The translations under genes and the position numbers were made by a program. Under the pieces are notes generated by a model. The model did not search any database. It was not told the origin of the DNA and saw nothing but the letters and a program-made list of their open reading frames with translations. Shown here piece by piece: positions 1 through 64,000 of a DNA stretch of 64,000 nucleotides; position 1 is the stretch's first letter; each line of letters starts with the position of its first letter. Source of the stretch: Hymenobacter piscis (GTDB lineage Bacteria; Bacteroidota; Bacteroidia; Cytophagales; Hymenobacteraceae); assembly GCF_018760735.1 (NCBI RefSeq), contig NZ_JAHHZN010000006.1, forward strand, positions 124,001 to 188,000, in the 5' to 3' direction.

Positions 1-489
1 GCCTCCGGGCAGGATGAGTCAATGCAGGCCGAACTACTGACGGAGGCGCTGACGGAATACGAGCCAGCGCAGATAGCGGAGTTCGAATGCCTGCTGTGCG
101 AGTACCTGCTGGAGGCCGACCACTTCGGCATCCTGGCCGCGGAAAAGATTATCGACGGCTACGTGACAGACGATTCCTATCTGTACTTCCGCTGCTGGCT
201 TATCGCCCAGGGCGAAGACGTGTTCCACGCAGCGCTACGCCATCCCGACAGCCTCGCGGACGTAGTCGAAGCCCGGTTTCCGGAGTGCGAGGCCTTGCTG
301 GGAGTAGCCGACGAAGCCTTCGAGCGGCGTACCGGTCAGACCGAGGATGAGGAAGCCTATCCGAGCAATATTGCCGCCGCCCGCGGCTTAGACTATGAAT
401 ATGGCTCGCAAACCAAAGGCGAAGACTGGACCGAAAACCAGCTGCCCAAGCTGCTGCCGAAGCTGTGGAAGAAGTTTGGAGGAGCGTAA
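1..489 (+). CDS. DUF4240 domain protein, 5' end outside the window
   Basis: The frame is open from base 1, so the gene probably starts upstream; the first ATG inside the window (22) looks internal. The visible part is an acidic soluble protein with the pattern I associate with DUF4240: a central DDSYLYFRCWLIAQG block followed by an FHAALRHPDSLAD block, then a variable acidic stretch and a basic C-terminus. The molecular function of the family is not known to me. It ends 46 bases before the stop of the convergent pncB gene, with no clear hairpin between them. No signal peptide or membrane segment is visible in the part available. The family assignment is from memory of its sequence pattern. 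Confidence 0.7.
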   Translation, partial: ASGQDESMQAELLTEALTEYEPAQIAEFECLLCEYLLEADHFGILAAEKIIDGYVTDDSYLYFRCWLIAQGEDVFHAALRHPDSLADVVEARFPECEALLGVADEAFERRTGQTEDEEAYPSNIAAARGLDYEYGSQTKGEDWTENQLPKLLPKLWKKFGGA

Positions 490-535
490 CCGTTAGAGAG
501 CCGTAACACTTCGCACCACTTCAACAAGTGCGTCC

Positions 536-2014
536 TTACACGCCGCGCTTGGCCAGAATCAGCTGGGTGCGGAACGTGTTGAGCGACTCTTCCAGGCCCA
601 CGGGGTAGGTGTGGGGGTTAAGAAAGCGCCGGATGCTGGGGTCGAGGGCCAGCACTTCGCGGTGGGCGCGGGCCCGGCTTTCGGCCAGCGTGGGCAGTTG
701 CTGCACTAGTTTGCCCTGTCGGAACACGGGCTCCAGCAACTCCCGGAACGGGGCCTCGGGGCGCACGGCGCGGCGGCGGGTGGCATCCAGCGGGTCCACG
801 ATGGTGAGCTGGGCGGGCAGGGGCTCGGCGGTGTTGTAGAGCATGTCGGCGCGGGGCTGGCCCTTTTCGCTTTCGTAACGGCGCACCTGCAGAATGCCGG
901 GGATGCTGGTTTTGGCCAGCTGCTCCGAGAGCTTGATGGTGAAATCCCAGCCCGAGTCGTCAGCCTTGCGCAGGGCCGCCAGCTTGTACACGCCCCCCAG
1001 GGCCGGCTGGTCGTAGGCCGTTACCAGCTGGGTACCAATGCCCCAGGTATCAATTTTGGCTCCCTGGAGCTTGAGGCTGGTAATCAGGTTCTCCTCCAGG
1101 TCGTTGCTGGCCACGATGCGCACATTGGGGAAGCCGGCCTCGTTGAGCAGCTCCCGCGCCTCCCGGCTCAGGTAGGCCAGATCACCCGAATCGAGGCGGA
1201 TGCCGCCCAGCTCGTGGCCCTGGGCGCGCATCTGGCGGGCTACTTTAATGGCGTGGCGCACGCCTTCCAGCGTGTCGTAAGTGTCTACCAGAAACACGGA
1301 GTCATCGGGGAAGGCCCGGGCGTAGGCCGTGAAAGCCGTTTCCTCGTCCTCGAACGCCATTACCCAGCTGTGGGCGTGGGTGCCTTTCACGGGAATACCG
1401 TAGAGGTGCCCGGCCAGCACGTTGCTGGTAGCATCTACCCCGCCCAGGTAGGCGGCCCGGCTGGCCGAAAGCCCGCCGTCGGGACCCTGGGCGCGGCGCA
1501 GGCCGAATTCCAGCACCGTGTCGGTGCCGGCGGCTTCGCGGATACGGGTGGCTTTAGTCGCAATCAGGGTCTGGAAGTTGACCATTGTCAGCAGGGCCGT
1601 TTCGATGAGCTGGGCCTGGAGCAAGGGGCCGCGCACCCGCAGCAGGGGCTCGTTGCCGAAGGCCACGGTGCCCTCGGGCATGGCGTCCACGTCGCAGCGG
1701 AATTCCATCGTTTTCAGGTAAGCCAGGAACTCGGCCGGGAACAGGGGGGCGCCCTTGGCGCTGCGCAGGCTGCCCAGGTACGTCAGGTCGTCGTCGGAAA
1801 AATGCAGGTTCTCCAGAAAGTCCACCACGTAGGCCAGGCCGGCGGCCACCGCGTAGCCTCCCTGAAACGGGGCCCGCCGGAAGTAGAGGTGAAATACCGC
1901 CTCGCGGTCCTGCAGGCCCTGCTGCCAGTAGCCGTAGGCCATCGTAAGCTGGTAGAGGTCGGTGAGCAAACTCAGGGAGGGCGCGTAGAGGCCGGAAAGC
2001 GGGGCAGAAGTCAT
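536..2014 (-). CDS. pncB: nicotinate phosphoribosyltransferase
   Basis: Salvages nicotinate for NAD: nicotinate + PRPP (+ ATP) gives nicotinate mononucleotide, in the cytosol. The 492-residue product has the family landmarks in order: TDLYQLTMAY at residues 18-27, EFGLRRAQGPDG around 169-180, KGTHAHSWV around 210-218 and GGIRLDSGDLAYL around 270-282. The open frame extends 67 codons further upstream, but that extension is low-complexity, runs into the divergent regulator gene and is not part of the family. The ATG at 2014, directly before MTSAPLSGLYAPS, gives normal family length. The gene is divergent from the LuxR-type regulator, with about 200 bases between the two starts. No downstream partner gene is on the same strand, so it is probably transcribed alone. 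Confidence 0.95.
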   Translation of the reverse strand: MTSAPLSGLYAPSLSLLTDLYQLTMAYGYWQQGLQDREAVFHLYFRRAPFQGGYAVAAGLAYVVDFLENLHFSDDDLTYLGSLRSAKGAPLFPAEFLAYLKTMEFRCDVDAMPEGTVAFGNEPLLRVRGPLLQAQLIETALLTMVNFQTLIATKATRIREAAGTDTVLEFGLRRAQGPDGGLSASRAAYLGGVDATSNVLAGHLYGIPVKGTHAHSWVMAFEDEETAFTAYARAFPDDSVFLVDTYDTLEGVRHAIKVARQMRAQGHELGGIRLDSGDLAYLSREARELLNEAGFPNVRIVASNDLEENLITSLKLQGAKIDTWGIGTQLVTAYDQPALGGVYKLAALRKADDSGWDFTIKLSEQLAKTSIPGILQVRRYESEKGQPRADMLYNTAEPLPAQLTIVDPLDATRRRAVRPEAPFRELLEPVFRQGKLVQQLPTLAESRARAHREVLALDPSIRRFLNPHTYPVGLEESLNTFRTQLILAKRGV

Positions 2015-2213
2015 GCGGGCAACAGTTGAGATGCCGTAGCTTACGCAGAAATTTTCATTCCGTCGGACATGGCTTCCCGCGGATGGTGCCGGACGCGGCC
2101 AGCGGGGCCGGCCGACGGCCGCGAAAACCACCGGCCGGAAGGGGCCGGGGCAATGCGTCAATCCCGCGGTTTTGCGTACTATTGCCGGAGTGCGGCCCGC
2201 CCGCCCCAGTGCC

Positions 2214-2909
2214 ATGCCGCGTATGATTCAAATACTTCTTGCTGACGACCACGCCATTTTGCGCGACGGAATCCGGGCTTTGTTGTCGCGGGAAGCGGAT
2301 TTGTGCGTGGTAGGGGAAGCCGGCACCGGCCGGCAGCTGCTGGAGCTGCTGGCAACCACACCCGCCGATGTGGTGCTGATGGACATCAACATGCCGGTGC
2401 TCGATGGGTTTGCCACGATGCCCTTCCTGCGCGAGCAGTTTCCGCAGGTACGGGTGCTGGTGCTGTCCATGCTTGACCACGAAAACTACGTGCACCGCAT
2501 GTTTGAGGCGGGGGCCCTGGGCTACGTGCTCAAGAACGCCGACAGCGCCGAAATCACCCACGCCATCCGGACGGTGGCCGCCGGCCAGCCGTTTCTGTGC
2601 ACGGAAATCGGACTGGGGCTGCTCAGCCGCGTGATGGAGCGTACGCCGCCCCCCGCCGCAGGAGCCCGGCCGGCGGGGTCGCCCGGCGGCAGTCCGGCCA
2701 GCCCCGCCGGCCGGGCCGATTTATCGGGCCGGGAACGGGAAGTGCTTCAGCTGATTGCGGAAGGCTACACCAACGCCGAAATTTCCGAGAAGCTCTTCAC
2801 CAGCAAGCGGACCATCGAAACCCACCGCCAGAATATCATCGAGAAAACCCAGGCCAAGAACACGGCCGCCCTCATCCGCTTGGCCATGGCCGAAGGCCTG
2901 ATTGCGTAA
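2214..2909 (+). CDS. LuxR/NarL-family response regulator
   Basis: Two-domain DNA-binding response regulator of 231 residues. The N-terminal receiver has the acidic pair D11-D12, the phosphoacceptor D57 in VVLMDINMP and the conserved K107 in GYVLKN. A Pro/Gly/Ala-rich linker (about residues 143-165) follows, then a C-terminal LuxR-type helix-turn-helix (SGREREVLQLIAEGYTNAEISEKL, listed here in parts: SGREREVLQ and EGYTNAEISEKL). It is expected to be phosphorylated by a histidine kinase and to bind promoters as a dimer. No kinase gene is adjacent, so the partner is elsewhere. The open frame reaches back to 2172; ATG 2214 (or 2223) fits the start of the receiver fold better. A hairpin terminator lies downstream at 2995-3025. 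The regulated genes cannot be told from the sequence. Confidence 0.93.
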   Translation: MPRMIQILLADDHAILRDGIRALLSREADLCVVGEAGTGRQLLELLATTPADVVLMDINMPVLDGFATMPFLREQFPQVRVLVLSMLDHENYVHRMFEAGALGYVLKNADSAEITHAIRTVAAGQPFLCTEIGLGLLSRVMERTPPPAAGARPAGSPGGSPASPAGRADLSGREREVLQLIAEGYTNAEISEKLFTSKRTIETHRQNIIEKTQAKNTAALIRLAMAEGLIA

Positions 2910-2994
2910 GGCCACAGCAGAAGCCGGTACCGGGCCGGGGCAGTTAGCTCCGCCGGGCGGTCAGATGTCCCCAAACCGACCCCGGGGAAAATAA

Positions 2995-3025
2995 AAACCG
3001 CGCTTCCGGGCTGGAAACGCGGTTT
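2995..3025. terminator. hairpin between response regulator and tRNA
   Basis: A 13-bp stem (one mismatch) AAACCGCGCTTCC / GGAAACGCGGTTT with a 5-nt loop, T/A-rich on both sides. It lies between the plus-strand regulator and the minus-strand tRNA and could end both transcripts. Confidence 0.6.
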
Positions 3026-3029
3026 GGTG

Positions 3030-3101
3030 TAGCCGCGACGGGAATCGAACCCATATCAAGCGTTTAGGAAACGCCTATTCTATCCGTTGAACTACGCAGC
3101 C
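3030..3101 (-). tRNA. tRNA-Arg (anticodon CCT)
   Basis: The reverse complement folds as a cloverleaf: acceptor stem GGCTGCG / CGCGGCT (one G-T, one T-G), D arm with AACGGATAGAAT, anticodon stem GGCGT / ACGCT around the loop TTCCTAA (anticodon CCT, reads AGG), and a T arm TGGG-TTCGATT-CCCG. The 3' CCA is not encoded; the sequence after the discriminator A is CACC. It is isolated, with no neighbouring tRNA. Confidence 0.95.
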
Positions 3102-3171
3102 GGCAAAATCCTTCTCCACAAAGCTACGTTGAAAGCGCGGGCTGCCCAAACCGGCAGCGGCGGCGGCGGTG

Positions 3172-3179
3172 TATCTTCG
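3172..3179 (+). promoter_or_regulatory. -7 like box TATCTTCG
   Basis: One mismatch to the TATCTTTG box seen before other genes here; 38 bases before the ATG of the cyclase-like gene. No convincing -33 element is visible. Confidence 0.35.
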
Positions 3180-3216
3180 CGCCGGACCTTTCGTGTTTCT
3201 CTCTTCCGGTGGTTGT

Positions 3217-4380
3217 ATGGGTGTATTGGATGAATTGCGGGCCCAGCGCCGGGCGGCCGGAACGGCCTCCGGCTCGGCCGCCGATGGCCAGCAGCCGGCC
3301 CTGCTGCTCATTCCCGACATCAGTGGCTTCACCCGGTTCATTGAGCAGTCGAACAGCCCCCAGGCCCCGTTTCTGGTCGCCGATCTGCTGGAAATCCTCA
3401 TCGAGGCCAACACGCTGGAGCTGGAAGTCAACGAAATTCAGGGCGACGCCGTGCTGTTTTACCGCCTGGGCCCGCCGCCTTCGGTAGACGACCTGGTGCG
3501 CCAGTGCCGCCGCATCTACCTCGACTTTCAGAACTACCTGCGCCTGGTGGAGCGCGATACGGGCTCGGAGCTGGCCGCCGCCCTCCAGGAGCTGGCCCTC
3601 ACCCTCAAGATTGTGGTGCACTACGGCCGCGTGAGCGTGGCCCGTATCCGCGAACATACCAAGCTCATGGGCCGCGACGTGATTGTGGTGCACCGGCTGC
3701 TGAAAAACAACGTGGCCGGGGCCGAGTACGTGCTGCTTTCCGAGGGCTACACCCGCACCCAGCCGCCCGCGGCCCTGGCCGCCGCCTTCGACTGGACCCG
3801 CCTCTCGCCGGGCTCCACGTTCTACGAGTACCTCGGCGAAACGCCCTACCAGTACGCCTACCTCTCGCCCCTGCGCCTGCTGCTCACGACGGCCGCTCCG
3901 GGCGAAGCCGCCTCCGCGGGCCGGGGCTGCCGGCTGAAGGTGCGGCGGGCCCTGCCGGTGCCGGCCGCCTACGCCCTGCGCCTGCTCAGCAACTTCCGAC
4001 TGCGCCCGCGCTGGATGGAAGGCGCCACAGCCGTGCACTACGACGTGACCAAGGCCGGCCGCCTCGGCACCAGCTACAAGGTCGACGTCTTCAACGGCCA
4101 GATTGATTTCCAGACCGTGCAGTGCCTCGACGACGACCAGGGCCACATCACCTACGTGGAGAAGATTTCCCACTTCCGCCTCTTTCCCAACGCTTTGCTC
4201 TTCTACCACCTCGAAGTAGTGGACATTGATAGTTGCCTGCTGACCCTGGAGCTGCGCTACGGGCACGTGGCCAGCCGCTGGCGCCTCGTCCGCTTCGGCC
4301 AGCTGCGCCGCCTGCACCGCTTCCTGGGCCGCTCCCTGCTTCGTCTGGCCCGGCTGGTGGGGGAGCGGGGAAACGGATAA
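3217..4380 (+). CDS. DUF2652 protein with class III nucleotide-cyclase-like domain and SRPBCC-like C-terminus
   Basis: 387 residues. Residues about 28-180 read like a class III adenylyl/guanylyl cyclase domain: LLLIPDISGFTRF carries the first metal-binding Asp (D34), and NEIQGDAVLFY carries the second (D77). E73 sits where guanylyl cyclases have their purine-specifying Glu. LKIVVHYGRV and MGRDVIVVHRLLKN match the later strands. In the last motif the catalytic Arg (R160) is kept, but the usual Asn is Ile (I156), so activity is uncertain. About residues 240-375 resemble a polyketide-cyclase/START-like (SRPBCC) domain that could bind a lipid or other small ligand. It is known to me as DUF2652. 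ATG 3217 is chosen because the upstream extension is out of family and the TATCTTCG box lies before it. It converges on the HD-PycTM gene. Confidence 0.75.
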   Translation: MGVLDELRAQRRAAGTASGSAADGQQPALLLIPDISGFTRFIEQSNSPQAPFLVADLLEILIEANTLELEVNEIQGDAVLFYRLGPPPSVDDLVRQCRRIYLDFQNYLRLVERDTGSELAAALQELALTLKIVVHYGRVSVARIREHTKLMGRDVIVVHRLLKNNVAGAEYVLLSEGYTRTQPPAALAAAFDWTRLSPGSTFYEYLGETPYQYAYLSPLRLLLTTAAPGEAASAGRGCRLKVRRALPVPAAYALRLLSNFRLRPRWMEGATAVHYDVTKAGRLGTSYKVDVFNGQIDFQTVQCLDDDQGHITYVEKISHFRLFPNALLFYHLEVVDIDSCLLTLELRYGHVASRWRLVRFGQLRRLHRFLGRSLLRLARLVGERGNG

Positions 4381-4388
4381 GGCCAGGA

Positions 4389-4433
4389 GCCAGCGGGCAG
4401 GAGCGCGGGCCACCCACGCTCCTGCCCGCTGGC
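4389..4433. terminator. bidirectional hairpin between convergent genes
   Basis: 17-bp perfect stem GCCAGCGGGCAGGAGCG / CGCTCCTGCCCGCTGGC with an 11-nt loop, placed between the stop codons of the cyclase-like and HD-PycTM genes. No U-tract, so termination strength is uncertain. Confidence 0.6.
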
Positions 4434-4440
4434 CGGTTCC

Positions 4441-5703
4441 CTATATCTTGTAGAGCAGCACGATGCCGAACGAAAGCGCCGTGAGAATCAGGCCTACCAT
4501 GAAGATGGTGTAGCTCAGGCGCAGCAGCCGGTATTTTTTGGTAAGCACGTCGCCGAGGTAGTAGATGTCAGTGACCATGTTGGTGTAGAGGGCCTCGCGC
4601 TGGCTCATGAGCTCGGTCATGCCGCTCTGGAAGTCATCGAGGCTGAGCTTGCTGAAATTGCCGAAGAAGAGCAGGTTAACGCGGCGGTTGGTGGCAATCT
4701 GGGGGCTGCGCTTGAGCCACTTGAAGCTCGTCACGTCGGGTTGGGCGCAGAGGATGGCCGTGATGACCGAGCCCAGGGCCGTGGCCAGCAGAATGCCCAT
4801 GGGCACGGCAATGATGGGGTTGCGGATAACGCCCACGTTGGTCAGGGCCGCCGTTTTGCTGCCCAGCTTGGCTCCGAAGTAGGTAATGATGAGCGACATG
4901 AGCACCGCGTTGAGCGAAATCATCATGCTCGCCTTTTTGTCGGCCATGTCCGAGAGCTTCATGTGGTTGCTGTACATGGTCCGGAACATGGTTTCGATGC
5001 CCCGCTTGGGCTCGGCGAAGGTGCCTTCTTCCTCCTCCACCTTCTTTTTCTGCTTCTTCTCGGTTTTCTTGAGCAGTTTCCGCTGGGCCTTCACATTGTC
5101 TTTGAACTGGCTGCGGTAGCGGTCCTTAGCGGTAGTGGTCAGAAACTTGCTGCTGGTCAGGAACTCCAGCTGGGTTTCGGCCCACTCCGTGTTGGAGTAG
5201 GTTTTGCCCAGGGCGGTTTCCCATTCCACTCGCAGCAGCTCGGCGTTGGCGAAGAAGTCTTCCCGGCCCATGCTGCTCATGTCGGCATCCACGAGCAGCT
5301 TTTCCAGCTCGGTTTCGCGCTGGGCGTCGCGGTGAGTGGCCCGGATAAGCTGCTGCACGAGGGCCACGCGCTCGGCCGGGTAGCGCTGCTGGCTCAGCCA
5401 CTCGCCCGCCATTTCCGCGCTGCGGAACTCGTGCCCGTCGTAAGTGTCCACGTAGCCGACGTCGTGAAACCAGGCCGCCAGCACCAGCGCCTCCAGGTCG
5501 GGGGCGGCCAGGCCGGCGGCTTCGCCCAGGGCCCGGGCCTCCTTCACTACCGTAGTTGTATGCTTAGGCGAGTGGTAAACCAGCTGGCCGGGCAACTGAT
5601 CGTCCAGCAAGGCCAGCACGTACGATTTAGCCTGGCTGACAATTTCGGCTTTGGCCGGTTTGGGAGTAGGGAGGGGTTCCATCAGGACGAAAAAGGGCAA
5701 CAA
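4441..5703 (-). CDS. HD-domain protein with C-terminal Pycsar-effector-like (DUF5706/PycTM) membrane domain
   Basis: 420 residues in two parts. The N-terminal half is an HD phosphohydrolase: YHSPKHTTTVVKEA, AWFHDVGYVDTYDGHE (His-Asp pair) and LVDADMSSMG give the metal ligands. A Lys/Glu-rich linker (about residues 205-235) leads to the C-terminal half: MKLSDMADKKASMMISLNAV, then hydrophobic segments ITYFGAKL, PMGILLATALGSVITAIL and TIFMVGLILTALSFGIVLL. This is the membrane domain shared with PycTM effectors of Pycsar defence (DUF5706). In Pycsar, binding of cCMP or cUMP to such proteins damages the membrane; here the N-terminal HD domain could instead hydrolyse a nucleotide signal. Single HD-PycTM genes are common in Bacteroidota genomes, so a housekeeping role is also possible. 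Its convergent neighbour is a cyclase-like protein. Confidence 0.8.
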   Translation of the reverse strand: MLPFFVLMEPLPTPKPAKAEIVSQAKSYVLALLDDQLPGQLVYHSPKHTTTVVKEARALGEAAGLAAPDLEALVLAAWFHDVGYVDTYDGHEFRSAEMAGEWLSQQRYPAERVALVQQLIRATHRDAQRETELEKLLVDADMSSMGREDFFANAELLRVEWETALGKTYSNTEWAETQLEFLTSSKFLTTTAKDRYRSQFKDNVKAQRKLLKKTEKKQKKKVEEEEGTFAEPKRGIETMFRTMYSNHMKLSDMADKKASMMISLNAVLMSLIITYFGAKLGSKTAALTNVGVIRNPIIAVPMGILLATALGSVITAILCAQPDVTSFKWLKRSPQIATNRRVNLLFFGNFSKLSLDDFQSGMTELMSQREALYTNMVTDIYYLGDVLTKKYRLLRLSYTIFMVGLILTALSFGIVLLYKI

Positions 5704-5931
5704 ATAAGGGCCAACCGAGGCAGTATCGGCTTACAACGCGATTCGCGGCCGGGGGGTTGGGCCGCCCGATTCCAACCGTAGCCGGCCGAATTGCGTAGGG
5801 CTGCGCACCAGGCTGTACCTCGGGGCGGATTCCGCTTCGGGATGGGTAAGTTTACCGGATTCTTTTCTAATTACCCCATTTTGCCCGTTGGGAAGCCGCC
5901 CCTCGTTCCGACTTCGTTTCGCTTTTGCCAC

Positions 5932-8900
5932 ATGAGTAGATATTTCCTGAACGGTTGCCTGATGCTGACCTTAACCGGCCTGAGTGTGCCGGCCCTGGCC
6001 CAGCAGAAACCCGCCACCCAGACCGCCCACCCCACCCGCCCCAACTACCGGGGCGAAGGCCGGAACTGGGAAGCCAAAACTCCGCCCGACAGCTCCCGCA
6101 TCCGCTACTCGGTCTTTCTGATCGGCGACGTGGGCAAGCCGGCCCCCGAGGCCGAGGGCGGCGAGCCGTCGCTCAATTACATGCGCCGGCAGATCCTGGC
6201 CGCCGGCGCCAAAAGCACCACGGTTTACCTGGGCGATAATATCTATGAGTACGGCCTGCCCACCGAGGGCGCTTCCGACCGTAAGGAGTCGGAGCGGCGC
6301 ATCGTCGACCAGCTCAAGGTGCTGCGCGACTACGACGGCGAGAAGTATATGGTGCCCGGCAACCACGACTGGAAGCAGGGCCAGCGCGGGGCCGTGGCCC
6401 AGGTAAACCGCCAGCAGCAGTTCGTGGAAGACTACCTGCGCTCCGACTCGGCCGCCTTCCCCTACACCGGCGACTTCTTTTTGCCCCGCGACGCCTGCCC
6501 CGGGCCCCTGGAAATCCGCCTCCAGGACGATGTGGTGATGATTGCCATCAACTCCCAGTGGTTTCTGCAAACCAGCGGCGAGCGGCCCTACGGGGCCAAC
6601 AGCGGCTGCGGCATTGCCAACGAAACCGAGTTCTTCGTGCAGCTGGAAGATATCATTCAGCGCAACAAGGGCAAAAACATCATCGTGGTGGCCCACCACC
6701 CCCTGTTCTCCGATGGCATCCACGGCGGCTACTTCACCCTGGCCGACCATTTCTTCCCCCTGTCCATCGTTTACAAGTACGCCTTCGTGCCGCTGCCCGT
6801 CATCGGCTCCATCTACCCCTTTGCCCGCAAGTACGGCGGCGTGAGCCAGGACATTCCGCACCCGCTCTACCAGGCCTATAAAAAGGGTCTGATGGATGTA
6901 TTCGAGAAGTACCCCAACGTGGTGTACGCGGCCGGCCACGAGCACAACCTGCAGTACTTCAAAGAAGGCGGCCTCAACCACATTGTCAGCGGCTCGGGCT
7001 GCAAAACCCAGCACGTAAAGCCCGGCAGCGGCGGCAACGCCCTGTTCTCGGACAAGGAAAAAGGCTTTGCCCGCGTCAATTACTACGACGACGGCGAAGT
7101 GTGGGTGGAATACTTCGTGCCCGAGGGCCGGGGCGAAACCGGCCGCCGGGTATTCCGCACGGCCATGTACGCCCAGCAGACCGAGATGGTCGAGGAGCTG
7201 GCCACCACCCAGGTCGTGCAGCGGCCCGATTTTGCCGACAGCACCGTGACCCGGGCCGTCAACCCGGCCTACGCCGACCGCAGCGGCTTCCATAAGTTCC
7301 TGTTCGGGGAGCATTACCGCCGCGAGTGGGCCACGCCCGTGAAATTCCCGGTGCTGGATCTGGCCACCGAGAAAGGTGGCCTGACGCCCTACAAAATCGG
7401 GGGCGGCAAGCAAACGGCTTCCCTGAAGCTGCGCAACGAGGAGGGCCGCCTCTACACCCTGCGCGGCCTCGACAAGGACCCCGCCGCCGTGCTGCCCGAA
7501 GCCCTGCGCTCCGGCGCCGCGGCCGACATTCTGCAGGACCAGATTTCGGCCCAGCACCCGTTTGCCTCCATCGTAATTCCGCCCCTGGCCTCGGCCGCCG
7601 GCATTCTGCACACCAACCCCGAGCTGCGCTACGTGCCCCAGGACCCCCTGCTGGGCCAGTACCTGCCCCGCTTCGGCAACACCACCGGCGCCATCGAGGA
7701 AGATGCCAAGGACGACCAGGCCAACGTGGAAAGCCTGGGCAACGCCAAAAACCTGGTGGGCACCGACAAGGTGTTCGAGCGCATCACCGACGACAACGAC
7801 AACCGCGTCAACGAAAAAGCCTTTGCCCGCTCCCGCCTCTTCGACATGTGGATTGGCGACTGGGACCGGCACGAGGACCAGTGGCGCTGGGCCGAGAAAA
7901 AGGACAAGGACGGGGACCGGAAATTTACGGCCGTGCCCGAGGACCGCGACATTGCCTTTTTCAAGGGCGACGGGCTGCTGCCCTACCTGGCCTCGCGCAA
8001 GTGGGCCATCCGCAACTTCCAGAACTTCGGCAAGGACTACGCCGACTGGAAGGGCCTCAACCTGACCGCCCTCAGCAACGACCGGGTGTACCTGGCTTCC
8101 GTGAGCAAGGAGGAGTGGGTGAAGCAGGCCGAGGAGATGAAAGCCGCCCTCACCGATGAGGTGATTGACCAGGCCTTCCGGAACCGCTGGCCGGCCGATA
8201 TCTACGCCCTGCACGGGGCCGAAATCGTGGCCAAGCTCAAGAGCCGCCGCGACCTGCTGCCCCAGGTGGCCGCCGACTACTACGGCCTGCTCAGCAAGGT
8301 AACGGAGGTGAAGGGCTCCAAGAAGCGCGAACGGTTTGTGGTGGAGCGCCTGCCCGACGACAAAACCCGCGTCACGGTCCAGAAAATCAACAAGGAAGGC
8401 GAGCTGACCAAGATGCTCTTCGACCGCACCTTCGACAACAACGTGACCGAGGAGCTGCGCCTTTACGGCTTCGAGGGCGAGGACCAGTACGAGCTCACCG
8501 GCAAGGTGAAAAGCGGCCCGCTGGTGCGCATCATCGGGGGCATCGACCGTGACTCCATCGTGGACCGCTCCAACGTGGCCGGCCTGCGCCACCGCCTGCA
8601 CGTGTACGACGCCGACTCGGGCAACGTCATCGTGCCCGGCCCCGACGCCCGCCTGCGCCTGCAGCCCGGCCTCGACGTGAGCCGCTACGACCAGCACACC
8701 CGCGCCGACCGCAAGGACTACACCCTGAACTACTTCGGGCCGACGCTCTATTTCGGCTACAACGTGGATGACCGCCTGTTCCTGGGCGGCGGGGCGGTGT
8801 ACCGCACCTACGGTTTCCGCAAGGCCCCCTATGCCACCGAGCAGAGCCTGGCCGCCAACTACTCGCCTTCCCAGAGCGCCTACAACGTGCGCTACCAGGG

Positions 8901-9834
8901 CCACTTCGTGGACGTGTTCGGCAACCTCGACCTGCGAATCAACTCCCAGCTCTACGGTCCCCAGCTGCTGTATAACTTCTTCGGCCTGGGTAACGACAGC
9001 CGCAACATCCTGGCCGATGACGACGGCACCCGCTCCCGCGACATCAACGACACGTACCGCATCCGCTTCTCGCGCCTCAACGTGAATCCCATGCTGGAAA
9101 AGGACGTGTTCAGCTTCCTCAAGTTTGGCTTCGGCCCCCAGTACGACCAGTTCCGGGTGGAGCAGGACCAGATTGGCAGTGAAATCCGCCGGGGCCTCGA
9201 TGCCAACAACAACGGCGTGAGCGGGGCGGCCCTGGGCATCCGGTCTTCCGACTTTGGCATGAACCGCTACCTGGGCGGCAAGATGTACCTCAACCTCGAC
9301 GCGTCCAGCTCGCCCAAGAACCCGCGCATCGGCCTGCGCCTCTACAACTCGGCGGAATACAACCGCCAGATTGGGGGCGAAAAGCTCAGCTACGCCCGCC
9401 TCGCTACCGAGGCCCGGTTCTACCTCTCGCCCAACTTCCCCTTCCAGCTTACCTGGGCCGGCCGCATCGGGGCCAACCGCAACCTGGGCGACTACCGCTT
9501 CTACCAGGCCAATACCCTGGGCGGCACCACCAACCTGCGCGGCTACCGCCGTACCCGCTACGCCGGCCGCTCGTCGGTGTACGCCAACGCCGAAATGCGC
9601 CTGCAGCTCTTCACCTTCAACGCCTACCTGGTCCCGGGCAAGTTCGGCATCCTGGGCCTGGCCGATGCCGCCCGCGTATACTCTTCCAACGATACCCGGA
9701 CCGGCCTGAAAGCCTTCCACACGGCCGTGGGCGGGGGCGTCTGGGTCGATGTGCTCAAGCAGGCCGTCGTCAACGTAACCTACTCAGTAGGGGAAGAAAA
9801 CCTGGTCTTCGTCGGCTTCGACTTCCTGTTCTAA
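5932..9834 (+). CDS. metallophosphoesterase fused to Omp85-type outer-membrane barrel
   Basis: 1300-residue exported protein. ATG 5932 opens a clear signal peptide (MSRYFLNGCLMLTLTGL...ALA, cleavage about residue 24). Residues about 58-350 are a calcineurin-like phosphoesterase: GDVG at 65-68, GDN at 101-103, GNHDW at 143-147, AHHP at 254-257 and GHEHN at 335-339, so the metal-binding set is essentially complete. A middle region of about 450 residues follows with no domain I can name. The C-terminal third is a beta-barrel of the surface-antigen/Omp85 type, with the LRGY motif at 1202-1205 near the end and an aromatic final residue (F). The enzyme domain would sit in the periplasm or at the surface, anchored by the barrel. 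Substrate unknown. The longer open frame upstream (from 5791) lacks a signal sequence at its start and was not used. Confidence 0.88.
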   Translation: MSRYFLNGCLMLTLTGLSVPALAQQKPATQTAHPTRPNYRGEGRNWEAKTPPDSSRIRYSVFLIGDVGKPAPEAEGGEPSLNYMRRQILAAGAKSTTVYLGDNIYEYGLPTEGASDRKESERRIVDQLKVLRDYDGEKYMVPGNHDWKQGQRGAVAQVNRQQQFVEDYLRSDSAAFPYTGDFFLPRDACPGPLEIRLQDDVVMIAINSQWFLQTSGERPYGANSGCGIANETEFFVQLEDIIQRNKGKNIIVVAHHPLFSDGIHGGYFTLADHFFPLSIVYKYAFVPLPVIGSIYPFARKYGGVSQDIPHPLYQAYKKGLMDVFEKYPNVVYAAGHEHNLQYFKEGGLNHIVSGSGCKTQHVKPGSGGNALFSDKEKGFARVNYYDDGEVWVEYFVPEGRGETGRRVFRTAMYAQQTEMVEELATTQVVQRPDFADSTVTRAVNPAYADRSGFHKFLFGEHYRREWATPVKFPVLDLATEKGGLTPYKIGGGKQTASLKLRNEEGRLYTLRGLDKDPAAVLPEALRSGAAADILQDQISAQHPFASIVIPPLASAAGILHTNPELRYVPQDPLLGQYLPRFGNTTGAIEEDAKDDQANVESLGNAKNLVGTDKVFERITDDNDNRVNEKAFARSRLFDMWIGDWDRHEDQWRWAEKKDKDGDRKFTAVPEDRDIAFFKGDGLLPYLASRKWAIRNFQNFGKDYADWKGLNLTALSNDRVYLASVSKEEWVKQAEEMKAALTDEVIDQAFRNRWPADIYALHGAEIVAKLKSRRDLLPQVAADYYGLLSKVTEVKGSKKRERFVVERLPDDKTRVTVQKINKEGELTKMLFDRTFDNNVTEELRLYGFEGEDQYELTGKVKSGPLVRIIGGIDRDSIVDRSNVAGLRHRLHVYDADSGNVIVPGPDARLRLQPGLDVSRYDQHTRADRKDYTLNYFGPTLYFGYNVDDRLFLGGGAVYRTYGFRKAPYATEQSLAANYSPSQSAYNVRYQGHFVDVFGNLDLRINSQLYGPQLLYNFFGLGNDSRNILADDDGTRSRDINDTYRIRFSRLNVNPMLEKDVFSFLKFGFGPQYDQFRVEQDQIGSEIRRGLDANNNGVSGAALGIRSSDFGMNRYLGGKMYLNLDASSSPKNPRIGLRLYNSAEYNRQIGGEKLSYARLATEARFYLSPNFPFQLTWAGRIGANRNLGDYRFYQANTLGGTTNLRGYRRTRYAGRSSVYANAEMRLQLFTFNAYLVPGKFGILGLADAARVYSSNDTRTGLKAFHTAVGGGVWVDVLKQAVVNVTYSVGEENLVFVGFDFLF

Positions 9835-9836
9835 CT

Positions 9837-10067
9837 GGTTGTTAGTTGTCAGTTGTCAGTTGTTAGTTGTCAGTTGTTAGTTGTTAGTCAGAAGAACGTC
9901 ATGCTGAGCCTACCGAAGCATCTCGCGGGCTGACGTTGTAGCAGCCGCCGCCGCTCCGTAGCCCAGGGTATACACCCTGGGCCAGTGAAGCAACGTCAGC
10001 CCGCGAGATGCTTCGGCAGGCTCAGCATGACGTTCTTCTGACTGACAACTGACAACTAACAACTGCC
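9837..10067. repeat. nested palindromic repeat, copy 1
   Basis: Outer arms are runs of GTTAGTTGTCA-like words (9837-9889) and their complement (10040-10067). The inner arms, 9890-9938 and 9991-10039, are 49-nt inverted repeats with one mismatch, core AACGTCATGCTGAGC ... GCATCTCGCGGGCTGACGTT. The loop of about 52 nt holds a smaller hairpin (CCCAGGGTATACACCCTGGG). It fills the whole gap between the phosphoesterase fusion and the next gene; no coding is seen. Confidence 0.85.
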
Positions 10068-10113
10068 AACCACCTACCCCATAAGGCGGTCATATTCCTC
10101 TCCGGTGTCTTTT

Positions 10114-11241
10114 ATGATAGCAGTTTCCTCTCTCTTGCGCGGCGCCGCCCGCGCCGCGGCCGGGGCCGGGCTGATGCTCAGCTCCCTCGCGGCGCAGGCC
10201 CAGATTACGCCCACCACGCCCCCCGTCTATCCGCCCCCCGCGCCCCCGCTTTCCGATACCACCGACACCGGCCAGCGGCGCATCAGCCAGGAGTTTGCCA
10301 CGCCCTCCGTAGTGGGCATGGGGCCCAGCAAGGGCCTGATTTTCCACTACGAGCGGATGCCGCGCTTCAACGTGGCCTCCGACGGGCAGGCGGTGGGCTT
10401 GCAGGACTACCAGTCTCAGGCCGAGAAGAACGCCCGCCTGGTTATCAAGGGCTACATTCCGTTCTGGAACCGGCCCCACCTGAAGCTGCTGCTGGGCATC
10501 AACTATGAGCGGGAGGAGTTCAAATTCCGCCAGAAGCCCACCGGCTACGAGCTCTACGACAACATCGAGGACAAGGGCCTCAAAACCCTGGGCGCGCAGC
10601 TGGCCGTGATCCGGCCCGTGAATACGGTGAACTGGTACATCTTCCGCGTTAAGGGCGAGCTGAGCGGCGACTATACCTCCCAGGGTGTGAATGTGGCCGA
10701 CTACCTGCGCGTGTCGTCGGAGTTCCTCTACGGCTGGAAGCGCAGCCCCACCTTTTCCTGGGGCGTGGGCTTGCAGCTGGGCTACACGTTCGGGCGGCAA
10801 AGCATCTACCCGGCCGTGCTCTACAACCGCACCTTCAACGACCGGTGGGGCGTGGAGGCCATCTTCCCGGCCCGCATCACGGCGCGCTACAACGCCTCGC
10901 CCAAGTCCCTGTTCTTCGCCGGCTACACCGTCGATGGCTTCAACTACATCATCAAGCTGCGCGAGCCCCTGCGCCGGGCCGATAACGTGCTGCTGCGCAG
11001 CCTGGAGCTGCGCGAAACGGAGGTGAAGTTCCGGGGCCGCTGGGAGCGCGAAATCCACGACTTCCTCTGGTTCGGGCTCGAAGGCGGCTACCGCTACAAC
11101 TACGCCTTCGACGCCTTCGACCGCACCAACGACGACCGCACGAAGATTATCGATTCCAAGCTGGCCGGCGCGCCCTACCTCTCGGTGGAGCTGTTCCTGG
11201 TTCCCCCGCGCAAGTTCCTGAAGAAAACCACCAACCAGTAA
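10114..11241 (+). CDS. predicted outer-membrane beta-barrel protein (DUF6268-like)
   Basis: 375 residues with an N-terminal signal peptide (hydrophobic stretch to about residue 29, ending LAAQAQ), a Pro-rich segment (about 33-50), then alternating polar/hydrophobic strands rich in Tyr, Phe and Arg. Examples are LKLLLGINYEREEFKF, WYIFRVKGELSGDY, WGVGLQLGYTFG and SLFFAGYTVDGFNYIIKL. This is the pattern of a single-chain barrel, and the overall sequence resembles the DUF6268 group of Bacteroidota outer-membrane proteins. Either ATG 10114 or GTG 10105 could start it; ATG is preferred. It follows the phosphoesterase-barrel gene on the same strand but is separated from it by a palindromic repeat, so an operon is doubtful. 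Function unknown. Confidence 0.75.
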   Translation: MIAVSSLLRGAARAAAGAGLMLSSLAAQAQITPTTPPVYPPPAPPLSDTTDTGQRRISQEFATPSVVGMGPSKGLIFHYERMPRFNVASDGQAVGLQDYQSQAEKNARLVIKGYIPFWNRPHLKLLLGINYEREEFKFRQKPTGYELYDNIEDKGLKTLGAQLAVIRPVNTVNWYIFRVKGELSGDYTSQGVNVADYLRVSSEFLYGWKRSPTFSWGVGLQLGYTFGRQSIYPAVLYNRTFNDRWGVEAIFPARITARYNASPKSLFFAGYTVDGFNYIIKLREPLRRADNVLLRSLELRETEVKFRGRWEREIHDFLWFGLEGGYRYNYAFDAFDRTNDDRTKIIDSKLAGAPYLSVELFLVPPRKFLKKTTNQ

Positions 11242-11260
11242 CCGGCCCCTCGGCCCAGAT

Positions 11261-11321
11261 AAACGCCTCATCCGGCGTATTCCGCCCCGCCAGGGGAGGG
11301 AATGCGCCGGATGAGGCGTTT
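11261..11321 (+). terminator. long-loop hairpin after the barrel gene
   Basis: 17-bp perfect stem AAACGCCTCATCCGGCG / CGCCGGATGAGGCGTTT with a 27-nt loop, 20 bases after the stop codon. Confidence 0.55.
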
Positions 11322-11361
11322 ACCGTGGAACTCACAGCGCCAACCGCGCATCGTGACAAAA

Positions 11362-11502
11362 CCCGCGCGTCATGCTGAGCGCAGCGCAGCGGAGTCGAAG
11401 CATCTCGCGTGTTATGGTCATCCTGCCATTGAGTTAGTTGGCGCAACGTCAGCACGCGAGATGCTTCGACTCCGCTGCGCTGCGCTCAGCATGACGCGCG
11501 GG
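11362..11502. repeat. palindromic repeat, copy 2
   Basis: 50-nt inverted arms 11362-11411 and 11453-11502, apparently perfect, with the same core as copy 1 (GTCATGCTGAGC ... GAAGCATCTCGCG) and a GCGCAGCGCAGCGGAGTCGA insert inside each arm. The right side keeps the AACGTCAG extension; the left side has lost it. Short frames here are repeat translations, not genes. Confidence 0.85.
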
Positions 11503-11530
11503 CTTTAACCACGACGCACGGTTCGTATCG

Positions 11531-11575
11531 CCCTCATCCCTCATCCCTCATCCCTCATCCCTCATCCCTCATCCC
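11531..11575. repeat. tandem heptamer CCCTCAT, six copies
   Basis: Six perfect head-to-tail copies of CCCTCAT plus CCC, directly downstream of the minus-strand DUF3850 gene. Such a run is prone to slippage. Together with the hairpin and copy 2 it accounts for most of the 340-base gap 11242-11581. Confidence 0.9.
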
Positions 11576-11581
11576 GGCATC

Positions 11582-11926
11582 CTACCACAGGCGCGTGTCG
11601 CTTACGCCCTGGGGCAGGGGCGGGTGCTCGGCCAGGCCCAGCACGCACCAGCCGGGCTCCAGGCCGAAGGAGCCGCCCTGCAGCAGGTAGCTGACCCAGC
11701 GCTCCACGCTGCGGCCGCTGTACTGCTCGGTTTCGGGTTCGTACTCGCGCAGCACCAGCGCGTCGCCGATTTGGTAGTCGCGGTCGTTGAGGCGCACGTC
11801 GAAGGCTTTGCGCCCGTCCTCGACGGCGGCAAAGCAGGCGGGCCATACCTTCAGCTCGTGCACGGACGGGGTGGTGAGCGGGGCGGTGGCGGTTTGAAAG
11901 AAAGAAAGTCGAAGTGGAAGCGGCAA
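11582..11926 (-). CDS. DUF3850 (ASCH/PUA-like) domain protein
   Basis: 114 residues. After a short variable N-terminus comes HELKVWPACFAAVEDGRKAF, then FDVRLNDRDYQIGDALVLREY and the end WCVLGLA; this order matches DUF3850, a small ASCH-superfamily beta-barrel predicted to bind RNA or modified nucleotides. The conserved ELK and FDVRLNDR parts are intact. The function is not established. The ATG at 11926 is the only in-frame one before the domain. It stands alone, with repeats on its downstream side and a 330-base gap upstream. Confidence 0.75.
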   Translation of the reverse strand: MPLPLRLSFFQTATAPLTTPSVHELKVWPACFAAVEDGRKAFDVRLNDRDYQIGDALVLREYEPETEQYSGRSVERWVSYLLQGGSFGLEPGWCVLGLAEHPPLPQGVSDTRLW

Positions 11927-12257
11927 AGGCTACCGATGGCAGTGGTCCGGCTGCTGTAGGGCGGTAGTAGAGACCCCAACTGTTGCGTCTCTACTACCGC
12001 CTGCAAACGGCCCGGTAGCGGCCTGAAAAATGCTGTAAGTCATGCCGTATTGCCTTGAATATACGGAACAACCAGCAGTAACGGGTAACAGAGGCGGATA
12101 GTTCGTTTGGTCGCCTGCCACCCGCGCCCGCCGTCGGGCGGCCCCGGCGGGGGCTTGCATCCCGTGGGCCATTTGCGCATCTTCGGGTACCGTTCTGCCC
12201 TACCCGAAGCGCACCTATTGCCGCGCGTTTCCCTCTAACCCTTTATTTCTTATCCTC
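11927..12257. other. intergenic gap with one inverted repeat
   Basis: No coding seen. It holds a perfect 15-bp inverted repeat, GGCGGTAGTAGAGAC at 11960-11974 and its complement at 11987-12001, of the 'GTAGAGAC' type. A small hairpin (CGGGTA / TACCCG) lies near 12187-12207 upstream of the next gene. Confidence 0.6.
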
Positions 12258-12734
12258 ATGCCCAACCAATTCGCGGCCGACATCCCGGCCGCCACCCTCG
12301 CCCAGGTGCAGCAGCACCTCGATGCCATTAGGGCCGCCCTCCAGCCCTACCTCGTGTCGCTGACGCCGGAGGAGCGCAAAACCATGCTGCGCATGGCCGA
12401 CAAAACGGTGGCCTTCGTGCAGAAGACCGCCGATTACGCCACCAACTCCCCCGCCTTCGTGCCCCCGTTCGTGGACTTCGGGGAGGTGAAGCAGGACGTG
12501 GCTGCCCTCACCGCCCTCACGCCCGTGCACCAGCAGCTCGAGCAGCTGGCCCTCGACGTGGACAGCACCATGATGACGGCCGGCTCCGAGGCCTACGGCC
12601 ACTCGCTCACCATCTACAACAACATTAAGTTTCTGGCCAAGAACAAGCAGCCCGGCGCCCAGGCCGCTTTCGAAGACCTGAGTCGGCGGTTTGCCGGTCA
12701 GGGCAAGCAGAAGGCTGCCCCCGCCAACCAGTAG
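12258..12734 (+). CDS. conserved-looking hypothetical protein, helical
   Basis: 158 residues, not recognised. It is mostly helical by composition (Ala, Gln, Leu and Lys rich), with no signal peptide and no membrane segment, and the C-terminus is a disordered Lys/Ala/Pro/Gln tail. The internal strings SLTPEERKTMLRMADKTVAF and SEAYGHSLTIYNNIKFLAK look like structured cores; the second has an aromatic/His-rich face. Third codon positions are strongly G/C like neighbouring genes, so it is probably real. It is followed by two perfect hairpins that likely terminate it. No function is proposed. Confidence 0.75.
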   Translation: MPNQFAADIPAATLAQVQQHLDAIRAALQPYLVSLTPEERKTMLRMADKTVAFVQKTADYATNSPAFVPPFVDFGEVKQDVAALTALTPVHQQLEQLALDVDSTMMTAGSEAYGHSLTIYNNIKFLAKNKQPGAQAAFEDLSRRFAGQGKQKAAPANQ

Positions 12735-12760
12735 GCCACGCCGGCCTTCCGGTTCCCTGA

Positions 12761-12803
12761 AAAGACGAACGAGTTCGGGTCCGACCCGAACTCGTTCGTC
12801 TTT
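12761..12803. terminator. perfect 20-bp hairpin, first of a pair
   Basis: AAAGACGAACGAGTTCGGGT, loop CCG, then the exact complement followed by TT. Its A- and T-ends suit a bidirectional terminator between the hypothetical gene and ppk1 (minus). Confidence 0.75.
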
Positions 12804-12855
12804 TTGGCCGGCGGGTTAGCCACCCGCCCGAACCGGTTGGCCGCTGACCCGAACC

Positions 12856-12918
12856 AGTTCGCCAGAAACACGAACGAGTTCGGGTCCGACCCGAACTCGT
12901 TCGTGTTTCTGGCGAACT
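12856..12918. repeat. perfect 30-bp hairpin, second of a pair
   Basis: The 30-nt arms 12856-12885 and 12889-12918 are exact complements around the loop CCG. The inner 15 bp (CGAACGAGTTCGGGT) is identical to the first hairpin, and the stretch between the two hairpins repeats degenerate CCGAACC-GTT words. It lies 25 bases from the ppk1 stop. Confidence 0.85.
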
Positions 12919-12943
12919 GACGGGCCAAGCGCCCCCAATGAGC

Positions 12944-15034
12944 CTAAGCGCGCTTCTTCCTGGCCAGCTGTTGCAGGTAGGCGTAGGTTTCGAACTGGGC
13001 TCGCACCTCGCCCGCTTCGGCCCGCTCCAGGGTAGAGCCCACGAAGTTGTTCTGCCAGTCGCGCGACTTCACGCTGTCCTGGCGCTGCAAATCGAGCAGG
13101 TGGCGGATTTCGGCCCGCAAATCGTCCTGCAGAATGGGGAAGGCCACTTCCACCCGCCGGTCGAGGTTGCGGCTCATCCAGTCGGAGGAAGCGGTGTAGA
13201 CTTTTTCCTCGCCCCCGTTGCCGAACACGTACACCCGGGCGTGCTCCAGGAACCGGTCCACGATGCCGCGCTGCTGGATGTTGCGGCTCTGGCCGGCCAG
13301 GTCCGGAATCAGGCAGGAAATGCCCCGGATAAGCAATTCTACCCGCACGCCGGCCTCGCTGGCCTCGTAGAGCTTGAGAATCATGCGCTCATCCTGGAGG
13401 GCATTCAGCTTGAGGATGATGTAGGCGTCCTTGCCCTGACGGGCCAGGGCAATTTCGTGGTCGATGAGGGCCTCCAGCTTCTGGCGCAGCTCGAAGGGGG
13501 CCACCAGCAGGTGCTCGAAAAGGCCGGTTTTGTCGAGCCGGTCGTGGAAGTAGCGGAACACCTCGGCCACCTCGCGGGTCAGGGCCGGGTTGGCCGTAAA
13601 CAGGCCGTGGTCGGCGTACACCTGGCTGGTCTGCTCGTTGAAGTTGCCAGTGCTCAGGTAGGCGTAGAGCTTGTTGTGGCCCTCCTCGCCCCGCGTGATA
13701 AGCAGCAGCTTGCTGTGCACTTTCAGGTCGGGGATGCCGTAGATGACGTTGGCGCCGGCCTTCTGGAGCTTCTCGGCCCAGAACATGTTGCTTTCCTCAT
13801 CGAAACGGGCCTTGAGCTCCACCACCACCGTTACCTGCTTGCCATTCTTGGCGGCCCTGAGCAGGGCCTTGGCCACATCGGACTTGCTGCCCACGCGGTA
13901 GAGCGTGATGCTGATGTCGCTTACCAGCGGGTCCTTGGCGGCCTCGTTGAGCAGGCGCGTCACGTAGTCGAACGACTGGTAGGGCGGGTGCAGCAGGTGG
14001 TCGCGCCGGGCCAGGGCCGCCAGCAGCGAGCCGGTGCGCGGCAGCGTGGGGTGGGGCAGCGGCGGCATGGGCGCGTACTTGAGGTGGTGCAACCCGAAAT
14101 CGGGGAAGCCAAAGAAGTCGCGGAAGTTGTGGTAGCGGCTGCCCTCCACCAGCTCTTCCTGGCCGATGCCGGTTTTCTGGCGCACGGCCCGCAGCACCTC
14201 CTTGGGCATGGCCGGGTCGTAGAGCAGGCGGGCCGGGAAGCCGGTTTCGCGCTTTTGCAGGCTGCTCTTGATTTTGGAAAGCAGGTTGCCCGATACCTCT
14301 TCCTGAATATCGAGCTCGGCGTCGCGGGAGAGTTTGATGGCGTGTACCTGCACCTTGCCGTAGGTGGCAAACATCTCCGCCGCACAGCACCGAATCACGT
14401 CGTCGAGGAACATTACGTAGTGCTCCGCGCCCACGTCGGGCAGGCGCACAAAGCGGCCGCCGTGGCGCTTGGTGGGCAGCTCCATGGCCACGACCCGCTC
14501 CTCGTCCTGCTTTTTGTGGTTGGCGGGCTGGGTCAGGTAGAAGGTCAGGTACACGCTCTGGTCGCGCAGGAACAGGTGGTGCAGGTTCTCGTCGAGGATG
14601 ATGGGGGAAAGCAGGTCGCGCACCTGCTCGCGGAAATACTGCTGCACCCAGGCGTGCTGCTCGGGCGTGAGGTCGTGCTCCGAAATGAGGTGGATGTGCT
14701 GGCGGCCCAGCTCGGGCAGAATGCTGTTGCGGAACGTGTCGCCGAATTCCTGCTGCTGGCGGCCCACCTCCTGGAGCAGGTTCTGGAGCTGCTCGGCGGG
14801 GTCTTCGCCCAGCTTGGCGCGGGTTTTCTTTTTGAGCTTGACCAGGCGGCGCAGCGTGGCTACGCGCACCTTGAAGTACTCGTCGAGGTTGCTGCTGAAA
14901 ATGGCCAGGAACTTCAGGCGCTCGAGCAGCGGAACCTCGGGGTTCTGGGCTTCCTGCAACACGCGGCGGTTGAAGGTCAGCCAGCTTAACTCACGGTTCA
15001 GCAGCCGGGGCTGGGCCTGTTCAGTTTCGGACAT
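12944..15034 (-). CDS. ppk1: polyphosphate kinase 1
   Basis: Makes inorganic polyphosphate from ATP, reversibly, through a phosphohistidine intermediate. At 696 residues it has the normal PPK1 length. The N-terminal domain starts NRELSWLTFNRRVLQEA and continues LKFLAIFSSNLDEYFKVRV; the catalytic region has KVHSKLLLITR, where H440 corresponds to the autophosphorylated His of the family, and the C-terminal domain has SSDWMSRNLDRRVEVAFPI. All are intact. The start ATG 15034 directly precedes the family N-terminus. A SixA-like phosphatase lies about 110 bases upstream on the same strand, separated by a small palindrome, so the two could be co-transcribed. Polyphosphate commonly serves stress and phosphate storage. 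Confidence 0.97.
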   Translation of the reverse strand: MSETEQAQPRLLNRELSWLTFNRRVLQEAQNPEVPLLERLKFLAIFSSNLDEYFKVRVATLRRLVKLKKKTRAKLGEDPAEQLQNLLQEVGRQQQEFGDTFRNSILPELGRQHIHLISEHDLTPEQHAWVQQYFREQVRDLLSPIILDENLHHLFLRDQSVYLTFYLTQPANHKKQDEERVVAMELPTKRHGGRFVRLPDVGAEHYVMFLDDVIRCCAAEMFATYGKVQVHAIKLSRDAELDIQEEVSGNLLSKIKSSLQKRETGFPARLLYDPAMPKEVLRAVRQKTGIGQEELVEGSRYHNFRDFFGFPDFGLHHLKYAPMPPLPHPTLPRTGSLLAALARRDHLLHPPYQSFDYVTRLLNEAAKDPLVSDISITLYRVGSKSDVAKALLRAAKNGKQVTVVVELKARFDEESNMFWAEKLQKAGANVIYGIPDLKVHSKLLLITRGEEGHNKLYAYLSTGNFNEQTSQVYADHGLFTANPALTREVAEVFRYFHDRLDKTGLFEHLLVAPFELRQKLEALIDHEIALARQGKDAYIILKLNALQDERMILKLYEASEAGVRVELLIRGISCLIPDLAGQSRNIQQRGIVDRFLEHARVYVFGNGGEEKVYTASSDWMSRNLDRRVEVAFPILQDDLRAEIRHLLDLQRQDSVKSRDWQNNFVGSTLERAEAGEVRAQFETYAYLQQLARKKRA

Positions 15035-15045
15035 AGGATCTTGAG

Positions 15046-15137
15046 GCTGTTAGCTACCAGCTGATGGCTACTAGCTACGAGGTTGGGGCTTGAACGAAAG
15101 CCATCTGCTATCAGCCATCAGCCAATAGCTAAGGATG
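15046..15137. repeat. palindromic spacer of AGCTA/ATGGCT words
   Basis: Left: TTAGCTACCAGCTGATGGCT; right: CCATCAGCCAATAGCTAA. An imperfect inverted repeat between ppk1 and the SixA-like gene, of the same word type as the hairpin at 63078-63128. Confidence 0.6.
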
Positions 15138-15142
15138 GCCAG

Positions 15143-15634
15143 CTAGTAGTTCTTGGGCTTATCGAAGAAGTAGTACTCGGCGTTGGCCTGGCTGACGGCC
15201 GCCCACTGGTCGGTGGCAAACTTCAGGCACGCAATGGAGGCGGTGGGCATGGGCGGAATTTCGCTGGGCGAAAGCAGGTTGGCAAACTCGGTGAGCGTGT
15301 TATTGTGGCCCACCAGCAGCACCGCCCCGGCCGTGTCGGGCAGCTGCTGCACCACGGCCAGCAGGTCGGGCACGGTGGCCTCGTAAATCTCCTCGACGAC
15401 GCGCAGCTGCTCGGGCGTGTGGCCCAGCTCCTTGGCCACGAGGGCGGCCGTACTCAGGGCCCGCACGGCCGGGGAGCTCACAATCAGGTCCAGGGTTAGC
15501 TCGCGTTCGGCCAGGGCCCGACCCATGAGCGGGGCATCGTCGCGGCCCCGGTCGTTGAGGGGGCGCTGCTGGTCGTTGAGTCCCTCGAAGCTCCAGCTGG
15601 ATTTGGCGTGGCGCATTAAATAGAGCGTTTTCAT
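15143..15634 (-). CDS. SixA-like histidine phosphatase
   Basis: 163 residues, histidine phosphatase superfamily. The start MKTLYLMRHAKSSW contains the catalytic R8-H9 pair; PLNDRGRDDAPLMGRALAE and LIVSSPAVRALSTA (phosphate-pocket Arg) and LLVGHNNTLTEFANLL (second catalytic His) follow in the order seen in SixA-type enzymes. It may dephosphorylate phosphohistidine proteins or a small phosphorylated compound; the exact substrate cannot be read from the sequence. Its position upstream of ppk1, which itself works through phosphohistidine, is suggestive but not proof of a link. The ATG at 15634 is unambiguous. Confidence 0.88.
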   Translation of the reverse strand: MKTLYLMRHAKSSWSFEGLNDQQRPLNDRGRDDAPLMGRALAERELTLDLIVSSPAVRALSTAALVAKELGHTPEQLRVVEEIYEATVPDLLAVVQQLPDTAGAVLLVGHNNTLTEFANLLSPSEIPPMPTASIACLKFATDQWAAVSQANAEYYFFDKPKNY

Positions 15635-15850
15635 GGCAAAGGCAGAAAGAAGGCGGGAAAAACGACGGGCAGGCTTCTTTACTGAGGCAGTACTAAAAGG
15701 TTTTGGGTAAGATGCATTTCGGGCGGCAGATGGCAGTTACCGCTCCGGCTGAAGCCGCGGTGGACGGGTGGCAGGCGGGTTTCTTACTTTGCGCCGGGTT
15801 AGCGACCAAAGAATGCAGGACGGATGTCGTGTGAATCAGTTGCTTAGCGA

Positions 15851-15858
15851 TATATTTG
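15851..15858 (+). promoter_or_regulatory. -7 box TATATTTG before the T9SS cargo gene
   Basis: Exact match to TAnnTTTG, about 80 bases before the ATG. A second, weaker candidate (TATGTTTT, about 15883) lies closer. The choice between them is open. Confidence 0.4.
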
Positions 15859-15939
15859 CCAGAATTGCGTCCTATTCCGGGATATGTTTTGCCCAGAATG
15901 AGACGCATGTTGTTCTGATACGCTTCCTTTTTTCTTGCT

Positions 15940-18060
15940 ATGATCCCACGTTTTCCTGCTTGGCTGCGCCGTAGTGCCCGCCCCTTCCTGGTACTGGCCG
16001 CTCTGGCTTCGGTAGCTCCGGATGCACATGCTGAAGGCTCCAAAAACCTCACCCCTGGTACCGGCACCCGGGGCACGGCCACCGGCGCCAATAACTTTGT
16101 GGGTTACCTCCAGCACAATGATGGTGCCGTGACCAGCCCCACCTCCAACTCCAGGTATTTCCTGAAGCAAGGTGCTCCTGCCAACCAGCGCCTGTACGTG
16201 CGCATGAACGGCGGCGAAACCCTGTACTTCGGGGTGCGGCGCATCCGCACCAACGATAACATCAACAATGGTCGCCTGCGCCTGCAGATAAAGTATCTGG
16301 ACGGCAATAACGCGGAGCAGGTAGCCTCCACGCACTATCTGGAGCCCCGGACGGTTAGCACGCAGGGAGCGATAAATCTGGCTTCCGGCCAGCCCGGCTA
16401 CATTGCTACGCCAGAAGAAGCCGCAGCCGGTCCGCGCTACTTGGCCGGCAACACCAGCCCGGTCGCCGGCTACAATCCCTTCGTGTACACCCCGGCCGCC
16501 TCGGCCCCGGCGCGTGACTATTGGGTGGAATTCATGGAGGTTAACGCGTCCGGCAGCAGTGGAGGCGTGACGCAGAACAAATCCTGGTACGACCTGTGGG
16601 ATTTCACCGTGCGCGACGCCACCGGCGAAAAACCGGGCCGGCTGTACTCGCAGCACTGGTCGTTTACGGCCGCTGGCGGGACCAACGCACTGTCTACCTC
16701 GTTTGTGCTTTACCCGCTGATTCCAAACCCGAACTTCAATAACCAGAGCTTCTTCGTGAAACGGGTCAGCTACGCCGGTATCCAGCCCTTCGGCGTAATT
16801 CTGGTGGCCAACAGCCAGGGCACTACCGTGGCGGGCAACTTCAAGGACAAGCGCAAAAGCCAGAACAGCAACGTCGGCTACCCCGAGTACAAGCTGTTTG
16901 TGAACAACCCCGACGCGGCCATCTACCCTACCTCCCCCCGGCCCAACAACCCCACCGTAACTACCAGCTGCAGCGGGGGTGTTACCACCTTCACGTTGCG
17001 CGTGGATCAGGCCGGTTTTGGGGTTGTATTCATTGATGGCGACCGGAACAACCTCTACGACCGGACCCAGGACCGAGTGCTGGAGAAGCCCACCCTCATT
17101 GGCGACAATGCTTTCGTGTGGGATGGCAAAACCGACGCCGGTACGGCCATGAACCAGACCAACCTGAGCGTGACCTTCTCGAGCGGCGTAGGGCCGGTGA
17201 ACTTCCCCATCTGGGACTGCGAGCAGGCTCCCGACACGGGTATTTCGGTGCAGGATGTGCGCCCCGGCAACGATGGCGCGGCCGACTATATTTTCTGGAA
17301 CGACTCCCTGCTGGGGCCTAGCTTCTCGAACCCGTACATCAACCCCATTGGCGGCAACACCCCGGCCACCAGCCACCGCTGGGGCTCCAACGCCGGCAAC
17401 GAAAAGCTGGTGAACTCCTACGCCGTGGGGCTGCTGGCCCGGGGCAACGCCATCCAAATCGTGTACGATCCCGCCACGGCCTGCGCCACCACGCCGCCGA
17501 TAGTGCTACAGCCGCTGCCGGTGCAACTGGTGGCCTTTACGGCCCGACGGCAGCGCGGCGGCGTGGCGCTGCAGTGGCGAACGGCTTCCGAAACTCACAG
17601 TGCCTACTTTGAAGTGGAGCGCAGCCAGGACGGTCGCCAGTTTACGCCGGTAGGTCGGGTAGAGGCCCGCGGCAACAGCACGACGCTGCAGCAGTACATC
17701 TTCACCGATGCCACGCCCCCGGCGGGCCAGCTCTATTACCGTCTCCACCAGCTCGATACGGATGATACCGGCCAGTACAGCAGCGTGGAAGTAGTGGCGG
17801 GTACGCTGGCCGAGGGCCTCATCCTCTATCCTAATCCTGCCACCGCCACGCTGCAGGTGCAACTCCGCGACGCTCTGGCCGGCCCGGTCACACTCCGCAT
17901 TCTGGATGCCACCGGCCGCGTAGTATGGCAACAGCAGCGCACGTTGCCGGCGTTGCAGCAGGTGCTGGAAGTACCGGTAGCCAGCCTGCCCGCGGGCCGC
18001 AGCTATTTGCTGCAGGTACAAACCGCTAGTGTCTCGGTGGTGCAGCGGTTCGTGAAGTAG
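15940..18060 (+). CDS. secreted T9SS type A sorting-domain protein
   Basis: 706 residues. The signal peptide (MIPRFPAWLRRSARPFLVLAAL...AHA, about 31 residues) targets the Sec pathway. The body is Asn/Gly/Thr-rich beta sandwich material that I cannot assign; it includes VFIDGDRNNLYDRTQDRVLE (about residues 364-383), which looks like a calcium-binding loop, and FVWDGKTDAG, typical of FlgD/CHU-type Ig modules. LQWRTASETHSAYFEVERSQ (about 547-566) is the Ig-like domain that often precedes the sorting signal. The C-terminus, LILYPNPATATLQV ... GRSYLLQVQT, is a T9SS type A sorting domain, so the mature protein should be on the surface or released. Role unknown. Confidence 0.88.
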   Translation: MIPRFPAWLRRSARPFLVLAALASVAPDAHAEGSKNLTPGTGTRGTATGANNFVGYLQHNDGAVTSPTSNSRYFLKQGAPANQRLYVRMNGGETLYFGVRRIRTNDNINNGRLRLQIKYLDGNNAEQVASTHYLEPRTVSTQGAINLASGQPGYIATPEEAAAGPRYLAGNTSPVAGYNPFVYTPAASAPARDYWVEFMEVNASGSSGGVTQNKSWYDLWDFTVRDATGEKPGRLYSQHWSFTAAGGTNALSTSFVLYPLIPNPNFNNQSFFVKRVSYAGIQPFGVILVANSQGTTVAGNFKDKRKSQNSNVGYPEYKLFVNNPDAAIYPTSPRPNNPTVTTSCSGGVTTFTLRVDQAGFGVVFIDGDRNNLYDRTQDRVLEKPTLIGDNAFVWDGKTDAGTAMNQTNLSVTFSSGVGPVNFPIWDCEQAPDTGISVQDVRPGNDGAADYIFWNDSLLGPSFSNPYINPIGGNTPATSHRWGSNAGNEKLVNSYAVGLLARGNAIQIVYDPATACATTPPIVLQPLPVQLVAFTARRQRGGVALQWRTASETHSAYFEVERSQDGRQFTPVGRVEARGNSTTLQQYIFTDATPPAGQLYYRLHQLDTDDTGQYSSVEVVAGTLAEGLILYPNPATATLQVQLRDALAGPVTLRILDATGRVVWQQQRTLPALQQVLEVPVASLPAGRSYLLQVQTASVSVVQRFVK

Positions 18061-18079
18061 TCAGCGTATCTGTCAGTAT

Positions 18080-18120
18080 ACAAAGAGCCCCTTCTCCGCA
18101 GTGGAGAAGGGGCTCTTTGT
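18080..18120. terminator. bidirectional terminator
   Basis: 18-bp perfect stem ACAAAGAGCCCCTTCTCC / GGAGAAGGGGCTCTTTGT, 5-nt loop, between the convergent T9SS cargo and M43 protease genes. Confidence 0.85.
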
Positions 18121-18139
18121 ATTCAACGAACTAGGTTCG

Positions 18140-19855
18140 CTACTCCTTGATGAAGCGCTGGTGCGACACCTGCTGCCCGTCGGTGATGCGGAGCAGGTAC
18201 ACGCCCTTGGCCAGCTGGTCTACGTGGAGCAGGCTGCCTTCGAAGCGGACCGTTTTTACCTCGGCCCCGCGCATGTCGTACACGGCCACCGAAACGGTGC
18301 CGGCCTCTACTGAGGGCGGCAGCACGATGTTAAGCACGTCGGTGGCGGGGTTGGGGTAGATGCGGTAGCCGGCCACTTCGGCTGGGGCGGCCAGACGGGC
18401 GCCGCCGGTGATGTTGACGGTGTAGTCCTCGGTTTCGCCGTAGCCGTAGCTGTTGCAGCTGGTAGTGGCCGAGGCGTCGCTCATGACCACGCGCAGGCGG
18501 GTAGCACCCGTTTTGGCCGTGGCCGGCACGGTGAAGGTGCTGCTGAGCGTGGCGCTGCTCGACGAGGAGCCCGACACAATCCGCTCGCCCGCATCGAGGA
18601 AGTCCCCGTCCTGGTTGTAGTCGATGTAGATTTTCCAGTACTGGGTGTAGGCCGTGGAAGCGAAGCCGGCCGAGAAGCGGATGGTCTGCGCCGAGCCGGC
18701 GGCCAGGGAGGTAGTCAGGGCCGTGCCGTTGTAGTAGCCCGCATCCTTGCTGGAGGTGCGGTTGATGCTGCCCAGGTTCACGTAGTCAATCCACTCGTAG
18801 GCCACGCTGCTGCCCTTGCTGGCGCAGTAAGTTACCGTGGTGGGCGGCGGAGGCGTGGTGCCGCCGCCGGTGCCGGGCGCGGTGCCGCCGTTGGAGGTGG
18901 CGAGTGCGGCGCGGGCCCCGCCGCTAGCGAAGAGGGCGTTCATGCGGGCCGACTGCCCGTTGGAGAACATGTACATGCAGGCGTCGTCGGTGTAGTCCAT
19001 GTAGTTCATGAACATGTCGCCGTTGGGCCCGTTGGAGCAGGTGACCTTGGGGAAGGAGGGGCAGCCGTAGTTGCTGGTCTGCTGGGTGGGCGTGTCGCTG
19101 ACCAGGTCGTTGCCGCAGCTGGCATCGCCCCAGATGTGGCGCAGGTTCAGCCAGTGGCCTACTTCGTGCGTGCCCGTCCGGCCCAGGTTGAACGGGGCCG
19201 AGGAGGAGCCGCCCTTGCCAAAGGCCGAGGTCAGAATCACCACGCCGTCGGTGGCTACCGGTCCGCCGGGGAACTGGGCGTAGCCGAGCACGCCGCCCGA
19301 GAGGTTACACACCCACAGGTTGAGGTATTTGGTAGCATCCCAGGCGTTGAGGCCGCCGGTGGAGGCTTTCTTCATCCGGTCGTCGGTGCCCCAGCTGGTC
19401 ACGGACACCGATTTGCGCTCGATGCCGGTCGTGGCTGCCCCGGTCGGCGTCCGCTTGGCCAGCACGAACTGGAGGTTGGCGTTGGCGGCCAGGCCGGCAA
19501 AAGCGGCCGGCGTCTTGCTCACGTCGGGGTTGGTTTTGGAGAAGTCCTGGTTGAGTACGTCAAGCTGGGACTGAATCTGGGCGTCGGAAATGTTCTGGGC
19601 GGCCGTGTTGTAGAGCACGTGCACCACCACCGGAATGGTGATGGTAGCGGCCGTGCGGCGGGCCATGGGGTTATCCACAAACTGCTGGGTGCGGCTCTCG
19701 ATGGCGGCCATGCGCTGGGCCATGCCGGGGTCGGCGGCGAGCTGAGCTTCCAGGTTCTCCATGGTGGAGCACTGGCGTACGGTTTGGGCCTCGGCCGAGA
19801 GAGAAGTACCCCAGGCCAGTAGCGCCAGGGCAAAAGAGTAACCGGTTTTTTTCAT
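18140..19855 (-). CDS. M43 (cytophagalysin-like) zinc metalloprotease with GEVED and T9SS domains
   Basis: 571 residues from ATG 19855, which opens a signal peptide (MKKTGYSFALALLAWGTSLS, AEAQ cleavage). The propeptide/catalytic region carries the zinc motif HEVGHWLNLRH (H230, E231, H234, H240) and the Met-turn MNYMDYTDDACMYMF, as in pappalysin/cytophagalysin (M43) proteases. A Pro/Thr/Gly linker is followed by a GEVED domain (about residues 385-515, ending YGYGETEDYTVNI) and a T9SS sorting domain (YRIYPNPATDVLNI ... GVYLLRITDGQQ). It is predicted to be a secreted or surface endopeptidase. The longer frame starting at 19996 is not used because the AT-rich promoter lies there. It is the neighbour and paralog of the next gene. 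Confidence 0.93.
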   Translation of the reverse strand: MKKTGYSFALALLAWGTSLSAEAQTVRQCSTMENLEAQLAADPGMAQRMAAIESRTQQFVDNPMARRTAATITIPVVVHVLYNTAAQNISDAQIQSQLDVLNQDFSKTNPDVSKTPAAFAGLAANANLQFVLAKRTPTGAATTGIERKSVSVTSWGTDDRMKKASTGGLNAWDATKYLNLWVCNLSGGVLGYAQFPGGPVATDGVVILTSAFGKGGSSSAPFNLGRTGTHEVGHWLNLRHIWGDASCGNDLVSDTPTQQTSNYGCPSFPKVTCSNGPNGDMFMNYMDYTDDACMYMFSNGQSARMNALFASGGARAALATSNGGTAPGTGGGTTPPPPTTVTYCASKGSSVAYEWIDYVNLGSINRTSSKDAGYYNGTALTTSLAAGSAQTIRFSAGFASTAYTQYWKIYIDYNQDGDFLDAGERIVSGSSSSSATLSSTFTVPATAKTGATRLRVVMSDASATTSCNSYGYGETEDYTVNITGGARLAAPAEVAGYRIYPNPATDVLNIVLPPSVEAGTVSVAVYDMRGAEVKTVRFEGSLLHVDQLAKGVYLLRITDGQQVSHQRFIKE

Positions 19856-20052
19856 GTAGAAGGAGGTTTGGTTGTGGAGAATGAACAGAAATGGGGCGTT
19901 GAAAAGTAGGTGTGTGGTTGTGGGGCAAGGGGCGTAAAGTGCGCAAATTATTAAAAATATTTTAATGGATAGCGCATAGTGTGGTAATATTCGCAAAAAT
20001 GGTATTTAGGAAACGACTTTTGATACCAGGCAGCAGCCCCTGAAAAACACAA

Positions 20053-20081
20053 TACCCGTTCCAGACTGGCTGGAACGGGTA
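20053..20081 (-). terminator. terminator of the second M43 protease gene
   Basis: 12-bp perfect stem TACCCGTTCCAG / CTGGAACGGGTA, 5-nt loop. On the minus strand it is followed by a T-rich run (TTGTGTTTTT). Confidence 0.85.
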
Positions 20082-20107
20082 CGGGCACTGGCGGCGCAGC
20101 CGGCCGT

Positions 20108-21385
20108 CTATTCCTTGCGGAAGCTCTGGTGCTGGGTGGCGGTGCCGTCCGTGAGCACGAGGTGGTACATGCCCGCCGGCAGCGCCGACACGTCAACCGT
20201 ACCGTCGCCGGCCGGCCGCACCTGCTTCATTTCGAAACCGCGCAGGTCGTACACTTTGGTCTGCCACTTGATGGCCGGCGTGTTCAGGCCGGTGCGGATA
20301 GACAGCTGTCCGGCCGTCGGGTTCGGGAATACGGTCAGGGTTTCCACGGCCGTGGTAGATACCAGCGGCGCGGTGCCGCCATTGGAGGTGGCGAGTGCGG
20401 CGCGGGCTCCGCCGCTAGCGAAGAGGGCGTTCATACGGGCCGACTGCCCGTTGGAGAACATGTACATGCAGGCGTCGTCGGTGTAGTCCATGTAGTTCAT
20501 GAACATGTCGCCGTTGGGCCCGTTGGAGCAGGTGACCTTGGGGAAGGAGGGGCAGCCGTAGTTGCTGGTCTGCTGGGTGGGCGTGTCGCTGACCAGGTCG
20601 TTGCCGCAGCTGGCATCGCCCCAGATGTGGCGCAGGTTCAGCCAGTGGCCCACTTCGTGCGTGCCCGTCCGGCCTTTGTTGTAGGGCGCGGCGGTGCCGC
20701 CCGGCAGCGAGGAGTACAGCACCACGACGCCGTCGGTGCTGGCCGCGCCGCCGGGGAACTGGGCGTAGCCGAGCAGGCCCTGGCCCAGGTTACACACCCA
20801 GATGTTGAGGTATTTCGACGTGTCCCAGGGGTCACTGCCGGCCCGCTTGGAGGTCTTCATGGCGTCGTTGGCGCTCCACGATTTCACCCGCGTCGACTTG
20901 CGGATAATGCCGGTGGTGGCGCGGCCACTGGGGTCGCGCCGGGCCAGCACGAACTGAATATTGGTGTTGGCGGCTGCTCCGGCGAAGGCGGCCGGAATCA
21001 GGGCGGCGTCAGTATTGGTCTTGGCGAAGTCCTTGTTGAGCACGTCAATCTGGGCCTGAATCTGAGCGTCCGGCACGTTCTGCGCGCTGGTGTTGTAGAG
21101 TACGTGCATCACCACCGGAATGGTGATGACAGCGGCCGTGCGGCGGGCGGTAGGGCTGGCTACGTAGCGGCCAGTCTGGGCCTCAATTTCGGCCATGCGC
21201 AGGGCCTGGCGGGGGGTAGCCGCCAACTGGGCTTCCAGCACGTCCATGGTAGCGCACGGCCGGCCCTGCGGCCGGGCGCGCTCCAGCGCAACCTTGGACA
21301 ACTGGCTCGACAAACTCTGGGCCGAAGCCGAGAGGGCGGTAATGGAAGCCAGACCGAGAAACAGTGAGTAGAACGTTTTCTTCAT
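20108..21385 (-). CDS. M43 (cytophagalysin-like) zinc metalloprotease with T9SS domain
   Basis: 425 residues from ATG 21385 (signal peptide MKKTFYSLFLGLASITALSA, SAQ). Same catalytic architecture as its neighbour: HEVGHWLNLRH with H243, E244, H247 and H253, and the same Met-turn. It lacks the GEVED domain and goes directly from the catalytic domain to a T9SS sorting domain (LTVFPNPTAGQLSI ... GMYHLVLTDGTATQ). The two genes are tandem paralogs in the same orientation, about 250 bases apart, each with its own upstream AT-rich region and this one with a terminator, so they are probably separate transcripts. About 300 bp around the zinc site is nearly identical between the two, far more than the flanks. 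Confidence 0.93.
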   Translation of the reverse strand: MKKTFYSLFLGLASITALSASAQSLSSQLSKVALERARPQGRPCATMDVLEAQLAATPRQALRMAEIEAQTGRYVASPTARRTAAVITIPVVMHVLYNTSAQNVPDAQIQAQIDVLNKDFAKTNTDAALIPAAFAGAAANTNIQFVLARRDPSGRATTGIIRKSTRVKSWSANDAMKTSKRAGSDPWDTSKYLNIWVCNLGQGLLGYAQFPGGAASTDGVVVLYSSLPGGTAAPYNKGRTGTHEVGHWLNLRHIWGDASCGNDLVSDTPTQQTSNYGCPSFPKVTCSNGPNGDMFMNYMDYTDDACMYMFSNGQSARMNALFASGGARAALATSNGGTAPLVSTTAVETLTVFPNPTAGQLSIRTGLNTPAIKWQTKVYDLRGFEMKQVRPAGDGTVDVSALPAGMYHLVLTDGTATQHQSFRKE

Positions 21386-21595
21386 GTAGCAAAGAGTTGG
21401 TTGTGGAAAAACGCTGACGAGTACCAGGATGTACAATATCTGATAAATTATTGATTTAGTAACAAAGTGGGCTTTTATTTGAGATAATTTTAACTAAATG
21501 GATATTTTAATAAAAAACTATAGTGAAAACAGTCGAAGGTCGGGCCACCGCTTGCCTGCCTGCGTGGTAGGTCCGTACTCGCTGTGCGGGCGTTT
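21386..21595. other. AT-rich promoter region of the second protease
   Basis: About 130 bases directly upstream of the protease start are visibly AT-rich compared with the surroundings (for example TTTAACTAAATGG and TTTTAATAAAAAAC). No clean TAnnTTTG box on the minus strand could be fixed. A similar AT-rich stretch precedes the first protease (19930-20000). Confidence 0.45.
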
Positions 21596-21661
21596 CCCAC
21601 CGGTAGTTCACAAAAAAAGACCCGGCCTGAGGCGGGTCTTTTTTTGTGAACTACCGGTGGG
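21596..21661. terminator. 29-bp perfect hairpin terminator after hflX
   Basis: The arms 21596-21624 and 21633-21661 are exact complements and include a run of seven A/T bases inside the stem (CACAAAAAAAGACCCG). The loop is 8 nt. It lies 15 bases beyond the hflX stop, and the A/T runs allow use in both directions. Confidence 0.85.
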
Positions 21662-21675
21662 TTGGGCGAAGGGGG

Positions 21676-23013
21676 CTATTCCTCGTCGTCTTCGCGGATG
21701 GGATGCACGGCGGGGTACCGCTCGTTGTGAATGGCCGTCACGTGGCGGGTGAGCAGGGCACGCAGCTCGTCGAGGTTGGTGCGCTCCTGGGCCGAAATGA
21801 AGATGACCGGGTCGTGGAGCTTGGCCATGTAGGTAGCCTGGAGCTGGTCCAGGGTCGGGCGCGGAGTGAGGCCCTCATCGTCGGCGTTCATGCCCTCAAA
21901 GTCGGTGTGGTACTCGGGCTCGGTTATCTCGGCGTCGTACTGGTCAATCTTGTTGAAGACGAGCAGCGTGGGCTTGTCGGCCGCCCCGATGTCCTTGAGC
22001 GTGTCGTTCACCACCGCAATGTGCTCCTCAAACGAGGGGTGGGAAATGTCTACCACGTGCACCAGCAGATCGGCCTCCCGAATCTCGTCCAGGGTGCTCT
22101 TGAAGCTCTCGATGAGGCGGGTGGGCAGCTTGCGGATAAACCCTACCGTGTCGGAGAGCAGGAAGGGCACGGTTTCGAGCACCACCTTGCGCACGGTGGA
22201 ATCCACGGTGGCGAAGAGCTTGTTTTCGGCAAACACATCGGCCCGGCTCAGCAGGTTCATGATGGTGCTTTTGCCCACGTTGGTGTAGCCTACCAGGGCC
22301 ACCCGCACCGTGCCCGTGCGCGACTTGCGCTGGGTCTGGCTCTGCTTGTCGAGCTCCTTGAGGCGCTCCTTCAGGAAGTCAATCCGGTCCCGCACCACGC
22401 GGCGGTCCGTCTCGATTTCGGTTTCGCCCGGGCCCCGCTGGCTGACGCCGCCGCCGCGCTGCTTGTCCAGGTGAGTCCAGAGGCCGGTGAGGCGGGGCAG
22501 CAGGTACTGGTACTGGGCCAGCTCTACCTGCGTGCGCGCCGTGGCCGATTTGGCCCGGCTGGCGAAGATATCAATGATGAGCAGGGAGCGGTCCACGATT
22601 TTCACCTGCAATTCCGCCTCCAGGTTGCGCAGTTGGGAGGGCGAGAGGTCGTCGTCGAAAATAACCATGCTGGCCCCGCTGTGCTGCACGTAGGCCTTGA
22701 TTTCGGCCAGCTTGCCCTCGCCCACAAACGTGCGGATATCGGGCTTTTCGAGGCGCTGGATAAAGCGTTTGGTTACCACGGCCCCGGCCGTTTCGGCCAG
22801 GAAGGCCAGCTCATCCAGGTACTCCTGGGTGCGGGCGTCGGCCTGGCGCTTGTCGGGCACGGCCACCAGCACGGCGGTTTCGGCTTCCGGGGCGGTTTCG
22901 TAGGTGTCGTGCTTGGAGGCCTTGGCCAGAATGCGGCCGGCGCGGCCCTTCACGTTGTCGGTGGCGCCGTGGTGGCGGGTGCTGTTCCCGCGGCGTTTAG
23001 CTTCTTTGGCCAT
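21676..23013 (-). CDS. hflX: ribosome-associated GTPase HflX
   Basis: 445 residues. The family N-terminal domain is present (EYLDELAFLAETAGA, KPDIRTFVGEGKLAEI), then the glycine-rich signature GPGETEIETDRR at 194-205 and a coiled region (about 206-232). The GTPase domain has G1 GYTNVGKS at 242-249, DTVGFI as G3 and NKIDQ as G4. HflX splits stalled 70S ribosomes under stress, using GTP. ATG 23013 matches the family start, and a TACCTTTG promoter box lies 67 bases upstream. It is transcribed alone, with a strong terminator after it. The C-terminal tail (about residues 355-445) is acidic and longer than in the E. coli protein. Confidence 0.97.
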   Translation of the reverse strand: MAKEAKRRGNSTRHHGATDNVKGRAGRILAKASKHDTYETAPEAETAVLVAVPDKRQADARTQEYLDELAFLAETAGAVVTKRFIQRLEKPDIRTFVGEGKLAEIKAYVQHSGASMVIFDDDLSPSQLRNLEAELQVKIVDRSLLIIDIFASRAKSATARTQVELAQYQYLLPRLTGLWTHLDKQRGGGVSQRGPGETEIETDRRVVRDRIDFLKERLKELDKQSQTQRKSRTGTVRVALVGYTNVGKSTIMNLLSRADVFAENKLFATVDSTVRKVVLETVPFLLSDTVGFIRKLPTRLIESFKSTLDEIREADLLVHVVDISHPSFEEHIAVVNDTLKDIGAADKPTLLVFNKIDQYDAEITEPEYHTDFEGMNADDEGLTPRPTLDQLQATYMAKLHDPVIFISAQERTNLDELRALLTRHVTAIHNERYPAVHPIREDDEE

Positions 23014-23079
23014 AGTTCGGAAGATCGGAAATTGAAAACGAAAGCCCGCCAGGCGGCAGGCTTCCGAGGGGTTCTACGG

Positions 23080-23087
23080 CAAAGGTA
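23080..23087 (-). promoter_or_regulatory. hflX: -7 box TACCTTTG of hflX
   Basis: Exact match to TAnnTTTG on the minus strand, 67 bases before the start codon. No clear -33 box. Confidence 0.45.
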
Positions 23088-23111
23088 GGCGTTGGGGTGA
23101 TGGGGCGTATA

Positions 23112-23220
23112 ACACGTCTGTCATCCTGAGCTTGCGAAGGACCTTGTCTCGTCAGCACACCGTCGAATGACCGTAGTTCTGACTTGATAAGGCCCTTCGC
23201 AAGCTCAGGGTGACAGGTGT
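23112..23220. repeat. palindromic repeat of the CATCCTGAGC type
   Basis: Imperfect inverted arms 23112-23143 and 23189-23220 (core TGAGCTTGCGAAGG). It is related in style to the CATGCTGAGC family but has a different inner sequence. It sits between the divergently placed hflX promoter and the end of the M16 gene. Confidence 0.7.
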
Positions 23221-23233
23221 ATTCCGTCACCCA

Positions 23234-25984
23234 TTATTTCGCCTTAGCCGAGCGGGCGAAGTCGCCGGCTTTCACTTGCACCAGCCGGTCGTAGGAGAAG
23301 TATTTGCGGATGGCGGCATTTACCTGCTCGGGCGTGAGGGCCGCCAGCTGACGTTCCAGCTCGGCGTTGTACTGGAAGGTGCGGCCGCTGGTGCGGGTGA
23401 GGTACTGGGCCCAGGTGCTGGCCAGGTACCGGTCCTGGGCACGCTGCACCTGATAGTTCTGCAAGGCCGCCGATTTAGCCGCTTTCAGCTCCTCGGCCGT
23501 CACGCCGTCCTTGATGAAGCGCTCCAGCTCCTCGCGGTAGGCCTGCTCCAGCCGGCTGGAGTTATCGGGGTTGTAGATGGCGTAGGAGTAGTAGCCGCCC
23601 AGCGGGTCGTTGTCGTCGGCATACACCTGGGAGCCCACGCCGTAGCTCACGCCTTCCTTCTGACGGATGCGGGTGGCCAGACGCGAGTTCAGGAACCCAT
23701 CGCCGAGCACGTAGTTGGCCAGGAACACGGCGGCGTAGTCGGGGTTGTCGTCGCCGAGGGGCATTTTGAGCATGGTTACGTACAGGGCGTTGGCCTTGTC
23801 GTCGGTCTGGATGCTCTGCTGCTGGGCCTTGGTTTCGAAGGCGGTGAGGGGCACGCGGGTGAAGGGCGTAGCGGCTTTCCAGGAAGCCAGCTGCTTGCTC
23901 ACGCGCTGCTGCACGGCCTTCTCATCGAAGGTGCCGACGACGGCCAGGGTGGCATTCTGGGCTCCGTAGAAGGTTTTGTAGAACTGGCGCACGTCGTCCA
24001 CGGTCAGCTTTTTCAGTTCGGCAATTTCGGCGTCGTAGCTCAGCGTCTGGAAGATGTGGCCGGCGGGGTAGGGGTTGGCCAGGCGCTCGGCCAGGTTGAA
24101 GGCCAGGGCCTGGGGCTCCTGCTGCTGGGCTTCCAGCTGGGCCAGCCGCTCCTGCTTCAGCTTCTCGAACTCGGCGGCCGGGAAGGTGGGGTTACGCAGG
24201 TAGTCCAGCACCACATCCAGCACGGCCGGCAAGTGCTCCTTATCCGTCTGGATGCTGATGGTCGTGGTCTGGCCGCCGCCGTAAGCGTACACCTGGGCCT
24301 TCGCCTTGTCGAAGGCGTCGCGGATCTGGGCGTAGCTGCGGGTTTTGGTGCCGCGCTCCAGCATGGAGGCCGTCAGGCTGGCCACCACGACTTTGTTCTG
24401 GAGGGCTTCCAGGGAGCCGTAACGCAGCTTCAGCTCGGCATTCACGGCGTTGGCGCGGTTCTGCTTGCTGAGGTAGGCGTACTTCAGCCCGTTCTTCTCC
24501 CGGCCACGCTTGGTGCGGGCGTCGATGTTGACGGGGCTCACGTCGAAGGCCTCGCCGGTAGCCACGGCGGCTTCGCCTTTGTAGTTGTTCACCAGCGCGG
24601 CCACGTCGGGGGTGGCGGGAATGGGGCTGCGGTTGGGCGCGTTATCGGGCTGGAACAGGCCCACGGTGCGGTTACTGGGCTTGAAGTAGGCGGTGGCCAC
24701 GCGCTGCACGTCGGCGGGCGTTACGCGGCGCAGGGCGTCGCGGTAGAGGTACACCAGCCGCCAGTCGCCGCTGGCAATGTACTCGCTCAGGCTCAGCCCT
24801 AGGTTTTCGCTGTTCTGGAACATGAGCTCCACGTTTTTGAGCAGCTTGGTGCGGGCCCGGTCCACTTCCTCGGCCGTGGGCGGGGTTTTGGTTACATCAT
24901 CCAGGGCCGTGAGCATCACGGTGCGGGCCGAGTCGAGGGAGCGGTTCTGGCGCACATCGGCGTAGAAGTAGGCAAAGCCAGCATCGTGCAGGCCCGGCGT
25001 GAAGCCCCAGGTGGCGGCGGCCTTCTTCGATTCAACCAGCGCCTTGTAGAGGCGGCCGGAGGGCTCGTTGATGAGGGTTTCCACCAGCACGTCGGTGGCC
25101 GGGAAATCGGGGTGGGCGGCGGCGGGCACGTGGTAGGCCACGGCCAGGCCCTGGGTGTCGCCGGGGCGGCGCAGCGTCACGCTCCGCTCCCCGTCCTGGG
25201 TGGGCTCCACGGTGTAGGTGGGCTGCAGCTGGCGGGTGGGCTTGGGAATGCCGCCGTAGTACTGCTTGATGAGGGCCAGCGTTTTGGCCGGGTCAATTTT
25301 GCCGGCCACCAGCAGCACCGCGTTATCGGGCTGGTAGTATTTCTGGTAGAAGGCCTTGAGGTTATCGATGGGCACCCGCTCAATGTCCTCGCGGGAGCCG
25401 ATGGTGCTTTTGCCGTAGTTGTGCCAGAGGTAGGCCGTGCTCAGCACCCGGTCCATGAGCACCCGCTGGGGCGAGTTCTCCCCGCTCTCGAACTCGTTGC
25501 GCACCACGCTAAACTCGGTGTCGAGGTCCTTTTTGGCAATGAAGGAGTTCACCATGCGGTCGGCCTCCAGGTCCAGGGCCCACTTCAGGTTTTCCTCGGT
25601 GGCCGCGAAGGTTTCAAAGTAGTTGGTGCGGTCGTACCAGGTAGTGCCGTTGGGCGAAGCGCCGTGCTCGGTCAGCTCCTGCGGGATGTTGGGGTGCTTG
25701 GTGGAGCCCTTGAACACCATGTGCTCCAGCAAGTGAGCCATGCCGCTTTCCCCGTAGCCCTCGTGCCGGGAGCCCACCAGGTAGGTCATGTTGACGGTGG
25801 CCGTGGGTTTCGACTGATCCGGGAACAGCAGCACCCGCAGACCGTTCTCCAGGCGGTACTCCGTGATGCCCTCGACGGAGGTGGTTTGGGTGATGCCCGC
25901 CGGCAGGGCCGGGGCCGTTTGGGCGCGACCGGGTGTGGTCAGCAGCCCCAGCGCCAGCGGCGCTACAAGGAAAGGTAACTTCAT
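23234..25984 (-). CDS. M16 family zinc peptidase, two-domain, exported
   Basis: 916 residues from ATG 25984, which opens a signal peptide (MKLPFLVAPLALGLLTTPGR, AQ). The first M16 domain has the inverted zinc motif HLLEH at 84-88, followed by the downstream Glu region (ATEENLKWALDLEADRM). The second, inactive-type M16 domain fills the C-terminal half (KKSAYLSKQNRANAV-like region onward; YGVGSQVYADDNDP). This is the two-domain, pitrilysin/PqqL-like form that degrades peptides in the periplasm or at the surface. The longer frame from 26092 adds only a non-homologous stretch. Its 5' end is 113 bases from the SbtA-like stop, so the two may not be one transcript. Confidence 0.93.
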   Translation of the reverse strand: MKLPFLVAPLALGLLTTPGRAQTAPALPAGITQTTSVEGITEYRLENGLRVLLFPDQSKPTATVNMTYLVGSRHEGYGESGMAHLLEHMVFKGSTKHPNIPQELTEHGASPNGTTWYDRTNYFETFAATEENLKWALDLEADRMVNSFIAKKDLDTEFSVVRNEFESGENSPQRVLMDRVLSTAYLWHNYGKSTIGSREDIERVPIDNLKAFYQKYYQPDNAVLLVAGKIDPAKTLALIKQYYGGIPKPTRQLQPTYTVEPTQDGERSVTLRRPGDTQGLAVAYHVPAAAHPDFPATDVLVETLINEPSGRLYKALVESKKAAATWGFTPGLHDAGFAYFYADVRQNRSLDSARTVMLTALDDVTKTPPTAEEVDRARTKLLKNVELMFQNSENLGLSLSEYIASGDWRLVYLYRDALRRVTPADVQRVATAYFKPSNRTVGLFQPDNAPNRSPIPATPDVAALVNNYKGEAAVATGEAFDVSPVNIDARTKRGREKNGLKYAYLSKQNRANAVNAELKLRYGSLEALQNKVVVASLTASMLERGTKTRSYAQIRDAFDKAKAQVYAYGGGQTTTISIQTDKEHLPAVLDVVLDYLRNPTFPAAEFEKLKQERLAQLEAQQQEPQALAFNLAERLANPYPAGHIFQTLSYDAEIAELKKLTVDDVRQFYKTFYGAQNATLAVVGTFDEKAVQQRVSKQLASWKAATPFTRVPLTAFETKAQQQSIQTDDKANALYVTMLKMPLGDDNPDYAAVFLANYVLGDGFLNSRLATRIRQKEGVSYGVGSQVYADDNDPLGGYYSYAIYNPDNSSRLEQAYREELERFIKDGVTAEELKAAKSAALQNYQVQRAQDRYLASTWAQYLTRTSGRTFQYNAELERQLAALTPEQVNAAIRKYFSYDRLVQVKAGDFARSAKAK

Positions 25985-26096
25985 AAGGAAAAAGGGATAA
26001 GTAAAAAAACGCAACGCCAGGAGCCGCCCCGGCAGTATGCGGAAGGCAAGATATAGTTTCGTTGCAATAGGTTGCAGAAGGCAGGCCCGCAAGTAG

Positions 26097-27062
26097 CTAG
26101 CAGTTCTGCACTACGGCGAAATACAGGGGCATGCCCAGGGTGATGTTCAGCGGAAACGTGACGCCCAGAGCCATCGGCAGGTAGAGGCCGGGGTCGGCGC
26201 GGGGGGCGGCCAGGCGCATGGCGGCGGGCACGGCAATGTAGGAGGCGCTGGCCGCCAGAATGGCGAAGATGAAGCGGTTGCCCACGTTATCAGTAATCAG
26301 GTGGCTGGCGGCGGCTACCAGGCAGCCATTAAGTAGCGGCACGGCCACGGCAAACAGGGTTACGAAGCGGCCGTAGCGGATGAAGGCCGTGAAGCGCCGG
26401 GCCGTCACCATGCCCATTTCGAGCAGGAAAATGGCCAGAAACCCCTTGAAAATATCGGTGGTGAAAGGCTTGATGCCATCGGCCTGTTTGGTGTCGGCAA
26501 TCAGCCCGATAACCAGGGAGCCGAGCACCATTAGTACGCTGCCGTTGGTAAAGGAGTGGCGCACCACGGCGCCCAGGGGCTGCTGGGGGCCGTCTTCGGC
26601 AGCGGCGTAGCGCCCCATCAGAATCACGCCCACGATAATGGCGGGGGCTTTCATCAAAGCCATTACGGCCACCATGTGCCCCCCGAATACCAGGCGCTGG
26701 CTTTCCAGAAACGACACGGCCGCCACAAACGTGACGGCACTCACCGAGCCGTAGGCGGCCGCCACGGCCCCGGCGTCGCTCACGCTCAGGCGCCGCCGCA
26801 GCACGAAAAAGGTGTACAACGGAATCAGGGCCGCTACCAGCAGGCCGAACAGCAGCGAGTAGGCTATTTCGGCGCTGAACGGACTGTGGGCCAGCTCCTG
26901 CCCACCCTTGAAGCCAATGGAGAACAGCAGGTAGAGCGAGATGAACTTGACCGTGGTGGGCGGAATTTCCAGGTCGCTCTTGATGAGGGTGGCCACAATG
27001 CCCAGCAGAAAGAAAAGCAGCGTGGGGTTGGTGAGGTTGACGGGCAGTAGGTGTAGATCCAT
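26097..27062 (-). CDS. SbtA-like sodium-dependent bicarbonate transporter family protein
   Basis: 321 residues, with about ten hydrophobic segments in two halves separated by a soluble loop (GRYAAAEDGPQQPLGA). Matching family features are SDLEIPPTTVKFISLYLLF, the GFKGGQEL motif, AAAYGSVSAVTFVAA and FLLEMGMV. The SbtA/DUF897 family transports bicarbonate with Na+ in cyanobacteria; in heterotrophic Bacteroidota the substrate is not proven. No PII-like sbtB gene is next to it. ATG 27062 (MDLHLLPVNLTNP) is preferred to the slightly longer frame from 27086. The 100 bases upstream are AT-rich and probably hold the promoter. Confidence 0.85.
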   Translation of the reverse strand: MDLHLLPVNLTNPTLLFFLLGIVATLIKSDLEIPPTTVKFISLYLLFSIGFKGGQELAHSPFSAEIAYSLLFGLLVAALIPLYTFFVLRRRLSVSDAGAVAAAYGSVSAVTFVAAVSFLESQRLVFGGHMVAVMALMKAPAIIVGVILMGRYAAAEDGPQQPLGAVVRHSFTNGSVLMVLGSLVIGLIADTKQADGIKPFTTDIFKGFLAIFLLEMGMVTARRFTAFIRYGRFVTLFAVAVPLLNGCLVAAASHLITDNVGNRFIFAILAASASYIAVPAAMRLAAPRADPGLYLPMALGVTFPLNITLGMPLYFAVVQNC

Positions 27063-27231
27063 GCGGTTGGGGAATAAGGGCCGCAAGTTTGCCTACAGAT
27101 GATTTTATTCCTATTTATTTTGATAGTAAAGCTATTTAAATAAATAGCATACTTATTCAATGCCGAATACTGTGCTGACAACAAAGCTGTTACCACGGCG
27201 TCAGGCAACTGCCCACGGTGCGGGCGGGCGG

Positions 27232-27990
27232 CTACCGCAGCGTCAGGGAATACTCGGCCACCTGCCGGATTTGCTCCTCGCTGAGCTTGTCTTTGAAAGC
27301 GGGCATCTTCTTGCTGAGGCTGCCATTGGTTACCTGGTAAATACGGCCGGCGGCGGTCAGGTTGCTCTTGGTCAGGTCGTAGGCGCCGTTGAGGCCCAGC
27401 CGCCCATCGGGGCCGTGGCAGACGGCGCAGTGTTGGGTGTAGAGCGCCTGGCCCGCCGCCAGCACCGGGGTTTCGGCCGGTCCGGCCGCTGCCGGCACCG
27501 AGTCGGGCAGGGCCTGGCCGGTGGCGGAAAGGGCGAGGGTATCCACGGGAGCTGCCGCGTCGGGCGTGGCTTCGGCCTCGGCGCGGCCGGGCGCGGGCGC
27601 GCCGGTCCGTGCCGGAGCCTGGGTAGCCGGTTGCAGCGTAACGGAGCCGGTTTCGGCCAACCCATACACGTATCCGAAACCCAGCAACGTGAGCACCACG
27701 CCCGTTTTGTGCTGGCGCCGCATGGCCGCAATGGCCAGCGGCAGCAGCCCCAGCACCAGGGCCAGCTTGAGCCAGAGCCAGGTGGGCGTGGGGGCCGGGT
27801 GCTGCCAGAGCAGGGTGCCGCCGGTGGTCAGAATCAGCAGGCCCAGCACCGAGTCGGCCACGCGGGTGCGGGCGCGCAGGGTGCGGAGCGTATCGAGGCG
27901 GCCGGTGAGCAGCAGGGCCGCTTTCAGGGCGTAGAACAACAGAAACGTGAGCACCACCAGCAGGTGCAGGCGCAGCAGCAAACTCGACAT
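27232..27990 (-). CDS. membrane-anchored c-type cytochrome
   Basis: 252 residues. The first ~110 residues form about four membrane helices (LHLLVVLTFLLFYALKAALL, VLGLLILTTGGTL, LKLALVLGLLPLAIAAM, VLTLLGFGYVYGL), resembling SirB2-like membrane domains. A disordered Ala/Pro/Glu linker (about 118-176) follows, then a class I cytochrome c domain with CAVCH at 188-192 and the distal ligand M229 in SKKMPAF. The haem domain would lie in the periplasm and carry electrons, perhaps to or from a terminal oxidase; no oxidase gene is nearby. ATG 27990 is chosen because a TATCTTCG box (28035-28042, minus) lies just upstream and the longer frame overlaps the divergent promoter. Confidence 0.85.
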   Translation of the reverse strand: MSSLLLRLHLLVVLTFLLFYALKAALLLTGRLDTLRTLRARTRVADSVLGLLILTTGGTLLWQHPAPTPTWLWLKLALVLGLLPLAIAAMRRQHKTGVVLTLLGFGYVYGLAETGSVTLQPATQAPARTGAPAPGRAEAEATPDAAAPVDTLALSATGQALPDSVPAAAGPAETPVLAAGQALYTQHCAVCHGPDGRLGLNGAYDLTKSNLTAAGRIYQVTNGSLSKKMPAFKDKLSEEQIRQVAEYSLTLR

Positions 27991-28034
27991 GGAGAGCAGG
28001 AACAGAAGGAGGCAGAAAGCGCGAAACGCAGCTG

Positions 28035-28042
28035 CGAAGATA
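28035..28042 (-). promoter_or_regulatory. -7 like box TATCTTCG of the cytochrome gene
   Basis: One mismatch to TATCTTTG, on the minus strand, 45 bases before the start codon. Confidence 0.35.
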
Positions 28043-28104
28043 GAGCTGCGAAGGGCATCCGGCCGAAAACCGGCCCGACCCGCCCCGGGCCGCCGGCCGG
28101 CCCG

Positions 28105-28112
28105 TATCTTTG
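28105..28112 (+). promoter_or_regulatory. -7 box TATCTTTG of the glycosyltransferase gene
   Basis: Exact TAnnTTTG match 56 bases before the ATG. It lies back to back with the cytochrome promoter. Confidence 0.5.
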
Positions 28113-28167
28113 CCGGCCCGCCCACCCCGTTTCGCCTTCATTTTTCTTCCCCGCTACCTCTGCCCGC

Positions 28168-29295
28168 ATGCGCGTTGCCATCGTTATCAATACCAGCTGG
28201 AACATCTGGAATTTTCGTCGGAGCCTGGTCAGGGCCCTGCAGGCCGCCGGCCACGAGGTGCTGGCCATTGCCCCGCCCGATGCCTATTCCGGGCGGCTGG
28301 AAACGGAGCTGGGCTGCCGCTTCGTGCCCATTCTGATGGAGAACAAGGGCACCAACCCCATCAAGGACGCGGCCCTCACCCGTCGCTTCTATCAGATTTA
28401 TCGCCGGGAGCGGCCCGACGTGGTGCTGCAGTACACCATCAAACCCAACATTTACGGCACCCTGGCCGCCCGCCTGGCCGGCATTCCGAGCGTGAACAAC
28501 GTGTCGGGCCTGGGCACGGTGTTCATCGTGAAGAACCTGGTGAGCAAGGTGGCCCTGGGCCTGTACCGGTTCGCGTTTCAGTTTCCCAAGCGAGTGTTTT
28601 TCCAGAACGACGACGACCGGCAGCTCTTTCTGCAGCACGGCCTCGTGGCCCCCGGCATCACCGACCTGCTGCCCGGCTCCGGCGTCGATACCGACCGGTT
28701 CCGGCCCGCCCCAGCGTTTCAGCGCAACGAGCCGTTTACCTTCCTCATGATTGCGCGGGTGCTCTACGAGAAGGGAGTGGAAGAATACTTCGAAGCCGCC
28801 CGCCTCGTGCGCGAAGCCGTGCCCGGCACCCGGGTGCAGCTGCTGGGCGGGGTAGATGAAAGCGGGGGCGTAGGCGTGAAGCGGAGCGTATTTGAGGAGT
28901 GGCTGAAAGCCGGTAACGTAGAATACCTGGGCACCTCCGACGACGTGGCCGCCCTCATCCGGGAGGCCGACTGCGTGGTGCTGCCCTCCTACCGCGAAGG
29001 CACGCCCAAAACCCTGCTCGAAGCCGCCGCCATGGGCAAACCCATTGTAACTACCGACGTGCCCGGCTGCCGCGAAACCGTGGTGGACGGCCGCAACGGC
29101 CTGCTCTGCCAGGTGCGCGACGCGCAGGACCTAGCCGCCAAAATGCTGCAGGTGCTGCGCCTGCCCGCGGCCGGGCTGGAGCAGATGGGCCGGGCCGGCC
29201 GCCACCTGGCCGAAACCAAATTCGACGAGCAGATCGTGCTCAGTAAATACCTGGCCGTGGTGCAGCAAGTAACCGCCGGCCGTTCCGGACGCTGA
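28168..29295 (+). CDS. family 4 glycosyltransferase
   Basis: 375 residues, GT-B fold. The N-terminal acceptor domain starts MRVAIVINTSWNIWNFR and has VLQYTIKPNIYGTLAARL and NNVSGLGTVF; the C-terminal donor domain has TFLMIARVLYEKGVEEYFEA and the retaining GT4 E-x7-E region YREGTPKTLLEAAAMGKP beginning at residue 275. It resembles PglA/WbpX-type enzymes that transfer a hexosamine onto an undecaprenyl-linked sugar; the exact donor is not known. The following rfbC gene, 57 bases downstream on the same strand, suggests work on surface polysaccharide. The open frame runs back to 27160, but the upstream part is antisense to the cytochrome gene; the TATCTTTG box at 28105 supports ATG 28168. Confidence 0.9.
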   Translation: MRVAIVINTSWNIWNFRRSLVRALQAAGHEVLAIAPPDAYSGRLETELGCRFVPILMENKGTNPIKDAALTRRFYQIYRRERPDVVLQYTIKPNIYGTLAARLAGIPSVNNVSGLGTVFIVKNLVSKVALGLYRFAFQFPKRVFFQNDDDRQLFLQHGLVAPGITDLLPGSGVDTDRFRPAPAFQRNEPFTFLMIARVLYEKGVEEYFEAARLVREAVPGTRVQLLGGVDESGGVGVKRSVFEEWLKAGNVEYLGTSDDVAALIREADCVVLPSYREGTPKTLLEAAAMGKPIVTTDVPGCRETVVDGRNGLLCQVRDAQDLAAKMLQVLRLPAAGLEQMGRAGRHLAETKFDEQIVLSKYLAVVQQVTAGRSGR

Positions 29296-29352
29296 TAAAT
29301 CTGCCTAACTTGCCGGCCGCTTACTGGTAGCCGAGCCCCAATTACCGTTACT

Positions 29353-29895
29353 ATGGAATTCAAATACTTCGATGTTCCCGGCGTAGTCGAGATTCTGCCC
29401 CGGGTATTCGGGGACGCCCGCGGCGCCTTTTTCGAGTCGTTCAGCGCCCAGAAAATGCAGGAAGCCGGCATCGTGGGCGACTGGGTGCAGGACAACCAGT
29501 CGCGCTCCGACCGGGGCGTGGTGCGGGGCCTGCACTTTCAGCAGCCCCCTTTCGCCCAGGCCAAGCTGGTGCGCGTGGCCGCCGGCCGCGCCCTCGACGT
29601 GGTTGTGGATATCCGCCGCGACTCGCCTACTTACGGCCAGCACGTATCGGTCATTCTGGATGCCGAGCGCTACAACATGCTGTACGTGCCCGTGGGCTTT
29701 GCCCATGGCTTCACGGCCCTGGAAGACAATACGCTCTTCCTCTACAAGTGCACCAACTACTACGCTCCCCAATCAGAAGGCGGCCTGCTCTGGAACGACC
29801 CGGCCCTGGCCATCCACTGGGGCGTCGAAAACCCCACTATCTCCGCCAAGGATCAGGTGCTGCCCACCCTGGCCGATTTCAAGAGCCCCTTCTGA
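29353..29895 (+). CDS. rfbC: dTDP-4-dehydrorhamnose 3,5-epimerase
   Basis: 180 residues, cupin fold. It epimerises dTDP-4-keto-6-deoxyglucose at C3 and C5 in dTDP-L-rhamnose synthesis. Landmarks: RGVVRGLHFQQPP with the catalytic base H61, LDVVVDIRRDSPTYG, VPVGFAHGF, and KCTNYYAPQSEGGLLWNDP with the conserved Tyr and the Asp that partners His. The rfbA, rfbB and rfbD genes are not in the window. It lies 57 bases downstream of the GT4 gene and is followed by a palindromic repeat, so a two-gene transcript is likely. Confidence 0.95.
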   Translation: MEFKYFDVPGVVEILPRVFGDARGAFFESFSAQKMQEAGIVGDWVQDNQSRSDRGVVRGLHFQQPPFAQAKLVRVAAGRALDVVVDIRRDSPTYGQHVSVILDAERYNMLYVPVGFAHGFTALEDNTLFLYKCTNYYAPQSEGGLLWNDPALAIHWGVENPTISAKDQVLPTLADFKSPF

Positions 29896-29897
29896 AA

Positions 29898-30026
29898 GTG
29901 GTGAAATAGTGAGGTGGTGAAGTGGTGAGTTTTATGTTCGGCTGGTCCTATCTGCGCCGTTGCTCCGGCAGAACCAGTCGAACATAAAACTCACCATCTC
30001 ACTATTTCACTATCTCACTATTTCAC
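29898..30026. repeat. nested palindromic repeat of GTGA/TAGTGA words
   Basis: Outer arms are runs of GTGAAATAGTGAGGTGGTGA-like words; the inner inverted core is GGTGAGTTTTATGTTCG-CTGGT on the left (to about 29946) and its complement on the right (from about 29973). It fills the space between convergent rfbC and murF and may end both transcripts. Confidence 0.8.
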
Positions 30027-31324
30027 AGCAGCTCCAGCAGCGTTTCCAGGCCCATGCCGCGGGAGCCTTTGATGAGTACCTGGCAGTTGCGCAGCGGGTG
30101 TTCGCGCAGCCAGTTGGCGGCTTCAGCCTTGGCCGGGAAGTAGAGCAGGGACGAATCCAGGTCGGCAGCGTGGCGCATATCGGTCCCGATGAGCAGGACC
30201 TGGCTGAAGGGCAGCCCCAGCACCAGCTGGCCCAGGGTGCGGTGCTCGGCGGCGCTTTCGGTGCCCAGCTCGAACATGTCGCCCAGGATGACGACTTTAT
30301 CGGCGGGGTTGCCGGGGCGGGTGGCGAAGCTGTGCAGGGCGGCCGCCATGCTGCTGGGGTTGGCGTTGTAGGCGTCCAGCACCAACTCGTTGTGGGCGGT
30401 GCGCACAAGCTGGGAGCGGTTGTTGGCCGGCTCGTAGGTGGCCAGGGCGGCGGTAATGTCGGCGGCCGGCACGCCAAAGTAGGCACCCACGGCGGCGGCG
30501 GCGGCCAGGTTGGGGAAGTTGTAGCCGCCCGTTATCCGGGCTTCCAGCGTAGCCCCGCTGAACAGGTGCATCACCACGTTCGGGGCGGCGCTGAGCAGCT
30601 CGGCCGGGTAGGTATCGGTGGGGCCGGGGTAGGTCACGCGCTCGGTTACCGGGGCCGCCAGGGAGGGCAGGCGGGCGTCGAGGGTGTTCACGAAGACGGT
30701 GCCGCCCACCTGCTCCAGGTAGCGAAACAGCTCGCCCTTGCCCCGGGCAATGCCTTCTACCCCGCCAAAGCCTTCGAGGTGGGCCTTGCCGATGTTGGTA
30801 ATCAGGCCGTGGGTGGGCTCGGCCAGCTGGCAGAGCTGCGCGATTTCCCCCTGGTGGTTGGCGCCCATTTCCACAATGGCCAGCTCGTGCTCCCCGGGCC
30901 GGATGCTGAGCAGCGTGAGTGGAACCCCGATGTGGTTGTTGAGGTTGCCCTGAGTGTACTGCGCCCGGAACCGCCGGCTCAGCACCGTGTTAATAAGCTC
31001 CTTGGTAGTGGTTTTGCCGTTCGAGCCGGTAATGGCCAGCACGGGCATAATCAGCTGGCGCCGGTGGTGCAGGGCCAGCTCCTGCAGGGCCACCAGCGGA
31101 TCGGGCACGTAGGTGTAGCGGTCGGGCGCGGCGGCGGCCAGGGCCTCGTCGTCCACCACGGCATAGCGGGCGCCTTTTTCCAGGGCCTGGGGGGCGAAAT
31201 CCCGCCCCCGGAAGTTGGGCCCGTTGAGAGCGAAGAACAGGGTGCCGTTCTGGGCCTGACGCGAGTCGGTGCTGACGGCCGAGGATTCCCGGAAACGGGC
31301 GTAGAGCGCCGCGAGGTCTGCCAT
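30023..31324 (-). CDS. murF: UDP-N-acetylmuramoyl-tripeptide--D-alanyl-D-alanine ligase
   Basis: 433 residues. MurF adds D-Ala-D-Ala to the UDP-MurNAc-tripeptide, using ATP, in the last cytosolic step of peptidoglycan precursor synthesis. The N-terminal substrate domain (VSTDSRQAQNGTLFFAL) is followed by the ATP loop AITGSNGKTTTKEL (G100 onward), VEMGANHQGEIAQL and the C-terminal VLDAYNANPSSMAAAL. All family motifs are intact. The gene stands alone, outside any dcw cluster, as is usual in this group where mur genes are scattered. It is divergent from the VCBS-repeat gene, with only 45 bases between the start codons, so their promoters overlap. Its stop lies inside the edge of the palindromic repeat. 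Confidence 0.96.
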   Translation of the reverse strand: MADLAALYARFRESSAVSTDSRQAQNGTLFFALNGPNFRGRDFAPQALEKGARYAVVDDEALAAAAPDRYTYVPDPLVALQELALHHRRQLIMPVLAITGSNGKTTTKELINTVLSRRFRAQYTQGNLNNHIGVPLTLLSIRPGEHELAIVEMGANHQGEIAQLCQLAEPTHGLITNIGKAHLEGFGGVEGIARGKGELFRYLEQVGGTVFVNTLDARLPSLAAPVTERVTYPGPTDTYPAELLSAAPNVVMHLFSGATLEARITGGYNFPNLAAAAAVGAYFGVPAADITAALATYEPANNRSQLVRTAHNELVLDAYNANPSSMAAALHSFATRPGNPADKVVILGDMFELGTESAAEHRTLGQLVLGLPFSQVLLIGTDMRHAADLDSSLLYFPAKAEAANWLREHPLRNCQVLIKGSRGMGLETLLELL

Positions 31325-31369
31325 GCGGTTTTGTGCGTAATATTAAAAACTAAACGAAAGGTACGCCTG

Positions 31370-33670
31370 ATGAAAATGCCCCTGCCAATGCGCCCGGACT
31401 TAGTGGTTAGCAGTCTGCTGCTGTTGCTGGCGGGAGCCACCACCAGCGCGCCGGCCCAGAGCGCGCCGCCGTTCAGTTTCGAGTTCCGGGCCGGGGCAAA
31501 AGTAGTGCAAGGTACCGATACGCTGCGCAACGCCTGGGCCGGGGGCCTCAACTCGCCCCAGTTCTCCCACCTCGACCTCAACCAGGACCGGCAGCCCGAC
31601 CTGGTAGCTTTCGATAGGATGACCAACCGGGTGGTGCCCTTTCTGAGCGTGGCCACTGCCGCGGGCCGGGCTTGGCAGTTCGCGCCCGAGTATGCCGCCC
31701 TGTTTCCGGAAGACCTGCGGGGCTGGCTGCTGCTGCGCGACTACGACTGCGACGGCCGGCCCGACCTGTTCACGGCCGATGCCTCGGGCAGCAACATCCG
31801 CGTGTTCCGCCACGAGCCCGATGCCCAGGGCCGGCCCGCCTTCCGCCTCATAACCTCGCTGCTTTCCTACCAGGATGCCCGCGGCTTTCCGGTCAACATT
31901 GCCGTGGGCGGCACCAACCTGCCCGCCATTGAGGACCTCGACGGCGACGGCCGCCTCGACGTGCTGGCCTACGATTTCAGCTCCACCGCGCCCGGCATTT
32001 ACTACTACCGCAACACCGTGACCACCGGCTCCTGCGGCGGGCTCGAATTCGCGGAGGCCTCTTCCTACTGGGGCGGGCTGGCCAGCTCCCAGCTCTGCAA
32101 CGTGTTCGATTTCGCCTTCAGTGCCCAGCCCGCGCCCGGCCCGCTACGGCCCCAGCACCAGGGCGGCTTCAGCCTGGGCCTGTTCGATGTGGACGGCGAC
32201 GGCACCCCGGACCTGCTCACGGGCCGCGACTACTGCCCCGAGCTGGCCGTGCTGCGCAACTCCGGCACGGCCCGGGACGCGCGCTTCACGCGGGCCCAGC
32301 TCAACTCCGTGGAGCCTTTCCGCAGCCAGCCGGCCCTGCTGCCCAACTACCCCGCCGCCTTCCCCGTCGATGTCACCTTCGATGGGGTGCCCGACGTGCT
32401 GGTTTCCTCCTTTCTGGCCACGAATGAGGATACCATTGACACCCGGCAGTCGGTGCTGCTGTACCGCAACGCGGGCACGGCCGCCGCGCCCCGGCTGGTG
32501 CGCGAGCAGAACGATTTTCTGCAGCGCGACATGCTGGATGTGGGCGAGCTGGCGGCCCCCACCTTCGGCGACCTGGATGGCGACGGACTGGTGGACATGC
32601 TGGTGGGCGGCGTGAGTCGGCGCAGCGGCTTTTACCGGGCCGGCCTGAGCTACTACCGCAACGTGGGCACGGCCACCCAACCCGTTTTTCAGCTGATGAC
32701 GGATGATTACCTGGGCCTGAGCAGGCAGAAGCTGGGCTTTTTGCGGCCGGTACTCACGGACCTGAATGAGGACGGCCGCCTGGATCTGGTGTACTCGGCC
32801 TTCCGCCTGGGTACCACCCGTAACGCCCTGACCTACGTGCCGAATACGGCGGCGGCCGGCCAGCCGGCAGTGTTCAACCTGAGCGCGGCCGGCACCCTGG
32901 CCAACCTGCCCACGCTCCGCTTCGCCCTGCCCGCCTTTGCCGACGTGGACGGTGACGGACACCCCGACCTGCTGCTGGGCGTCACCGGCGACCCGGCCGG
33001 GCCGCTGCACTACTACCGCAACAGCGGCACCGGGGCGGTAGCGCAGCGCTTCACCCTGCAGCAGGCCGATTTTGGCCAGCTCCGCACCGGGTCCGGCGGC
33101 CGGCCCACCTACCTGAGCCCCGTGGTGGCCGATTTCGACGGTGACGGCCGCCCCGACCTGCTCACGGCCGATGCCGACGGCGACATCCGCTTCTTCACGG
33201 ACCTGCGCGCCCAGACCGGCGCTTTCCTGGGCCGCACCGATGTGTTCTACAACCCGCTCACCCGGCAAAACGAGGCGGGCCGCTGGGGTCTGGGCAACCT
33301 GGTCCGCTACGCTCCCGCCGCCGCCGACGTGAATGCCGACGGCGTGCCGGAGTTGTTTCTGGGTCTTGAGAGCGGGGGCATCAGCAGCTTCGTGGGGCGC
33401 AACCGGGTGGTCACGGCCACCCAGCCCGGGGCTTCGGCCCTGGTCCTGCGCCTCTATCCCAATCCTGCCACTACCCGGGTAACCGTGGAGGCTCCGCGCC
33501 CCGTTCGCCTGACTTTGCTCGACCTCACCGGCCGCCTCGTGCATGCCGAAACCGCCGCCGCCCGCACCCACGAGCTACGCCTGGCCGGCCTGTCCGCCGG
33601 CGTGTACCTGCTACGCTGCCGCGCCCTCACCGGCGAAATCACCGTGCAGCGGTTGGTGGTGGGGAGGTGA
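31370..33670 (+). CDS. secreted FG-GAP/VCBS-repeat protein with T9SS sorting domain
   Basis: 766 residues from ATG 31370 (signal peptide MKMPLPMRPDLVVSSLLLLL ... APAQS). Six or more FG-GAP/VCBS repeats with calcium-binding loops follow, for example DLDGDGRLDVLAY, DVDGDGTPDLLTG, DLDGDGLVDMLVG, DLNEDGRLDLVYS, DVDGDGHPDLLLG and DFDGDGRPDLLTA; such repeats form beta-propellers of the integrin type. The C-terminus LRLYPNPATTRVTV ... AGVYLLRC is a T9SS type A sorting signal, so it is a surface or released protein, perhaps an adhesin. The open frame extends back to 29960, but that part is antisense to murF and has no signal sequence. No enzyme domain is visible. Confidence 0.9.
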   Translation: MKMPLPMRPDLVVSSLLLLLAGATTSAPAQSAPPFSFEFRAGAKVVQGTDTLRNAWAGGLNSPQFSHLDLNQDRQPDLVAFDRMTNRVVPFLSVATAAGRAWQFAPEYAALFPEDLRGWLLLRDYDCDGRPDLFTADASGSNIRVFRHEPDAQGRPAFRLITSLLSYQDARGFPVNIAVGGTNLPAIEDLDGDGRLDVLAYDFSSTAPGIYYYRNTVTTGSCGGLEFAEASSYWGGLASSQLCNVFDFAFSAQPAPGPLRPQHQGGFSLGLFDVDGDGTPDLLTGRDYCPELAVLRNSGTARDARFTRAQLNSVEPFRSQPALLPNYPAAFPVDVTFDGVPDVLVSSFLATNEDTIDTRQSVLLYRNAGTAAAPRLVREQNDFLQRDMLDVGELAAPTFGDLDGDGLVDMLVGGVSRRSGFYRAGLSYYRNVGTATQPVFQLMTDDYLGLSRQKLGFLRPVLTDLNEDGRLDLVYSAFRLGTTRNALTYVPNTAAAGQPAVFNLSAAGTLANLPTLRFALPAFADVDGDGHPDLLLGVTGDPAGPLHYYRNSGTGAVAQRFTLQQADFGQLRTGSGGRPTYLSPVVADFDGDGRPDLLTADADGDIRFFTDLRAQTGAFLGRTDVFYNPLTRQNEAGRWGLGNLVRYAPAAADVNADGVPELFLGLESGGISSFVGRNRVVTATQPGASALVLRLYPNPATTRVTVEAPRPVRLTLLDLTGRLVHAETAAARTHELRLAGLSAGVYLLRCRALTGEITVQRLVVGR

Positions 33671-33690
33671 TTTGGGTGATGGAGTGAGGA

Positions 33691-33871
33691 AGTGAGGAGG
33701 TAAGAAGGTGAGAAAAGGAACGTCATTCTGAGCGAAGGCGGAGCCGTAGTCGAAGAATCTCGCGTGCTGACGTTGAAACGGTAACGCAACGTCAGCACGC
33801 GAGATTCTTCGACTACGGCTCCGCCTTCGCTCAGAATGACGTTCCTTTTCTCACCTTCTTACCTCCTCACT
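33691..33871. repeat. palindromic repeat, copy 3: 85-bp perfect inverted repeat
   Basis: Arms 33691-33775 and 33787-33871 are exact complements with an 11-nt loop. From outside in: GTGAGGAGGTAAGAAGG words, then the family core AACGTCATTCTGAGC, a GAAGGCGGAGCCGTAGTCGA insert, GAATCTCGCGTGCTGACGTTG. More GTGAGGA words extend on both sides to about 33667 and 33897. It lies between the convergent VCBS-repeat and omega-amidase genes. Confidence 0.9.
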
Positions 33872-33890
33872 CCATCACCTCCTCACTCCA

Positions 33891-34682
33891 TCACCTCACC
33901 AAATCCCGTAACGAAAACGGGTCGGCGTCGTGGAGGGCGGGGAACCGTTCCCGGAAGGCCAGGAGCTCGTCGTGGCGCAGGGTGCGGGTGATGCTGGTTT
34001 CCTGGTTGCCCACTTCCACCAGGTACTCGCCGCGCATGTCCAGCAGGGCCGAGTCGCCGGCGTAGGTGTGGCCGTTGCCGTCCAGGCCCACGCAGTTCAC
34101 GCCCACGGTGTAGGCCAGGTTCTCGATGGCGCGGGCGCGCAGCAGCGTAATCCAGGCGGTGCGGCGGGTGGCGGGCCAGTTGGCCACGTAAAGCAGCAGG
34201 TCGTAGGGGGCGGATTCGGCGTTGCGGCTCCAGACGGGGAAGCGCAGATCGTAGCACACCAGCGGGCAGATGCGCCAGCCCCGCCACTCTTCCACCAGCC
34301 GCTCGGTGCCGGCCGTGTACACCTGGTGCTCCCCGGCCATCGTGAACAGGTGGCGCTTGTTGTAGGAGCTCACCGAGCCATCGGGGCGCACCCAGAGCAG
34401 GCGGTTGTAGTAGCGGCCGGCTTCCTCCACGATGATACTGCCCGTCACCACGGCGTCGCGGGCGGCGGCGGTGGCGCGCATCCAGGCCAGGGTGGGGCCT
34501 TCCACGGGTTCGGCCAGGGAGGGCGCTGCCATGCTGAAGCCGGTCGTGAACATTTCCGGCAGCACAATCAGGTCGGTGGCAATGGAAATGGCGCCGATGT
34601 GGCGGTCCATTTCCAGCCGGTTCGCCGCCGCATCGTGCCAGTGCAGGGCGGTCTGAATAAAGGAAACAGTAAGATCAGACAT
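33891..34682 (-). CDS. nitrilase-superfamily amidohydrolase, probable omega-amidase
   Basis: 263 residues. The Glu-Lys-Cys triad is visible: E43 in LPEMFTTGFSM, K109 in SYNKRHLF and C143 in PLVCYDLRFPVWSR. The sequence pattern matches the YafV/Nit2 branch, which hydrolyses alpha-ketoglutaramate and alpha-ketosuccinamate. The next gene upstream on the same strand is a methionine-type aminotransferase; such enzymes can use glutamine and release alpha-ketoglutaramate, so the pair fits a methionine-salvage transamination route. The gap between them is about 106 bases. ATG 34682 (MSDLTVSFIQTALHW) is the family start; the longer frame to 34745 is not. Confidence 0.88.
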   Translation of the reverse strand: MSDLTVSFIQTALHWHDAAANRLEMDRHIGAISIATDLIVLPEMFTTGFSMAAPSLAEPVEGPTLAWMRATAAARDAVVTGSIIVEEAGRYYNRLLWVRPDGSVSSYNKRHLFTMAGEHQVYTAGTERLVEEWRGWRICPLVCYDLRFPVWSRNAESAPYDLLLYVANWPATRRTAWITLLRARAIENLAYTVGVNCVGLDGNGHTYAGDSALLDMRGEYLVEVGNQETSITRTLRHDELLAFRERFPALHDADPFSLRDLVR

Positions 34683-34788
34683 GACGCCAGGAATTGGTAG
34701 TAGAATAGGCCGTAAGCAGGCGCAAACAAGCAGGCTCTTGTCCAATATAGGCCATCTATTCGGCAGACTGCCCGCCTGACCTCTTCAA

Positions 34789-35943
34789 TCAGCCCCGCAG
34801 CCGGTCGGCCGCGGCCCGCAACGTGGCTTCCTGCTTGGCGAAGCAGAAGCGCACCAGCTGGTGGTCCTGCCCGTCGTGGTAGAAGGCCGAGAGCGGGACC
34901 ACGGCCACGCCGGTGTCGCGGGTGAGCTGGCGGGCAAAGGTCACGTCATCGAGGCCGGGGGCCACGGCCCGGAAGTCGGCCACCTGGAAGTAGCCGCCGG
35001 GCACCGGCAGCAGCCCGAAATCGGTGGGCGCGAGCAACTCCCGGAACAGGTCGCGCTTCTGCTGATAAAAGGCCGGCAGCGCGTCGTAAAGGTCGGCATC
35101 GGGCAGCACGTCGGCCAGGGCGTGCTGGGTGGGCGTGCTCACGCTGAACGTCACAAACTGGTGTACCCGGCGCAGCTCGGCCGAGAGGGCGGGCGGGGCC
35201 ACGCAGTAGCCCACCTTCCAGCCGGTGGCGTGGTAGGTTTTGCCGAATGAGGACAGCACGAAGGCCCGCTCCCGCAGCTCCGGGTGGCCGGTTACGCTCT
35301 GGTGCTGGGCTCCGTCGAAGACCATGTGCTCGTACACTTCGTCGCTGAGCAGCAGCGTGTCCGTGTCGCGCAGCAGGCCGGCCAGTGTGTCGAGGTCGGC
35401 GGGGGTGAGCACGGCTCCGGTGGGGTTGTGGGGGGAGTTGAGGAGCACCAGCCGGGTGCGGGGCGTGAGGGCGGCGGCCACCCGGTCCCAGTCGGGCCGG
35501 AAATCGGGCCGGCTAAGGGGCACGTACACCGGCACGCCGCCCTGCAGGCGCACGGCCGGCCCATACAGGTCGTAGGCCGGCTCCAGAATCAGCACCTCCT
35601 CGCCGGGCCGCACCACGGCCGCCAGCACCGCGTACAGGGCCTCGGTGGCCCCGTTGGTGACGGTGATTTCGGTGGTCGGGTCGGGCTGGTAGCCGTAGAG
35701 GCGGGCGGTTTTGGCGGCAATGGCGTCGCGCAGGCGGGGCAGGCCGGGCATGGGCGCGTACTGCTGGTGGCCGGGCGTGAGCACGTGGCGGGCCAGGGCC
35801 TCGAGCAGGGGCCGGGGCGGGTCGTAGTCGGGAAAGCCCTGGGCCAGGTTGATGGCACCGGTTTCCTGGGCCAGCTGGCTCATCACCGAAAAAATACTGG
35901 TGCCCACGTCGGGCAGTTTAGACGTCAGGTGGGGTGAAGGCAT
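34789..35943 (-). CDS. methionine/kynurenine-type class I aminotransferase (YbdL-like)
   Basis: 384 residues, PLP-dependent fold type I. LAQGFPDYDPP near the N-terminus, VTNGATEALYAVL, SPHNPTG (173-176 is NPTG), DEVYEHMVFD at 201-210 and the PLP lysine K235 in SSFGKTYHATGWKVGY are the landmarks of the methionine aminotransferase/kynurenine-oxoglutarate aminotransferase group. It likely re-aminates 2-oxo-4-methylthiobutanoate to methionine. The downstream omega-amidase would pull the reaction when glutamine is the donor. ATG 35943 is preferred to the 11-codon extension. A weak TACCTTGA box lies about 30 bases upstream. Confidence 0.9.
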   Translation of the reverse strand: MPSPHLTSKLPDVGTSIFSVMSQLAQETGAINLAQGFPDYDPPRPLLEALARHVLTPGHQQYAPMPGLPRLRDAIAAKTARLYGYQPDPTTEITVTNGATEALYAVLAAVVRPGEEVLILEPAYDLYGPAVRLQGGVPVYVPLSRPDFRPDWDRVAAALTPRTRLVLLNSPHNPTGAVLTPADLDTLAGLLRDTDTLLLSDEVYEHMVFDGAQHQSVTGHPELRERAFVLSSFGKTYHATGWKVGYCVAPPALSAELRRVHQFVTFSVSTPTQHALADVLPDADLYDALPAFYQQKRDLFRELLAPTDFGLLPVPGGYFQVADFRAVAPGLDDVTFARQLTRDTGVAVVPLSAFYHDGQDHQLVRFCFAKQEATLRAAADRLRG

Positions 35944-36038
35944 GGCGTAGCGAGGGAGAGGGGTTGGGGCCCTCAAGGTACGGGCGGAAATCGACAGCCC
36001 GCCAGGAAAATTCCGGCCTTTTCCCCGGTTTTTGTGCC

Positions 36039-39000
36039 TCAGACCGGTAGTGCCGAAGCCGGCAGCTGCACCCGGAAGGTGGAGCCCGCGCCCACGGTGC
36101 TGGTCACGCTCAGCTGGCCGCCGGCGTCCTGTACCATCCGGTTAACCAGGTACAGGCCCATGCCGGAGCCATCCACGTGGTCGTGGAAGCGGCGGAAGAG
36201 CTGGAACAGCTCCGGCCCAAAGCGGTCCAGGTCGATGCCCAGCCCGTTGTCCTGCACCGTGAGCACGGGTTGGCCCTGCTCCAGAAAGGCGCTCAGGCGA
36301 ATGCGGGGGCGGCGGCCGGGAGCCGCGTACTTGAGCGCGTTGCTGAGCAGGTTATACAGGATGCTTTGCAGGTGGGGCCGCACGAAAAGCAGCTCCGGCA
36401 CCGCGGCAAAATTGAGCTGGATGACGGAGCGGCTGGTTTCCATCTGGCTTTGCACGCTGGTGAGCACTTCCCGGGCGAGCTCCTGCAGCGGTAGGCGCTC
36501 GGCCGGCTGCTCGTGGCGCAGCTGCTGCAGGCGCACCAGCTCCGAGAGGTCGTGGATGGTGCCGTAGATCTGGTGCAGGGCCTTCTCGAACATGGCAATG
36601 AGCTTCACCGCGTCGGGGTCGCGGAAAAAGGCCGTGCGGATCAGCTCCTCAAAAATGCCGGCCATGTTGGTGATGGGCTGGCGCAAATCGTGCGAGACGG
36701 CGTACACGAAGCTGTCCAGGTCCTGGTTGGTGCGCGTGAGCTCGTGGTTTTTCTCTTCCAGGCGCTGCTGCACCCGCTTGTAATCGTCGATGTCGGTGGT
36801 GGTGCCAAACCAGCGGGTAATGCGGCCGGCGGCGTCGCGCAGGGGGTGAGCCCGGTGCAGGTACCAGCGGTACTGGCGGCTGCGCACGTCCAGCAGGCGG
36901 CTTTCCAGGTCCAGGTGCCGGCCCGTGCGGATGCAGTCCTCAAATTCGAGCCGCACGTTTTCGGTTTCCTGCTCCGGCAGCAAATGGAAGAATCCCTCCC
37001 GCAGGGTGGTAGCCGTATCGAGGCCGGTGTGGAAGGTCCAGCGGGCGTTGAGGTAGTCGAGCTGCCCGTCGGGCCGGGCCGTCCAGACGATGGCGGGAAT
37101 GGTTTCGGCCAGGAAGCGGAACTGCTCCTCACTGCGGCCCAGTTCCTCGGCCAGCAGGCGCTGGTCGTGCACGTCGGTGCAGTAGCCGTAGAGGCGGCTG
37201 ACCTGCCCGCTGGCATCGAAGGCGGGCACCGAGCGGCTCAGGTGCCAGCGGTACTGCCCATCGTGGCGGCGCAGGCGCAGCTCCAGGTCGAAGGGCCGGC
37301 CGGTGGCCACGGCCTGGCAAAAGGCCTGGCGGCAGTGGGGCAGGTCGTCGGGGTGCAGGGCCAGGCGCCAGCACTGGGACAAATCCTCCATCGTCTGGCC
37401 GGTGTAGCTGAACCACTGGGGACTGAGGTAGTCCATCTGGCCGTCGGGGCGGGCGCTGCTGGTAATCTGCGGGATGGATTCGGTCAGAATGCGCAGCTGC
37501 TCGTTGCGGCGGCGCATTTCCTCATCCAGCACGTCCAGGCGCTGGCGGGTGCGCACCCGGTCGGTTACTTCCACGGCAAAGGTCAGCAGCGTAGCCGCCT
37601 GCCCGGGCAGCGGGGGCAGGGGCTGGCAGACGAAGTCGAAGTAGCGGTGGCGGAGCTGGCCCGTTTCATCGGGCAGGCGCACGAGTTGCTCCTGGCGGTG
37701 GAGGGGCCGGCCCTGGGCGTGCACCATATCGAGCAGTTCAAACAGGCCCTGCCCGGCCAGCACGGGGGCCGCCTGGCGGGCCGGCCGGCCCACGGGCACC
37801 TGCCCGCCCAGCAAGTTGTTGAAGCGCTGGTTGATAAATTCCACCGTGTGCTCGGGGCCGGAGAGCGTGGCAATAAAGGCCGGAACCTGGCCCAGAATCA
37901 GCTGCAGCTGGCGGTCCTGGCGTTCGAGCCGCTGCTGGGTGCGCTTCTGGTCCTCTATGTCGGTGCAGGTGCCAAACCAGCGGGGGGCCGCCGCGTCCTG
38001 CGGGGGTTCGGGGCGGGCGTGGCACAGAAACCAGCGGTAGGCGCCCGCCTGGTCGCGCAGGCGCAGCTCGCACTGGTAGGGGGTGCCGTGGTGGGTGGCC
38101 TGGGTCCAGCGGGCCGCCGCCAGGGCGTGGTCGGCGGGATGAATGACTTCCAGCCAGTTGGCGGGGTGCTCGGCCAGTCCGGTATACGCCTGCCAGCGCT
38201 GGTTTACGTAGCTCACCCGCCCATCGGCCTCGGCCAGCCACACGAGCTGGGGGATAAAATCGGCCAGGAGCCGGAACTGGTGCAGGCTGCGGTGCAGGGC
38301 GCGCTCATTGGCCCGGCTCTGGGTCACGTCCTGCATGGCCCCGAGCAGGCGCAGGGGCTTGCCCGCCGCATCCCGGATGACGTGGTAGCGGTCCGTTACT
38401 TCGGCCCACTCGCCATCGGCCCGGCGCAGGCGGTAACTGGTGCCGTGGGCTGCTACCGGACCGGTGTGCAGGGCCTGCAGAGATGCTTCCAGGCGGGGCC
38501 GGTCGTCGGGGTGCAGCAGGTTCTGCCAGAAGTCCAGGGTGCTGGTTTCGGGCGTGAGGGAGTGGCCGAAAAGCTGGGTGAACATCTCGTTACGCCAGAT
38601 CTGACCGGTGCTCAGGTCGTACTCCCACACGGCGTCGTGGGTGGCGCGGGCCAGGGTCGAGAAGTTTTCGTGGCTGATCTGGTGCTGCTCCCGGGCCTGC
38701 ACCTGCTCGGTCACGTCCAGCACCTGGCCCAGCAGGTAACGCAGCTCGCCGGAGGGCCCCGAAAGGGGCCGCAGCAGTACCTGCCAGTAGCGCACCGTGG
38801 CGTTGGGCTGCTCGTAGCGCAGGGGCTCCAGCTGGCGGGGCTGGCGCAGCCGCACCACCTCGGCCAGCACCGCCGCCAGGTGGTCGGTGCCCACGGGGTC
38901 GGGCAGCAGCTCCAGGATGGAGCGCCCGATGACGTCCGGGCGGCGGCGGCCCAGCAGGCGGCGCATGGCGTCGTTGAGAGCCACCAGCGTCAGGCCGGGC

Positions 39001-39068
39001 GTCAGCACCAGATGCGGCGTGGGGGTGGCTTCGAACAGGAGCTGGAAGTCGGGTTGCTCGGGAGGCAT
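36039..39068 (-). CDS. multi-PAS sensor histidine kinase
   Basis: 1009 residues with no signal peptide or membrane helix, so a cytosolic sensor. About six PAS/PAC units run through residues 1-760 (for example FQLLFEATPTPHLVL, WEYDLSTGQIWRNEMFTQLF, LADFIPQLVWLAEADGRVSY, ESIPQITSSARPDGQMDYLS, AETIPAIVWTARPDGQLDYL). A short coiled coil (LEEKNHELTRTNQDL) leads to the phosphoacceptor H793 in AVSHDLRQPITN. The ATPase domain has the N box LLSNALKYA, G1 DNGLGID and G2 GSGMGLYL. There is no receiver domain and no regulator gene beside it. ATG 39068 fits the TATATTTG box at 39090-39097; ATG 39092 overlaps that box. Confidence 0.93.
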   Translation of the reverse strand: MPPEQPDFQLLFEATPTPHLVLTPGLTLVALNDAMRRLLGRRRPDVIGRSILELLPDPVGTDHLAAVLAEVVRLRQPRQLEPLRYEQPNATVRYWQVLLRPLSGPSGELRYLLGQVLDVTEQVQAREQHQISHENFSTLARATHDAVWEYDLSTGQIWRNEMFTQLFGHSLTPETSTLDFWQNLLHPDDRPRLEASLQALHTGPVAAHGTSYRLRRADGEWAEVTDRYHVIRDAAGKPLRLLGAMQDVTQSRANERALHRSLHQFRLLADFIPQLVWLAEADGRVSYVNQRWQAYTGLAEHPANWLEVIHPADHALAAARWTQATHHGTPYQCELRLRDQAGAYRWFLCHARPEPPQDAAAPRWFGTCTDIEDQKRTQQRLERQDRQLQLILGQVPAFIATLSGPEHTVEFINQRFNNLLGGQVPVGRPARQAAPVLAGQGLFELLDMVHAQGRPLHRQEQLVRLPDETGQLRHRYFDFVCQPLPPLPGQAATLLTFAVEVTDRVRTRQRLDVLDEEMRRRNEQLRILTESIPQITSSARPDGQMDYLSPQWFSYTGQTMEDLSQCWRLALHPDDLPHCRQAFCQAVATGRPFDLELRLRRHDGQYRWHLSRSVPAFDASGQVSRLYGYCTDVHDQRLLAEELGRSEEQFRFLAETIPAIVWTARPDGQLDYLNARWTFHTGLDTATTLREGFFHLLPEQETENVRLEFEDCIRTGRHLDLESRLLDVRSRQYRWYLHRAHPLRDAAGRITRWFGTTTDIDDYKRVQQRLEEKNHELTRTNQDLDSFVYAVSHDLRQPITNMAGIFEELIRTAFFRDPDAVKLIAMFEKALHQIYGTIHDLSELVRLQQLRHEQPAERLPLQELAREVLTSVQSQMETSRSVIQLNFAAVPELLFVRPHLQSILYNLLSNALKYAAPGRRPRIRLSAFLEQGQPVLTVQDNGLGIDLDRFGPELFQLFRRFHDHVDGSGMGLYLVNRMVQDAGGQLSVTSTVGAGSTFRVQLPASALPV

Positions 39069-39089
39069 AGGGCAGGGGGCGGGGGCAGG

Positions 39090-39097
39090 CAAATATA
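39090..39097 (-). promoter_or_regulatory. -7 box TATATTTG of the PAS kinase gene
   Basis: Exact TAnnTTTG match on the minus strand, 22 bases before ATG 39068. It excludes ATG 39092 as the start if used. Confidence 0.5.
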
Positions 39098-39191
39098 GAG
39101 TTTCAGCCCATACCTGCTACCGGTCTGGAGCCGGGCCTCAATCCGGTAGACTACCCCGCCCCACCGCCCCTAAGGGCGGCGACCCGGACAA

Positions 39192-39221
39192 CAAAAAAAA
39201 CGGCCGCCCTTAGGGCGGCCG
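39192..39221 (-). terminator. intrinsic terminator of msrA
   Basis: 10-bp stem CGGCCGCCCT / AGGGCGGCCG; on the minus strand it is followed directly by eight T. A second related hairpin (CCGCCC-TAA-GGGCGG) lies at about 39166-39181. Confidence 0.85.
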
Positions 39222-39248
39222 GAACCGGAAAAAAGCGGGTCAGAAAGA

Positions 39249-39935
39249 CTACAGCGGGCTTTTGAGCAACTCCGGAAATTTGTGCCGGAACTTCTCCACC
39301 TTGGGCGTGGACACGCTGCGCACGTAGCCTTCCTGGGGATGCAGGCGGAAGTAGCCCTGGTGGTAGCCCTCGGCGGGCCAGAACTTCTGGAACGGCACCA
39401 CCTGCGTCACGATGGGCGCGCTGTACTGCTGGCTGGCATTGACGCGCGCAATGGCCTCTTCGATGATTTTTTTCTCCGCCGGGGTGCGGTAAAAAGCCAC
39501 GGAGCGGTACTGCGCGCCCGCGTCGGGGCCCTGGCGGTTGAGGGTGGTGGGGTCGTGGGCGGCCCGGAAGAACACGTCCACCAGCGTGGCGAAGCTGATT
39601 TGCCGGGGGTCGTAGTAGATTTCCACCGACTCGGCGTGGCCGGTCTGGCCGCTGCCCACTTCCTCGTAGGTGGGGTTGGCCTCGCGGCCCCCGCTGTAGC
39701 CCGAAACCACGGCCTGCACGCCCTTCAGCTCCTCAAATATTTCCTCGGTGCACCAGAAGCAGCCCCCCGCAAAAGTGGCCGTGGCCAGCCCCTTCAGGCT
39801 GGCGGGCGCGGGCCCGGCGGTAGAGCGGGCCAGGGGCGAAGAATCCTGCTGGGCCTCAGCGGGCCGCTGCTCGGTGCAGGACGCCAGCAGCAGTAGCAGC
39901 AGGGCGGCAAAACTGTTTTTCAGGAAGTTTGACAT
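39249..39935 (-). CDS. msrA: peptide-methionine (S)-S-oxide reductase, lipoprotein
   Basis: 228 residues. The MsrA domain starts at about residue 53 with ATFAGGCFWCTEEIFEELKG; the catalytic Cys is the first Cys of GCFWC (58-62), and SGYSGGREANPTYEEVGSGQ and HAESVEIYYDP follow as in the family. The N-terminus MSNFLKNSFAALLLLLLASC has a lipobox with C20, so the enzyme should be anchored in a membrane facing the periplasm and repair oxidised methionine in envelope proteins. No MsrB is adjacent. ATG 39935 or 39941 could start it; both give the same signal. The gene is single, with a strong terminator. Confidence 0.93.
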   Translation of the reverse strand: MSNFLKNSFAALLLLLLASCTEQRPAEAQQDSSPLARSTAGPAPASLKGLATATFAGGCFWCTEEIFEELKGVQAVVSGYSGGREANPTYEEVGSGQTGHAESVEIYYDPRQISFATLVDVFFRAAHDPTTLNRQGPDAGAQYRSVAFYRTPAEKKIIEEAIARVNASQQYSAPIVTQVVPFQKFWPAEGYHQGYFRLHPQEGYVRSVSTPKVEKFRHKFPELLKSPL

Positions 39936-40122
39936 GTACATACAGACAAGAAGTTAAGCAGGAAGGTTTGGTGGCGGCCCCGGAAAAATCAGGCCCGGCG
40001 GCCGCCCCCGCCTACGTACGCAGCAACGCCCGGGCCGGACGTGGGGGCGGGCGGTTGCACCCGGGCCGCGGAAGTGGTAAGTTACCCCTCCGCTTCGCTC
40101 ACCTCCCTTGCTCCTGCTGCCC

Positions 40123-40521
40123 ATGGCCTCCCGCATCCTGTTCGACGCCAGCTTTCTGGTGCTTTCCTTCGACTACACCCACAACTGGCTGTACGCCGAC
40201 TGGCGGGGCCCGCAGACCCTGGAAACGGTGCAGGCCGGCAGCGCCCAGCTGGTGGAGCAGCTGCGCCGGGAGCGGTGCGACAAGCTGCTCAACGACAACC
40301 GGGCCGTGCACGGCATGTGGATGGACGGCTCGGAGTGGATTTCCCGCGACCTGCCGCCCGAGCTGGCGGCCGCCGGCCTGCGCTACGTGGCCTGGGTGTA
40401 CTCGCCCGAGGTGTTCAGCCGGCTTTCCGCCCAACGGGTGGTGGAGCAGGCCAGCCGCCGCTTTCTCACCTTCGCCTTCGAGGATGCGGCCGCCGCCCGC
40501 GCCTGGCTCAGCAGCATGTAG
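40123..40521 (+). CDS. small STAS-like hypothetical protein, paralog A
   Basis: 132 residues, no signal peptide. The central pattern LSFDYTHNWLYADWRGPQTL, then CDKLLNDNRAVHG and LRYVAWVYSPEVFSRL, ending FEDAAAARAWLSSM, has the alternating strand/helix order of a SpoIIAA/STAS-like fold. KLLNDN and the AWVY motif are shared with the gene at 46791-47228, so the two are paralogs, and more weakly with 47365-47793. In other Bacteroidota, genes of this type are annotated only as hypothetical. Function unknown; STAS-like proteins often act as switches by binding partners. ATG 40123 is chosen over an upstream TTG. Confidence 0.75.
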   Translation: MASRILFDASFLVLSFDYTHNWLYADWRGPQTLETVQAGSAQLVEQLRRERCDKLLNDNRAVHGMWMDGSEWISRDLPPELAAAGLRYVAWVYSPEVFSRLSAQRVVEQASRRFLTFAFEDAAAARAWLSSM

Positions 40522-40599
40522 CCCGCCGCCGCCGCGCCGGCCGATTTGCTTTTGGGGCAGCGGGGTGGTTTCTTCGGGCGTCCTAACCCGTTGTGCCGC

Positions 40600-43482
40600 G
40601 TGAAGTACTTTGTGCGTACCCTGTTGCCGGCCGTCGGGCTGGCCCTGTTTGCCCACCCCTATGCGGCCTCGGCCCAGACCCTGCTGCCCATTGAGCAGCA
40701 GGTGCCGGCCGCGGTGCGCTGGTTTGAGGTGCGCACGCCTCACTTCCGGGTGCTGTATCCCGAGGGGTTCGAGGACCGGGCCCGGCGCACGGCCCACCGC
40801 CTCGAGCAGGTGCACGAGCCGGCCGGCGCCTCGCTGGGGCTGGCCGCCCGCCCCGTTACGGTGGTGCTCCAGACGCGCACCACCATCGGCAACGGCTTCG
40901 TGACCATTCTGCCCCGCCACTCCGAGTTCTACACCACCTTCCCCCAGGACCCCTACCTGACCGGCACCCTCGACTGGCTCGACCAGCTCACGGTGCACGA
41001 GTACCGCCACGTGGTGCAGTACGACAAGGCCCACCAGGGCGTGGGCCAGCTGGGCTACCTGCTGGGCGGTTTCGGGGGGCTGGGGCTGACCACGCTCGGG
41101 ATTCCGGACTGGTTTTTTGAGGGCGACGCCGTGGGCACCGAAACGGCCCTCACCCGCAGCGGCCGGGGCCGGATTCCCAACTTCGACGCCTACTTCCGGG
41201 CCAACCTGCTGGCCGGCCGGGGCTCCTCCTACGCCAAGGCCGTGAGCGGCTCCTTCCGCCACTACGTGCCCAACCACTACGTGCTGGGCTACTTCCTTAC
41301 TTCCCGCCTCAAGCGCACCGCCCCCGACCCCGGCGTGTGGGGCACCGTGCTCAACCGCTACTACCGCTTCCCGGTGTATCCGTGGTCGTTTTCCGACAAG
41401 CTGCGCCGCACCACCGGCCTGCGCACCGACGACCTGTACGAGCGCACCGTGCAGGAGCTCGACAGCCTCTGGCGCGGCGAGCGGGCCGGGCGCACCATTA
41501 CGCCGGGCACGGAGCTGGCGGTGGCGGCTTCGGAAAAGGTGTTCACCGAGTACCAGTACCCGCAGTACGTGAACGATGAAACGGTGCTGGCCCTCAAGAG
41601 CGGCCTCGGCCACGCGCCCCAATTGGTGGAGCTGCGCCGCGGCCGCCCCGAGCGCACCCGGCTGGTGCTGGGCCTGCACCACAACCCCGAGCAGCTCTCG
41701 GTGGGCGGGGGCAAGGCGGCCTGGCTGGAGTTTCGCTACGACCCGCGCTGGCAGCAGCAGGTGCACTCCGAGCTGCGGGTGCTGGACCTGGCCACCGGCC
41801 GCCTGCGCCGCCCCGGCCGCCGCACCCGCTACACCACCGCCGTGCTCAGCCCCGACGGCCGCCGCCTGCTGGCCGTCAGCACCGACTCCAGCTACCAGCA
41901 CCGCCTGCACCTGCTCGACAGTGAAACCGGCCGCGTGCTGCGCACTTTCGAAAACCCCGCCAACGAGCCCTACCTGCACCCGCGCTTCGGGGCCGACGGG
42001 CGCACGGCGGCCGTGGTGCGGCTGGAAGCGGCCGGCAAGCGCCTGGAGCTGCTGGAGGTGGAAACCGGCCGGGCCCAAATTGTGCTGCCCGCCGCCAACG
42101 ACAACCTTTCGCACCCCCAGCCCTGGCAGGACTACGTGCTGTTCAACTCCCCGCGCGCGGGCCAGGATGAGGTGTACGCCGTGCGCGTGAGCACCGGCGA
42201 AGTGCGCCAGGTCACCAGCCGGCCCGTGGGCAGCTACCACCCCGCCGTGAGCCCCGACGGCCAGCGCCTGGCCTTCCACGAAATCCGGGCCCAGGGCAGC
42301 CGCATCCTCGAAATGCCCCTGACGCCCGCCGCCTGGCTGCCCGCCCCGCCCGCCGCCAACCCCGCCAATCCCTACGCCGACGAGCTGACCGCCCGGGAGC
42401 CCGGGGCGGCCACCATTGGCCCGGTGCTGCCCCTCGATTCGGTGCCCGGCCCCGCCCTGGTGCCCCGCCGCTACCGCCGCCTGCCCCACGCCCCCAACGC
42501 CTACAGCTGGGGCCTGGTGCAAAGCAGCTCCGGCAACGGCCTCGACCTGGGCCTGCGCGCCCAGGACGTACTCAGCACCACCCAGGCCGTGGCCGGCGTG
42601 GGCTACAACGGCGCCGAGCGCACCGGCCGCGTCTTCGCCGACGTCAGCTACCAGGGCCTGTGGCCGGTGCTGGACTTGGGCGTGGAGCACGGCGGGCGCC
42701 GCGCCACCGGGCTGCTGGCCTCGGGCGCGGTGGCCGAAGACCAGTGGCAGTACACCCGCCTCACCCTGGGCAGCCGGGTGCCGCTGGTGCTCACCAACTC
42801 GCGGATGCTCACCTCCCTGAGCGTGGGCGGCTTCTACCAGCTCGAGCAAACCCACGGCTACGACCAGGCCCGGCGCTTCATCAACGAGGTAGGCGTGCGG
42901 CCCCTGCACGCGCTGCTGGGCACCCTGAGCTTTACCCGCACCCTGCGCCAGAGCTACCGCGACGTGGCCCCACGTTGGGGCCAGAGCCTGCTGCTCACGG
43001 CCCGGGGCATGCCCTTCGGAGGCACGGGCCTGCAGGTCCGGCAGCTGGCGGCCCAGGGCAGCCTGTTTCTGCCCGGCCTGGGCCGGCACCACGCCCTGCG
43101 CCTGCGCGCCGGCTACCAGCACCAGCAGCAACAGGAGTACCGGTTCGGCGCGGCCATCTTCTACCCCCGCAGCCTGCCCTACTTCAGCACCGACCGCCTT
43201 GCTTCCGCCAGCGCCGAGTACCGCCTGCCCCTGGCCGACGTGCACTGGGAATTCGCCCGGACCATCTACATCCAGCGCCTCAAGGCCAACGTGTTCTTCG
43301 ACGGCGTCCGGGCCGGGCAGGACGCCTTGCATCGCAACTACTTTTCCACCGGCTTCGATGTATCGGTGGTGTTCAACCCGCTGCGCCTGCGCACACCCCT
43401 GGAAGTGGGCCTGCGCACCGTGTACAACTCCTACAACCGGTACTGGGAGCTGCAGCCCCTGGTGCTGAACGTAGGATTCTAG
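40600..43482 (+). CDS. gluzincin-like HEXXH protein with beta-propeller and outer-membrane barrel
   Basis: 960 residues. GTG 40600 opens a signal peptide (MKYFVRTLLPAVGLALFAHP, YAASAQ). Residues about 40-310 look like a peptidase-MA/gluzincin domain: HEYRH at 133-137 and, 36 residues on, PDWFFEGDAVGTE with E174 in the place of the third zinc ligand. The middle (about 310-600) has TolB/WD40-like propeller blades (AVLSPDGRRLLAVS, AVSPDGQRLAFHEI). The last ~320 residues are strand-rich and end in NVGF, as outer-membrane barrels do. So a periplasmic or surface protease-like head is joined to a barrel anchor. The substrate is unknown, and zinc dependence is inferred from the motif. Confidence 0.8.
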   Translation: MKYFVRTLLPAVGLALFAHPYAASAQTLLPIEQQVPAAVRWFEVRTPHFRVLYPEGFEDRARRTAHRLEQVHEPAGASLGLAARPVTVVLQTRTTIGNGFVTILPRHSEFYTTFPQDPYLTGTLDWLDQLTVHEYRHVVQYDKAHQGVGQLGYLLGGFGGLGLTTLGIPDWFFEGDAVGTETALTRSGRGRIPNFDAYFRANLLAGRGSSYAKAVSGSFRHYVPNHYVLGYFLTSRLKRTAPDPGVWGTVLNRYYRFPVYPWSFSDKLRRTTGLRTDDLYERTVQELDSLWRGERAGRTITPGTELAVAASEKVFTEYQYPQYVNDETVLALKSGLGHAPQLVELRRGRPERTRLVLGLHHNPEQLSVGGGKAAWLEFRYDPRWQQQVHSELRVLDLATGRLRRPGRRTRYTTAVLSPDGRRLLAVSTDSSYQHRLHLLDSETGRVLRTFENPANEPYLHPRFGADGRTAAVVRLEAAGKRLELLEVETGRAQIVLPAANDNLSHPQPWQDYVLFNSPRAGQDEVYAVRVSTGEVRQVTSRPVGSYHPAVSPDGQRLAFHEIRAQGSRILEMPLTPAAWLPAPPAANPANPYADELTAREPGAATIGPVLPLDSVPGPALVPRRYRRLPHAPNAYSWGLVQSSSGNGLDLGLRAQDVLSTTQAVAGVGYNGAERTGRVFADVSYQGLWPVLDLGVEHGGRRATGLLASGAVAEDQWQYTRLTLGSRVPLVLTNSRMLTSLSVGGFYQLEQTHGYDQARRFINEVGVRPLHALLGTLSFTRTLRQSYRDVAPRWGQSLLLTARGMPFGGTGLQVRQLAAQGSLFLPGLGRHHALRLRAGYQHQQQQEYRFGAAIFYPRSLPYFSTDRLASASAEYRLPLADVHWEFARTIYIQRLKANVFFDGVRAGQDALHRNYFSTGFDVSVVFNPLRLRTPLEVGLRTVYNSYNRYWELQPLVLNVGF

Positions 43483-43549
43483 GGGCAGCCGTCAGGTAGG
43501 GCGGGGCCGGCCACCGGCGGCAGGGGCTGTTCTCACCCCTGGTCGCGCC

Positions 43550-43984
43550 CTATTTCGCCTCGAACACCAGCAGGGGCTGCGCCGATTCCCGGCTGAAAAG
43601 CTGCAGCTGGCGGCGGCTGATGACGTAGCGCTCTACCTGGGGCAGCAGGGTGAGGTAGCGCGTTTCCAGGTCCTGATCGGGGCAGGTGGCGCGGGTGCTC
43701 AGCTGGCCCGAGAAGCGGAGCCGTCCCGTGCCGGCCGTGAGTACGAACGTGCCGCCGTAGGTATTGCAGGCCGCCTGGCCGTTGTTGGTATTGGCCACGG
43801 AACTCAGCGTAAGACTGGTGGCCGCGGTGCCGGGCGCCGCCGCTACGCCCTGGCCCTGCAGCTGCGTAAGCTGCCACTGCTGGTCGAACAGGTACACGGG
43901 GGCCGGCATGGGCTCACTGCCCTTGGAACAGCTGCTGAGCAGTGCGCTGGCAGTTAACAGAATAAGGTACAGTGGGCGTAACAT
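43550..43984 (-). CDS. META-domain lipoprotein (HslJ-like)
   Basis: 144 residues. N-terminus MLRPLYLILLTASALLSSCS carries a lipobox (C19), so it is a lipoprotein. The remainder follows the META-domain order: FDQQWQLTQLQGQ, NTNNGQAACNTYGGTF, then STRATCPDQDLETRYLTLL and a final strand LQLFSRESAQPLLVFEAK. META domains occur in HslJ (novobiocin and heat response in E. coli) and in many Bacteroidota lipoproteins; the biochemical role is not known. It is convergent with the HEXXH-propeller gene and divergent from the plug-domain gene. Confidence 0.85.
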   Translation of the reverse strand: MLRPLYLILLTASALLSSCSKGSEPMPAPVYLFDQQWQLTQLQGQGVAAAPGTAATSLTLSSVANTNNGQAACNTYGGTFVLTAGTGRLRFSGQLSTRATCPDQDLETRYLTLLPQVERYVISRRQLQLFSRESAQPLLVFEAK

Positions 43985-44131
43985 AGGCAGCGCGGACAGA
44001 AAGCCAGTAAATCAGTTGGTAGGTAGAGCGGGAAATATACCGTATCGTTGCATAGGCAGCATCGTATGGTGCGAATATTGTACTGGCCGGGGAGAAAAAG
44101 TTTCCTTTCTTATAAATATAGTCTTACCTCT

Positions 44132-46651
44132 ATGCCTAAAAGTACTTTACTGCGCTTTTGCTGGCCCGTGAGCCTGCTGGCGCTGGGCCTGGTAGCCTTC
44201 CGTTCCGATGACACCGGCCCCGATCCGGCCCGGCTCGTGGAGCAGCTCCGCTATTTCTACCGGGTCGCCCAGCCCGAAGTCAGCTACCTGCACCTTGATC
44301 AGGCCGCCTACGCGGCCGGCGAAACGCTCTGGTTCAAGGCCTACGTGGTCGATGCCCGCGCCCACCAGCCCGACTCGCTGAGCCGGGTGCTGTACGTGGA
44401 CGTGGTGACGCCGGAAAAGCAGGTGATTTTCCAGCGCACCCTGGCCTTGGACCAGGGCCTGGCCGCCGGCGACATCATCCTGCCCGACACGCTGTCGAGC
44501 GGCATGTACACGCTACGCGCCTATACCAGTTGGATGCGCAATTCCGGCGAGGGCCTGTTCTTCACGCGCCGCGTGCCGGTGTGGCAGGCGGCGGTGCCGG
44601 CCAGCGGGGGGGCGGCGCCCTCGGCCCTGCGCCGGGCGGCCCTGGCCCGCACCACCGCCCGGCAGGTGGCGGCGGCCCAGGCTCCGGACGTGCAGTTTTT
44701 TCCCGAAGGAGGCAACTACGTGGCGGGAATGCCCACAACGGTGGGGGTGAAGGCGGTGGCGGCCAACGGGCATGGGCTGGCCCTGCAGGGCAGCGTGCTG
44801 GATGAGCAGGGCAAGGAAGTGGCCCGCTTCAGCACCCCGGCCCTGGGGATGAGCTCGTTTAATTTCACGCCCCGGGCCAGTCAGCGCTACCGCGCCAGCG
44901 TGGACTTGCCCGACGGGGAAAAGGCCACGTACGCGCTGCCGGTTGTGCAGGAAACGGGCTGGTTGCTGAACGTGCGCGAAATCGGGGACGACTATCGCGT
45001 ATTTGTGCGGCACCGGGGCGGCGGGGTAGCCCGGCCTCTGCAGCTGGTGGCCCACGTGCGGGGGGAGGTAGTTTACACCGGCATGGGCCAGATCCGGGAG
45101 GGCGAAACGTTTTTGGCGATGATTCCCAAAGCCAACGCCCCGGCGGGCCTCCTGCACATCACCCTCTTCGACGGGCAGCGCGTGGCCCAGGCCGAGCGGC
45201 TGGTGTTTGTGCCCGAAACCCAGGGGCTGCAGGTGCGGCTACGGCCCTCCAGGGCCAGCTACGGGCCCCGGGAAAAGGTCGATCTGGAAGTGGAAGTAAC
45301 CACGGCTACGGGCCAGCCGGCGGCGGCCGAACTCTCGCTGGCCGTTACCAATCGCCTCACGCTGCCCGGCGCGGCGGCGGAGGCCACCGACGTGCGGGCC
45401 CACCTGCTGCTCACCTCGGAGCTGCGCGGCTACGTGGAGAACCCGGCGTATTATTTCCAGCCCCGCACGCCGGACGTACAGCGGGCGCTGAATGATTTGT
45501 TGCTCACGCAGGGCTGGAGCCGCTTTAGCTGGCAGCAGGTGCTCGGCCCGGTCCCGGCCGACTACCGTTTTCCGCTGGAACGCACCCTCACCCTGAGCGG
45601 GCAGGTAATGCGCAACAAGAACAACACCATGCCCGACGGGCAACTGACGCTGCTCTATGGCAAGGACCTGCATCTGATCCAGACCACGGCCGGGCCGGAC
45701 GGCCGGTTCCTGTTCAAGGGGTTCCCGGGCCAGGATACCACCTCGGTGCTGCTACAGGCGCGCACACCCAAGGGCAACGACAACGTGGTATTCAAGCTGA
45801 ATGAACTCTGGCCCGGGCCGGCTGAAACCTGGCGGCCGGTAGCACCCTTGTCGCCGGTAACGGCCGAGTCGGAGGCGGTGGTGGCCTACGGGCAGCGCAG
45901 CCGCCGCCAGCAGATGCTGGAGCGCGCCTTTCGCCCCGACTCCACCAGCGGCATTGTGCTGCGGGAAGTGAGAATTGATGGCCGCACGCCCGATGATTCG
46001 CCGTACTCCCTGCACCGCGGAACTGCCAGCGTGGTAATACGGCTCAGTGACTACCCGAATCAGGGGTACTACTCGGACATCTTCCAGGTTATTCAGGCCC
46101 GCGCCCCCGGGGTGCAGGTAACCAGGGACGGGGAGCAGTACATCGTGCGGGTTCAGGGAACGGCCAGTTCCCACGACGGCTCCCCCCTTTACCTGCTCGA
46201 TAACGTGGAGCTTAATAACGGGGAAGCCCTGCTGTCAGTATACCCGGCCGACGTGCAGCGAATCGAAATCGTGAAGGGAGCGGCGGCCTGGGTGTATGGC
46301 AGCCGAGGCGGGAACGGGGTAATTGCCGTGTACACCAAGCAGGGCAGCGGCCGGCCCGGGGCTGGTCCTTCCCCGGCCGGAATAGCCGTGCGGCGGATGC
46401 CGGCCTACTACCGGGCCCGCGAGTTCTACGCGCCCCGCTACGAAACCAGCCGCCAGACCGAGAAGCCCGACCCCCGCGCCACTACCCTTTACTGGCTGCC
46501 GCGCCTGACGGTGCCCGCTTCGGGCCGGGCCCAGGTCTCGTTCTTCACTGCCGATCAGGCCGGTACGTTCCGCGCGGCGGTGGAAGGCATTTCGGCGGGG
46601 GGGCAGCCGGCCACGGCCGAAGCCGCCCTGACGGTGGGCGAGCAGCCCTGA
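44132..46651 (+). CDS. macroglobulin-like surface protein with TonB-receptor plug domain but no barrel
   Basis: 839 residues. A hydrophobic N-terminus (MPKSTLLRFCWPVSLLALGL) serves as signal. Residues about 45-150 match the MG2-like start seen in alpha-2-macroglobulin relatives (VSYLHLDQAAYAAGETLWFKAYV, LSSGMYTLRAYTSWMRN). Several Ig-like repeats follow, and near the C-terminus a TonB-dependent receptor plug (YSDIFQVIQARAPGVQVT, LYLLDNVELNNGEALLS, VQRIEIVKGAAAWVYGSRGG). The chain ends soon after with no 22-strand barrel. Proteins of this architecture are frequent in Bacteroidota and unexplained; some are thought to act at the cell surface. ATG 44132 gives the signal sequence; earlier in-frame ATGs do not. 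Confidence 0.85.
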   Translation: MPKSTLLRFCWPVSLLALGLVAFRSDDTGPDPARLVEQLRYFYRVAQPEVSYLHLDQAAYAAGETLWFKAYVVDARAHQPDSLSRVLYVDVVTPEKQVIFQRTLALDQGLAAGDIILPDTLSSGMYTLRAYTSWMRNSGEGLFFTRRVPVWQAAVPASGGAAPSALRRAALARTTARQVAAAQAPDVQFFPEGGNYVAGMPTTVGVKAVAANGHGLALQGSVLDEQGKEVARFSTPALGMSSFNFTPRASQRYRASVDLPDGEKATYALPVVQETGWLLNVREIGDDYRVFVRHRGGGVARPLQLVAHVRGEVVYTGMGQIREGETFLAMIPKANAPAGLLHITLFDGQRVAQAERLVFVPETQGLQVRLRPSRASYGPREKVDLEVEVTTATGQPAAAELSLAVTNRLTLPGAAAEATDVRAHLLLTSELRGYVENPAYYFQPRTPDVQRALNDLLLTQGWSRFSWQQVLGPVPADYRFPLERTLTLSGQVMRNKNNTMPDGQLTLLYGKDLHLIQTTAGPDGRFLFKGFPGQDTTSVLLQARTPKGNDNVVFKLNELWPGPAETWRPVAPLSPVTAESEAVVAYGQRSRRQQMLERAFRPDSTSGIVLREVRIDGRTPDDSPYSLHRGTASVVIRLSDYPNQGYYSDIFQVIQARAPGVQVTRDGEQYIVRVQGTASSHDGSPLYLLDNVELNNGEALLSVYPADVQRIEIVKGAAAWVYGSRGGNGVIAVYTKQGSGRPGAGPSPAGIAVRRMPAYYRAREFYAPRYETSRQTEKPDPRATTLYWLPRLTVPASGRAQVSFFTADQAGTFRAAVEGISAGGQPATAEAALTVGEQP

Positions 46652-46790
46652 AGGTTCAGCGGCAAGTGCTAAAAAATCAGGCTTTCGGTCAAAGTCCGGG
46701 TGGGGGTTATATTGCGGGCTGAATCAGGAAACTCTCTCCGCTTCCGGAGTCTGGCTTAGCCGGTCCGCTTCCTCCTCCTGCCGTTTGCTC

Positions 46791-47228
46791 ATGATTGCTA
46801 CTCCCGTCACGAATAGCCTGATGTCTCCGCTGGTTCCCGAAGTTCTATTTGAGCGGCCTTACCTGCGGCTAAGCTACGACGCGGCCAACGGCTGGCTGCA
46901 CGCGGCCTGGCAGGGTAACCTGGTGCTGGAACAGGTGCGGGAAGGCTCGGAAATGGTGCTGGCCCTGATCCGGGCGCGGCGCTACACCAAACTGCTCAAC
47001 GACAATTCCCGCGTTACGGCCCTGCTCCTGACCGAGGAAGAGCAGGCCGGCTACCAGATTATGGAGTTGTTGTTTGAGGCGGGTTTGCACTGCCTGGCCT
47101 GGGTATACGCGCCGGTGGCGCAGGGCCGCTCCTACGCCGAGATGTCGGTGGCGGCCACCAACTGGCCGTTGGTGCTCACCTTCGAGGAAGTGGAGCCGGC
47201 CCGCGACTGGCTGCGGCAGATGCCCTGA
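46791..47228 (+). CDS. small STAS-like hypothetical protein, paralog B
   Basis: 145 residues. LRLSYDAANGWLHAAWQGNL, YTKLLNDNSRVTAL, LHCLAWVYAPVAQG and the end FEEVEPARDWLRQMP align along the whole length with the gene at 40123-40521. The TKLLNDN and LAWVYAP motifs are the strongest shared features. No membrane or catalytic motif. The next gene, about 137 bases on, is a third, more divergent member, so B and C form a local cluster. Function unknown. ATG 46791 is preferred to a TTG six bases upstream. Confidence 0.75.
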   Translation: MIATPVTNSLMSPLVPEVLFERPYLRLSYDAANGWLHAAWQGNLVLEQVREGSEMVLALIRARRYTKLLNDNSRVTALLLTEEEQAGYQIMELLFEAGLHCLAWVYAPVAQGRSYAEMSVAATNWPLVLTFEEVEPARDWLRQMP

Positions 47229-47364
47229 GCCGTAGGGTGCCCCGGTTAAACGAGCCAGCTTTGCCGCCGGCCGATGCGGAGGGCCCGTTGGCCGAGGCGC
47301 TGCGGCCGGGTTTGCGGGGAGCCGTATCAGAAGGCAGGACTTCCGCCAGGAGCCGCCCGCTGCC

Positions 47365-47793
47365 ATGCCTGCTACCGCTACCCCCGCCCCGGAAATATCC
47401 CTGCACCGCGAAGAGTGGGGAGAACTGCTGCTACTACCCGCCGCCGCGCGTCTGGTGGTGCGCTGGCACGGCTTTGCCAACAGCCGGCAGCTGCGCCAGC
47501 TGCTCAACCGGGGCCTGGAACTGTACCGGCAGCACGCCGTCCGCTTCCCTGGGCTGGGCTGGCTGGCCGATACGCGCCGCTTCGGGGCCATGCTCCCGGC
47601 CGACCAGCAGTGGGTGGCGGCCGACTGGAACGCGCGGGCCTGGGCGGCGGGCATCCGCCACCTGGTGTACGTGCAGCCCGAAACTATTTTCGGCCAGATT
47701 GCCCTCCAGCAGTACGCCCGCACCACGGCTGCTACCAGCGCCCTGCGTATTTCCTGCGCGGGTTCGGTGGCCGAAGCCTGCCGGCTGCAATAG
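47365..47793 (+). CDS. small STAS-like hypothetical protein, paralog C (divergent)
   Basis: 142 residues. ARLVVRWHGFANSRQLRQLL, GLGWLADTRRFGAML and IRHLVYVQPETIFGQ occupy the places of the DAANGWLHAAW, KLLNDN and CLAWVYAP blocks of paralogs A and B, so it is probably the same fold with LADTRR replacing LLNDNR. The function is unknown. An overlapping longer frame (47237-47902) is judged to be a shadow, since this one has the family-like pattern and G/C third positions. Confidence 0.65.
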   Translation: MPATATPAPEISLHREEWGELLLLPAAARLVVRWHGFANSRQLRQLLNRGLELYRQHAVRFPGLGWLADTRRFGAMLPADQQWVAADWNARAWAAGIRHLVYVQPETIFGQIALQQYARTTAATSALRISCAGSVAEACRLQ

Positions 47794-47918
47794 GCCCGGC
47801 GGCGGCGTAGGTCCGGCAGCAGCAGAAGGTACTCCCCAACTCCCGCCCCGGCGGCGGAAACCTTTTGGCGGGGTTCGGGCTTATAGCGGGCCGAACCCCT
47901 GAAAAACGCCTTACTGCC

Positions 47919-48620
47919 ATGAAAATAGAAATCTGGTCCGATATTCTGTGCCCTTTCTGCTACATCGGAAAGCGCCGCCTGGAAAGCGCTCTGGCCACCT
48001 TTGCCCACGCCGACGCCGTGCAGGTGCAGTGGCGCAGCTTCGAGCTGGACGCCCAGGCCGACCCCGACCCCACCGAAAATCAGTACGCCCGCCTGGCCCG
48101 CAAGTACGGGCAGAGCGAAGCCTGGGCCCGGCAGATGAGCGCCGACATGGCCCGCAACGCCGCCGGCGTGGGCCTGGCCTTCGATTTTGACAAGGTGGTG
48201 CCGGCCAACTCGCTCAATGCCCACCGCCTGGTGCACCTGGCCGCCGCGCACGGCCGCCAGGATGCCGCCAAGGAGCGCCTGTTTAAGGCCTACCTCGAAG
48301 AAGGCCTCAACATCAACGACCATGCCGTGCTCACCCGCCTCGGGGCCGAGCTGCAGCTGCCCGCCGCCGAGGTGGCGGAGCTGCTCACCTCCCGCCGCTT
48401 CGAGCAGCAGGTGCGCCAGGACGAGTACGAGGCCCAGCAGATTGGGGTGCGCGGGGTGCCGTACTTCGTGTTCGACGACAAGTACGCCGTTTCCGGGGCT
48501 CAGCCTACCGAGCTGTTTCAGGAGGTGCTTGAAAAAGTATGGGCCGAAACCCGGCCACGCCCGGTGGAAATGACGGCCGCCGACGGCGCCTCCTGCGGCC
48601 TCGACGGCGGGGCCTGCTAA
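47919..48620 (+). CDS. DsbA-family oxidoreductase (FrnE-like)
   Basis: 233 residues, cytosolic (no signal). The thioredoxin-fold motif CPFC is at residues 11-14 in IWSDILCPFCYIGKRRLESA, followed by the all-helical insertion and the cis-Pro region RGVPYFVFDDKYAVSGAQP. This is the FrnE/2-hydroxychromene-2-carboxylate isomerase-like branch of the DsbA family, with a role in redox or oxidative stress; the exact substrate is unknown. The C-terminal tail contains an extra CGLDGGAC Cys pair, which could form a disulfide or bind metal. ATG 47919 matches the family start. A hairpin terminator follows. Confidence 0.9.
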   Translation: MKIEIWSDILCPFCYIGKRRLESALATFAHADAVQVQWRSFELDAQADPDPTENQYARLARKYGQSEAWARQMSADMARNAAGVGLAFDFDKVVPANSLNAHRLVHLAAAHGRQDAAKERLFKAYLEEGLNINDHAVLTRLGAELQLPAAEVAELLTSRRFEQQVRQDEYEAQQIGVRGVPYFVFDDKYAVSGAQPTELFQEVLEKVWAETRPRPVEMTAADGASCGLDGGAC

Positions 48621-48641
48621 CGACCATCCGAAGCCTGTGGT

Positions 48642-48673
48642 AAAGGGCCGCTTCCGCCAGGAAGCGGCCCTTT
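48642..48673 (+). terminator. terminator of the DsbA-family gene
   Basis: 14-bp perfect stem AAAGGGCCGCTTCC / GGAAGCGGCCCTTT with a 4-nt loop, then TCTG. Confidence 0.8.
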
Positions 48674-48856
48674 CTGCGTGGTCGGAGGCGGCTTGCGGGT
48701 TCGGCCCGGCACCGGCTATTTGCCGTTGGGCGGCAGCCGCTGCGGGCGGGCCTGGGGTGTATAATTCGGCCGTATTAACGGGCGGGGGCTAACTCTGCGC
48801 CCGCCGTAAGGGTATACAAGGCAAACAACGCCTTCATTTCCTAACCTGACCTTCGT

Positions 48857-49459
48857 ATGAAAACCCTTTTCAGTTCCTGCCTTTTTGCCCTCGTTGCCCT
48901 GCTGGCCGGGTGCTCCGCCCCGGTTGCCGTGCAGCAGAAACCCGGCACCGATTTCAGCCAGTACCGCACCTACGACTGGGCCAAAACCGACGTGAAGTCG
49001 GCCGACTCGGGCAACCCCATTTACCAGAGCACGCTCAACGACGCGCAGATTCAGCAGGCCATCAGCAGCGAGCTGGCCAAGCGCGGCATCCGGCAGGCGG
49101 CCGCCAGCGCCGAGCCCGATTTCTACCTCACCTACCACCTCTACATTGAGGAAGCCGAGCGCACCGTAGCCAATCCGCCCGCCCCGGGCTACGCCTTTCC
49201 CTACGCCATGAGCTACCGGGGCCGGTTTCTGCCCATCAACTACGGCTACTGGTACACCACGCCCTACTACAACACCGGCACCCGCACCGAAACCTACCAG
49301 GAAGGCACCATGATTCTGGACTTCGTGGATGCGCGCACCAACAACCTGGTGTGGCGCGGCTCCGTGGCCGATGCCGTGAACAACCCCGCCCGCATCGGCT
49401 CGGAGTTCAGCCGCGTGGCCAAGGATATTCTGGACGAGTTTCCGGTGGAGAAGCTGTAA
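48857..49459 (+). CDS. DUF4136 lipoprotein
   Basis: 200 residues. The lipobox is in LVALLAGCSAP (C19). The DUF4136 body starts FSQYRTYDWAKTD, then NDAQIQQAISSELAKRGIRQ, DFYLTYHLYIEEAE, YQEGTMILDFVDARTNNLVW and SRVAKDILDEFP at the end, in family order. These lipoproteins are widespread in the envelope of Bacteroidota and Proteobacteria with no assigned role. A TATAATTCG sequence at about 48760 may be its promoter, though it departs from TAnnTTTG. It is followed by a strong GC hairpin shared with the convergent GAF gene. Confidence 0.9.
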   Translation: MKTLFSSCLFALVALLAGCSAPVAVQQKPGTDFSQYRTYDWAKTDVKSADSGNPIYQSTLNDAQIQQAISSELAKRGIRQAAASAEPDFYLTYHLYIEEAERTVANPPAPGYAFPYAMSYRGRFLPINYGYWYTTPYYNTGTRTETYQEGTMILDFVDARTNNLVWRGSVADAVNNPARIGSEFSRVAKDILDEFPVEKL

Positions 49460-49548
49460 AAACCGGTGCTGACTGGCTGATTTGGCTTCTTCCGCACGGG
49501 AAGAGGCACCACCCGGGGCGGTCCGGCGGGGGGCTTAGGCCGCCGGCC

Positions 49549-49587
49549 GGGCCGCCCCGGCGTTTGCGCCAACCGCCGGGGCGGCCC
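49549..49587. terminator. bidirectional GC-rich hairpin
   Basis: 14-bp perfect stem GGGCCGCCCCGGCG / CGCCGGGGCGGCCC, 11-nt loop, between the DUF4136 and GAF genes. No T run. Confidence 0.6.
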
Positions 49588-49595
49588 GACCGGAA

Positions 49596-50276
49596 TTACC
49601 GGACGGGGCGGCTGGCGTGCAGGTACACCATGTCCAGGTGTTGCTCCAGAGCCTCCACCAGGGAGCTGCGTTCGGGCTGCTGGGTGGGGGCGGCTAGGGC
49701 GGTCAGCGCGTGGGTGGTGGCAGCCAGCTGGTCTTCAATTTCCTCCCAGCAGGGAATGGGGGCGCTGGACTGATCATCGCCGAGGCGGTGCAGGTCCAGC
49801 AGGTACATGGCCAGGCGGGCCAGGCGGCGCAGCAACTCCTGGTCGGTGGGCGCGAAGGGGCGGCTTTCCTGATCCAGAATGCACAGGGTGCCGATGGCAA
49901 AATCGTGCTCCGTGAGCAGGGGCGTGCCGGCGTAAAACACAAAGCTGGTCTGGGCCTGGGCCTGGGGACTGACCCAGGGGCAGGGGTGCAGTTGCAGGTT
50001 ATGGAAAATGGTGGTGTCGTGGGTGTACACGGCCGCCGAGCAGATGCAGTCCAGGCGGGCCATACGTTCGGGCAGCACCAGGCCGGTACTGCCCGGGTAC
50101 TGCACCTGGGTGGCTTCCACGATGGACATGATGGACATGGGCGCCCCGAATACGGCGGCCGTAAGCTCGATTACGGCCTGAAAAATCTGGTGCCGCAGGG
50201 GCAGGTGTGCGTAGAGCTGCACGGCTTCGAGCCGTTCAGTCTCGTTGGGTGGTACGGAGGCGGAGGGGTAAATCAT
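49596..50276 (-). CDS. GAF-domain protein
   Basis: 226 residues, cytosolic. A single GAF domain covers about residues 25-165: IFQAVIELTAAVFGAPMSIM, DCICSAAVYTHDTTIFHNLQ, FVFYAGTPLLTEHDFAIGTL and CILDQESRPFAPTDQELLRRL. A helical tail follows. GAF domains bind small ligands or chromophores; CICSAAV has two cysteines at the position where some GAF proteins hold haem or bilin, but I cannot assign one here. There is no output domain, so it may act with a separate kinase. It is transcribed from an upstream region of about 680 bases that contains repeats. Confidence 0.88.
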   Translation of the reverse strand: MIYPSASVPPNETERLEAVQLYAHLPLRHQIFQAVIELTAAVFGAPMSIMSIVEATQVQYPGSTGLVLPERMARLDCICSAAVYTHDTTIFHNLQLHPCPWVSPQAQAQTSFVFYAGTPLLTEHDFAIGTLCILDQESRPFAPTDQELLRRLARLAMYLLDLHRLGDDQSSAPIPCWEEIEDQLAATTHALTALAAPTQQPERSSLVEALEQHLDMVYLHASRPVR

Positions 50277-50664
50277 GCTAGGAGGGAAGCCAGCCAGTTG
50301 AAATGGGAAGGCAGTAGTACGCTTCAGAACAATGTAGACTGAAAATACTACAACTGGTTGCGCATACCTTCAAAACTCTGCCAACGGGGCCGAATGCTGC
50401 GTCAGTGCCTGATTTACTGGCTGAGTGACACGCCCCAACACGTCAGCCGGCGCCGAGTATTTCCGGCGTGGGCGGCACGGCTGTAGCGGCGCGACCCTTC
50501 GCGTCTCGGCGTTGAACGGCCGGGGCCACGCCGTACCGCCCAAACGGCACGGACGACGAGACGCGAAGGGTCGCGTCTCCACACCGGGCAGGCCAAGGCC
50601 TGGAACGACAACGGCCGCCCCCATCGGGGGCGGCCGTTGCTGGTTGTGGTGCTACGCGGGGTGG
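50277..50664. other. repeat-rich gap upstream of the GAF gene
   Basis: No gene seen. It contains an 18-bp perfect inverted repeat of the 'GAGACGCGAAGGGTCGC' type (50491-50508 and 50557-50574) and the hairpin at 50609-50639. Short frames over it (for example 50370-50624, minus) are repeat translations. Confidence 0.6.
50609..50639 (-). terminator. 14-bp hairpin downstream of the gene remnant
   Basis: CAACGGCCGCCCCC / GGGGGCGGCCGTTG, loop ATC. It lies 26 bases beyond the stop of the minus-strand remnant, as expected for the terminator of the lost gene. Confidence 0.7.
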
Positions 50665-50790
50665 CTACCTGGTGGGGGGCTTGGGGGAGCGGGCGGCCGT
50701 GTTGATGGTCTGGCGGGCCGACTGGTAGGCGGTGTAGAAGCGGGGCTCGGGGCGCTGGTAGCGCACCAGGTACTTATCGAGGCGGTGACA
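50665..50790 (-). pseudogene. 3' remnant of a truncated gene
   Basis: Reading the minus strand toward the TAG at 50665-50667 gives about 40 codons, ending DKYLVRYQRPEPRFY, TAYQSARQTIN, TAARSPKPPTR. Nearly every codon ends in G or C, like real genes here, and a terminator hairpin follows. The frame has no start: upstream it runs into the direct repeat at 50789-50930 and loses coding character. I read it as the tail of a gene whose 5' part was removed when the neighbouring module arrived. The family is not recognised. Confidence 0.5.
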
Positions 50791-50930
50791 AGGGCCGCTG
50801 CCCCGGTGGCGGGCTGACAAGCCACGCTAACCGGGTGGCAGCCGCTGGTAACGGGGCCGCAATGCCCTCAGCCCGCCGCCGCAGAGGCTTCAGCAGCGGC
50901 GGGAGTGGTTGTGACGGGTGGGGGAGTGGT
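50789..50930. repeat. direct repeat flanking the AAA/DUF4276 module, left copy
   Basis: The best-conserved part, 50807-50903 (97 nt), matches 52949-53045 with 11 differences by hand alignment (about 89% identity); similarity fades on either side. It contains the hairpin CCCGCCGC ... GCGGCGGG, which is kept in both copies. The left copy ends just before the ATPase start. Confidence 0.8.
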
Positions 50931-50957
50931 GCGGGTGGTACTACGTATGCAGCCAAG

Positions 50958-52292
50958 ATGGACCGGGAACTGATATGTGTACTCAACCCGCATTATCCCC
51001 GTACTTTGTGGCAACTACCGCCTTACCCCATGCCCGACCTTCCCGCCGCCACCGGTTTCCCCCGCCTCACCTACCTGCGCATCAAAAACTACCGCGCCCT
51101 GCGCGACGTGGAGCTGCGCGACCTGACGCCGCTGACGGTGCTCATCGGTCCCAACGGCAGCGGCAAGTCCACGGTGCTCGACGCGCTGGCGTTTCTGGCC
51201 GAAGCGGTGAGCGGCAACCTACAGCAAGCCTGGAATGATAGGGACCGTTTCAAGGGGATACGGACGCGCGGGCAGGAGGGGCCGATTGAGTTTGAGGTTG
51301 GATTGTATAGTGAGTTAGGTACTATAAACTACTTTTTAATCATAGGTGGAGATGACAATAAGCTTTCTGTTTTGGAAGAAGGGTTCTATTTGCCTGATGG
51401 AAGAATTTATGGGCATGGGACGCTTTTTAGAGCTTTTCTGTCACAGAAAGGAAATGCTACTGGTCTGACTTCTGATTTAATCCCTTCAGATACTAATGAG
51501 GAGGGCAAGTCGCTGCCTTCTGATAATCGGTATGTGTATCTAAGTGGTATAGGTGTGTCGATGCTGGGCTATGCGTTTGCTTATAGTCTTAAGATTAGTC
51601 CATACGCTCATACGATAAAGAACCTCCTACAATCCTACCGCTACATCCACCTCACCGACGACCACCTGAAGGGCTACTCCGATGCGGGGCCGCGGGAGAA
51701 GCTGTCGGCCAACGGGGACAACCTGCCCAACGTGCTGTACTACCTGCACACCCGGCACCCGGAGGCGCTGGCCCGCATCAGCGAGCAGCTGCGGCGCTGG
51801 GTGCCGGGGCTGGCGGAGGTGGTGATGGAAAGTACCTCCGATGAGCGGCTGCTGCTGCGCTTCCGGGATGCGCCGTTTGAGAAGCCCCTGCCGGCCCAGT
51901 ACATGTCGGATGGCACGATGCGGCTGGCGGCGCTGCTGACGCTGCTGTACGAGCCCAACGCCACCGGGCTGCTGGGCCTGGAGGAGCCGGAAAACGAGCT
52001 GCACCCGCGCCTGCTGCCGCGCCTGGCCGAGGAGCTTATTCAAGCCACCGAAACGCGGCAGCTATTGGTGGCTACGCACTCGCCGGCCTTGCTGAACAGC
52101 ATGGAGCCGGAGCAGGTCTGGATTCTGCACCGGGGAGCCGACGGCTACACCCAGGCGTCGAGGGTGGCCGATATGCCCGATATCGTGGCCATGGTGGAAG
52201 AAGGCTCCCCGCTGGGCTACCTCTGGTCGCGAAACTTCTTTGAGGTAGGCGACCCGCTGGCTTCTCCTTCTGCTACGCCAACCCAGGAGTAA
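50958..52292 (+). CDS. AAA family ATPase (OLD/RecF-like), first gene of the AAA-DUF4276 module
   Basis: 444 residues. An ABC/SMC-like ATPase: LTYLRIKNYRALRDVELRDL, Walker A GPNGSGKST at 64-72, a signature-like region YMSDGTMRLAALLTLLYEP, Walker B LLGLEEPENELHP (around 338-350) and the H-loop LLVATHSPALLNSM (H374). This is the AAA_21/OLD-type head domain without its own TOPRIM domain; the next gene, one base after the stop (TAAGATG), supplies a TOPRIM-like protein. Residues about 111-222 are encoded by DNA of 40% GC (119 of 300 bases, 51301-51600), against 68% in a sampled flank. ATG 50958 or 51030 may be the start; the longer frame through the repeat is not used. Confidence 0.85.
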   Translation: MDRELICVLNPHYPRTLWQLPPYPMPDLPAATGFPRLTYLRIKNYRALRDVELRDLTPLTVLIGPNGSGKSTVLDALAFLAEAVSGNLQQAWNDRDRFKGIRTRGQEGPIEFEVGLYSELGTINYFLIIGGDDNKLSVLEEGFYLPDGRIYGHGTLFRAFLSQKGNATGLTSDLIPSDTNEEGKSLPSDNRYVYLSGIGVSMLGYAFAYSLKISPYAHTIKNLLQSYRYIHLTDDHLKGYSDAGPREKLSANGDNLPNVLYYLHTRHPEALARISEQLRRWVPGLAEVVMESTSDERLLLRFRDAPFEKPLPAQYMSDGTMRLAALLTLLYEPNATGLLGLEEPENELHPRLLPRLAEELIQATETRQLLVATHSPALLNSMEPEQVWILHRGADGYTQASRVADMPDIVAMVEEGSPLGYLWSRNFFEVGDPLASPSATPTQE

Positions 52293-52293
52293 G

Positions 52294-52899
52294 ATGCGGG
52301 TCGAATTTCTTTTGGAAGAAGAGTCGGCGGAAGCAGCGTTGAAAATCCTGGTGCCGAAGCTCCTGCCGGCGCAGTACGTTGCCCGCTTCCGGGTGTTTGA
52401 GGGCTGCGCCGATTTGCTGCATCAACTCCCGGACCTGCTGAGAGGCTACCGCCGTCGGATCAGTCAGCCCGGCCAGCAGGATCTGCGCATTGTGGTATTG
52501 CTGGACGCGGATGGTATTGCCGCCCGCCGACTGGCTGAAATGGAAGCTTCGGCGGCTACGGCGGGGCTATTGAGCTACGCCCAGGCACCCGCCGGGCAGG
52601 TGTTTTATGTGCTCAATGCCTTGGCGGTGCAGGAGCTGGAAGCCTGGTTTCTGGGCGACCGGCAGGCTATTCAGACGGCTTACCCGCGGGTACATGCACA
52701 TCACTTCAGCGGATTGCCCGCTGACCCTGATACCATTCCCGATGCGTGGGAAACCCTGCTTCGGGTACTACAGAAAGCAGATGCCCGGGCTACCAAAGGC
52801 AAAGTAAAATGGGCGGAATCCATTGCGCCACATCTGGATATACCGGCCAATAAGTCGCCAAGCTTCCTGGCTTTCTGCCAGGGTCTGACCCAGCTGTAA
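52294..52899 (+). CDS. DUF4276 (TOPRIM-like) protein, second gene of the module
   Basis: 201 residues. MRVEFLLEEESAEAALKIL gives an acidic start, IVVLLDADGIAARRL gives a DxD pair (D71, D73), and LAVQELEAWFLGDRQAIQ gives further acidic residues (E114, E116). The E ... DxD ... E order is that of TOPRIM-fold nucleases as in OLD proteins, and the family pattern is DUF4276. It is translationally coupled to the ATPase (one base between stop and ATG). Pairs of an OLD-like ATPase with a separate TOPRIM-like protein, such as PARIS (AriA/AriB), act in phage defence; this pair is similar in design but uses a different second family. Nuclease activity is inferred, not shown. Confidence 0.8.
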   Translation: MRVEFLLEEESAEAALKILVPKLLPAQYVARFRVFEGCADLLHQLPDLLRGYRRRISQPGQQDLRIVVLLDADGIAARRLAEMEASAATAGLLSYAQAPAGQVFYVLNALAVQELEAWFLGDRQAIQTAYPRVHAHHFSGLPADPDTIPDAWETLLRVLQKADARATKGKVKWAESIAPHLDIPANKSPSFLAFCQGLTQL

Positions 52900-52917
52900 C
52901 GCCCGCTGCCGGAGTGG

Positions 52918-53072
52918 CAAGGCTCCCTGACCCGGTGGCACCGCCCAATGGCGGGCTGACAAGCCGTGCTAACCAAGCAGCATCCGCTGGTAACGGGGGC
53001 GCAACGCCCTCAGCCCGCCGCCGCAGAGGCTGGAGCAGCGGCGGGGCTGATTGTGGCGGGTGCGGGATTGGG
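52918..53072. repeat. direct repeat flanking the module, right copy
   Basis: Right partner of 50789-50930, offset 2142 bases in the core (52949-53045). It carries about 13 extra bases (ACCGCCCAATGGC) near its left end and the same CCCGCCGC / GCGGCGGG hairpin. It abuts the end of the minus-strand membrane gene. Confidence 0.8.
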
Positions 53073-53086
53073 GAGGATTATATCTA

Positions 53087-53656
53087 TCAGTTTTGTTCTG
53101 ATACCGGACGCCGCCAAGTGAGCAGGAACGGCAGGCACCCCAGTATTAATAGCCCCGAGCCTACAATACCTAACCGAGTAGCCAGCGGCCACGTCTCAAA
53201 CGCCCACCGCAGAAATGCCAAGCCACTTTTGACGGCCTCACTTTCATAATAGTGCGTCCAGGAAGTGATTACAGCAAGTACAAACAGCGCAACGGGAAGC
53301 AATTTGCTTTCCCGCCTATGCCACACCACTAGTGCCGACAGCATGCACCCCGTCAGAATAGCCAAAAACCATGCATATAGAGGGTCTGTCATTAGTCCGG
53401 TTATATCTGCTGCCGTGAGAGCTTGACCCTGGGGCGAATCTTGTATTGCCTGCATTCCTCTCTTTTGGTACAGGGTTATTATCTCGGCATATGGAATTAG
53501 TGCCAGTTGCCGCGCACCAAGAATGAGCAGGGGTATTGACAGAAAATGCAGGAGCAATAAACGCCAGTTGATACGTGGTAGCTGGATCAGCATAAGAGAG
53601 CTGGCTAAGGATGCAACTTCCGCAAAAAAGCTAGAATAGTAAATTTCGGTATCCAT
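53087..53656 (-). CDS. hypothetical membrane protein
   Basis: 189 residues from ATG 53656 (ATG 53674 is also possible). Four hydrophobic segments are visible: INWRLLLLHFLSIPLLIL, LYAWFLAILTGCMLSALVV, LLPVALFVLAVITSW and LGIVGSGLLILGCLPFLL. No family is recognised. Base composition is clearly less GC-rich than the core genes of the window, as in the two genes upstream of it, so it belongs to the accessory block. It ends at the right-hand direct repeat. Small membrane proteins are common as effectors in defence islands, but nothing in this one proves that. Confidence 0.7.
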   Translation of the reverse strand: MDTEIYYSSFFAEVASLASSLMLIQLPRINWRLLLLHFLSIPLLILGARQLALIPYAEIITLYQKRGMQAIQDSPQGQALTAADITGLMTDPLYAWFLAILTGCMLSALVVWHRRESKLLPVALFVLAVITSWTHYYESEAVKSGLAFLRWAFETWPLATRLGIVGSGLLILGCLPFLLTWRRPVSEQN

Positions 53657-53690
53657 ACTTGTTGGACACTTCATTAACCATCATTCACCA

Positions 53691-53731
53691 AACAAAAAGG
53701 CCATCTGCGCTACAGATAGCCTTTTTGTTTG
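53691..53731 (-). terminator. terminator of the STAS-like gene
   Basis: 12-bp stem AAACAAAAAGGC / GCCTTTTTGTTT, then one mismatch and five more pairs around a 5-nt loop. The minus-strand side ends in a T-rich run. Confidence 0.85.
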
Positions 53732-53741
53732 ATTAGATAAG

Positions 53742-54059
53742 CTACTCGGCTTTGGAATGCTTGGCAGCATCGGCCAAGTAGTCTTTTAACACTTGCAATT
53801 GTGCCGGCTTATAGTTGGTCAGCCGGATGCGCTTCATCAATTCACGCCCTTGTTGCTCGTACAAAGCACCAAATGAGGAGTTTAAAAAGGAACTCGAAAA
53901 TGCAGTCAAATTGAGCAAGGACAAAGTAACGGGAGCATTCTGTACTTCCAGTGCATGGCGTAGAGCCAGGAAGAGCTTCAGGCCGTCCGTATTGGTCAGC
54001 GTGTTATCGACGATGTCAAAAAGCTGCAATACCGGGCCGTTGGATATCGTGGTGTTCAT
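53742..54059 (-). CDS. STAS-like (DUF4325) protein
   Basis: 105 residues. The pattern LFLALRHALEVQNAPVTLSL, LNLTAFSSSFLNSSFGALYE and IRLTNYKPAQLQVLKDYL is that of the DUF4325 STAS-like domain: the SSSFLNSSFG segment takes the place of the phosphorylatable Ser loop of SpoIIAA. The gene upstream on the same strand, about 53 bases away, is a GHKL ATPase, so the two resemble an anti-sigma-kinase/anti-anti-sigma pair (SpoIIAB/SpoIIAA type). The direct target (a sigma factor or another partner) is not in the window. Terminator directly downstream. Confidence 0.8.
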   Translation of the reverse strand: MNTTISNGPVLQLFDIVDNTLTNTDGLKLFLALRHALEVQNAPVTLSLLNLTAFSSSFLNSSFGALYEQQGRELMKRIRLTNYKPAQLQVLKDYLADAAKHSKAE

Positions 54060-54112
54060 GAGGCAGGTAGTTGGCAGTTGAGAAAATATTTTAGGCAGTA
54101 TACGGAGTTTCG

Positions 54113-55039
54113 CTAAAAAAGCGAAGCCTCGCCGTCTAATACGTCTGGTTCCTCGGCGGGTAGCCGTTCGTGCAACAGCCGGATAGCAACCGTTGTTCCA
54201 GGGAAATTTTCACCAGCCAGATCCTTCGGATAAGCCTTGCCGGAGCTATCTACATGATACAGGGCATGAGAGGTTTGGATAGTGAGTGTTCCGCCAAGAG
54301 CCGCCAACCCCGTGCTCAGGGTATTAAGCCCGCGGCCCCGGTTGTGCGGACGCGACTTTGCGGAAAAATGTAGCTCCAAGGATTGTTTCAGCGCCTCAAT
54401 TGGCGGCAGCGGATTCTGCTGCTGAGATTCAAGATACCGGTTGACTGAATTTGGAATACCCATGCCAAAATCGGCTACTGCGATGAACAGACGCTCAGTG
54501 GCGGGGTAGTATTGCACCATGCAGTAGGCAATGCGCTCCGCCGCCCCGGCAGCGAAGGCGTGGTCGAAGATATTATTGAAGATTTCGGCCAGATACGTAG
54601 GTAGTACCGACAAATCTTTACCCTGAAAGAAATGGGCTTTATAGTGTCGGTAGGCACTTTCCGCGTAGTCGGCCATACTTTCCGGCTCTACCTTCCAGAA
54701 CACAAAGGAGGTAGAATCAGCGGGTAACGTAAAGCCATCGGGAGCAGTGCGGGTATTGGCATCCCACTGCCGCAGAAAACCAATATCCCGCAGATAAGCA
54801 TAGACAACGGAATCAGACGCTTCAAACCGAATAGGAATACCTGCCAGCCAGTATTCTTCCAGTAGGCAAGCCAACGTTACTACATGATGGGGCTTGATGG
54901 TTTGCTCGTTTGCCAGATCTACCCGGAGCAGCGTGAGGCCGGGCTTGCTGGACCTCACTTTCACTAATCGGTTATCCAGTAGAAAAGAAGCAAAGGCAGC
55001 CGTAGTGGTGAATACCTGAAAATAGATAACGTGCTCCAT
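54113..55039 (-). CDS. GHKL-type ATP-binding protein with N-terminal STAS-like region
   Basis: 308 residues. The C-terminal half has a GHKL ATPase fold: N box AEIFNNIFDHAF (N155/N156), G1 box VADFGMGI (D190) and the Gly-rich NRGRGLNTL; there is no His phosphoacceptor or sensor, so it is not a classical histidine kinase. The N-terminal ~110 residues (YFQVFTTTAAFASFLLDNRL, HHVVTLACLLEEYWLAGIPI) look like a further STAS-like domain. With the downstream DUF4325 gene it may form a partner-switching module. ATG 55039 is chosen because an exact TATCTTTG box lies at 55060-55067; the frame to 55138 would start before that promoter. Confidence 0.82.
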   Translation of the reverse strand: MEHVIYFQVFTTTAAFASFLLDNRLVKVRSSKPGLTLLRVDLANEQTIKPHHVVTLACLLEEYWLAGIPIRFEASDSVVYAYLRDIGFLRQWDANTRTAPDGFTLPADSTSFVFWKVEPESMADYAESAYRHYKAHFFQGKDLSVLPTYLAEIFNNIFDHAFAAGAAERIAYCMVQYYPATERLFIAVADFGMGIPNSVNRYLESQQQNPLPPIEALKQSLELHFSAKSRPHNRGRGLNTLSTGLAALGGTLTIQTSHALYHVDSSGKAYPKDLAGENFPGTTVAIRLLHERLPAEEPDVLDGEASLF

Positions 55040-55059
55040 GTAGTAAATGGGGTAGAGCA

Positions 55060-55067
55060 CAAAGATA
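55060..55067 (-). promoter_or_regulatory. -7 box TATCTTTG of the GHKL/STAS-like operon
   Basis: Exact match on the minus strand, 21 bases before ATG 55039. It implies a very short leader. Confidence 0.55.
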
Positions 55068-55140
55068 GCAGATGCCCTACCCACTGCCGCCTTGCCTGCC
55101 TTGCTGAGAAATCGAACTGTGACGGGGGAACAAAACATAC

Positions 55141-55185
55141 GAAGCGGACACGGGCGGACATCTAATGTCCGCCCGTGTCCGCTTC
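55141..55185. terminator. mfd: 21-bp perfect hairpin after mfd
   Basis: Left arm 55141-55161, loop CTA, right arm 55165-55185, core GCGGACACGGGCGGACAT. It lies 18 bases past the mfd stop and upstream of the GHKL gene. Confidence 0.75.
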
Positions 55186-55202
55186 ATGTCCGTCAGAATG
55201 GA

Positions 55203-58200
55203 CTACACTCCCACCGTTTCCTCACTCACCAGCTCGCTCAGAATGCGCTTGGCGGCCTGGACGCTTCTCACGTCTTCGAAGGAGATGATGAGCTGTTCTT
55301 TGCGCTCCTTCATGGAGGCCGAGCGCGGGTGGGTCTGCACGTAGCTGAGGATGTTGCCGAAGGTGGCGCCCTGGAAGTAGGGCTCGTTGTTGAGGGCCGG
55401 GATGAAGCCTTTGAGCAGGTTCTTCTTGAGCGTGAGCTTCTCGAACCCGGTCTGGCAGGCCAGCCAGCGCAGGCGCACAATGTCGGCGAGCTGCTCCACC
55501 TCCGCGGGCAGCGGCCCGAAGCGGTCCACGATGCCGGTGAGCAGCTTGCGCAGCTCCTCGGCGTTTTTGGCCCGGTCGAGCTTGCTGTAGAGCTGCAGGC
55601 GCTCCGACACGCTGCTCACGTAGCGGTCCGGAATGAGCACCTGCAAATCGGTTTCGATGTTGCATTCCTTGGGGCGGCCGGTGCCGGCAGCTTCCTGCAG
55701 GCGCTGGGTGGGGTCGCCGAGGAACAGGTCGCGGAACTCGGTTTCCTTGAGCTCCTGCACCGCCTCGTCGAGAATCTGGTGGTAGGTTTCGAAGCCCAGG
55801 TCGTTGATGAAACCCGACTGCTCGCCGCCCAGCAGGTTGCCCGCGCCCCGGATGTCCAGGTCGCGCATGGCCACGTTGAAGCCTGCGCCCAGGTCCGAGA
55901 ATTCCTCCAGGGTGCTCAGGCGCTTGCGGGCGTCGGAGGGCAGGCCGGCCACCGGGGGCGTGAGCAGGTAGCAGTAGGCCTTTTTGTTGGAGCGGCCCAC
56001 GCGGCCCCGCATCTGGTGCAGGTCACTGAGGCCGTGCATGTGGGCGCGGTTGATGAGGATAGTGTTGGCGTTGGCAATGTCGAGGCCCGACTCGATGAGG
56101 GTGGTGGCCACCAGCACGTCGTAGTCGCCGTCCACGAACTTCATCATGCGCTTTTCCAGCAGGTCGCCGTCCATCTGGCCGTGCACGTAGGTCACGCGGG
56201 CATCGGGCACGAGGCGCAGAATCATGCTGGCCTGCTCCTCGATGTCTTTCACGCGGTTGTGCACGAAAAACACCTGCCCGCCCCGCTTCAGCTCCCGCGA
56301 AATGGTGTCGCGGATCAGCAGCTCATCAAACACGTGCAGCTCCGTTTGCACCGGCTGGCGGTTGGGCGGGGGCGTGGCAATCACGCTCAGGTCGCGGGCC
56401 CCCATCAGCGAGAAGTGCAGGGTGCGCGGAATGGGCGTGGCCGACAGCGTGAGCGTGTCCACGTTCACCTTGATTTCCTTGAGCTTGTCCTTGGTTTTCA
56501 CCCCGAACTTCTGCTCCTCGTCAATCACCAGCAGGCCCAGGTCCTTAAATCTGACATCCTTATTCGTGAGGCGGTGGGTGCCGATGAGGATGTCGGTTTT
56601 GCCGTCGGCCACCCGGCCCAGGGTTTCCTTGATCTGCTTGGTGGTTTTGAAGCGGTTCACGTACTCCACCGTCACGGGCAGGTTGCCAAGCCGCTCGCGG
56701 AAGGTTTTGTAGTGCTGCATGGCCAGGATGGTGGTGGGCACCAGCACGGCCACCTGCTTGCCATCGGCCACGGCCTTGAAGGCGGCCCGGATGGCCACTT
56801 CCGTCTTGCCGAAGCCCACGTCGCCGCACACGAGGCGGTCCATGGGGTGGGGCACCTCCATGTCGCGCTTCACGTCCTCGGTGGCCTTGGCCTGGTCGGG
56901 CGTGTCCTCGTAGATAAAGCTCGATTCCAGCTCAGCCTGCATAAACGAGTCGTGGGCGAAGGCGTGGCCGGGCGCGGTTTTGCGCTTGGCGTACAGCCGG
57001 ATCAGCTCGGCCGCAATGTCCTTCACCTTTTTCTTAACCGACTTCTTCTTGTTTTCCCACTCCGGTGAGCCCAGCTTGCTCATGGTGGGCGGCGTGCCCT
57101 CGGCCCCGCTGTACTTGGCAATCTTGTGCAAAGCGTGGATGCTCACCGTCAGCACGTCGTCGTCGCGGTACACCAGCCGGATGGCCTCCTGCAGCCGGTC
57201 GTTGATTTCCACCTGGGTGAGGCCGGCGAAGCGGGCAATGCCGTAGTCCTGGTGCACCACGTAGTCGCCGGGCACCAGAGTGCGCAGCTCCTTCAGGGTG
57301 AGGGCCTTTTTCTTGCTGAACTTCCGGGTTTCCTGGGCCCTATAGAACCGCTCGAACAGCTGGTGGTCGGTGTACACTGCCAGGCGCAGCGTCTCGTCAA
57401 TGAACCCCTCGCGCAGCCCCAGCAGCAGGTGCTGAAACTGCACGTTGTTATCCAGCTCATCGAAGATGGTTCGCAAGCGGTCGGCCTGGCGCACCTGCTC
57501 GGCCGCTATGATGTTGGTATAGCCCTTGGCCTGGTTGTCGTGCAGGTTCTTCACGATGCGGTTGAAGTCCTTGCCGAAGCTGGGCTGGGGCTTGGCGCTG
57601 AACTGCAGCTCTTCCGCGCCGGTCTTGAAGTGAAACCGTTTGCCGAACTCCACCACCGCAAATCCTTCCAGCAGCTTGCGCAGCGTCTTGGCCGACTCAA
57701 ACAAATCGGCCGGCTTGCTCACCACCTGGGTGCCGCCCGCCACCGCCAGCAGCTCCTGGAAGCCCGCCTCGGCCTTGTCGAAGTACTCGTCCACCACGTC
57801 CAGGGTCTGGCGCACGTCCTTGGCCCACACGGCGGTGTTCCGGGGGATGAACTCCAGAAACGCCTCCCGCGTCTCCTGCAGCAGCTTGGTCTGCACGTTC
57901 GGGATGATGCTCACCTGGCTGCGCTTCTCCACCGACAGCTGGCTCTCGGGGTCAAACGTTCGGATGGTTTCCACCTCGTCCCCGAACAGCTCGATGCGGT
58001 AGGGCAGCTCGTTGGCGTACGAGAAGATGTCCACGATGCCGCCGCGCACGGCAAACTGGCCGGCCTCGTACACAAAGTCGCTCCGCTCGAAGTCGTATTC
58101 CGCCAGCATGTCGCTCACGAAGTTCACGTCCAGCTTGTCGCCCACCTTCACCAGAAAGGTGTTGGCCACGAGGCTCTTTTTGTTGATTACCTTCTCGAAC

Positions 58201-58772
58201 AACGCCTCCGGATAGGTCACGATGAGGGCTCCGGCGGTTTCCTTGGCGGTGGGTTTGCGGGTTGCCTCACCCCCTAGCCCCCTCTCCGGTAGAGAGGGGG
58301 GACTAGCTTTTAGATTTTTAGCGCTAGTAGCTAGTTCCCCCTCTCTACCGGAGAGGGGGCTAGGGGGTGAGGCACTCGTTCCCCGGTGGTTACTCAACCT
58401 ATTCAGCACCTCAGCCCGCATCAGCACGTTGGCGTTTTCCGTCTCGTCGAAGCTGTAGGGGCGCTTATAGGAGGTCGGGAACAGGAGCGGCTCCTCATCA
58501 GGCACTAGGTGCTGCAGGTCGGCCAGGAAGTAGGCAGCCTCGTCCCGGTCGTGGAGGATGAACAGGTGGTGCTGGTCGGGGTACTCCTGGTGCAGGGCGG
58601 CGGCCAGCACGGCATCCTGGGAGCCTACGAGGCCACGCAGGTGCAGGCGCACGGGCGCTTCGGGCGTGGCCGCGGGCCGCAGCGAGTGACGGGTGGCCGG
58701 GTTCAGGCGCGCGCCCAGCGTCATGCCGGTGGGGTCGAGGGCGTAGAGCTTCAGTAAATCAGAAACCTTCAA
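55203..58772 (-). CDS. mfd: transcription-repair coupling factor Mfd, with an in-frame palindromic repeat
   Basis: 1189 residues. Mfd moves RNA polymerase stalled at DNA damage and recruits UvrA. The N-terminal UvrB-like region (LFPTSYKRPYSFDETENANV) is followed by the RNA-polymerase-interaction region (VPGDYVVHQDYGIARFAGL), the RecG-like motor with Walker A CGDVGFGKTEVAIRA (about residue 650) and VIDEEQKFGV (about 750), GRVGRSNKKAYCYLL and the C-terminal domain. Residues about 131-172 (TSASPPSPLSGREGEL, PPSLPERGLGGEATRKP) are an extra Pro/Ser/Gly-rich insert encoded by a 110-bp palindromic repeat that keeps the frame. It sits between two UvrB-like segments, probably in a surface loop. A TACCTTTG promoter box lies 26 bases upstream of the start. 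Confidence 0.96.
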   Translation of the reverse strand: MKVSDLLKLYALDPTGMTLGARLNPATRHSLRPAATPEAPVRLHLRGLVGSQDAVLAAALHQEYPDQHHLFILHDRDEAAYFLADLQHLVPDEEPLLFPTSYKRPYSFDETENANVLMRAEVLNRLSNHRGTSASPPSPLSGREGELATSAKNLKASPPSLPERGLGGEATRKPTAKETAGALIVTYPEALFEKVINKKSLVANTFLVKVGDKLDVNFVSDMLAEYDFERSDFVYEAGQFAVRGGIVDIFSYANELPYRIELFGDEVETIRTFDPESQLSVEKRSQVSIIPNVQTKLLQETREAFLEFIPRNTAVWAKDVRQTLDVVDEYFDKAEAGFQELLAVAGGTQVVSKPADLFESAKTLRKLLEGFAVVEFGKRFHFKTGAEELQFSAKPQPSFGKDFNRIVKNLHDNQAKGYTNIIAAEQVRQADRLRTIFDELDNNVQFQHLLLGLREGFIDETLRLAVYTDHQLFERFYRAQETRKFSKKKALTLKELRTLVPGDYVVHQDYGIARFAGLTQVEINDRLQEAIRLVYRDDDVLTVSIHALHKIAKYSGAEGTPPTMSKLGSPEWENKKKSVKKKVKDIAAELIRLYAKRKTAPGHAFAHDSFMQAELESSFIYEDTPDQAKATEDVKRDMEVPHPMDRLVCGDVGFGKTEVAIRAAFKAVADGKQVAVLVPTTILAMQHYKTFRERLGNLPVTVEYVNRFKTTKQIKETLGRVADGKTDILIGTHRLTNKDVRFKDLGLLVIDEEQKFGVKTKDKLKEIKVNVDTLTLSATPIPRTLHFSLMGARDLSVIATPPPNRQPVQTELHVFDELLIRDTISRELKRGGQVFFVHNRVKDIEEQASMILRLVPDARVTYVHGQMDGDLLEKRMMKFVDGDYDVLVATTLIESGLDIANANTILINRAHMHGLSDLHQMRGRVGRSNKKAYCYLLTPPVAGLPSDARKRLSTLEEFSDLGAGFNVAMRDLDIRGAGNLLGGEQSGFINDLGFETYHQILDEAVQELKETEFRDLFLGDPTQRLQEAAGTGRPKECNIETDLQVLIPDRYVSSVSERLQLYSKLDRAKNAEELRKLLTGIVDRFGPLPAEVEQLADIVRLRWLACQTGFEKLTLKKNLLKGFIPALNNEPYFQGATFGNILSYVQTHPRSASMKERKEQLIISFEDVRSVQAAKRILSELVSEETVGV
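58264..58373. repeat. palindromic element inserted inside mfd
   Basis: Inverted arms of 45 nt (58264-58308 and 58329-58373) with one mismatch and a 20-nt AT-rich loop. Arm core: CCTCACCCCCTAGCCCCCTC, then TCCGGTAGAGAGGGGG. The whole element is translated without a stop as part of Mfd. Confidence 0.92.
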
Positions 58773-58797
58773 AACGAGTATCGGCTAGGAGAGGAGG

Positions 58798-58805
58798 CAA
58801 AGGTA
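58798..58805 (-). promoter_or_regulatory. mfd: -7 box TACCTTTG of mfd
   Basis: Exact TAnnTTTG on the minus strand, 26 bases before the ATG. Confidence 0.5.
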
Positions 58806-58846
58806 GAAGCCCGGCCGAAGTCAACTCCGGTCGGGCGTAACAGAAT

Positions 58847-59025
58847 CACAGATGGTGCAGCTGAAGCCGCAGATAGCGCAGATTCGTTCTGCCGAACGAG
58901 GAAAAGGATAAAGTTAGGCAGTAGAATGAGCAGTTGGCAGGACCAAGTAGCCTCACAAGCTATCTGCCGTCATCTGCATCCAGAACGAATCGGCGGCATC
59001 CGCGGCTTCATCCGCATCATCTGTG
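58847..59025. repeat. imperfect palindrome of the ATCTGCG type
   Basis: 45-nt inverted arms 58847-58891 and 58981-59025 with 7 mismatches by hand alignment (ends CACAGATG ... GATTCGTTCTG). It fills most of the 367-base gap between mfd and the next gene. No coding is seen in the gap. Confidence 0.75.
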
Positions 59026-59139
59026 CTTCAATACCACCGCTCCGGCCCGAAAGTTTCCGCGCTATTGTGGGGTATCGGTTGTACCTTCCCTATCCCCACC
59101 CGCGCTAGTCTTTGTTTTTCCCGGCCTTTCGCCTACCTC

Positions 59140-59352
59140 ATGACTACCCCCGCGACCAACCAACCCGCCGACGAGTGGGAGGCTATCCTCACCCACCTGC
59201 GCCAGATCCGGGCCCAGGTCCAGCAGAACGGCCCCCTGCCCGAGCAGGAGCGGGCCGAAGTGGAAGACGCCTTCCGCCAGGGCCTGGCTCACCTCGAAAA
59301 CGAAGTACAGGGTATCCGCACCACCCTGAAAGGCAGTTCCGGCACCTGGTAG
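59140..59352 (+). CDS. small hypothetical protein, 70 residues
   Basis: Short acidic helical protein: DEWEAILTHLRQIRAQVQQN and EQERAEVEDAFRQGLAHLEN suggest two amphipathic helices. No family recognised. Third codon positions are mostly G/C, and the frame ends just before the promoter of the next gene, which supports a real gene. ATG 59140 is the most likely start; the in-frame ATG at 59023 lies inside the palindrome. Confidence 0.6.
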   Translation: MTTPATNQPADEWEAILTHLRQIRAQVQQNGPLPEQERAEVEDAFRQGLAHLENEVQGIRTTLKGSSGTW

Positions 59353-59378
59353 CGGGGCCCGGGGCGCGGCGGGCGTGG

Positions 59379-59386
59379 TATCTTTG
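59379..59386 (+). promoter_or_regulatory. -7 box TATCTTTG of the DUF457-type gene
   Basis: Exact match 30 bases before GTG 59416. Confidence 0.5.
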
Positions 59387-59415
59387 CCCCGTTATCTTTC
59401 GACTCCTGATTCTCC

Positions 59416-60156
59416 GTGCGCGGTTCTTCCCACCTGGCCATTGGCCTCATTACCGGCGTGGCCGTGGCCGCCCTGGTGCCCGGTATTCCGTTTTCGCCCG
59501 CGGGCATTGCCCTGGCGGGTTTTTCCTCCCTGGCTCCCGACCTCGACCACCCCGGTTCCCGCCTCAGCAAGCGGCTCGGGTTTGCCCAGGGCTACGTGCG
59601 CTGGGCGTTTGTGGTAGCGGCTGCGGCCCTGGCCGCCTACACGCACTTTGTGCTGCCCCCGGGACCCGACCGGCGCATGGGCTTCACGGCGGCGTTGGCG
59701 TTTGGCCTGATCGGGGCGGCCATGCAGGGCGAATCGACGCGGAAGCTGGCCCTGCTGTTCACGGGGCTGAGTACGGTGGTGGCGGGGCTCTATCTGGGGT
59801 TTGTGTGGCTGAGCATGCTGGGCTGCTTCGTGTGCGTGGCCCCCTTCACCAGCCACCGCTCCTGGACCCACACGCTCTGGGCGGCCGGCCTCTGGACCTA
59901 CATCGGCCACCTGGCCAACCAGAGCCTGGGCTGGCACGGCGTGGCCCTGTTTGCCGGCGGCGGCTACGTGTCGCACCTGCTGGCCGATACGCTCACGAAA
60001 GCGGGTGTGAAGTGGCTGATGCCCGTGCTGGATACCTCTTTTAAGATTCCGCTCATCCGCACCGGTTCACCCGGCGGCAATCGGCTGGAAGTCCTGATTT
60101 GCGCGGGTTACGGCCTGCTGGTGCTGGGCCTGGTCATGGGGCGCCTGGAGTTCTGA
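59416..60156 (+). CDS. metal-dependent hydrolase-like membrane protein (DUF457/YdjM type)
   Basis: 246 residues, starting with GTG 59416. The family motifs are SSHLAIGLITGVAVAAL at the N-terminus, SLAPDLDHPGSRLSKR, HRSWTHTLWAAGL and GYVSHLLADTLTKAGVKWL; His and Asp residues lie at the ends of membrane helices as in YdjM/DUF457 proteins. About five to six helices are visible (SPAGIALAGF, WAFVVAAAALAAY, GLIGAAMQG, LALLFTGLSTVVAGLYLGF, GLLVLGLVMGRL). In E. coli ydjM is LexA-controlled; no LexA box is seen here. The biochemical function is unknown, since a hydrolase reaction has not been shown for the family as far as I know. Confidence 0.88.
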   Translation: MRGSSHLAIGLITGVAVAALVPGIPFSPAGIALAGFSSLAPDLDHPGSRLSKRLGFAQGYVRWAFVVAAAALAAYTHFVLPPGPDRRMGFTAALAFGLIGAAMQGESTRKLALLFTGLSTVVAGLYLGFVWLSMLGCFVCVAPFTSHRSWTHTLWAAGLWTYIGHLANQSLGWHGVALFAGGGYVSHLLADTLTKAGVKWLMPVLDTSFKIPLIRTGSPGGNRLEVLICAGYGLLVLGLVMGRLEF

Positions 60157-60780
60157 GCACTGCTACCGGCCCCCACCGGCAGACGCGGCTGCGGATTCCG
60201 AAAAAGGACCGAAAGTGACCGGCCGCCCGTTTGCCGGAGTAAAAAAAATGACAATTACGGCAGTCCGGAAGCAGTCGGCCCGACGATATGGCGTCTCTTT
60301 AGCCCGTAAACCCCCCCGGTTAGTCTGCTAAATGGGCGGATCGGCCGAATTTTCCGTCCTGGTACATTATTGGAGCCTATCTTCAACATACCAATTGAGC
60401 GGAACTCCGATAAAAAGTCCCGGCCGAAGTTGGATTTAAAACCGAAGACGGCTCTGTGACCTGGCCCAGCCCCGGGCCGGCAGATGGCAGCCTCCGGTTA
60501 GACGAATCTAATCTGATTTGTACTTCTTAAATTGGTTTAAAAGATAGATATGATTTAATATTGTGAAGTGATCAGGCCGCAGCCCTCAGGCAGGCCATCC
60601 GGATAGCAGGCTGTGGATGAGCTATAAGGCGCGTGCTACGGTACGGCCCGTTGGCAATCATCGGTGGCGGGCTCGTATTTCGTCTGGCCTGGATTTTTTC
60701 CGGCCGAAGTGGCATATCATCCGCAAACGGTGTCCGCCGGCGGCTGTGGATTATAGCAATATCAAAACTCCGACAACTCG
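60157..60780. other. 624-base gap without a convincing gene
   Basis: AT-rich stretches (for example 60241-60260 and 60520-60565) are mixed with GC-rich ones. Short frames on both strands (60572-60820 minus, 60617-60844 plus) overlap each other and resemble nothing known, and I treat them as chance. No long inverted repeat is apparent. The region may hold the regulatory DNA of the NYN gene or an unseen RNA. Confidence 0.5.
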
Positions 60781-60788
60781 TATCTTTG
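60781..60788 (+). promoter_or_regulatory. -7 box TATCTTTG of the NYN gene
   Basis: Exact match, about 98 bases before the ATG, so the leader would be about 90 nt, longer than those of other genes here. Confidence 0.5.
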
Positions 60789-60885
60789 CTTTGGCTGGTG
60801 TTTTCTGCCAGTCTGTACATCTCGCTTACCCGCCCCCTCCCTAATCACACACACACCTTTTTTTTGCGCTCAAAATCAATTTCGT

Positions 60886-61893
60886 ATGAACCAGATGAAT
60901 AGCCCGCTGATCCGGATCGGCGTTTTCTACGACGGCAATTATTTCCTGAAAATTAGTGATTACTACTACTTTCAGCACGACCGTAAAGCCCGTATCAGCC
61001 TCGAAGGGCTGCACGAGTTTATCCGCCACCAGGTAGCCGAGGAAGAGGACGTGGACGTCCGCCTCAGCCAGATCATCAACGCCCACTTCTTCCGCGGCCG
61101 CCTCTCCGCTACCGAGGCCCGCGACAAGGACCGCTTGTTCCATGACCGTCTGCTCGACGACATCCTCATGAACATGGGCATCAGCACCCACTACATGCCC
61201 CTGAAAACCCGCGACGGCCGTCTGCAGGAAAAGGGCATCGACGTGTGGCTGTCGCTGGAGGCCCTGGAACTGGCCATCCACAAGAGCCTCGACGTGGTGG
61301 TGCTCATCGCCGGCGACTCCGACTACGCGCCCCTGATCAAGAAGCTCAACACCGTGGGTACCCGCGTGATGCTACTGAACTGGGACTTCAAATACACCGA
61401 TTTCAAGGGCGAAAACCGCGTAACGCGCGCTTCGCAGCAGCTGCTCGACCAGGCCACTTACCCGGTGCAGATGCACGAAATCATCGACCAGGGCCTGACC
61501 GACGGCGACGAGCTGGTAGACGCGCTGTTCGTGAACACCCCCGAGCCCGTTGCCTATCCCAGCACCAAGCCCGTACGTCCCACCGGCCCCACGGCCGCTG
61601 GTCCGGTAGGCACGGTGGGCATCAGCACCATCAAGAACCTGAAAAACGGATTCGGTTTTGTGGTGATGCCGCCCAACAACCTGTTCTTCAGCTACGCCGA
61701 CATGGCGGAAGGCGACTTCAACGAGCTGCAGGAAGGCGACTGGGTGGAGTTCACCGTTGGCCGCAACCACCGCGACGAGGACTGCGCCCGCAACGTGCGC
61801 AAGGTGGAAGCCCCTGAAATGGGCGACGACGAAGACGACTACGGCGACGAGGAGCAGGAGCACGAATCGGCCAGCTCCCCCGAGCGTCTGTAA
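60886..61893 (+). CDS. NYN-domain nuclease-like protein with C-terminal cold-shock domain
   Basis: 335 residues. The N-terminal NYN/PIN domain has IGVFYDGNYF (D16, N18), LQEKGIDVWLSLEALELAI and VVVLIAGDSDYAPLIKKL (D144, D146), the acidic set expected for a metal-dependent RNase of the LabA/DUF88 type. From about residue 243, GTVGISTIKNLKNGFGFVVM and NNLFFSYADM are the two RNA-binding motifs of a cold-shock (CSD) domain. The tail is very acidic (Asp/Glu rich, about 312-335). The likely role is binding and cutting RNA, perhaps in cold or stress adaptation. ATG 60886 or 60895 may be the start. A terminator follows. Confidence 0.92.
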   Translation: MNQMNSPLIRIGVFYDGNYFLKISDYYYFQHDRKARISLEGLHEFIRHQVAEEEDVDVRLSQIINAHFFRGRLSATEARDKDRLFHDRLLDDILMNMGISTHYMPLKTRDGRLQEKGIDVWLSLEALELAIHKSLDVVVLIAGDSDYAPLIKKLNTVGTRVMLLNWDFKYTDFKGENRVTRASQQLLDQATYPVQMHEIIDQGLTDGDELVDALFVNTPEPVAYPSTKPVRPTGPTAAGPVGTVGISTIKNLKNGFGFVVMPPNNLFFSYADMAEGDFNELQEGDWVEFTVGRNHRDEDCARNVRKVEAPEMGDDEDDYGDEEQEHESASSPERL

Positions 61894-61916
61894 GCCTTAC
61901 CCGCCATCAGGCACCC

Positions 61917-61963
61917 AAGCCGCCGGATTACCCGCAGTACAGCTGCCGGTAGTCCGGCGGCTT
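61917..61963 (+). terminator. terminator of the NYN gene
   Basis: 11-bp stem AAGCCGCCGGA / TCCGGCGGCTT, extended by a few pairs after a mismatch, followed by TTCTTG. Confidence 0.75.
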
Positions 61964-61989
61964 TCTTGTGCGCGGTGGTTGCAGGAGTT

Positions 61990-62223
61990 ATCGGTTGGTA
62001 GTTGTCAGTTGTTGGTTGTCAGGAAAAGAGAACGTTATTCCGAGCGCAGCCGAGGAATCTCGCGTGCCATGGTAATCCTGTCGTCAGGGGTAGTTGACAC
62101 AACGTCAGCCCGCGGGATTCCTCGACTTTGGCTCCGCACACTGGCTTGATGCGCCACATGCTCGGAATGATGTTCTCTATTCCTGCCAACCGATAACTGA
62201 CAACTACCAACTACCAACCAACA
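61990..62223. repeat. palindromic repeat, copy 4 (degenerate)
   Basis: Outer arms of GGTTGGTAGTTGTCAGTTG words and complement; inner arms AACGTTATTCCGAGC ... GGAATCTCGCGTG and AACGTCAGCCCGCGGGATTCC ... GCTCGGAATGATGTT. Many mismatches compared with copies 1-3. It lies between the NYN gene and the PaaI gene. Confidence 0.75.
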
Positions 62224-62228
62224 ACCAC

Positions 62229-62696
62229 TCACACCGTCGGGAACAGCAGGTCGTGGAAGTCGCGCTTGGTGGCCGGGTAGCGGTTGAAGGTGCCCAGGCC
62301 CCGGGCCACTACCAGGTTGTCGCGGGTGGGGCAGGTGATGAGGGCGCTGCTCACGATGAGGGTTTTGCCGCTGTGCTCTACCGTGCCGTGGGCCACCAGG
62401 TGGTCGTGGAGGCGCACGGGGTGGAGGTAATTGATTTTGAACTCGACGGTGGAAACCAGCTCCCCCGCCGTGAAGGCCAGCGAGAGGGCGGCCGCACCCA
62501 GGGCCGCGTCCATGAGGCCGGCCAGCACGCCACCGTGGCAGGTGCCGGGGGAGGAGAGGTGCTCGTCGCGGATGGTCATGGTGTAGCGCACGTCGCCGGG
62601 CTGGGTCAGAAGCAGCTCCATGCCGTTGGTGCGGCCATAGGCGTTAATCTGGTTGTAGATGGCGAGCAGGGTGGCAACATCGGGCAAGGATTCCAT
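62229..62696 (-). CDS. PaaI-family hot-dog thioesterase
   Basis: 155 residues. The hot-dog core is DEHLSSPGTCHGGVLAGLMD, DAALGAAALSLAF and STVEFKINYLHPVRLHDHLV, ending VVARGLGTFNRYPATKRDF. The HGG motif and the Asp of the following helix are the expected active-site region of PaaI/DUF4442-type acyl-CoA thioesterases. The acyl substrate is not known. ATG 62696 gives the family length; the frame to 62756 overlaps the divergent Mpo1-like gene's upstream region. It stands alone. Confidence 0.9.
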   Translation of the reverse strand: MESLPDVATLLAIYNQINAYGRTNGMELLLTQPGDVRYTMTIRDEHLSSPGTCHGGVLAGLMDAALGAAALSLAFTAGELVSTVEFKINYLHPVRLHDHLVAHGTVEHSGKTLIVSSALITCPTRDNLVVARGLGTFNRYPATKRDFHDLLFPTV

Positions 62697-62767
62697 GGGA
62701 GCGGGGAGGAAAGAGCAAGGATGGGAAAAGTTACCTACTTTTCCCGGTACCACCACGCGCTGCTGCC

Positions 62768-63070
62768 ATGCTCACGCCCCTCACCTTCGCCAAATTCTAT
62801 CCCCGCTACCTGCGCGAACACCGCCGCCGCGGTACGCGCCTGCTGCACTTCATCGGGACCACTTTGTTTCTGCTGCTGGCGGCCGGGGCGCTGGGGCGCC
62901 GTCAGCCCGCCCTGTTACTGGCCGGCATAGTGGCTGCCTACGGGTGCGCCTGGGTTGGCCACTTCTTCGTGGAGCGCAACCGCCCGGCCACCTTCCAGCA
63001 CCCCTGGCTTTCCCTGCGCGGCGACTTCCGCCTCTACTGGGACCTGCTCCGCGGCCGCGAAAAATTCTAA
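62768..63070 (+). CDS. Mpo1-like (DUF962) membrane protein
   Basis: 100 residues. FAKFYPRYLREHRRRGTRLL, HFIGTTLFLLLAAGAL, CAWVGHFFVERNRPATFQHP and LRGDFRLYWDLL match the DUF962/Mpo1 pattern, with two or three membrane helices and conserved His residues (HFIGT, GHFFVERN). Yeast Mpo1 is a dioxygenase for 2-hydroxy fatty acids; the role in bacteria is not established. ATG 62768 is the family start. It is divergent from the PaaI gene and convergent with the GNAT gene. Confidence 0.88.
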   Translation: MLTPLTFAKFYPRYLREHRRRGTRLLHFIGTTLFLLLAAGALGRRQPALLLAGIVAAYGCAWVGHFFVERNRPATFQHPWLSLRGDFRLYWDLLRGREKF

Positions 63071-63077
63071 CACGAGG

Positions 63078-63128
63078 GCTGTTGGCTGATAGCTTTTAGC
63101 TGCTGGCTTTTAGCTATCAGCCAACAGC
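63078..63128. repeat. hairpin between convergent Mpo1-like and GNAT genes
   Basis: 17-bp perfect stem GCTGTTGGCTGATAGCT / AGCTATCAGCCAACAGC with a 17-nt loop, made of AGCTA/GGCTGA words like the spacer at 15046-15137. It may act as terminator for both genes. Confidence 0.75.
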
Positions 63129-63146
63129 TAAAAGCTAAACGTCAAG

Positions 63147-63596
63147 CTACAGGTCCCGGCGCATGAGGAAGTGGGGCAGGGTGCCAAACAGGGTGTGGGA
63201 AGGCGCCACGACGGTGTAGCCCAGATGTTCGTAGAAGGGCACGGCGGTGGCGCGGGCGTGGAGTACCAGCTCGGTGAGCTGCTGGGCGCGGGCAGCCTGC
63301 TCCAGATAGCGCAGCAGCTGCCGGCCCGCGCCGCGCCCCTGCCAGGCCGGATGCACCGCCATGAACCGGATCTGCCCCTGGCCGGCCCCGCTGGGACTCA
63401 GGCGGCCTACGCCGGCCGCGTAGCCCTCGGGGGACAGCAGCAGGGCGTGCGTGGTAGTGGCCTGCGCATCGTCGGGGGCGCGCTCAGAGCCGAGGGGCTG
63501 CTGCCAGGGCTGGCGCAGCACTTCGTAGCGGAGGCGGTAATAAGCGGCCCACTCGGCAGGCGTACGGGGCGGGGCAACGGCGGGCAGGGCGGTCAT
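63147..63596 (-). CDS. GNAT family N-acetyltransferase
   Basis: 149 residues. AEWAAYYRLRYEVLRQPWQQ begins the fold, and the acetyl-CoA loop is VHPAWQGRGAGRQLLRYLEQ (Q/R-x-x-G-x-G/A), followed by VLHARATAVPFYEHLGYTVV. It resembles ElaA/GNAT proteins that start by testing a short side chain; the substrate is unknown. ATG 63596 fits. No operon partner on this strand. Confidence 0.9.
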   Translation of the reverse strand: MTALPAVAPPRTPAEWAAYYRLRYEVLRQPWQQPLGSERAPDDAQATTTHALLLSPEGYAAGVGRLSPSGAGQGQIRFMAVHPAWQGRGAGRQLLRYLEQAARAQQLTELVLHARATAVPFYEHLGYTVVAPSHTLFGTLPHFLMRRDL

Positions 63597-63673
63597 GCGC
63601 GGATCAGCAACTGGCGGCGGAATCAGGAACGGACTATTTATCGGGCGGGGCGCGGTCCATTTCGGAGCCGTCT

Positions 63674-63681
63674 TATCTTTG
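63674..63681 (+). promoter_or_regulatory. yajQ: -7 box TATCTTTG of yajQ
   Basis: Exact match 56 bases before the ATG. Confidence 0.5.
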
Positions 63682-63736
63682 ATGGACTGTTCTGCGTTAA
63701 GGCAGTGTTTCTTTCCGTTTTCCCTTCATTTTCCTC

Positions 63737-64000
63737 ATGGCTTCATTTGATATCGTCAGCAAAGTAGATCCGCAAACGCTCGAAAACGCGGTGAATACGG
63801 CCAAAAAAGAACTGCAAACCCGGTACGACCTGCGCGACACCAAGGGCGGCATCGAACTCGACAAGAAAAATAACACCATTACCCTCACCTCGGAAAATTC
63901 CATGCGCGTGAAGGCCCTGGAAGATATCGTGCTCACGCGCATCGTGAAGCAGGGCATCGACGGCACCGCCCTCGATTTTACGGCCGAGGAACAGGCCAAC
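63737..64000 (+). CDS. yajQ: YajQ family nucleotide-binding protein, 3' end outside the window
   Basis: 88 codons are visible, open to the window edge. MASFDIVSKVDPQTLENAVN, TRYDLRDTKGGIELDKKN and NSMRVKALEDIVLTRIVKQG are the first half of YajQ, a small protein of two ferredoxin-like domains. Members of the family bind nucleic acid, and some bind cyclic di-GMP and affect transcription; which applies here cannot be told. The TATCTTTG box lies upstream. The usual length is about 163 residues, so roughly half is missing. Confidence 0.93.
   Translation, partial: MASFDIVSKVDPQTLENAVNTAKKELQTRYDLRDTKGGIELDKKNNTITLTSENSMRVKALEDIVLTRIVKQGIDGTALDFTAEEQAN

Follow-up and report, generated by a model that had tools for sequence, protein, structure and literature searches.

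In-frame entry of a dispersed palindromic repeat into mfd of Hymenobacter piscis, with a DUF559 nuclease as the candidate enzyme of its family

What lies within the mfd gene of Hymenobacter piscis? The 64-kb stretch of DNA analyzed here (hereafter the window) contains a palindrome that falls entirely within the ORF for the transcription-repair coupling factor (window positions 58263-58374; Table 1). Its 45-nt arms differ by a single mismatch and can be extended to 51 nt with three mismatches, leaving the extended arms 10 nt apart. The palindrome contains no stop codon in the mfd frame, and this open in-frame reading suggests that the insert is translated together with the host protein. Its fold energy is -116 kcal/mol (z -12.2), with none of 200 shuffled sequences as low. 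Allowing up to three mismatches, a search with a 23-nt core gives two matches in the window and none in 100 shuffled sequences.

Table 1. Features of the mfd palindrome and its host gene (window coordinates)
Feature	Position	Strand	Basis or remark
mfd, transcription-repair coupling factor, TTG start, 1189 aa	55203..58772	-	host gene of the palindrome; TIGR00580, E 2.5e-293
Left arm, TGCCTCACCCCCTAGCCCCCTCTCC... type, with its own small hairpin (58278-58300)	58263..58313	+	inverted-repeat call and family
AT-rich spacer, 10 nt, between the arms	58314..58323	.	inverted-repeat call
Right arm, repeating the left in inverted orientation (51 nt, 3 mismatches), with a small hairpin (58337-58359)	58324..58374	-	
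Element-reading codons, Mfd residues 133-171 (SASPPSPLSGREGELATSAKNLKASPPSLPERGLGGEAT)	58260..58376	-	

An earlier note on this DNA had described a palindromic repeat with 45-nt arms inserted in frame into mfd, and the in-frame entry of a dispersed palindromic repeat into this gene is confirmed. The note placed the insert at about residues 131-172; the frame was right, and the extent is corrected to residues 133-171. The note also called mfd an essential-type gene, which is too strong, as mfd is dispensable in E. coli and B. subtilis. Chance and assembly artefact were both rejected as explanations because the element recurs genome-wide and because other species have different palindromes at the same mfd linker. 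A structured RNA was also rejected, since the only Rfam matches were to microRNA and scaRNA families, with scores below the gathering scores. A separate, imperfect inverted repeat, unlike the CCTCACC family to which the mfd palindrome belongs, lies just upstream of mfd (58843-58891 and 58981-59029), with 49-nt arms that are 84% complementary and 89 nt apart.

The mfd palindrome is one copy of a family found throughout the genus. A search of the H. piscis genome (labeled G000; other G numbers denote genomes of the genus), which the earlier note had proposed, gave 34 core matches with up to three mismatches, and none with the reversed pattern used as a control. The exact core pattern is present in 104 of 120 genus genomes, with one match to the reversed control across all of them. 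Based on 155 arm ends, an arm is ~45 nt long and has the structure R-CCTCACCCCC-NNN-CCCCCTCTCC-loop-GGAGAGGGGG, and base composition at these ends places the beginning of the conserved block at RCCTCACCCCC. Two such arms face each other to form an inverted doublet. There are subtypes: the mfd copy is of the CTAG type (CCCCCTAGCC), and others are of the CCGG type. The right arm of the CTAG type is open in one frame of three (ERGLGGEA), and this is the frame read by the Mfd and MetH copies. A target logo revealed no motif past the first base of the element, and no target-site duplication is apparent by eye at AddA, mfd or metH. The empty site in AddA of G001 includes a stretch that resembles the end of the element (GGTGGGGAGGCC), and the same is true of some other empty sites.

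How did the insert arise in Mfd? Among 30 Mfd loci of the genus, including that of G000, the linker that follows ...AEVLNRL varies greatly; the anchor could be located in 21 of them. The insert is missing from the four closest relatives of this Mfd (95-96% identical), a comparison that the earlier note had proposed, but what they have in its place is not a plain gap: they lack the palindrome and carry unrelated, acidic linker sequence of about the same length. Hence, the insert in G000 replaced or displaced older linker sequence and was not added to an otherwise unchanged protein. Three other genomes have short linkers at this site. The same linker holds a CCGG/CAA-type palindrome in G016 and G027, and a third type of palindrome in G031, in frame in each case, such that three different palindromes occupy the mfd linker across the genus. 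In another genome (G010:C1:2027992-2031461), Mfd was found in three pieces with an internal TGA, perhaps reflecting a broken gene or sequencing errors.

The suggestion that a dispersed repeat adds protein sequence, in Mfd a Pro/Ser/Gly-rich insert, also holds beyond mfd, since copies of the family lie in frame in five other G000 genes: metH, Pnkp, methylmalonyl-CoA mutase, MenD, and a CusA-type RND pump, the last with one arm only. For metH, the site is filled in G000 and empty in all five relatives in a DNA alignment. For Pnkp, the site is filled in G000 and two of the four relatives aligned, and empty in the other two. The one-arm insert in the RND pump gene is shared with one of six relatives, with the site empty in five of six. 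In methylmalonyl-CoA mutase, the insert is missing by coordinates from four of six relatives, where the flanking matches are at most 3 nt apart. MenD (L015) may be an insertion too, although it is a weak case, as its linker is variable in relatives and no empty site was found among them. Comparison of Pnkp from G013 (L185) and G000 (L024) shows conserved arms around different spacers, as if the spacer had been exchanged or the element inserted twice. Separately, an AT-rich type of repeat is seemingly read in frame in linkers (STNNQQPTTNNQ, TTDNQQLTTQ and SSNEQLAINSKQ) of MetH (L001), Pnkp (L024), PurQ (L011) and the RND pump (L026), and may be another dispersed repeat that adds to protein sequence.

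The family is linked to a nuclease gene. The sole DUF559 (PF04480) endonuclease gene in G000 lies after purQ, between two arms of the mfd palindrome family. This link, which was out of reach of the earlier note, alters the likeliest identity of the element. G013 has the DUF559 element at the same position, and seven relatives have a purQ-purC gap of 87-102 nt; in an eighth relative, G005, the region was matched through, with one stop codon. DUF559 is present in 103 of 120 genus genomes. Among the 30 best-scoring genus loci, one per genome, exact inverted repeats of at least 13 nt span the gene at 29; the exception (L067) has 11 nt of arm sequence, and L070 has 17 nt. The association also holds in reverse: inverted pairs of cores spaced 300-1200 bp apart enclose DUF559 in seven of seven cases, counted by hand from lists for 11 genomes, of which those for G016 (33 of 46 places), G060 (18 of 20) and G109 (20 of 58) were partial. 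The pairs in G008 and G103 enclose other palindromes in addition to DUF559. Both the short form, without the gene, and the long form that carries it occur in intergenic DNA and within genes.

The DUF559 element in G000 has arms of the CCGG type. CTAG-type arms surround DUF559 in L064, and also in G008 (28 nt) and G059 (26 nt), where other palindromes lie between the arms. Thus, the mfd subtype has a form with the nuclease gene in other genomes of the genus and not in G000. Since the CTAG arms of G000 enclose no DUF559, the mover of the mfd copy may have been lost or may act across subtypes. The loci in G008 (C87, L274) and G059 (C3, L276) are nested, with outer arms of the CTAG type and an inner, second type of palindrome (ACCCCTAGCCCCTCCTCA...) on both sides of DUF559.

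Is the association a peculiarity of the genus? From the best 80 of 560 loci in a wider scan, 75 had at least 200 nt on both sides and were used. An inverted repeat of at least 13 nt is present at 61 of these 75 named loci (49 of 53 in Hymenobacter and 12 of 22 in other taxa), compared with one of 460 control placements. Among plasmid-collection loci, 21 of which were chosen by hand from hits H1-H78, the repeat is present at 10 of 21 (5 of 210 for controls), and it is present at 12 of 12 DUF559 loci on viral contigs, six of which have cut flanks and several of which are alike. No exact inverted repeat of 13 nt was found at 14 of the 75 named loci, including 10 of the 22 outside Hymenobacter, or at 11 of the 21 plasmid-collection loci. 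DUF559 loci in Neisseria, E. coli and two from Azospirillum (L219 and L233) have no matched arm pair by the exact-repeat measure. In other phyla, matching palindromes flank DUF559 genes often, not always. The arm of a Novosphingobium DUF559 locus (L215) holds a CGTC stem-loop, CGTC-ATTTGC-loop-GCAAAT-GCCA. In Sphingomonas parapaucimobilis, DUF559 lies between transhydrogenase subunit genes and between sufB and sufC (L216 and L228), in operon-like surroundings.

Long forms of the element are also found within genes. Ten DUF559 loci in long open frames were retrieved, and at every one of them inverted arms span the gene, with an extra arm in between in the two RecQ cases (L238 and L242). Pfam places DUF559 between UvrD-helicase and UvrD_C in AddA-like proteins (L239 and L240), before PDDEXK_1 in AddB-like proteins (L241 and L243), at the N-terminus of RecQ (L238), and at the C-terminus of MetH (L236). 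One AddA linker is the most telling site. Among 12 AddA junctions, picked by gap size from 35 genomes plus G060 and G083, the linker is empty in six (G000, G001, G007, G008, G013 and G016), contains a short palindrome in frame in three (G002, G009 and G022, decayed in G022), and contains an arm-DUF559-arm unit in three (G060, G083 and G003). Five of the six AddA inserts are in frame. In G003 (L264), AddA with the DUF559 element is spread over two open frames (856 and 613 aa), and the insert is seemingly out of frame. Among the 150 DUF559 matches listed, 56 lie in open frames of at least 400 aa, some of which are perhaps open by chance. Pfam scans of seven DUF559-bearing ORFs (L011, L236, L238, L239, L240, L241 and L243; E up to 1e-5) found no splicing domain.

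What kind of protein is encoded between the arms? Pfam still lists DUF559 as a family of unknown function. An AlphaFold2 model of the protein (pLDDT 81, pTM 0.78) was matched by Foldseek to NGO0050 (3hrl; 4.9e-7), the homing endonuclease I-Bth0305I (3r3p; 1.9e-5) and, weakly, Vsr (0.02), and hmmsearch profiles agree for the first two (NGO0050, 5.5e-33; I-Bth0305I, 2.7e-6). A DUF559 gene has been grouped with EDxHD homing endonucleases in the available text of one study (PMC9403480). For the purQ-site copies, dN/dS is 0.00-0.10 among 11 sequences where computable, with synonymous sites saturated in many pairs, pairs with few synonymous differences omitted, and some of the 11 sequences probably representing one genome twice. 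These values show strong purifying selection on the purQ-site copies. Such constraint could reflect a function for the host, for example in Vsr-like repair.

Taken together, these data make it reasonably probable that the palindrome in mfd represents the short version, lacking the gene, of a selfish element organized like a REPtron, in which a DUF559 nuclease takes the place of the RAYT transposase. The full-length form, at its simplest about 0.5 kb long, would consist of an arm, the DUF559 gene and an inverted arm, and the short, REPIN-like form would consist of only two inverted arms and a spacer. As the most likely mechanism, we infer that the DUF559 protein, with its predicted I-Bth0305I/Vsr fold, recognizes the arms or similar sites and cuts DNA, that repair then copies the element in, and that short forms are moved in trans. 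Copies retained in genes lie in variable linkers, are open and mostly in frame, and so would be read with the host protein; a long form in a gene would place the nuclease domain in that protein. In-frame copies would need no special targeting, because out-of-frame insertions in needed genes would be lost by selection. Single-link clustering, which may group sites too coarsely, reduces the 84 DUF559 loci to 20 site clusters, after which a tree labeled by loop was uninformative. Many DUF559 loci are old, shared sites, so the long form has seldom moved in recent times. At unrelated sites, arm similarity and protein similarity are only weakly correlated (rho 0.12; 8 of 500 permutations as high).

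The causal order could be the opposite. Palindromes may spread by another route, such as a RAYT or template switching during replication, with DUF559 being a homing-type gene that secondarily invaded palindrome loops and for which the palindrome is the target. A nuclease of the homing type would be expected to lie within its target site, and most genomes have many more cores than DUF559 genes; AddA sites of both kinds exist, those with a short palindrome and those with DUF559, and at some DUF559 loci additional palindromes lie inside the outer pair of arms. G000 also has two Y1_Tnp genes, but neither CCTCACCCCC nor CCCCTCTCC occurs in the 3.2-3.3 kb around each of them, and one (L061) has a different palindrome; a RAYT as the partner of the mfd family was rejected on the basis that neither RAYT locus has these arms. 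Moreover, the left and right hairpin loops are identical within 30 of 68 elements, compared with 4.4 on average and 11 at most after shuffling, although many loci share a site and are not independent. Cores are also rarer in genomes that lack DUF559, being found in 9 of 17 such genomes versus 95 of 103 with DUF559 (p 2e-4, with kinship ignored); one genome without DUF559 has 53 cores. We consider this order of events unlikely, and we continue to favor a DUF559-driven element.

Two other possibilities carry less weight. DUF559 might be a Vsr-like repair nuclease that serves the host, around which ordinary intergenic REPs or terminators have gathered. The strong purifying selection at the purQ site fits with this, as does the Caulobacter DUF559 protein VsrA, for which a portion of the published account describes a DNA-damage response in vivo and a proposed role in mismatch repair (PMC12907096). 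However, widely spaced inverted arm pairs have DUF559 inside in every case counted, and the unit lies in frame within AddA-like and AddB-like genes and is joined to those for RecQ and MetH, positions that would not suit a terminator; this possibility is improbable in our assessment. Alternatively, the mfd palindrome could be an ordinary intragenic REP of the kind described from several species in 2013, with no further significance, and the DUF559 link could be peculiar to Hymenobacter. Intragenic REPs are indeed known, many of them in DNA-repair genes, according to sections of that survey (PMC3733652), and the association is weaker outside the genus. Nevertheless, the frequencies of arms at DUF559 loci in other taxa, in the hand-chosen plasmid set and on viral contigs stand against the low control values, making this the least probable of the four readings. 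The DUF559-driven element remains our preferred reading.

What would such an element mean? An in-frame palindrome in mfd is, on its own, of an already known kind; as far as we have found, the link to a DUF559-bearing element is new, and a search of the open-access literature found no paper linking DUF559 with palindromes. The 2013 survey, in the text available, left the enzyme behind REP palindromes without a RAYT as an open question (PMC3733652), and DUF559 provides a named candidate and a direct test. A bolder proposal, which may be correct but which we hold only tentatively and think somewhat doubtful, is that, across many phyla, REP families without a RAYT have DUF559 nucleases as their missing dedicated enzymes, and that these families may include CGTC REPs such as Rickettsia RPE-4/RPE-6 and Neisseria dRS3. 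Such elements would then represent a second, independently evolved kind of REPtron that colonizes genes as unspliced in-frame inserts and sometimes carries a nuclease domain inside host repair enzymes (AddA, AddB-like and RecQ). The DUF559-driven element favored here would in itself give DUF559 a function, provide a route for the repeated entry of palindromes into genes, and be a case of a nuclease domain carried in repair proteins without splicing.

How does the mfd-type element compare with known systems? The REPtron, as outlined in part of one account (PMC8266576), pairs a Y1 transposase (TnpA-REP/RAYT) with REP/REPIN palindromes that have GTAG ends. Like a REPtron, the mfd-type element has short palindromes, many-copy inverted doublets, and an enzyme gene flanked by the same palindromes; dispersed inverted doublets, the REPIN criterion, are present in G000 and the genus. 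Unlike a REPtron, its enzyme is a DUF559 nuclease of the EDxHD/Vsr fold rather than a Y1 HUH transposase, its ends are RCCTCACC rather than GTAG, and its long form is also found in frame within genes. By base composition at the 155 arm ends, the foot of the palindrome lacks GTAG. Thus, the mfd-type element works like a REPtron yet lacks two defining features of one, the Y1 transposase and GTAG. A conventional REPtron appears to coexist in G000, where a RAYT (Y1_Tnp) gene (L061; G000:C5:236279-236620) is flanked by a different palindrome, CCCAGGG...CCCTGGGCTAG.

We know of no nuclease-bearing form of Rickettsia RPE-1. The mfd-type palindromes resemble those of RPE-1 in lying in frame in unrelated genes, a likeness to Rickettsia elements that the earlier note had drawn and that is by description only, in the available text of the 2013 survey, and between hosts of different phyla (PMC3733652). 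The same text describes REPs within genes, many of them repair genes, and CGTC REPs without a dedicated transposase (PMC3733652). Like the CGTC REPs, which include Rickettsia RPE-4/RPE-6 and Neisseria dRS3, the mfd family has no RAYT of its own and has in-frame copies in repair genes. Compared by that text description, the terminal motif of CGTC REPs varies to TGTC and CCTC, and mfd-type ends are RCCTCACC; the CGTC stem is 8-9 bp long and starts with A-T, with a loop of 4-5 nt, whereas the CCCCCTCTCC/GGAGAGGGGG stem has no A-T start. CGTC REPs are reported there without a dedicated enzyme, whereas the mfd-type element has DUF559 as a candidate.

The nuclease itself resembles the EDxHD homing endonuclease I-Bth0305I (PDB 3r3p) in fold and in sequence. 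I-Bth0305I is a mobile intron protein according to its PDB entry, and has extra DNA-binding parts as described in a portion of one paper (PMC3943268), whereas DUF559 is here one small domain between palindromes. Finally, as with inteins, a nuclease domain is inserted in frame in conserved genes. Unlike inteins, the ORFs of the mfd-type element that were scanned have no splicing domain, and the insert presumably stays in the protein.
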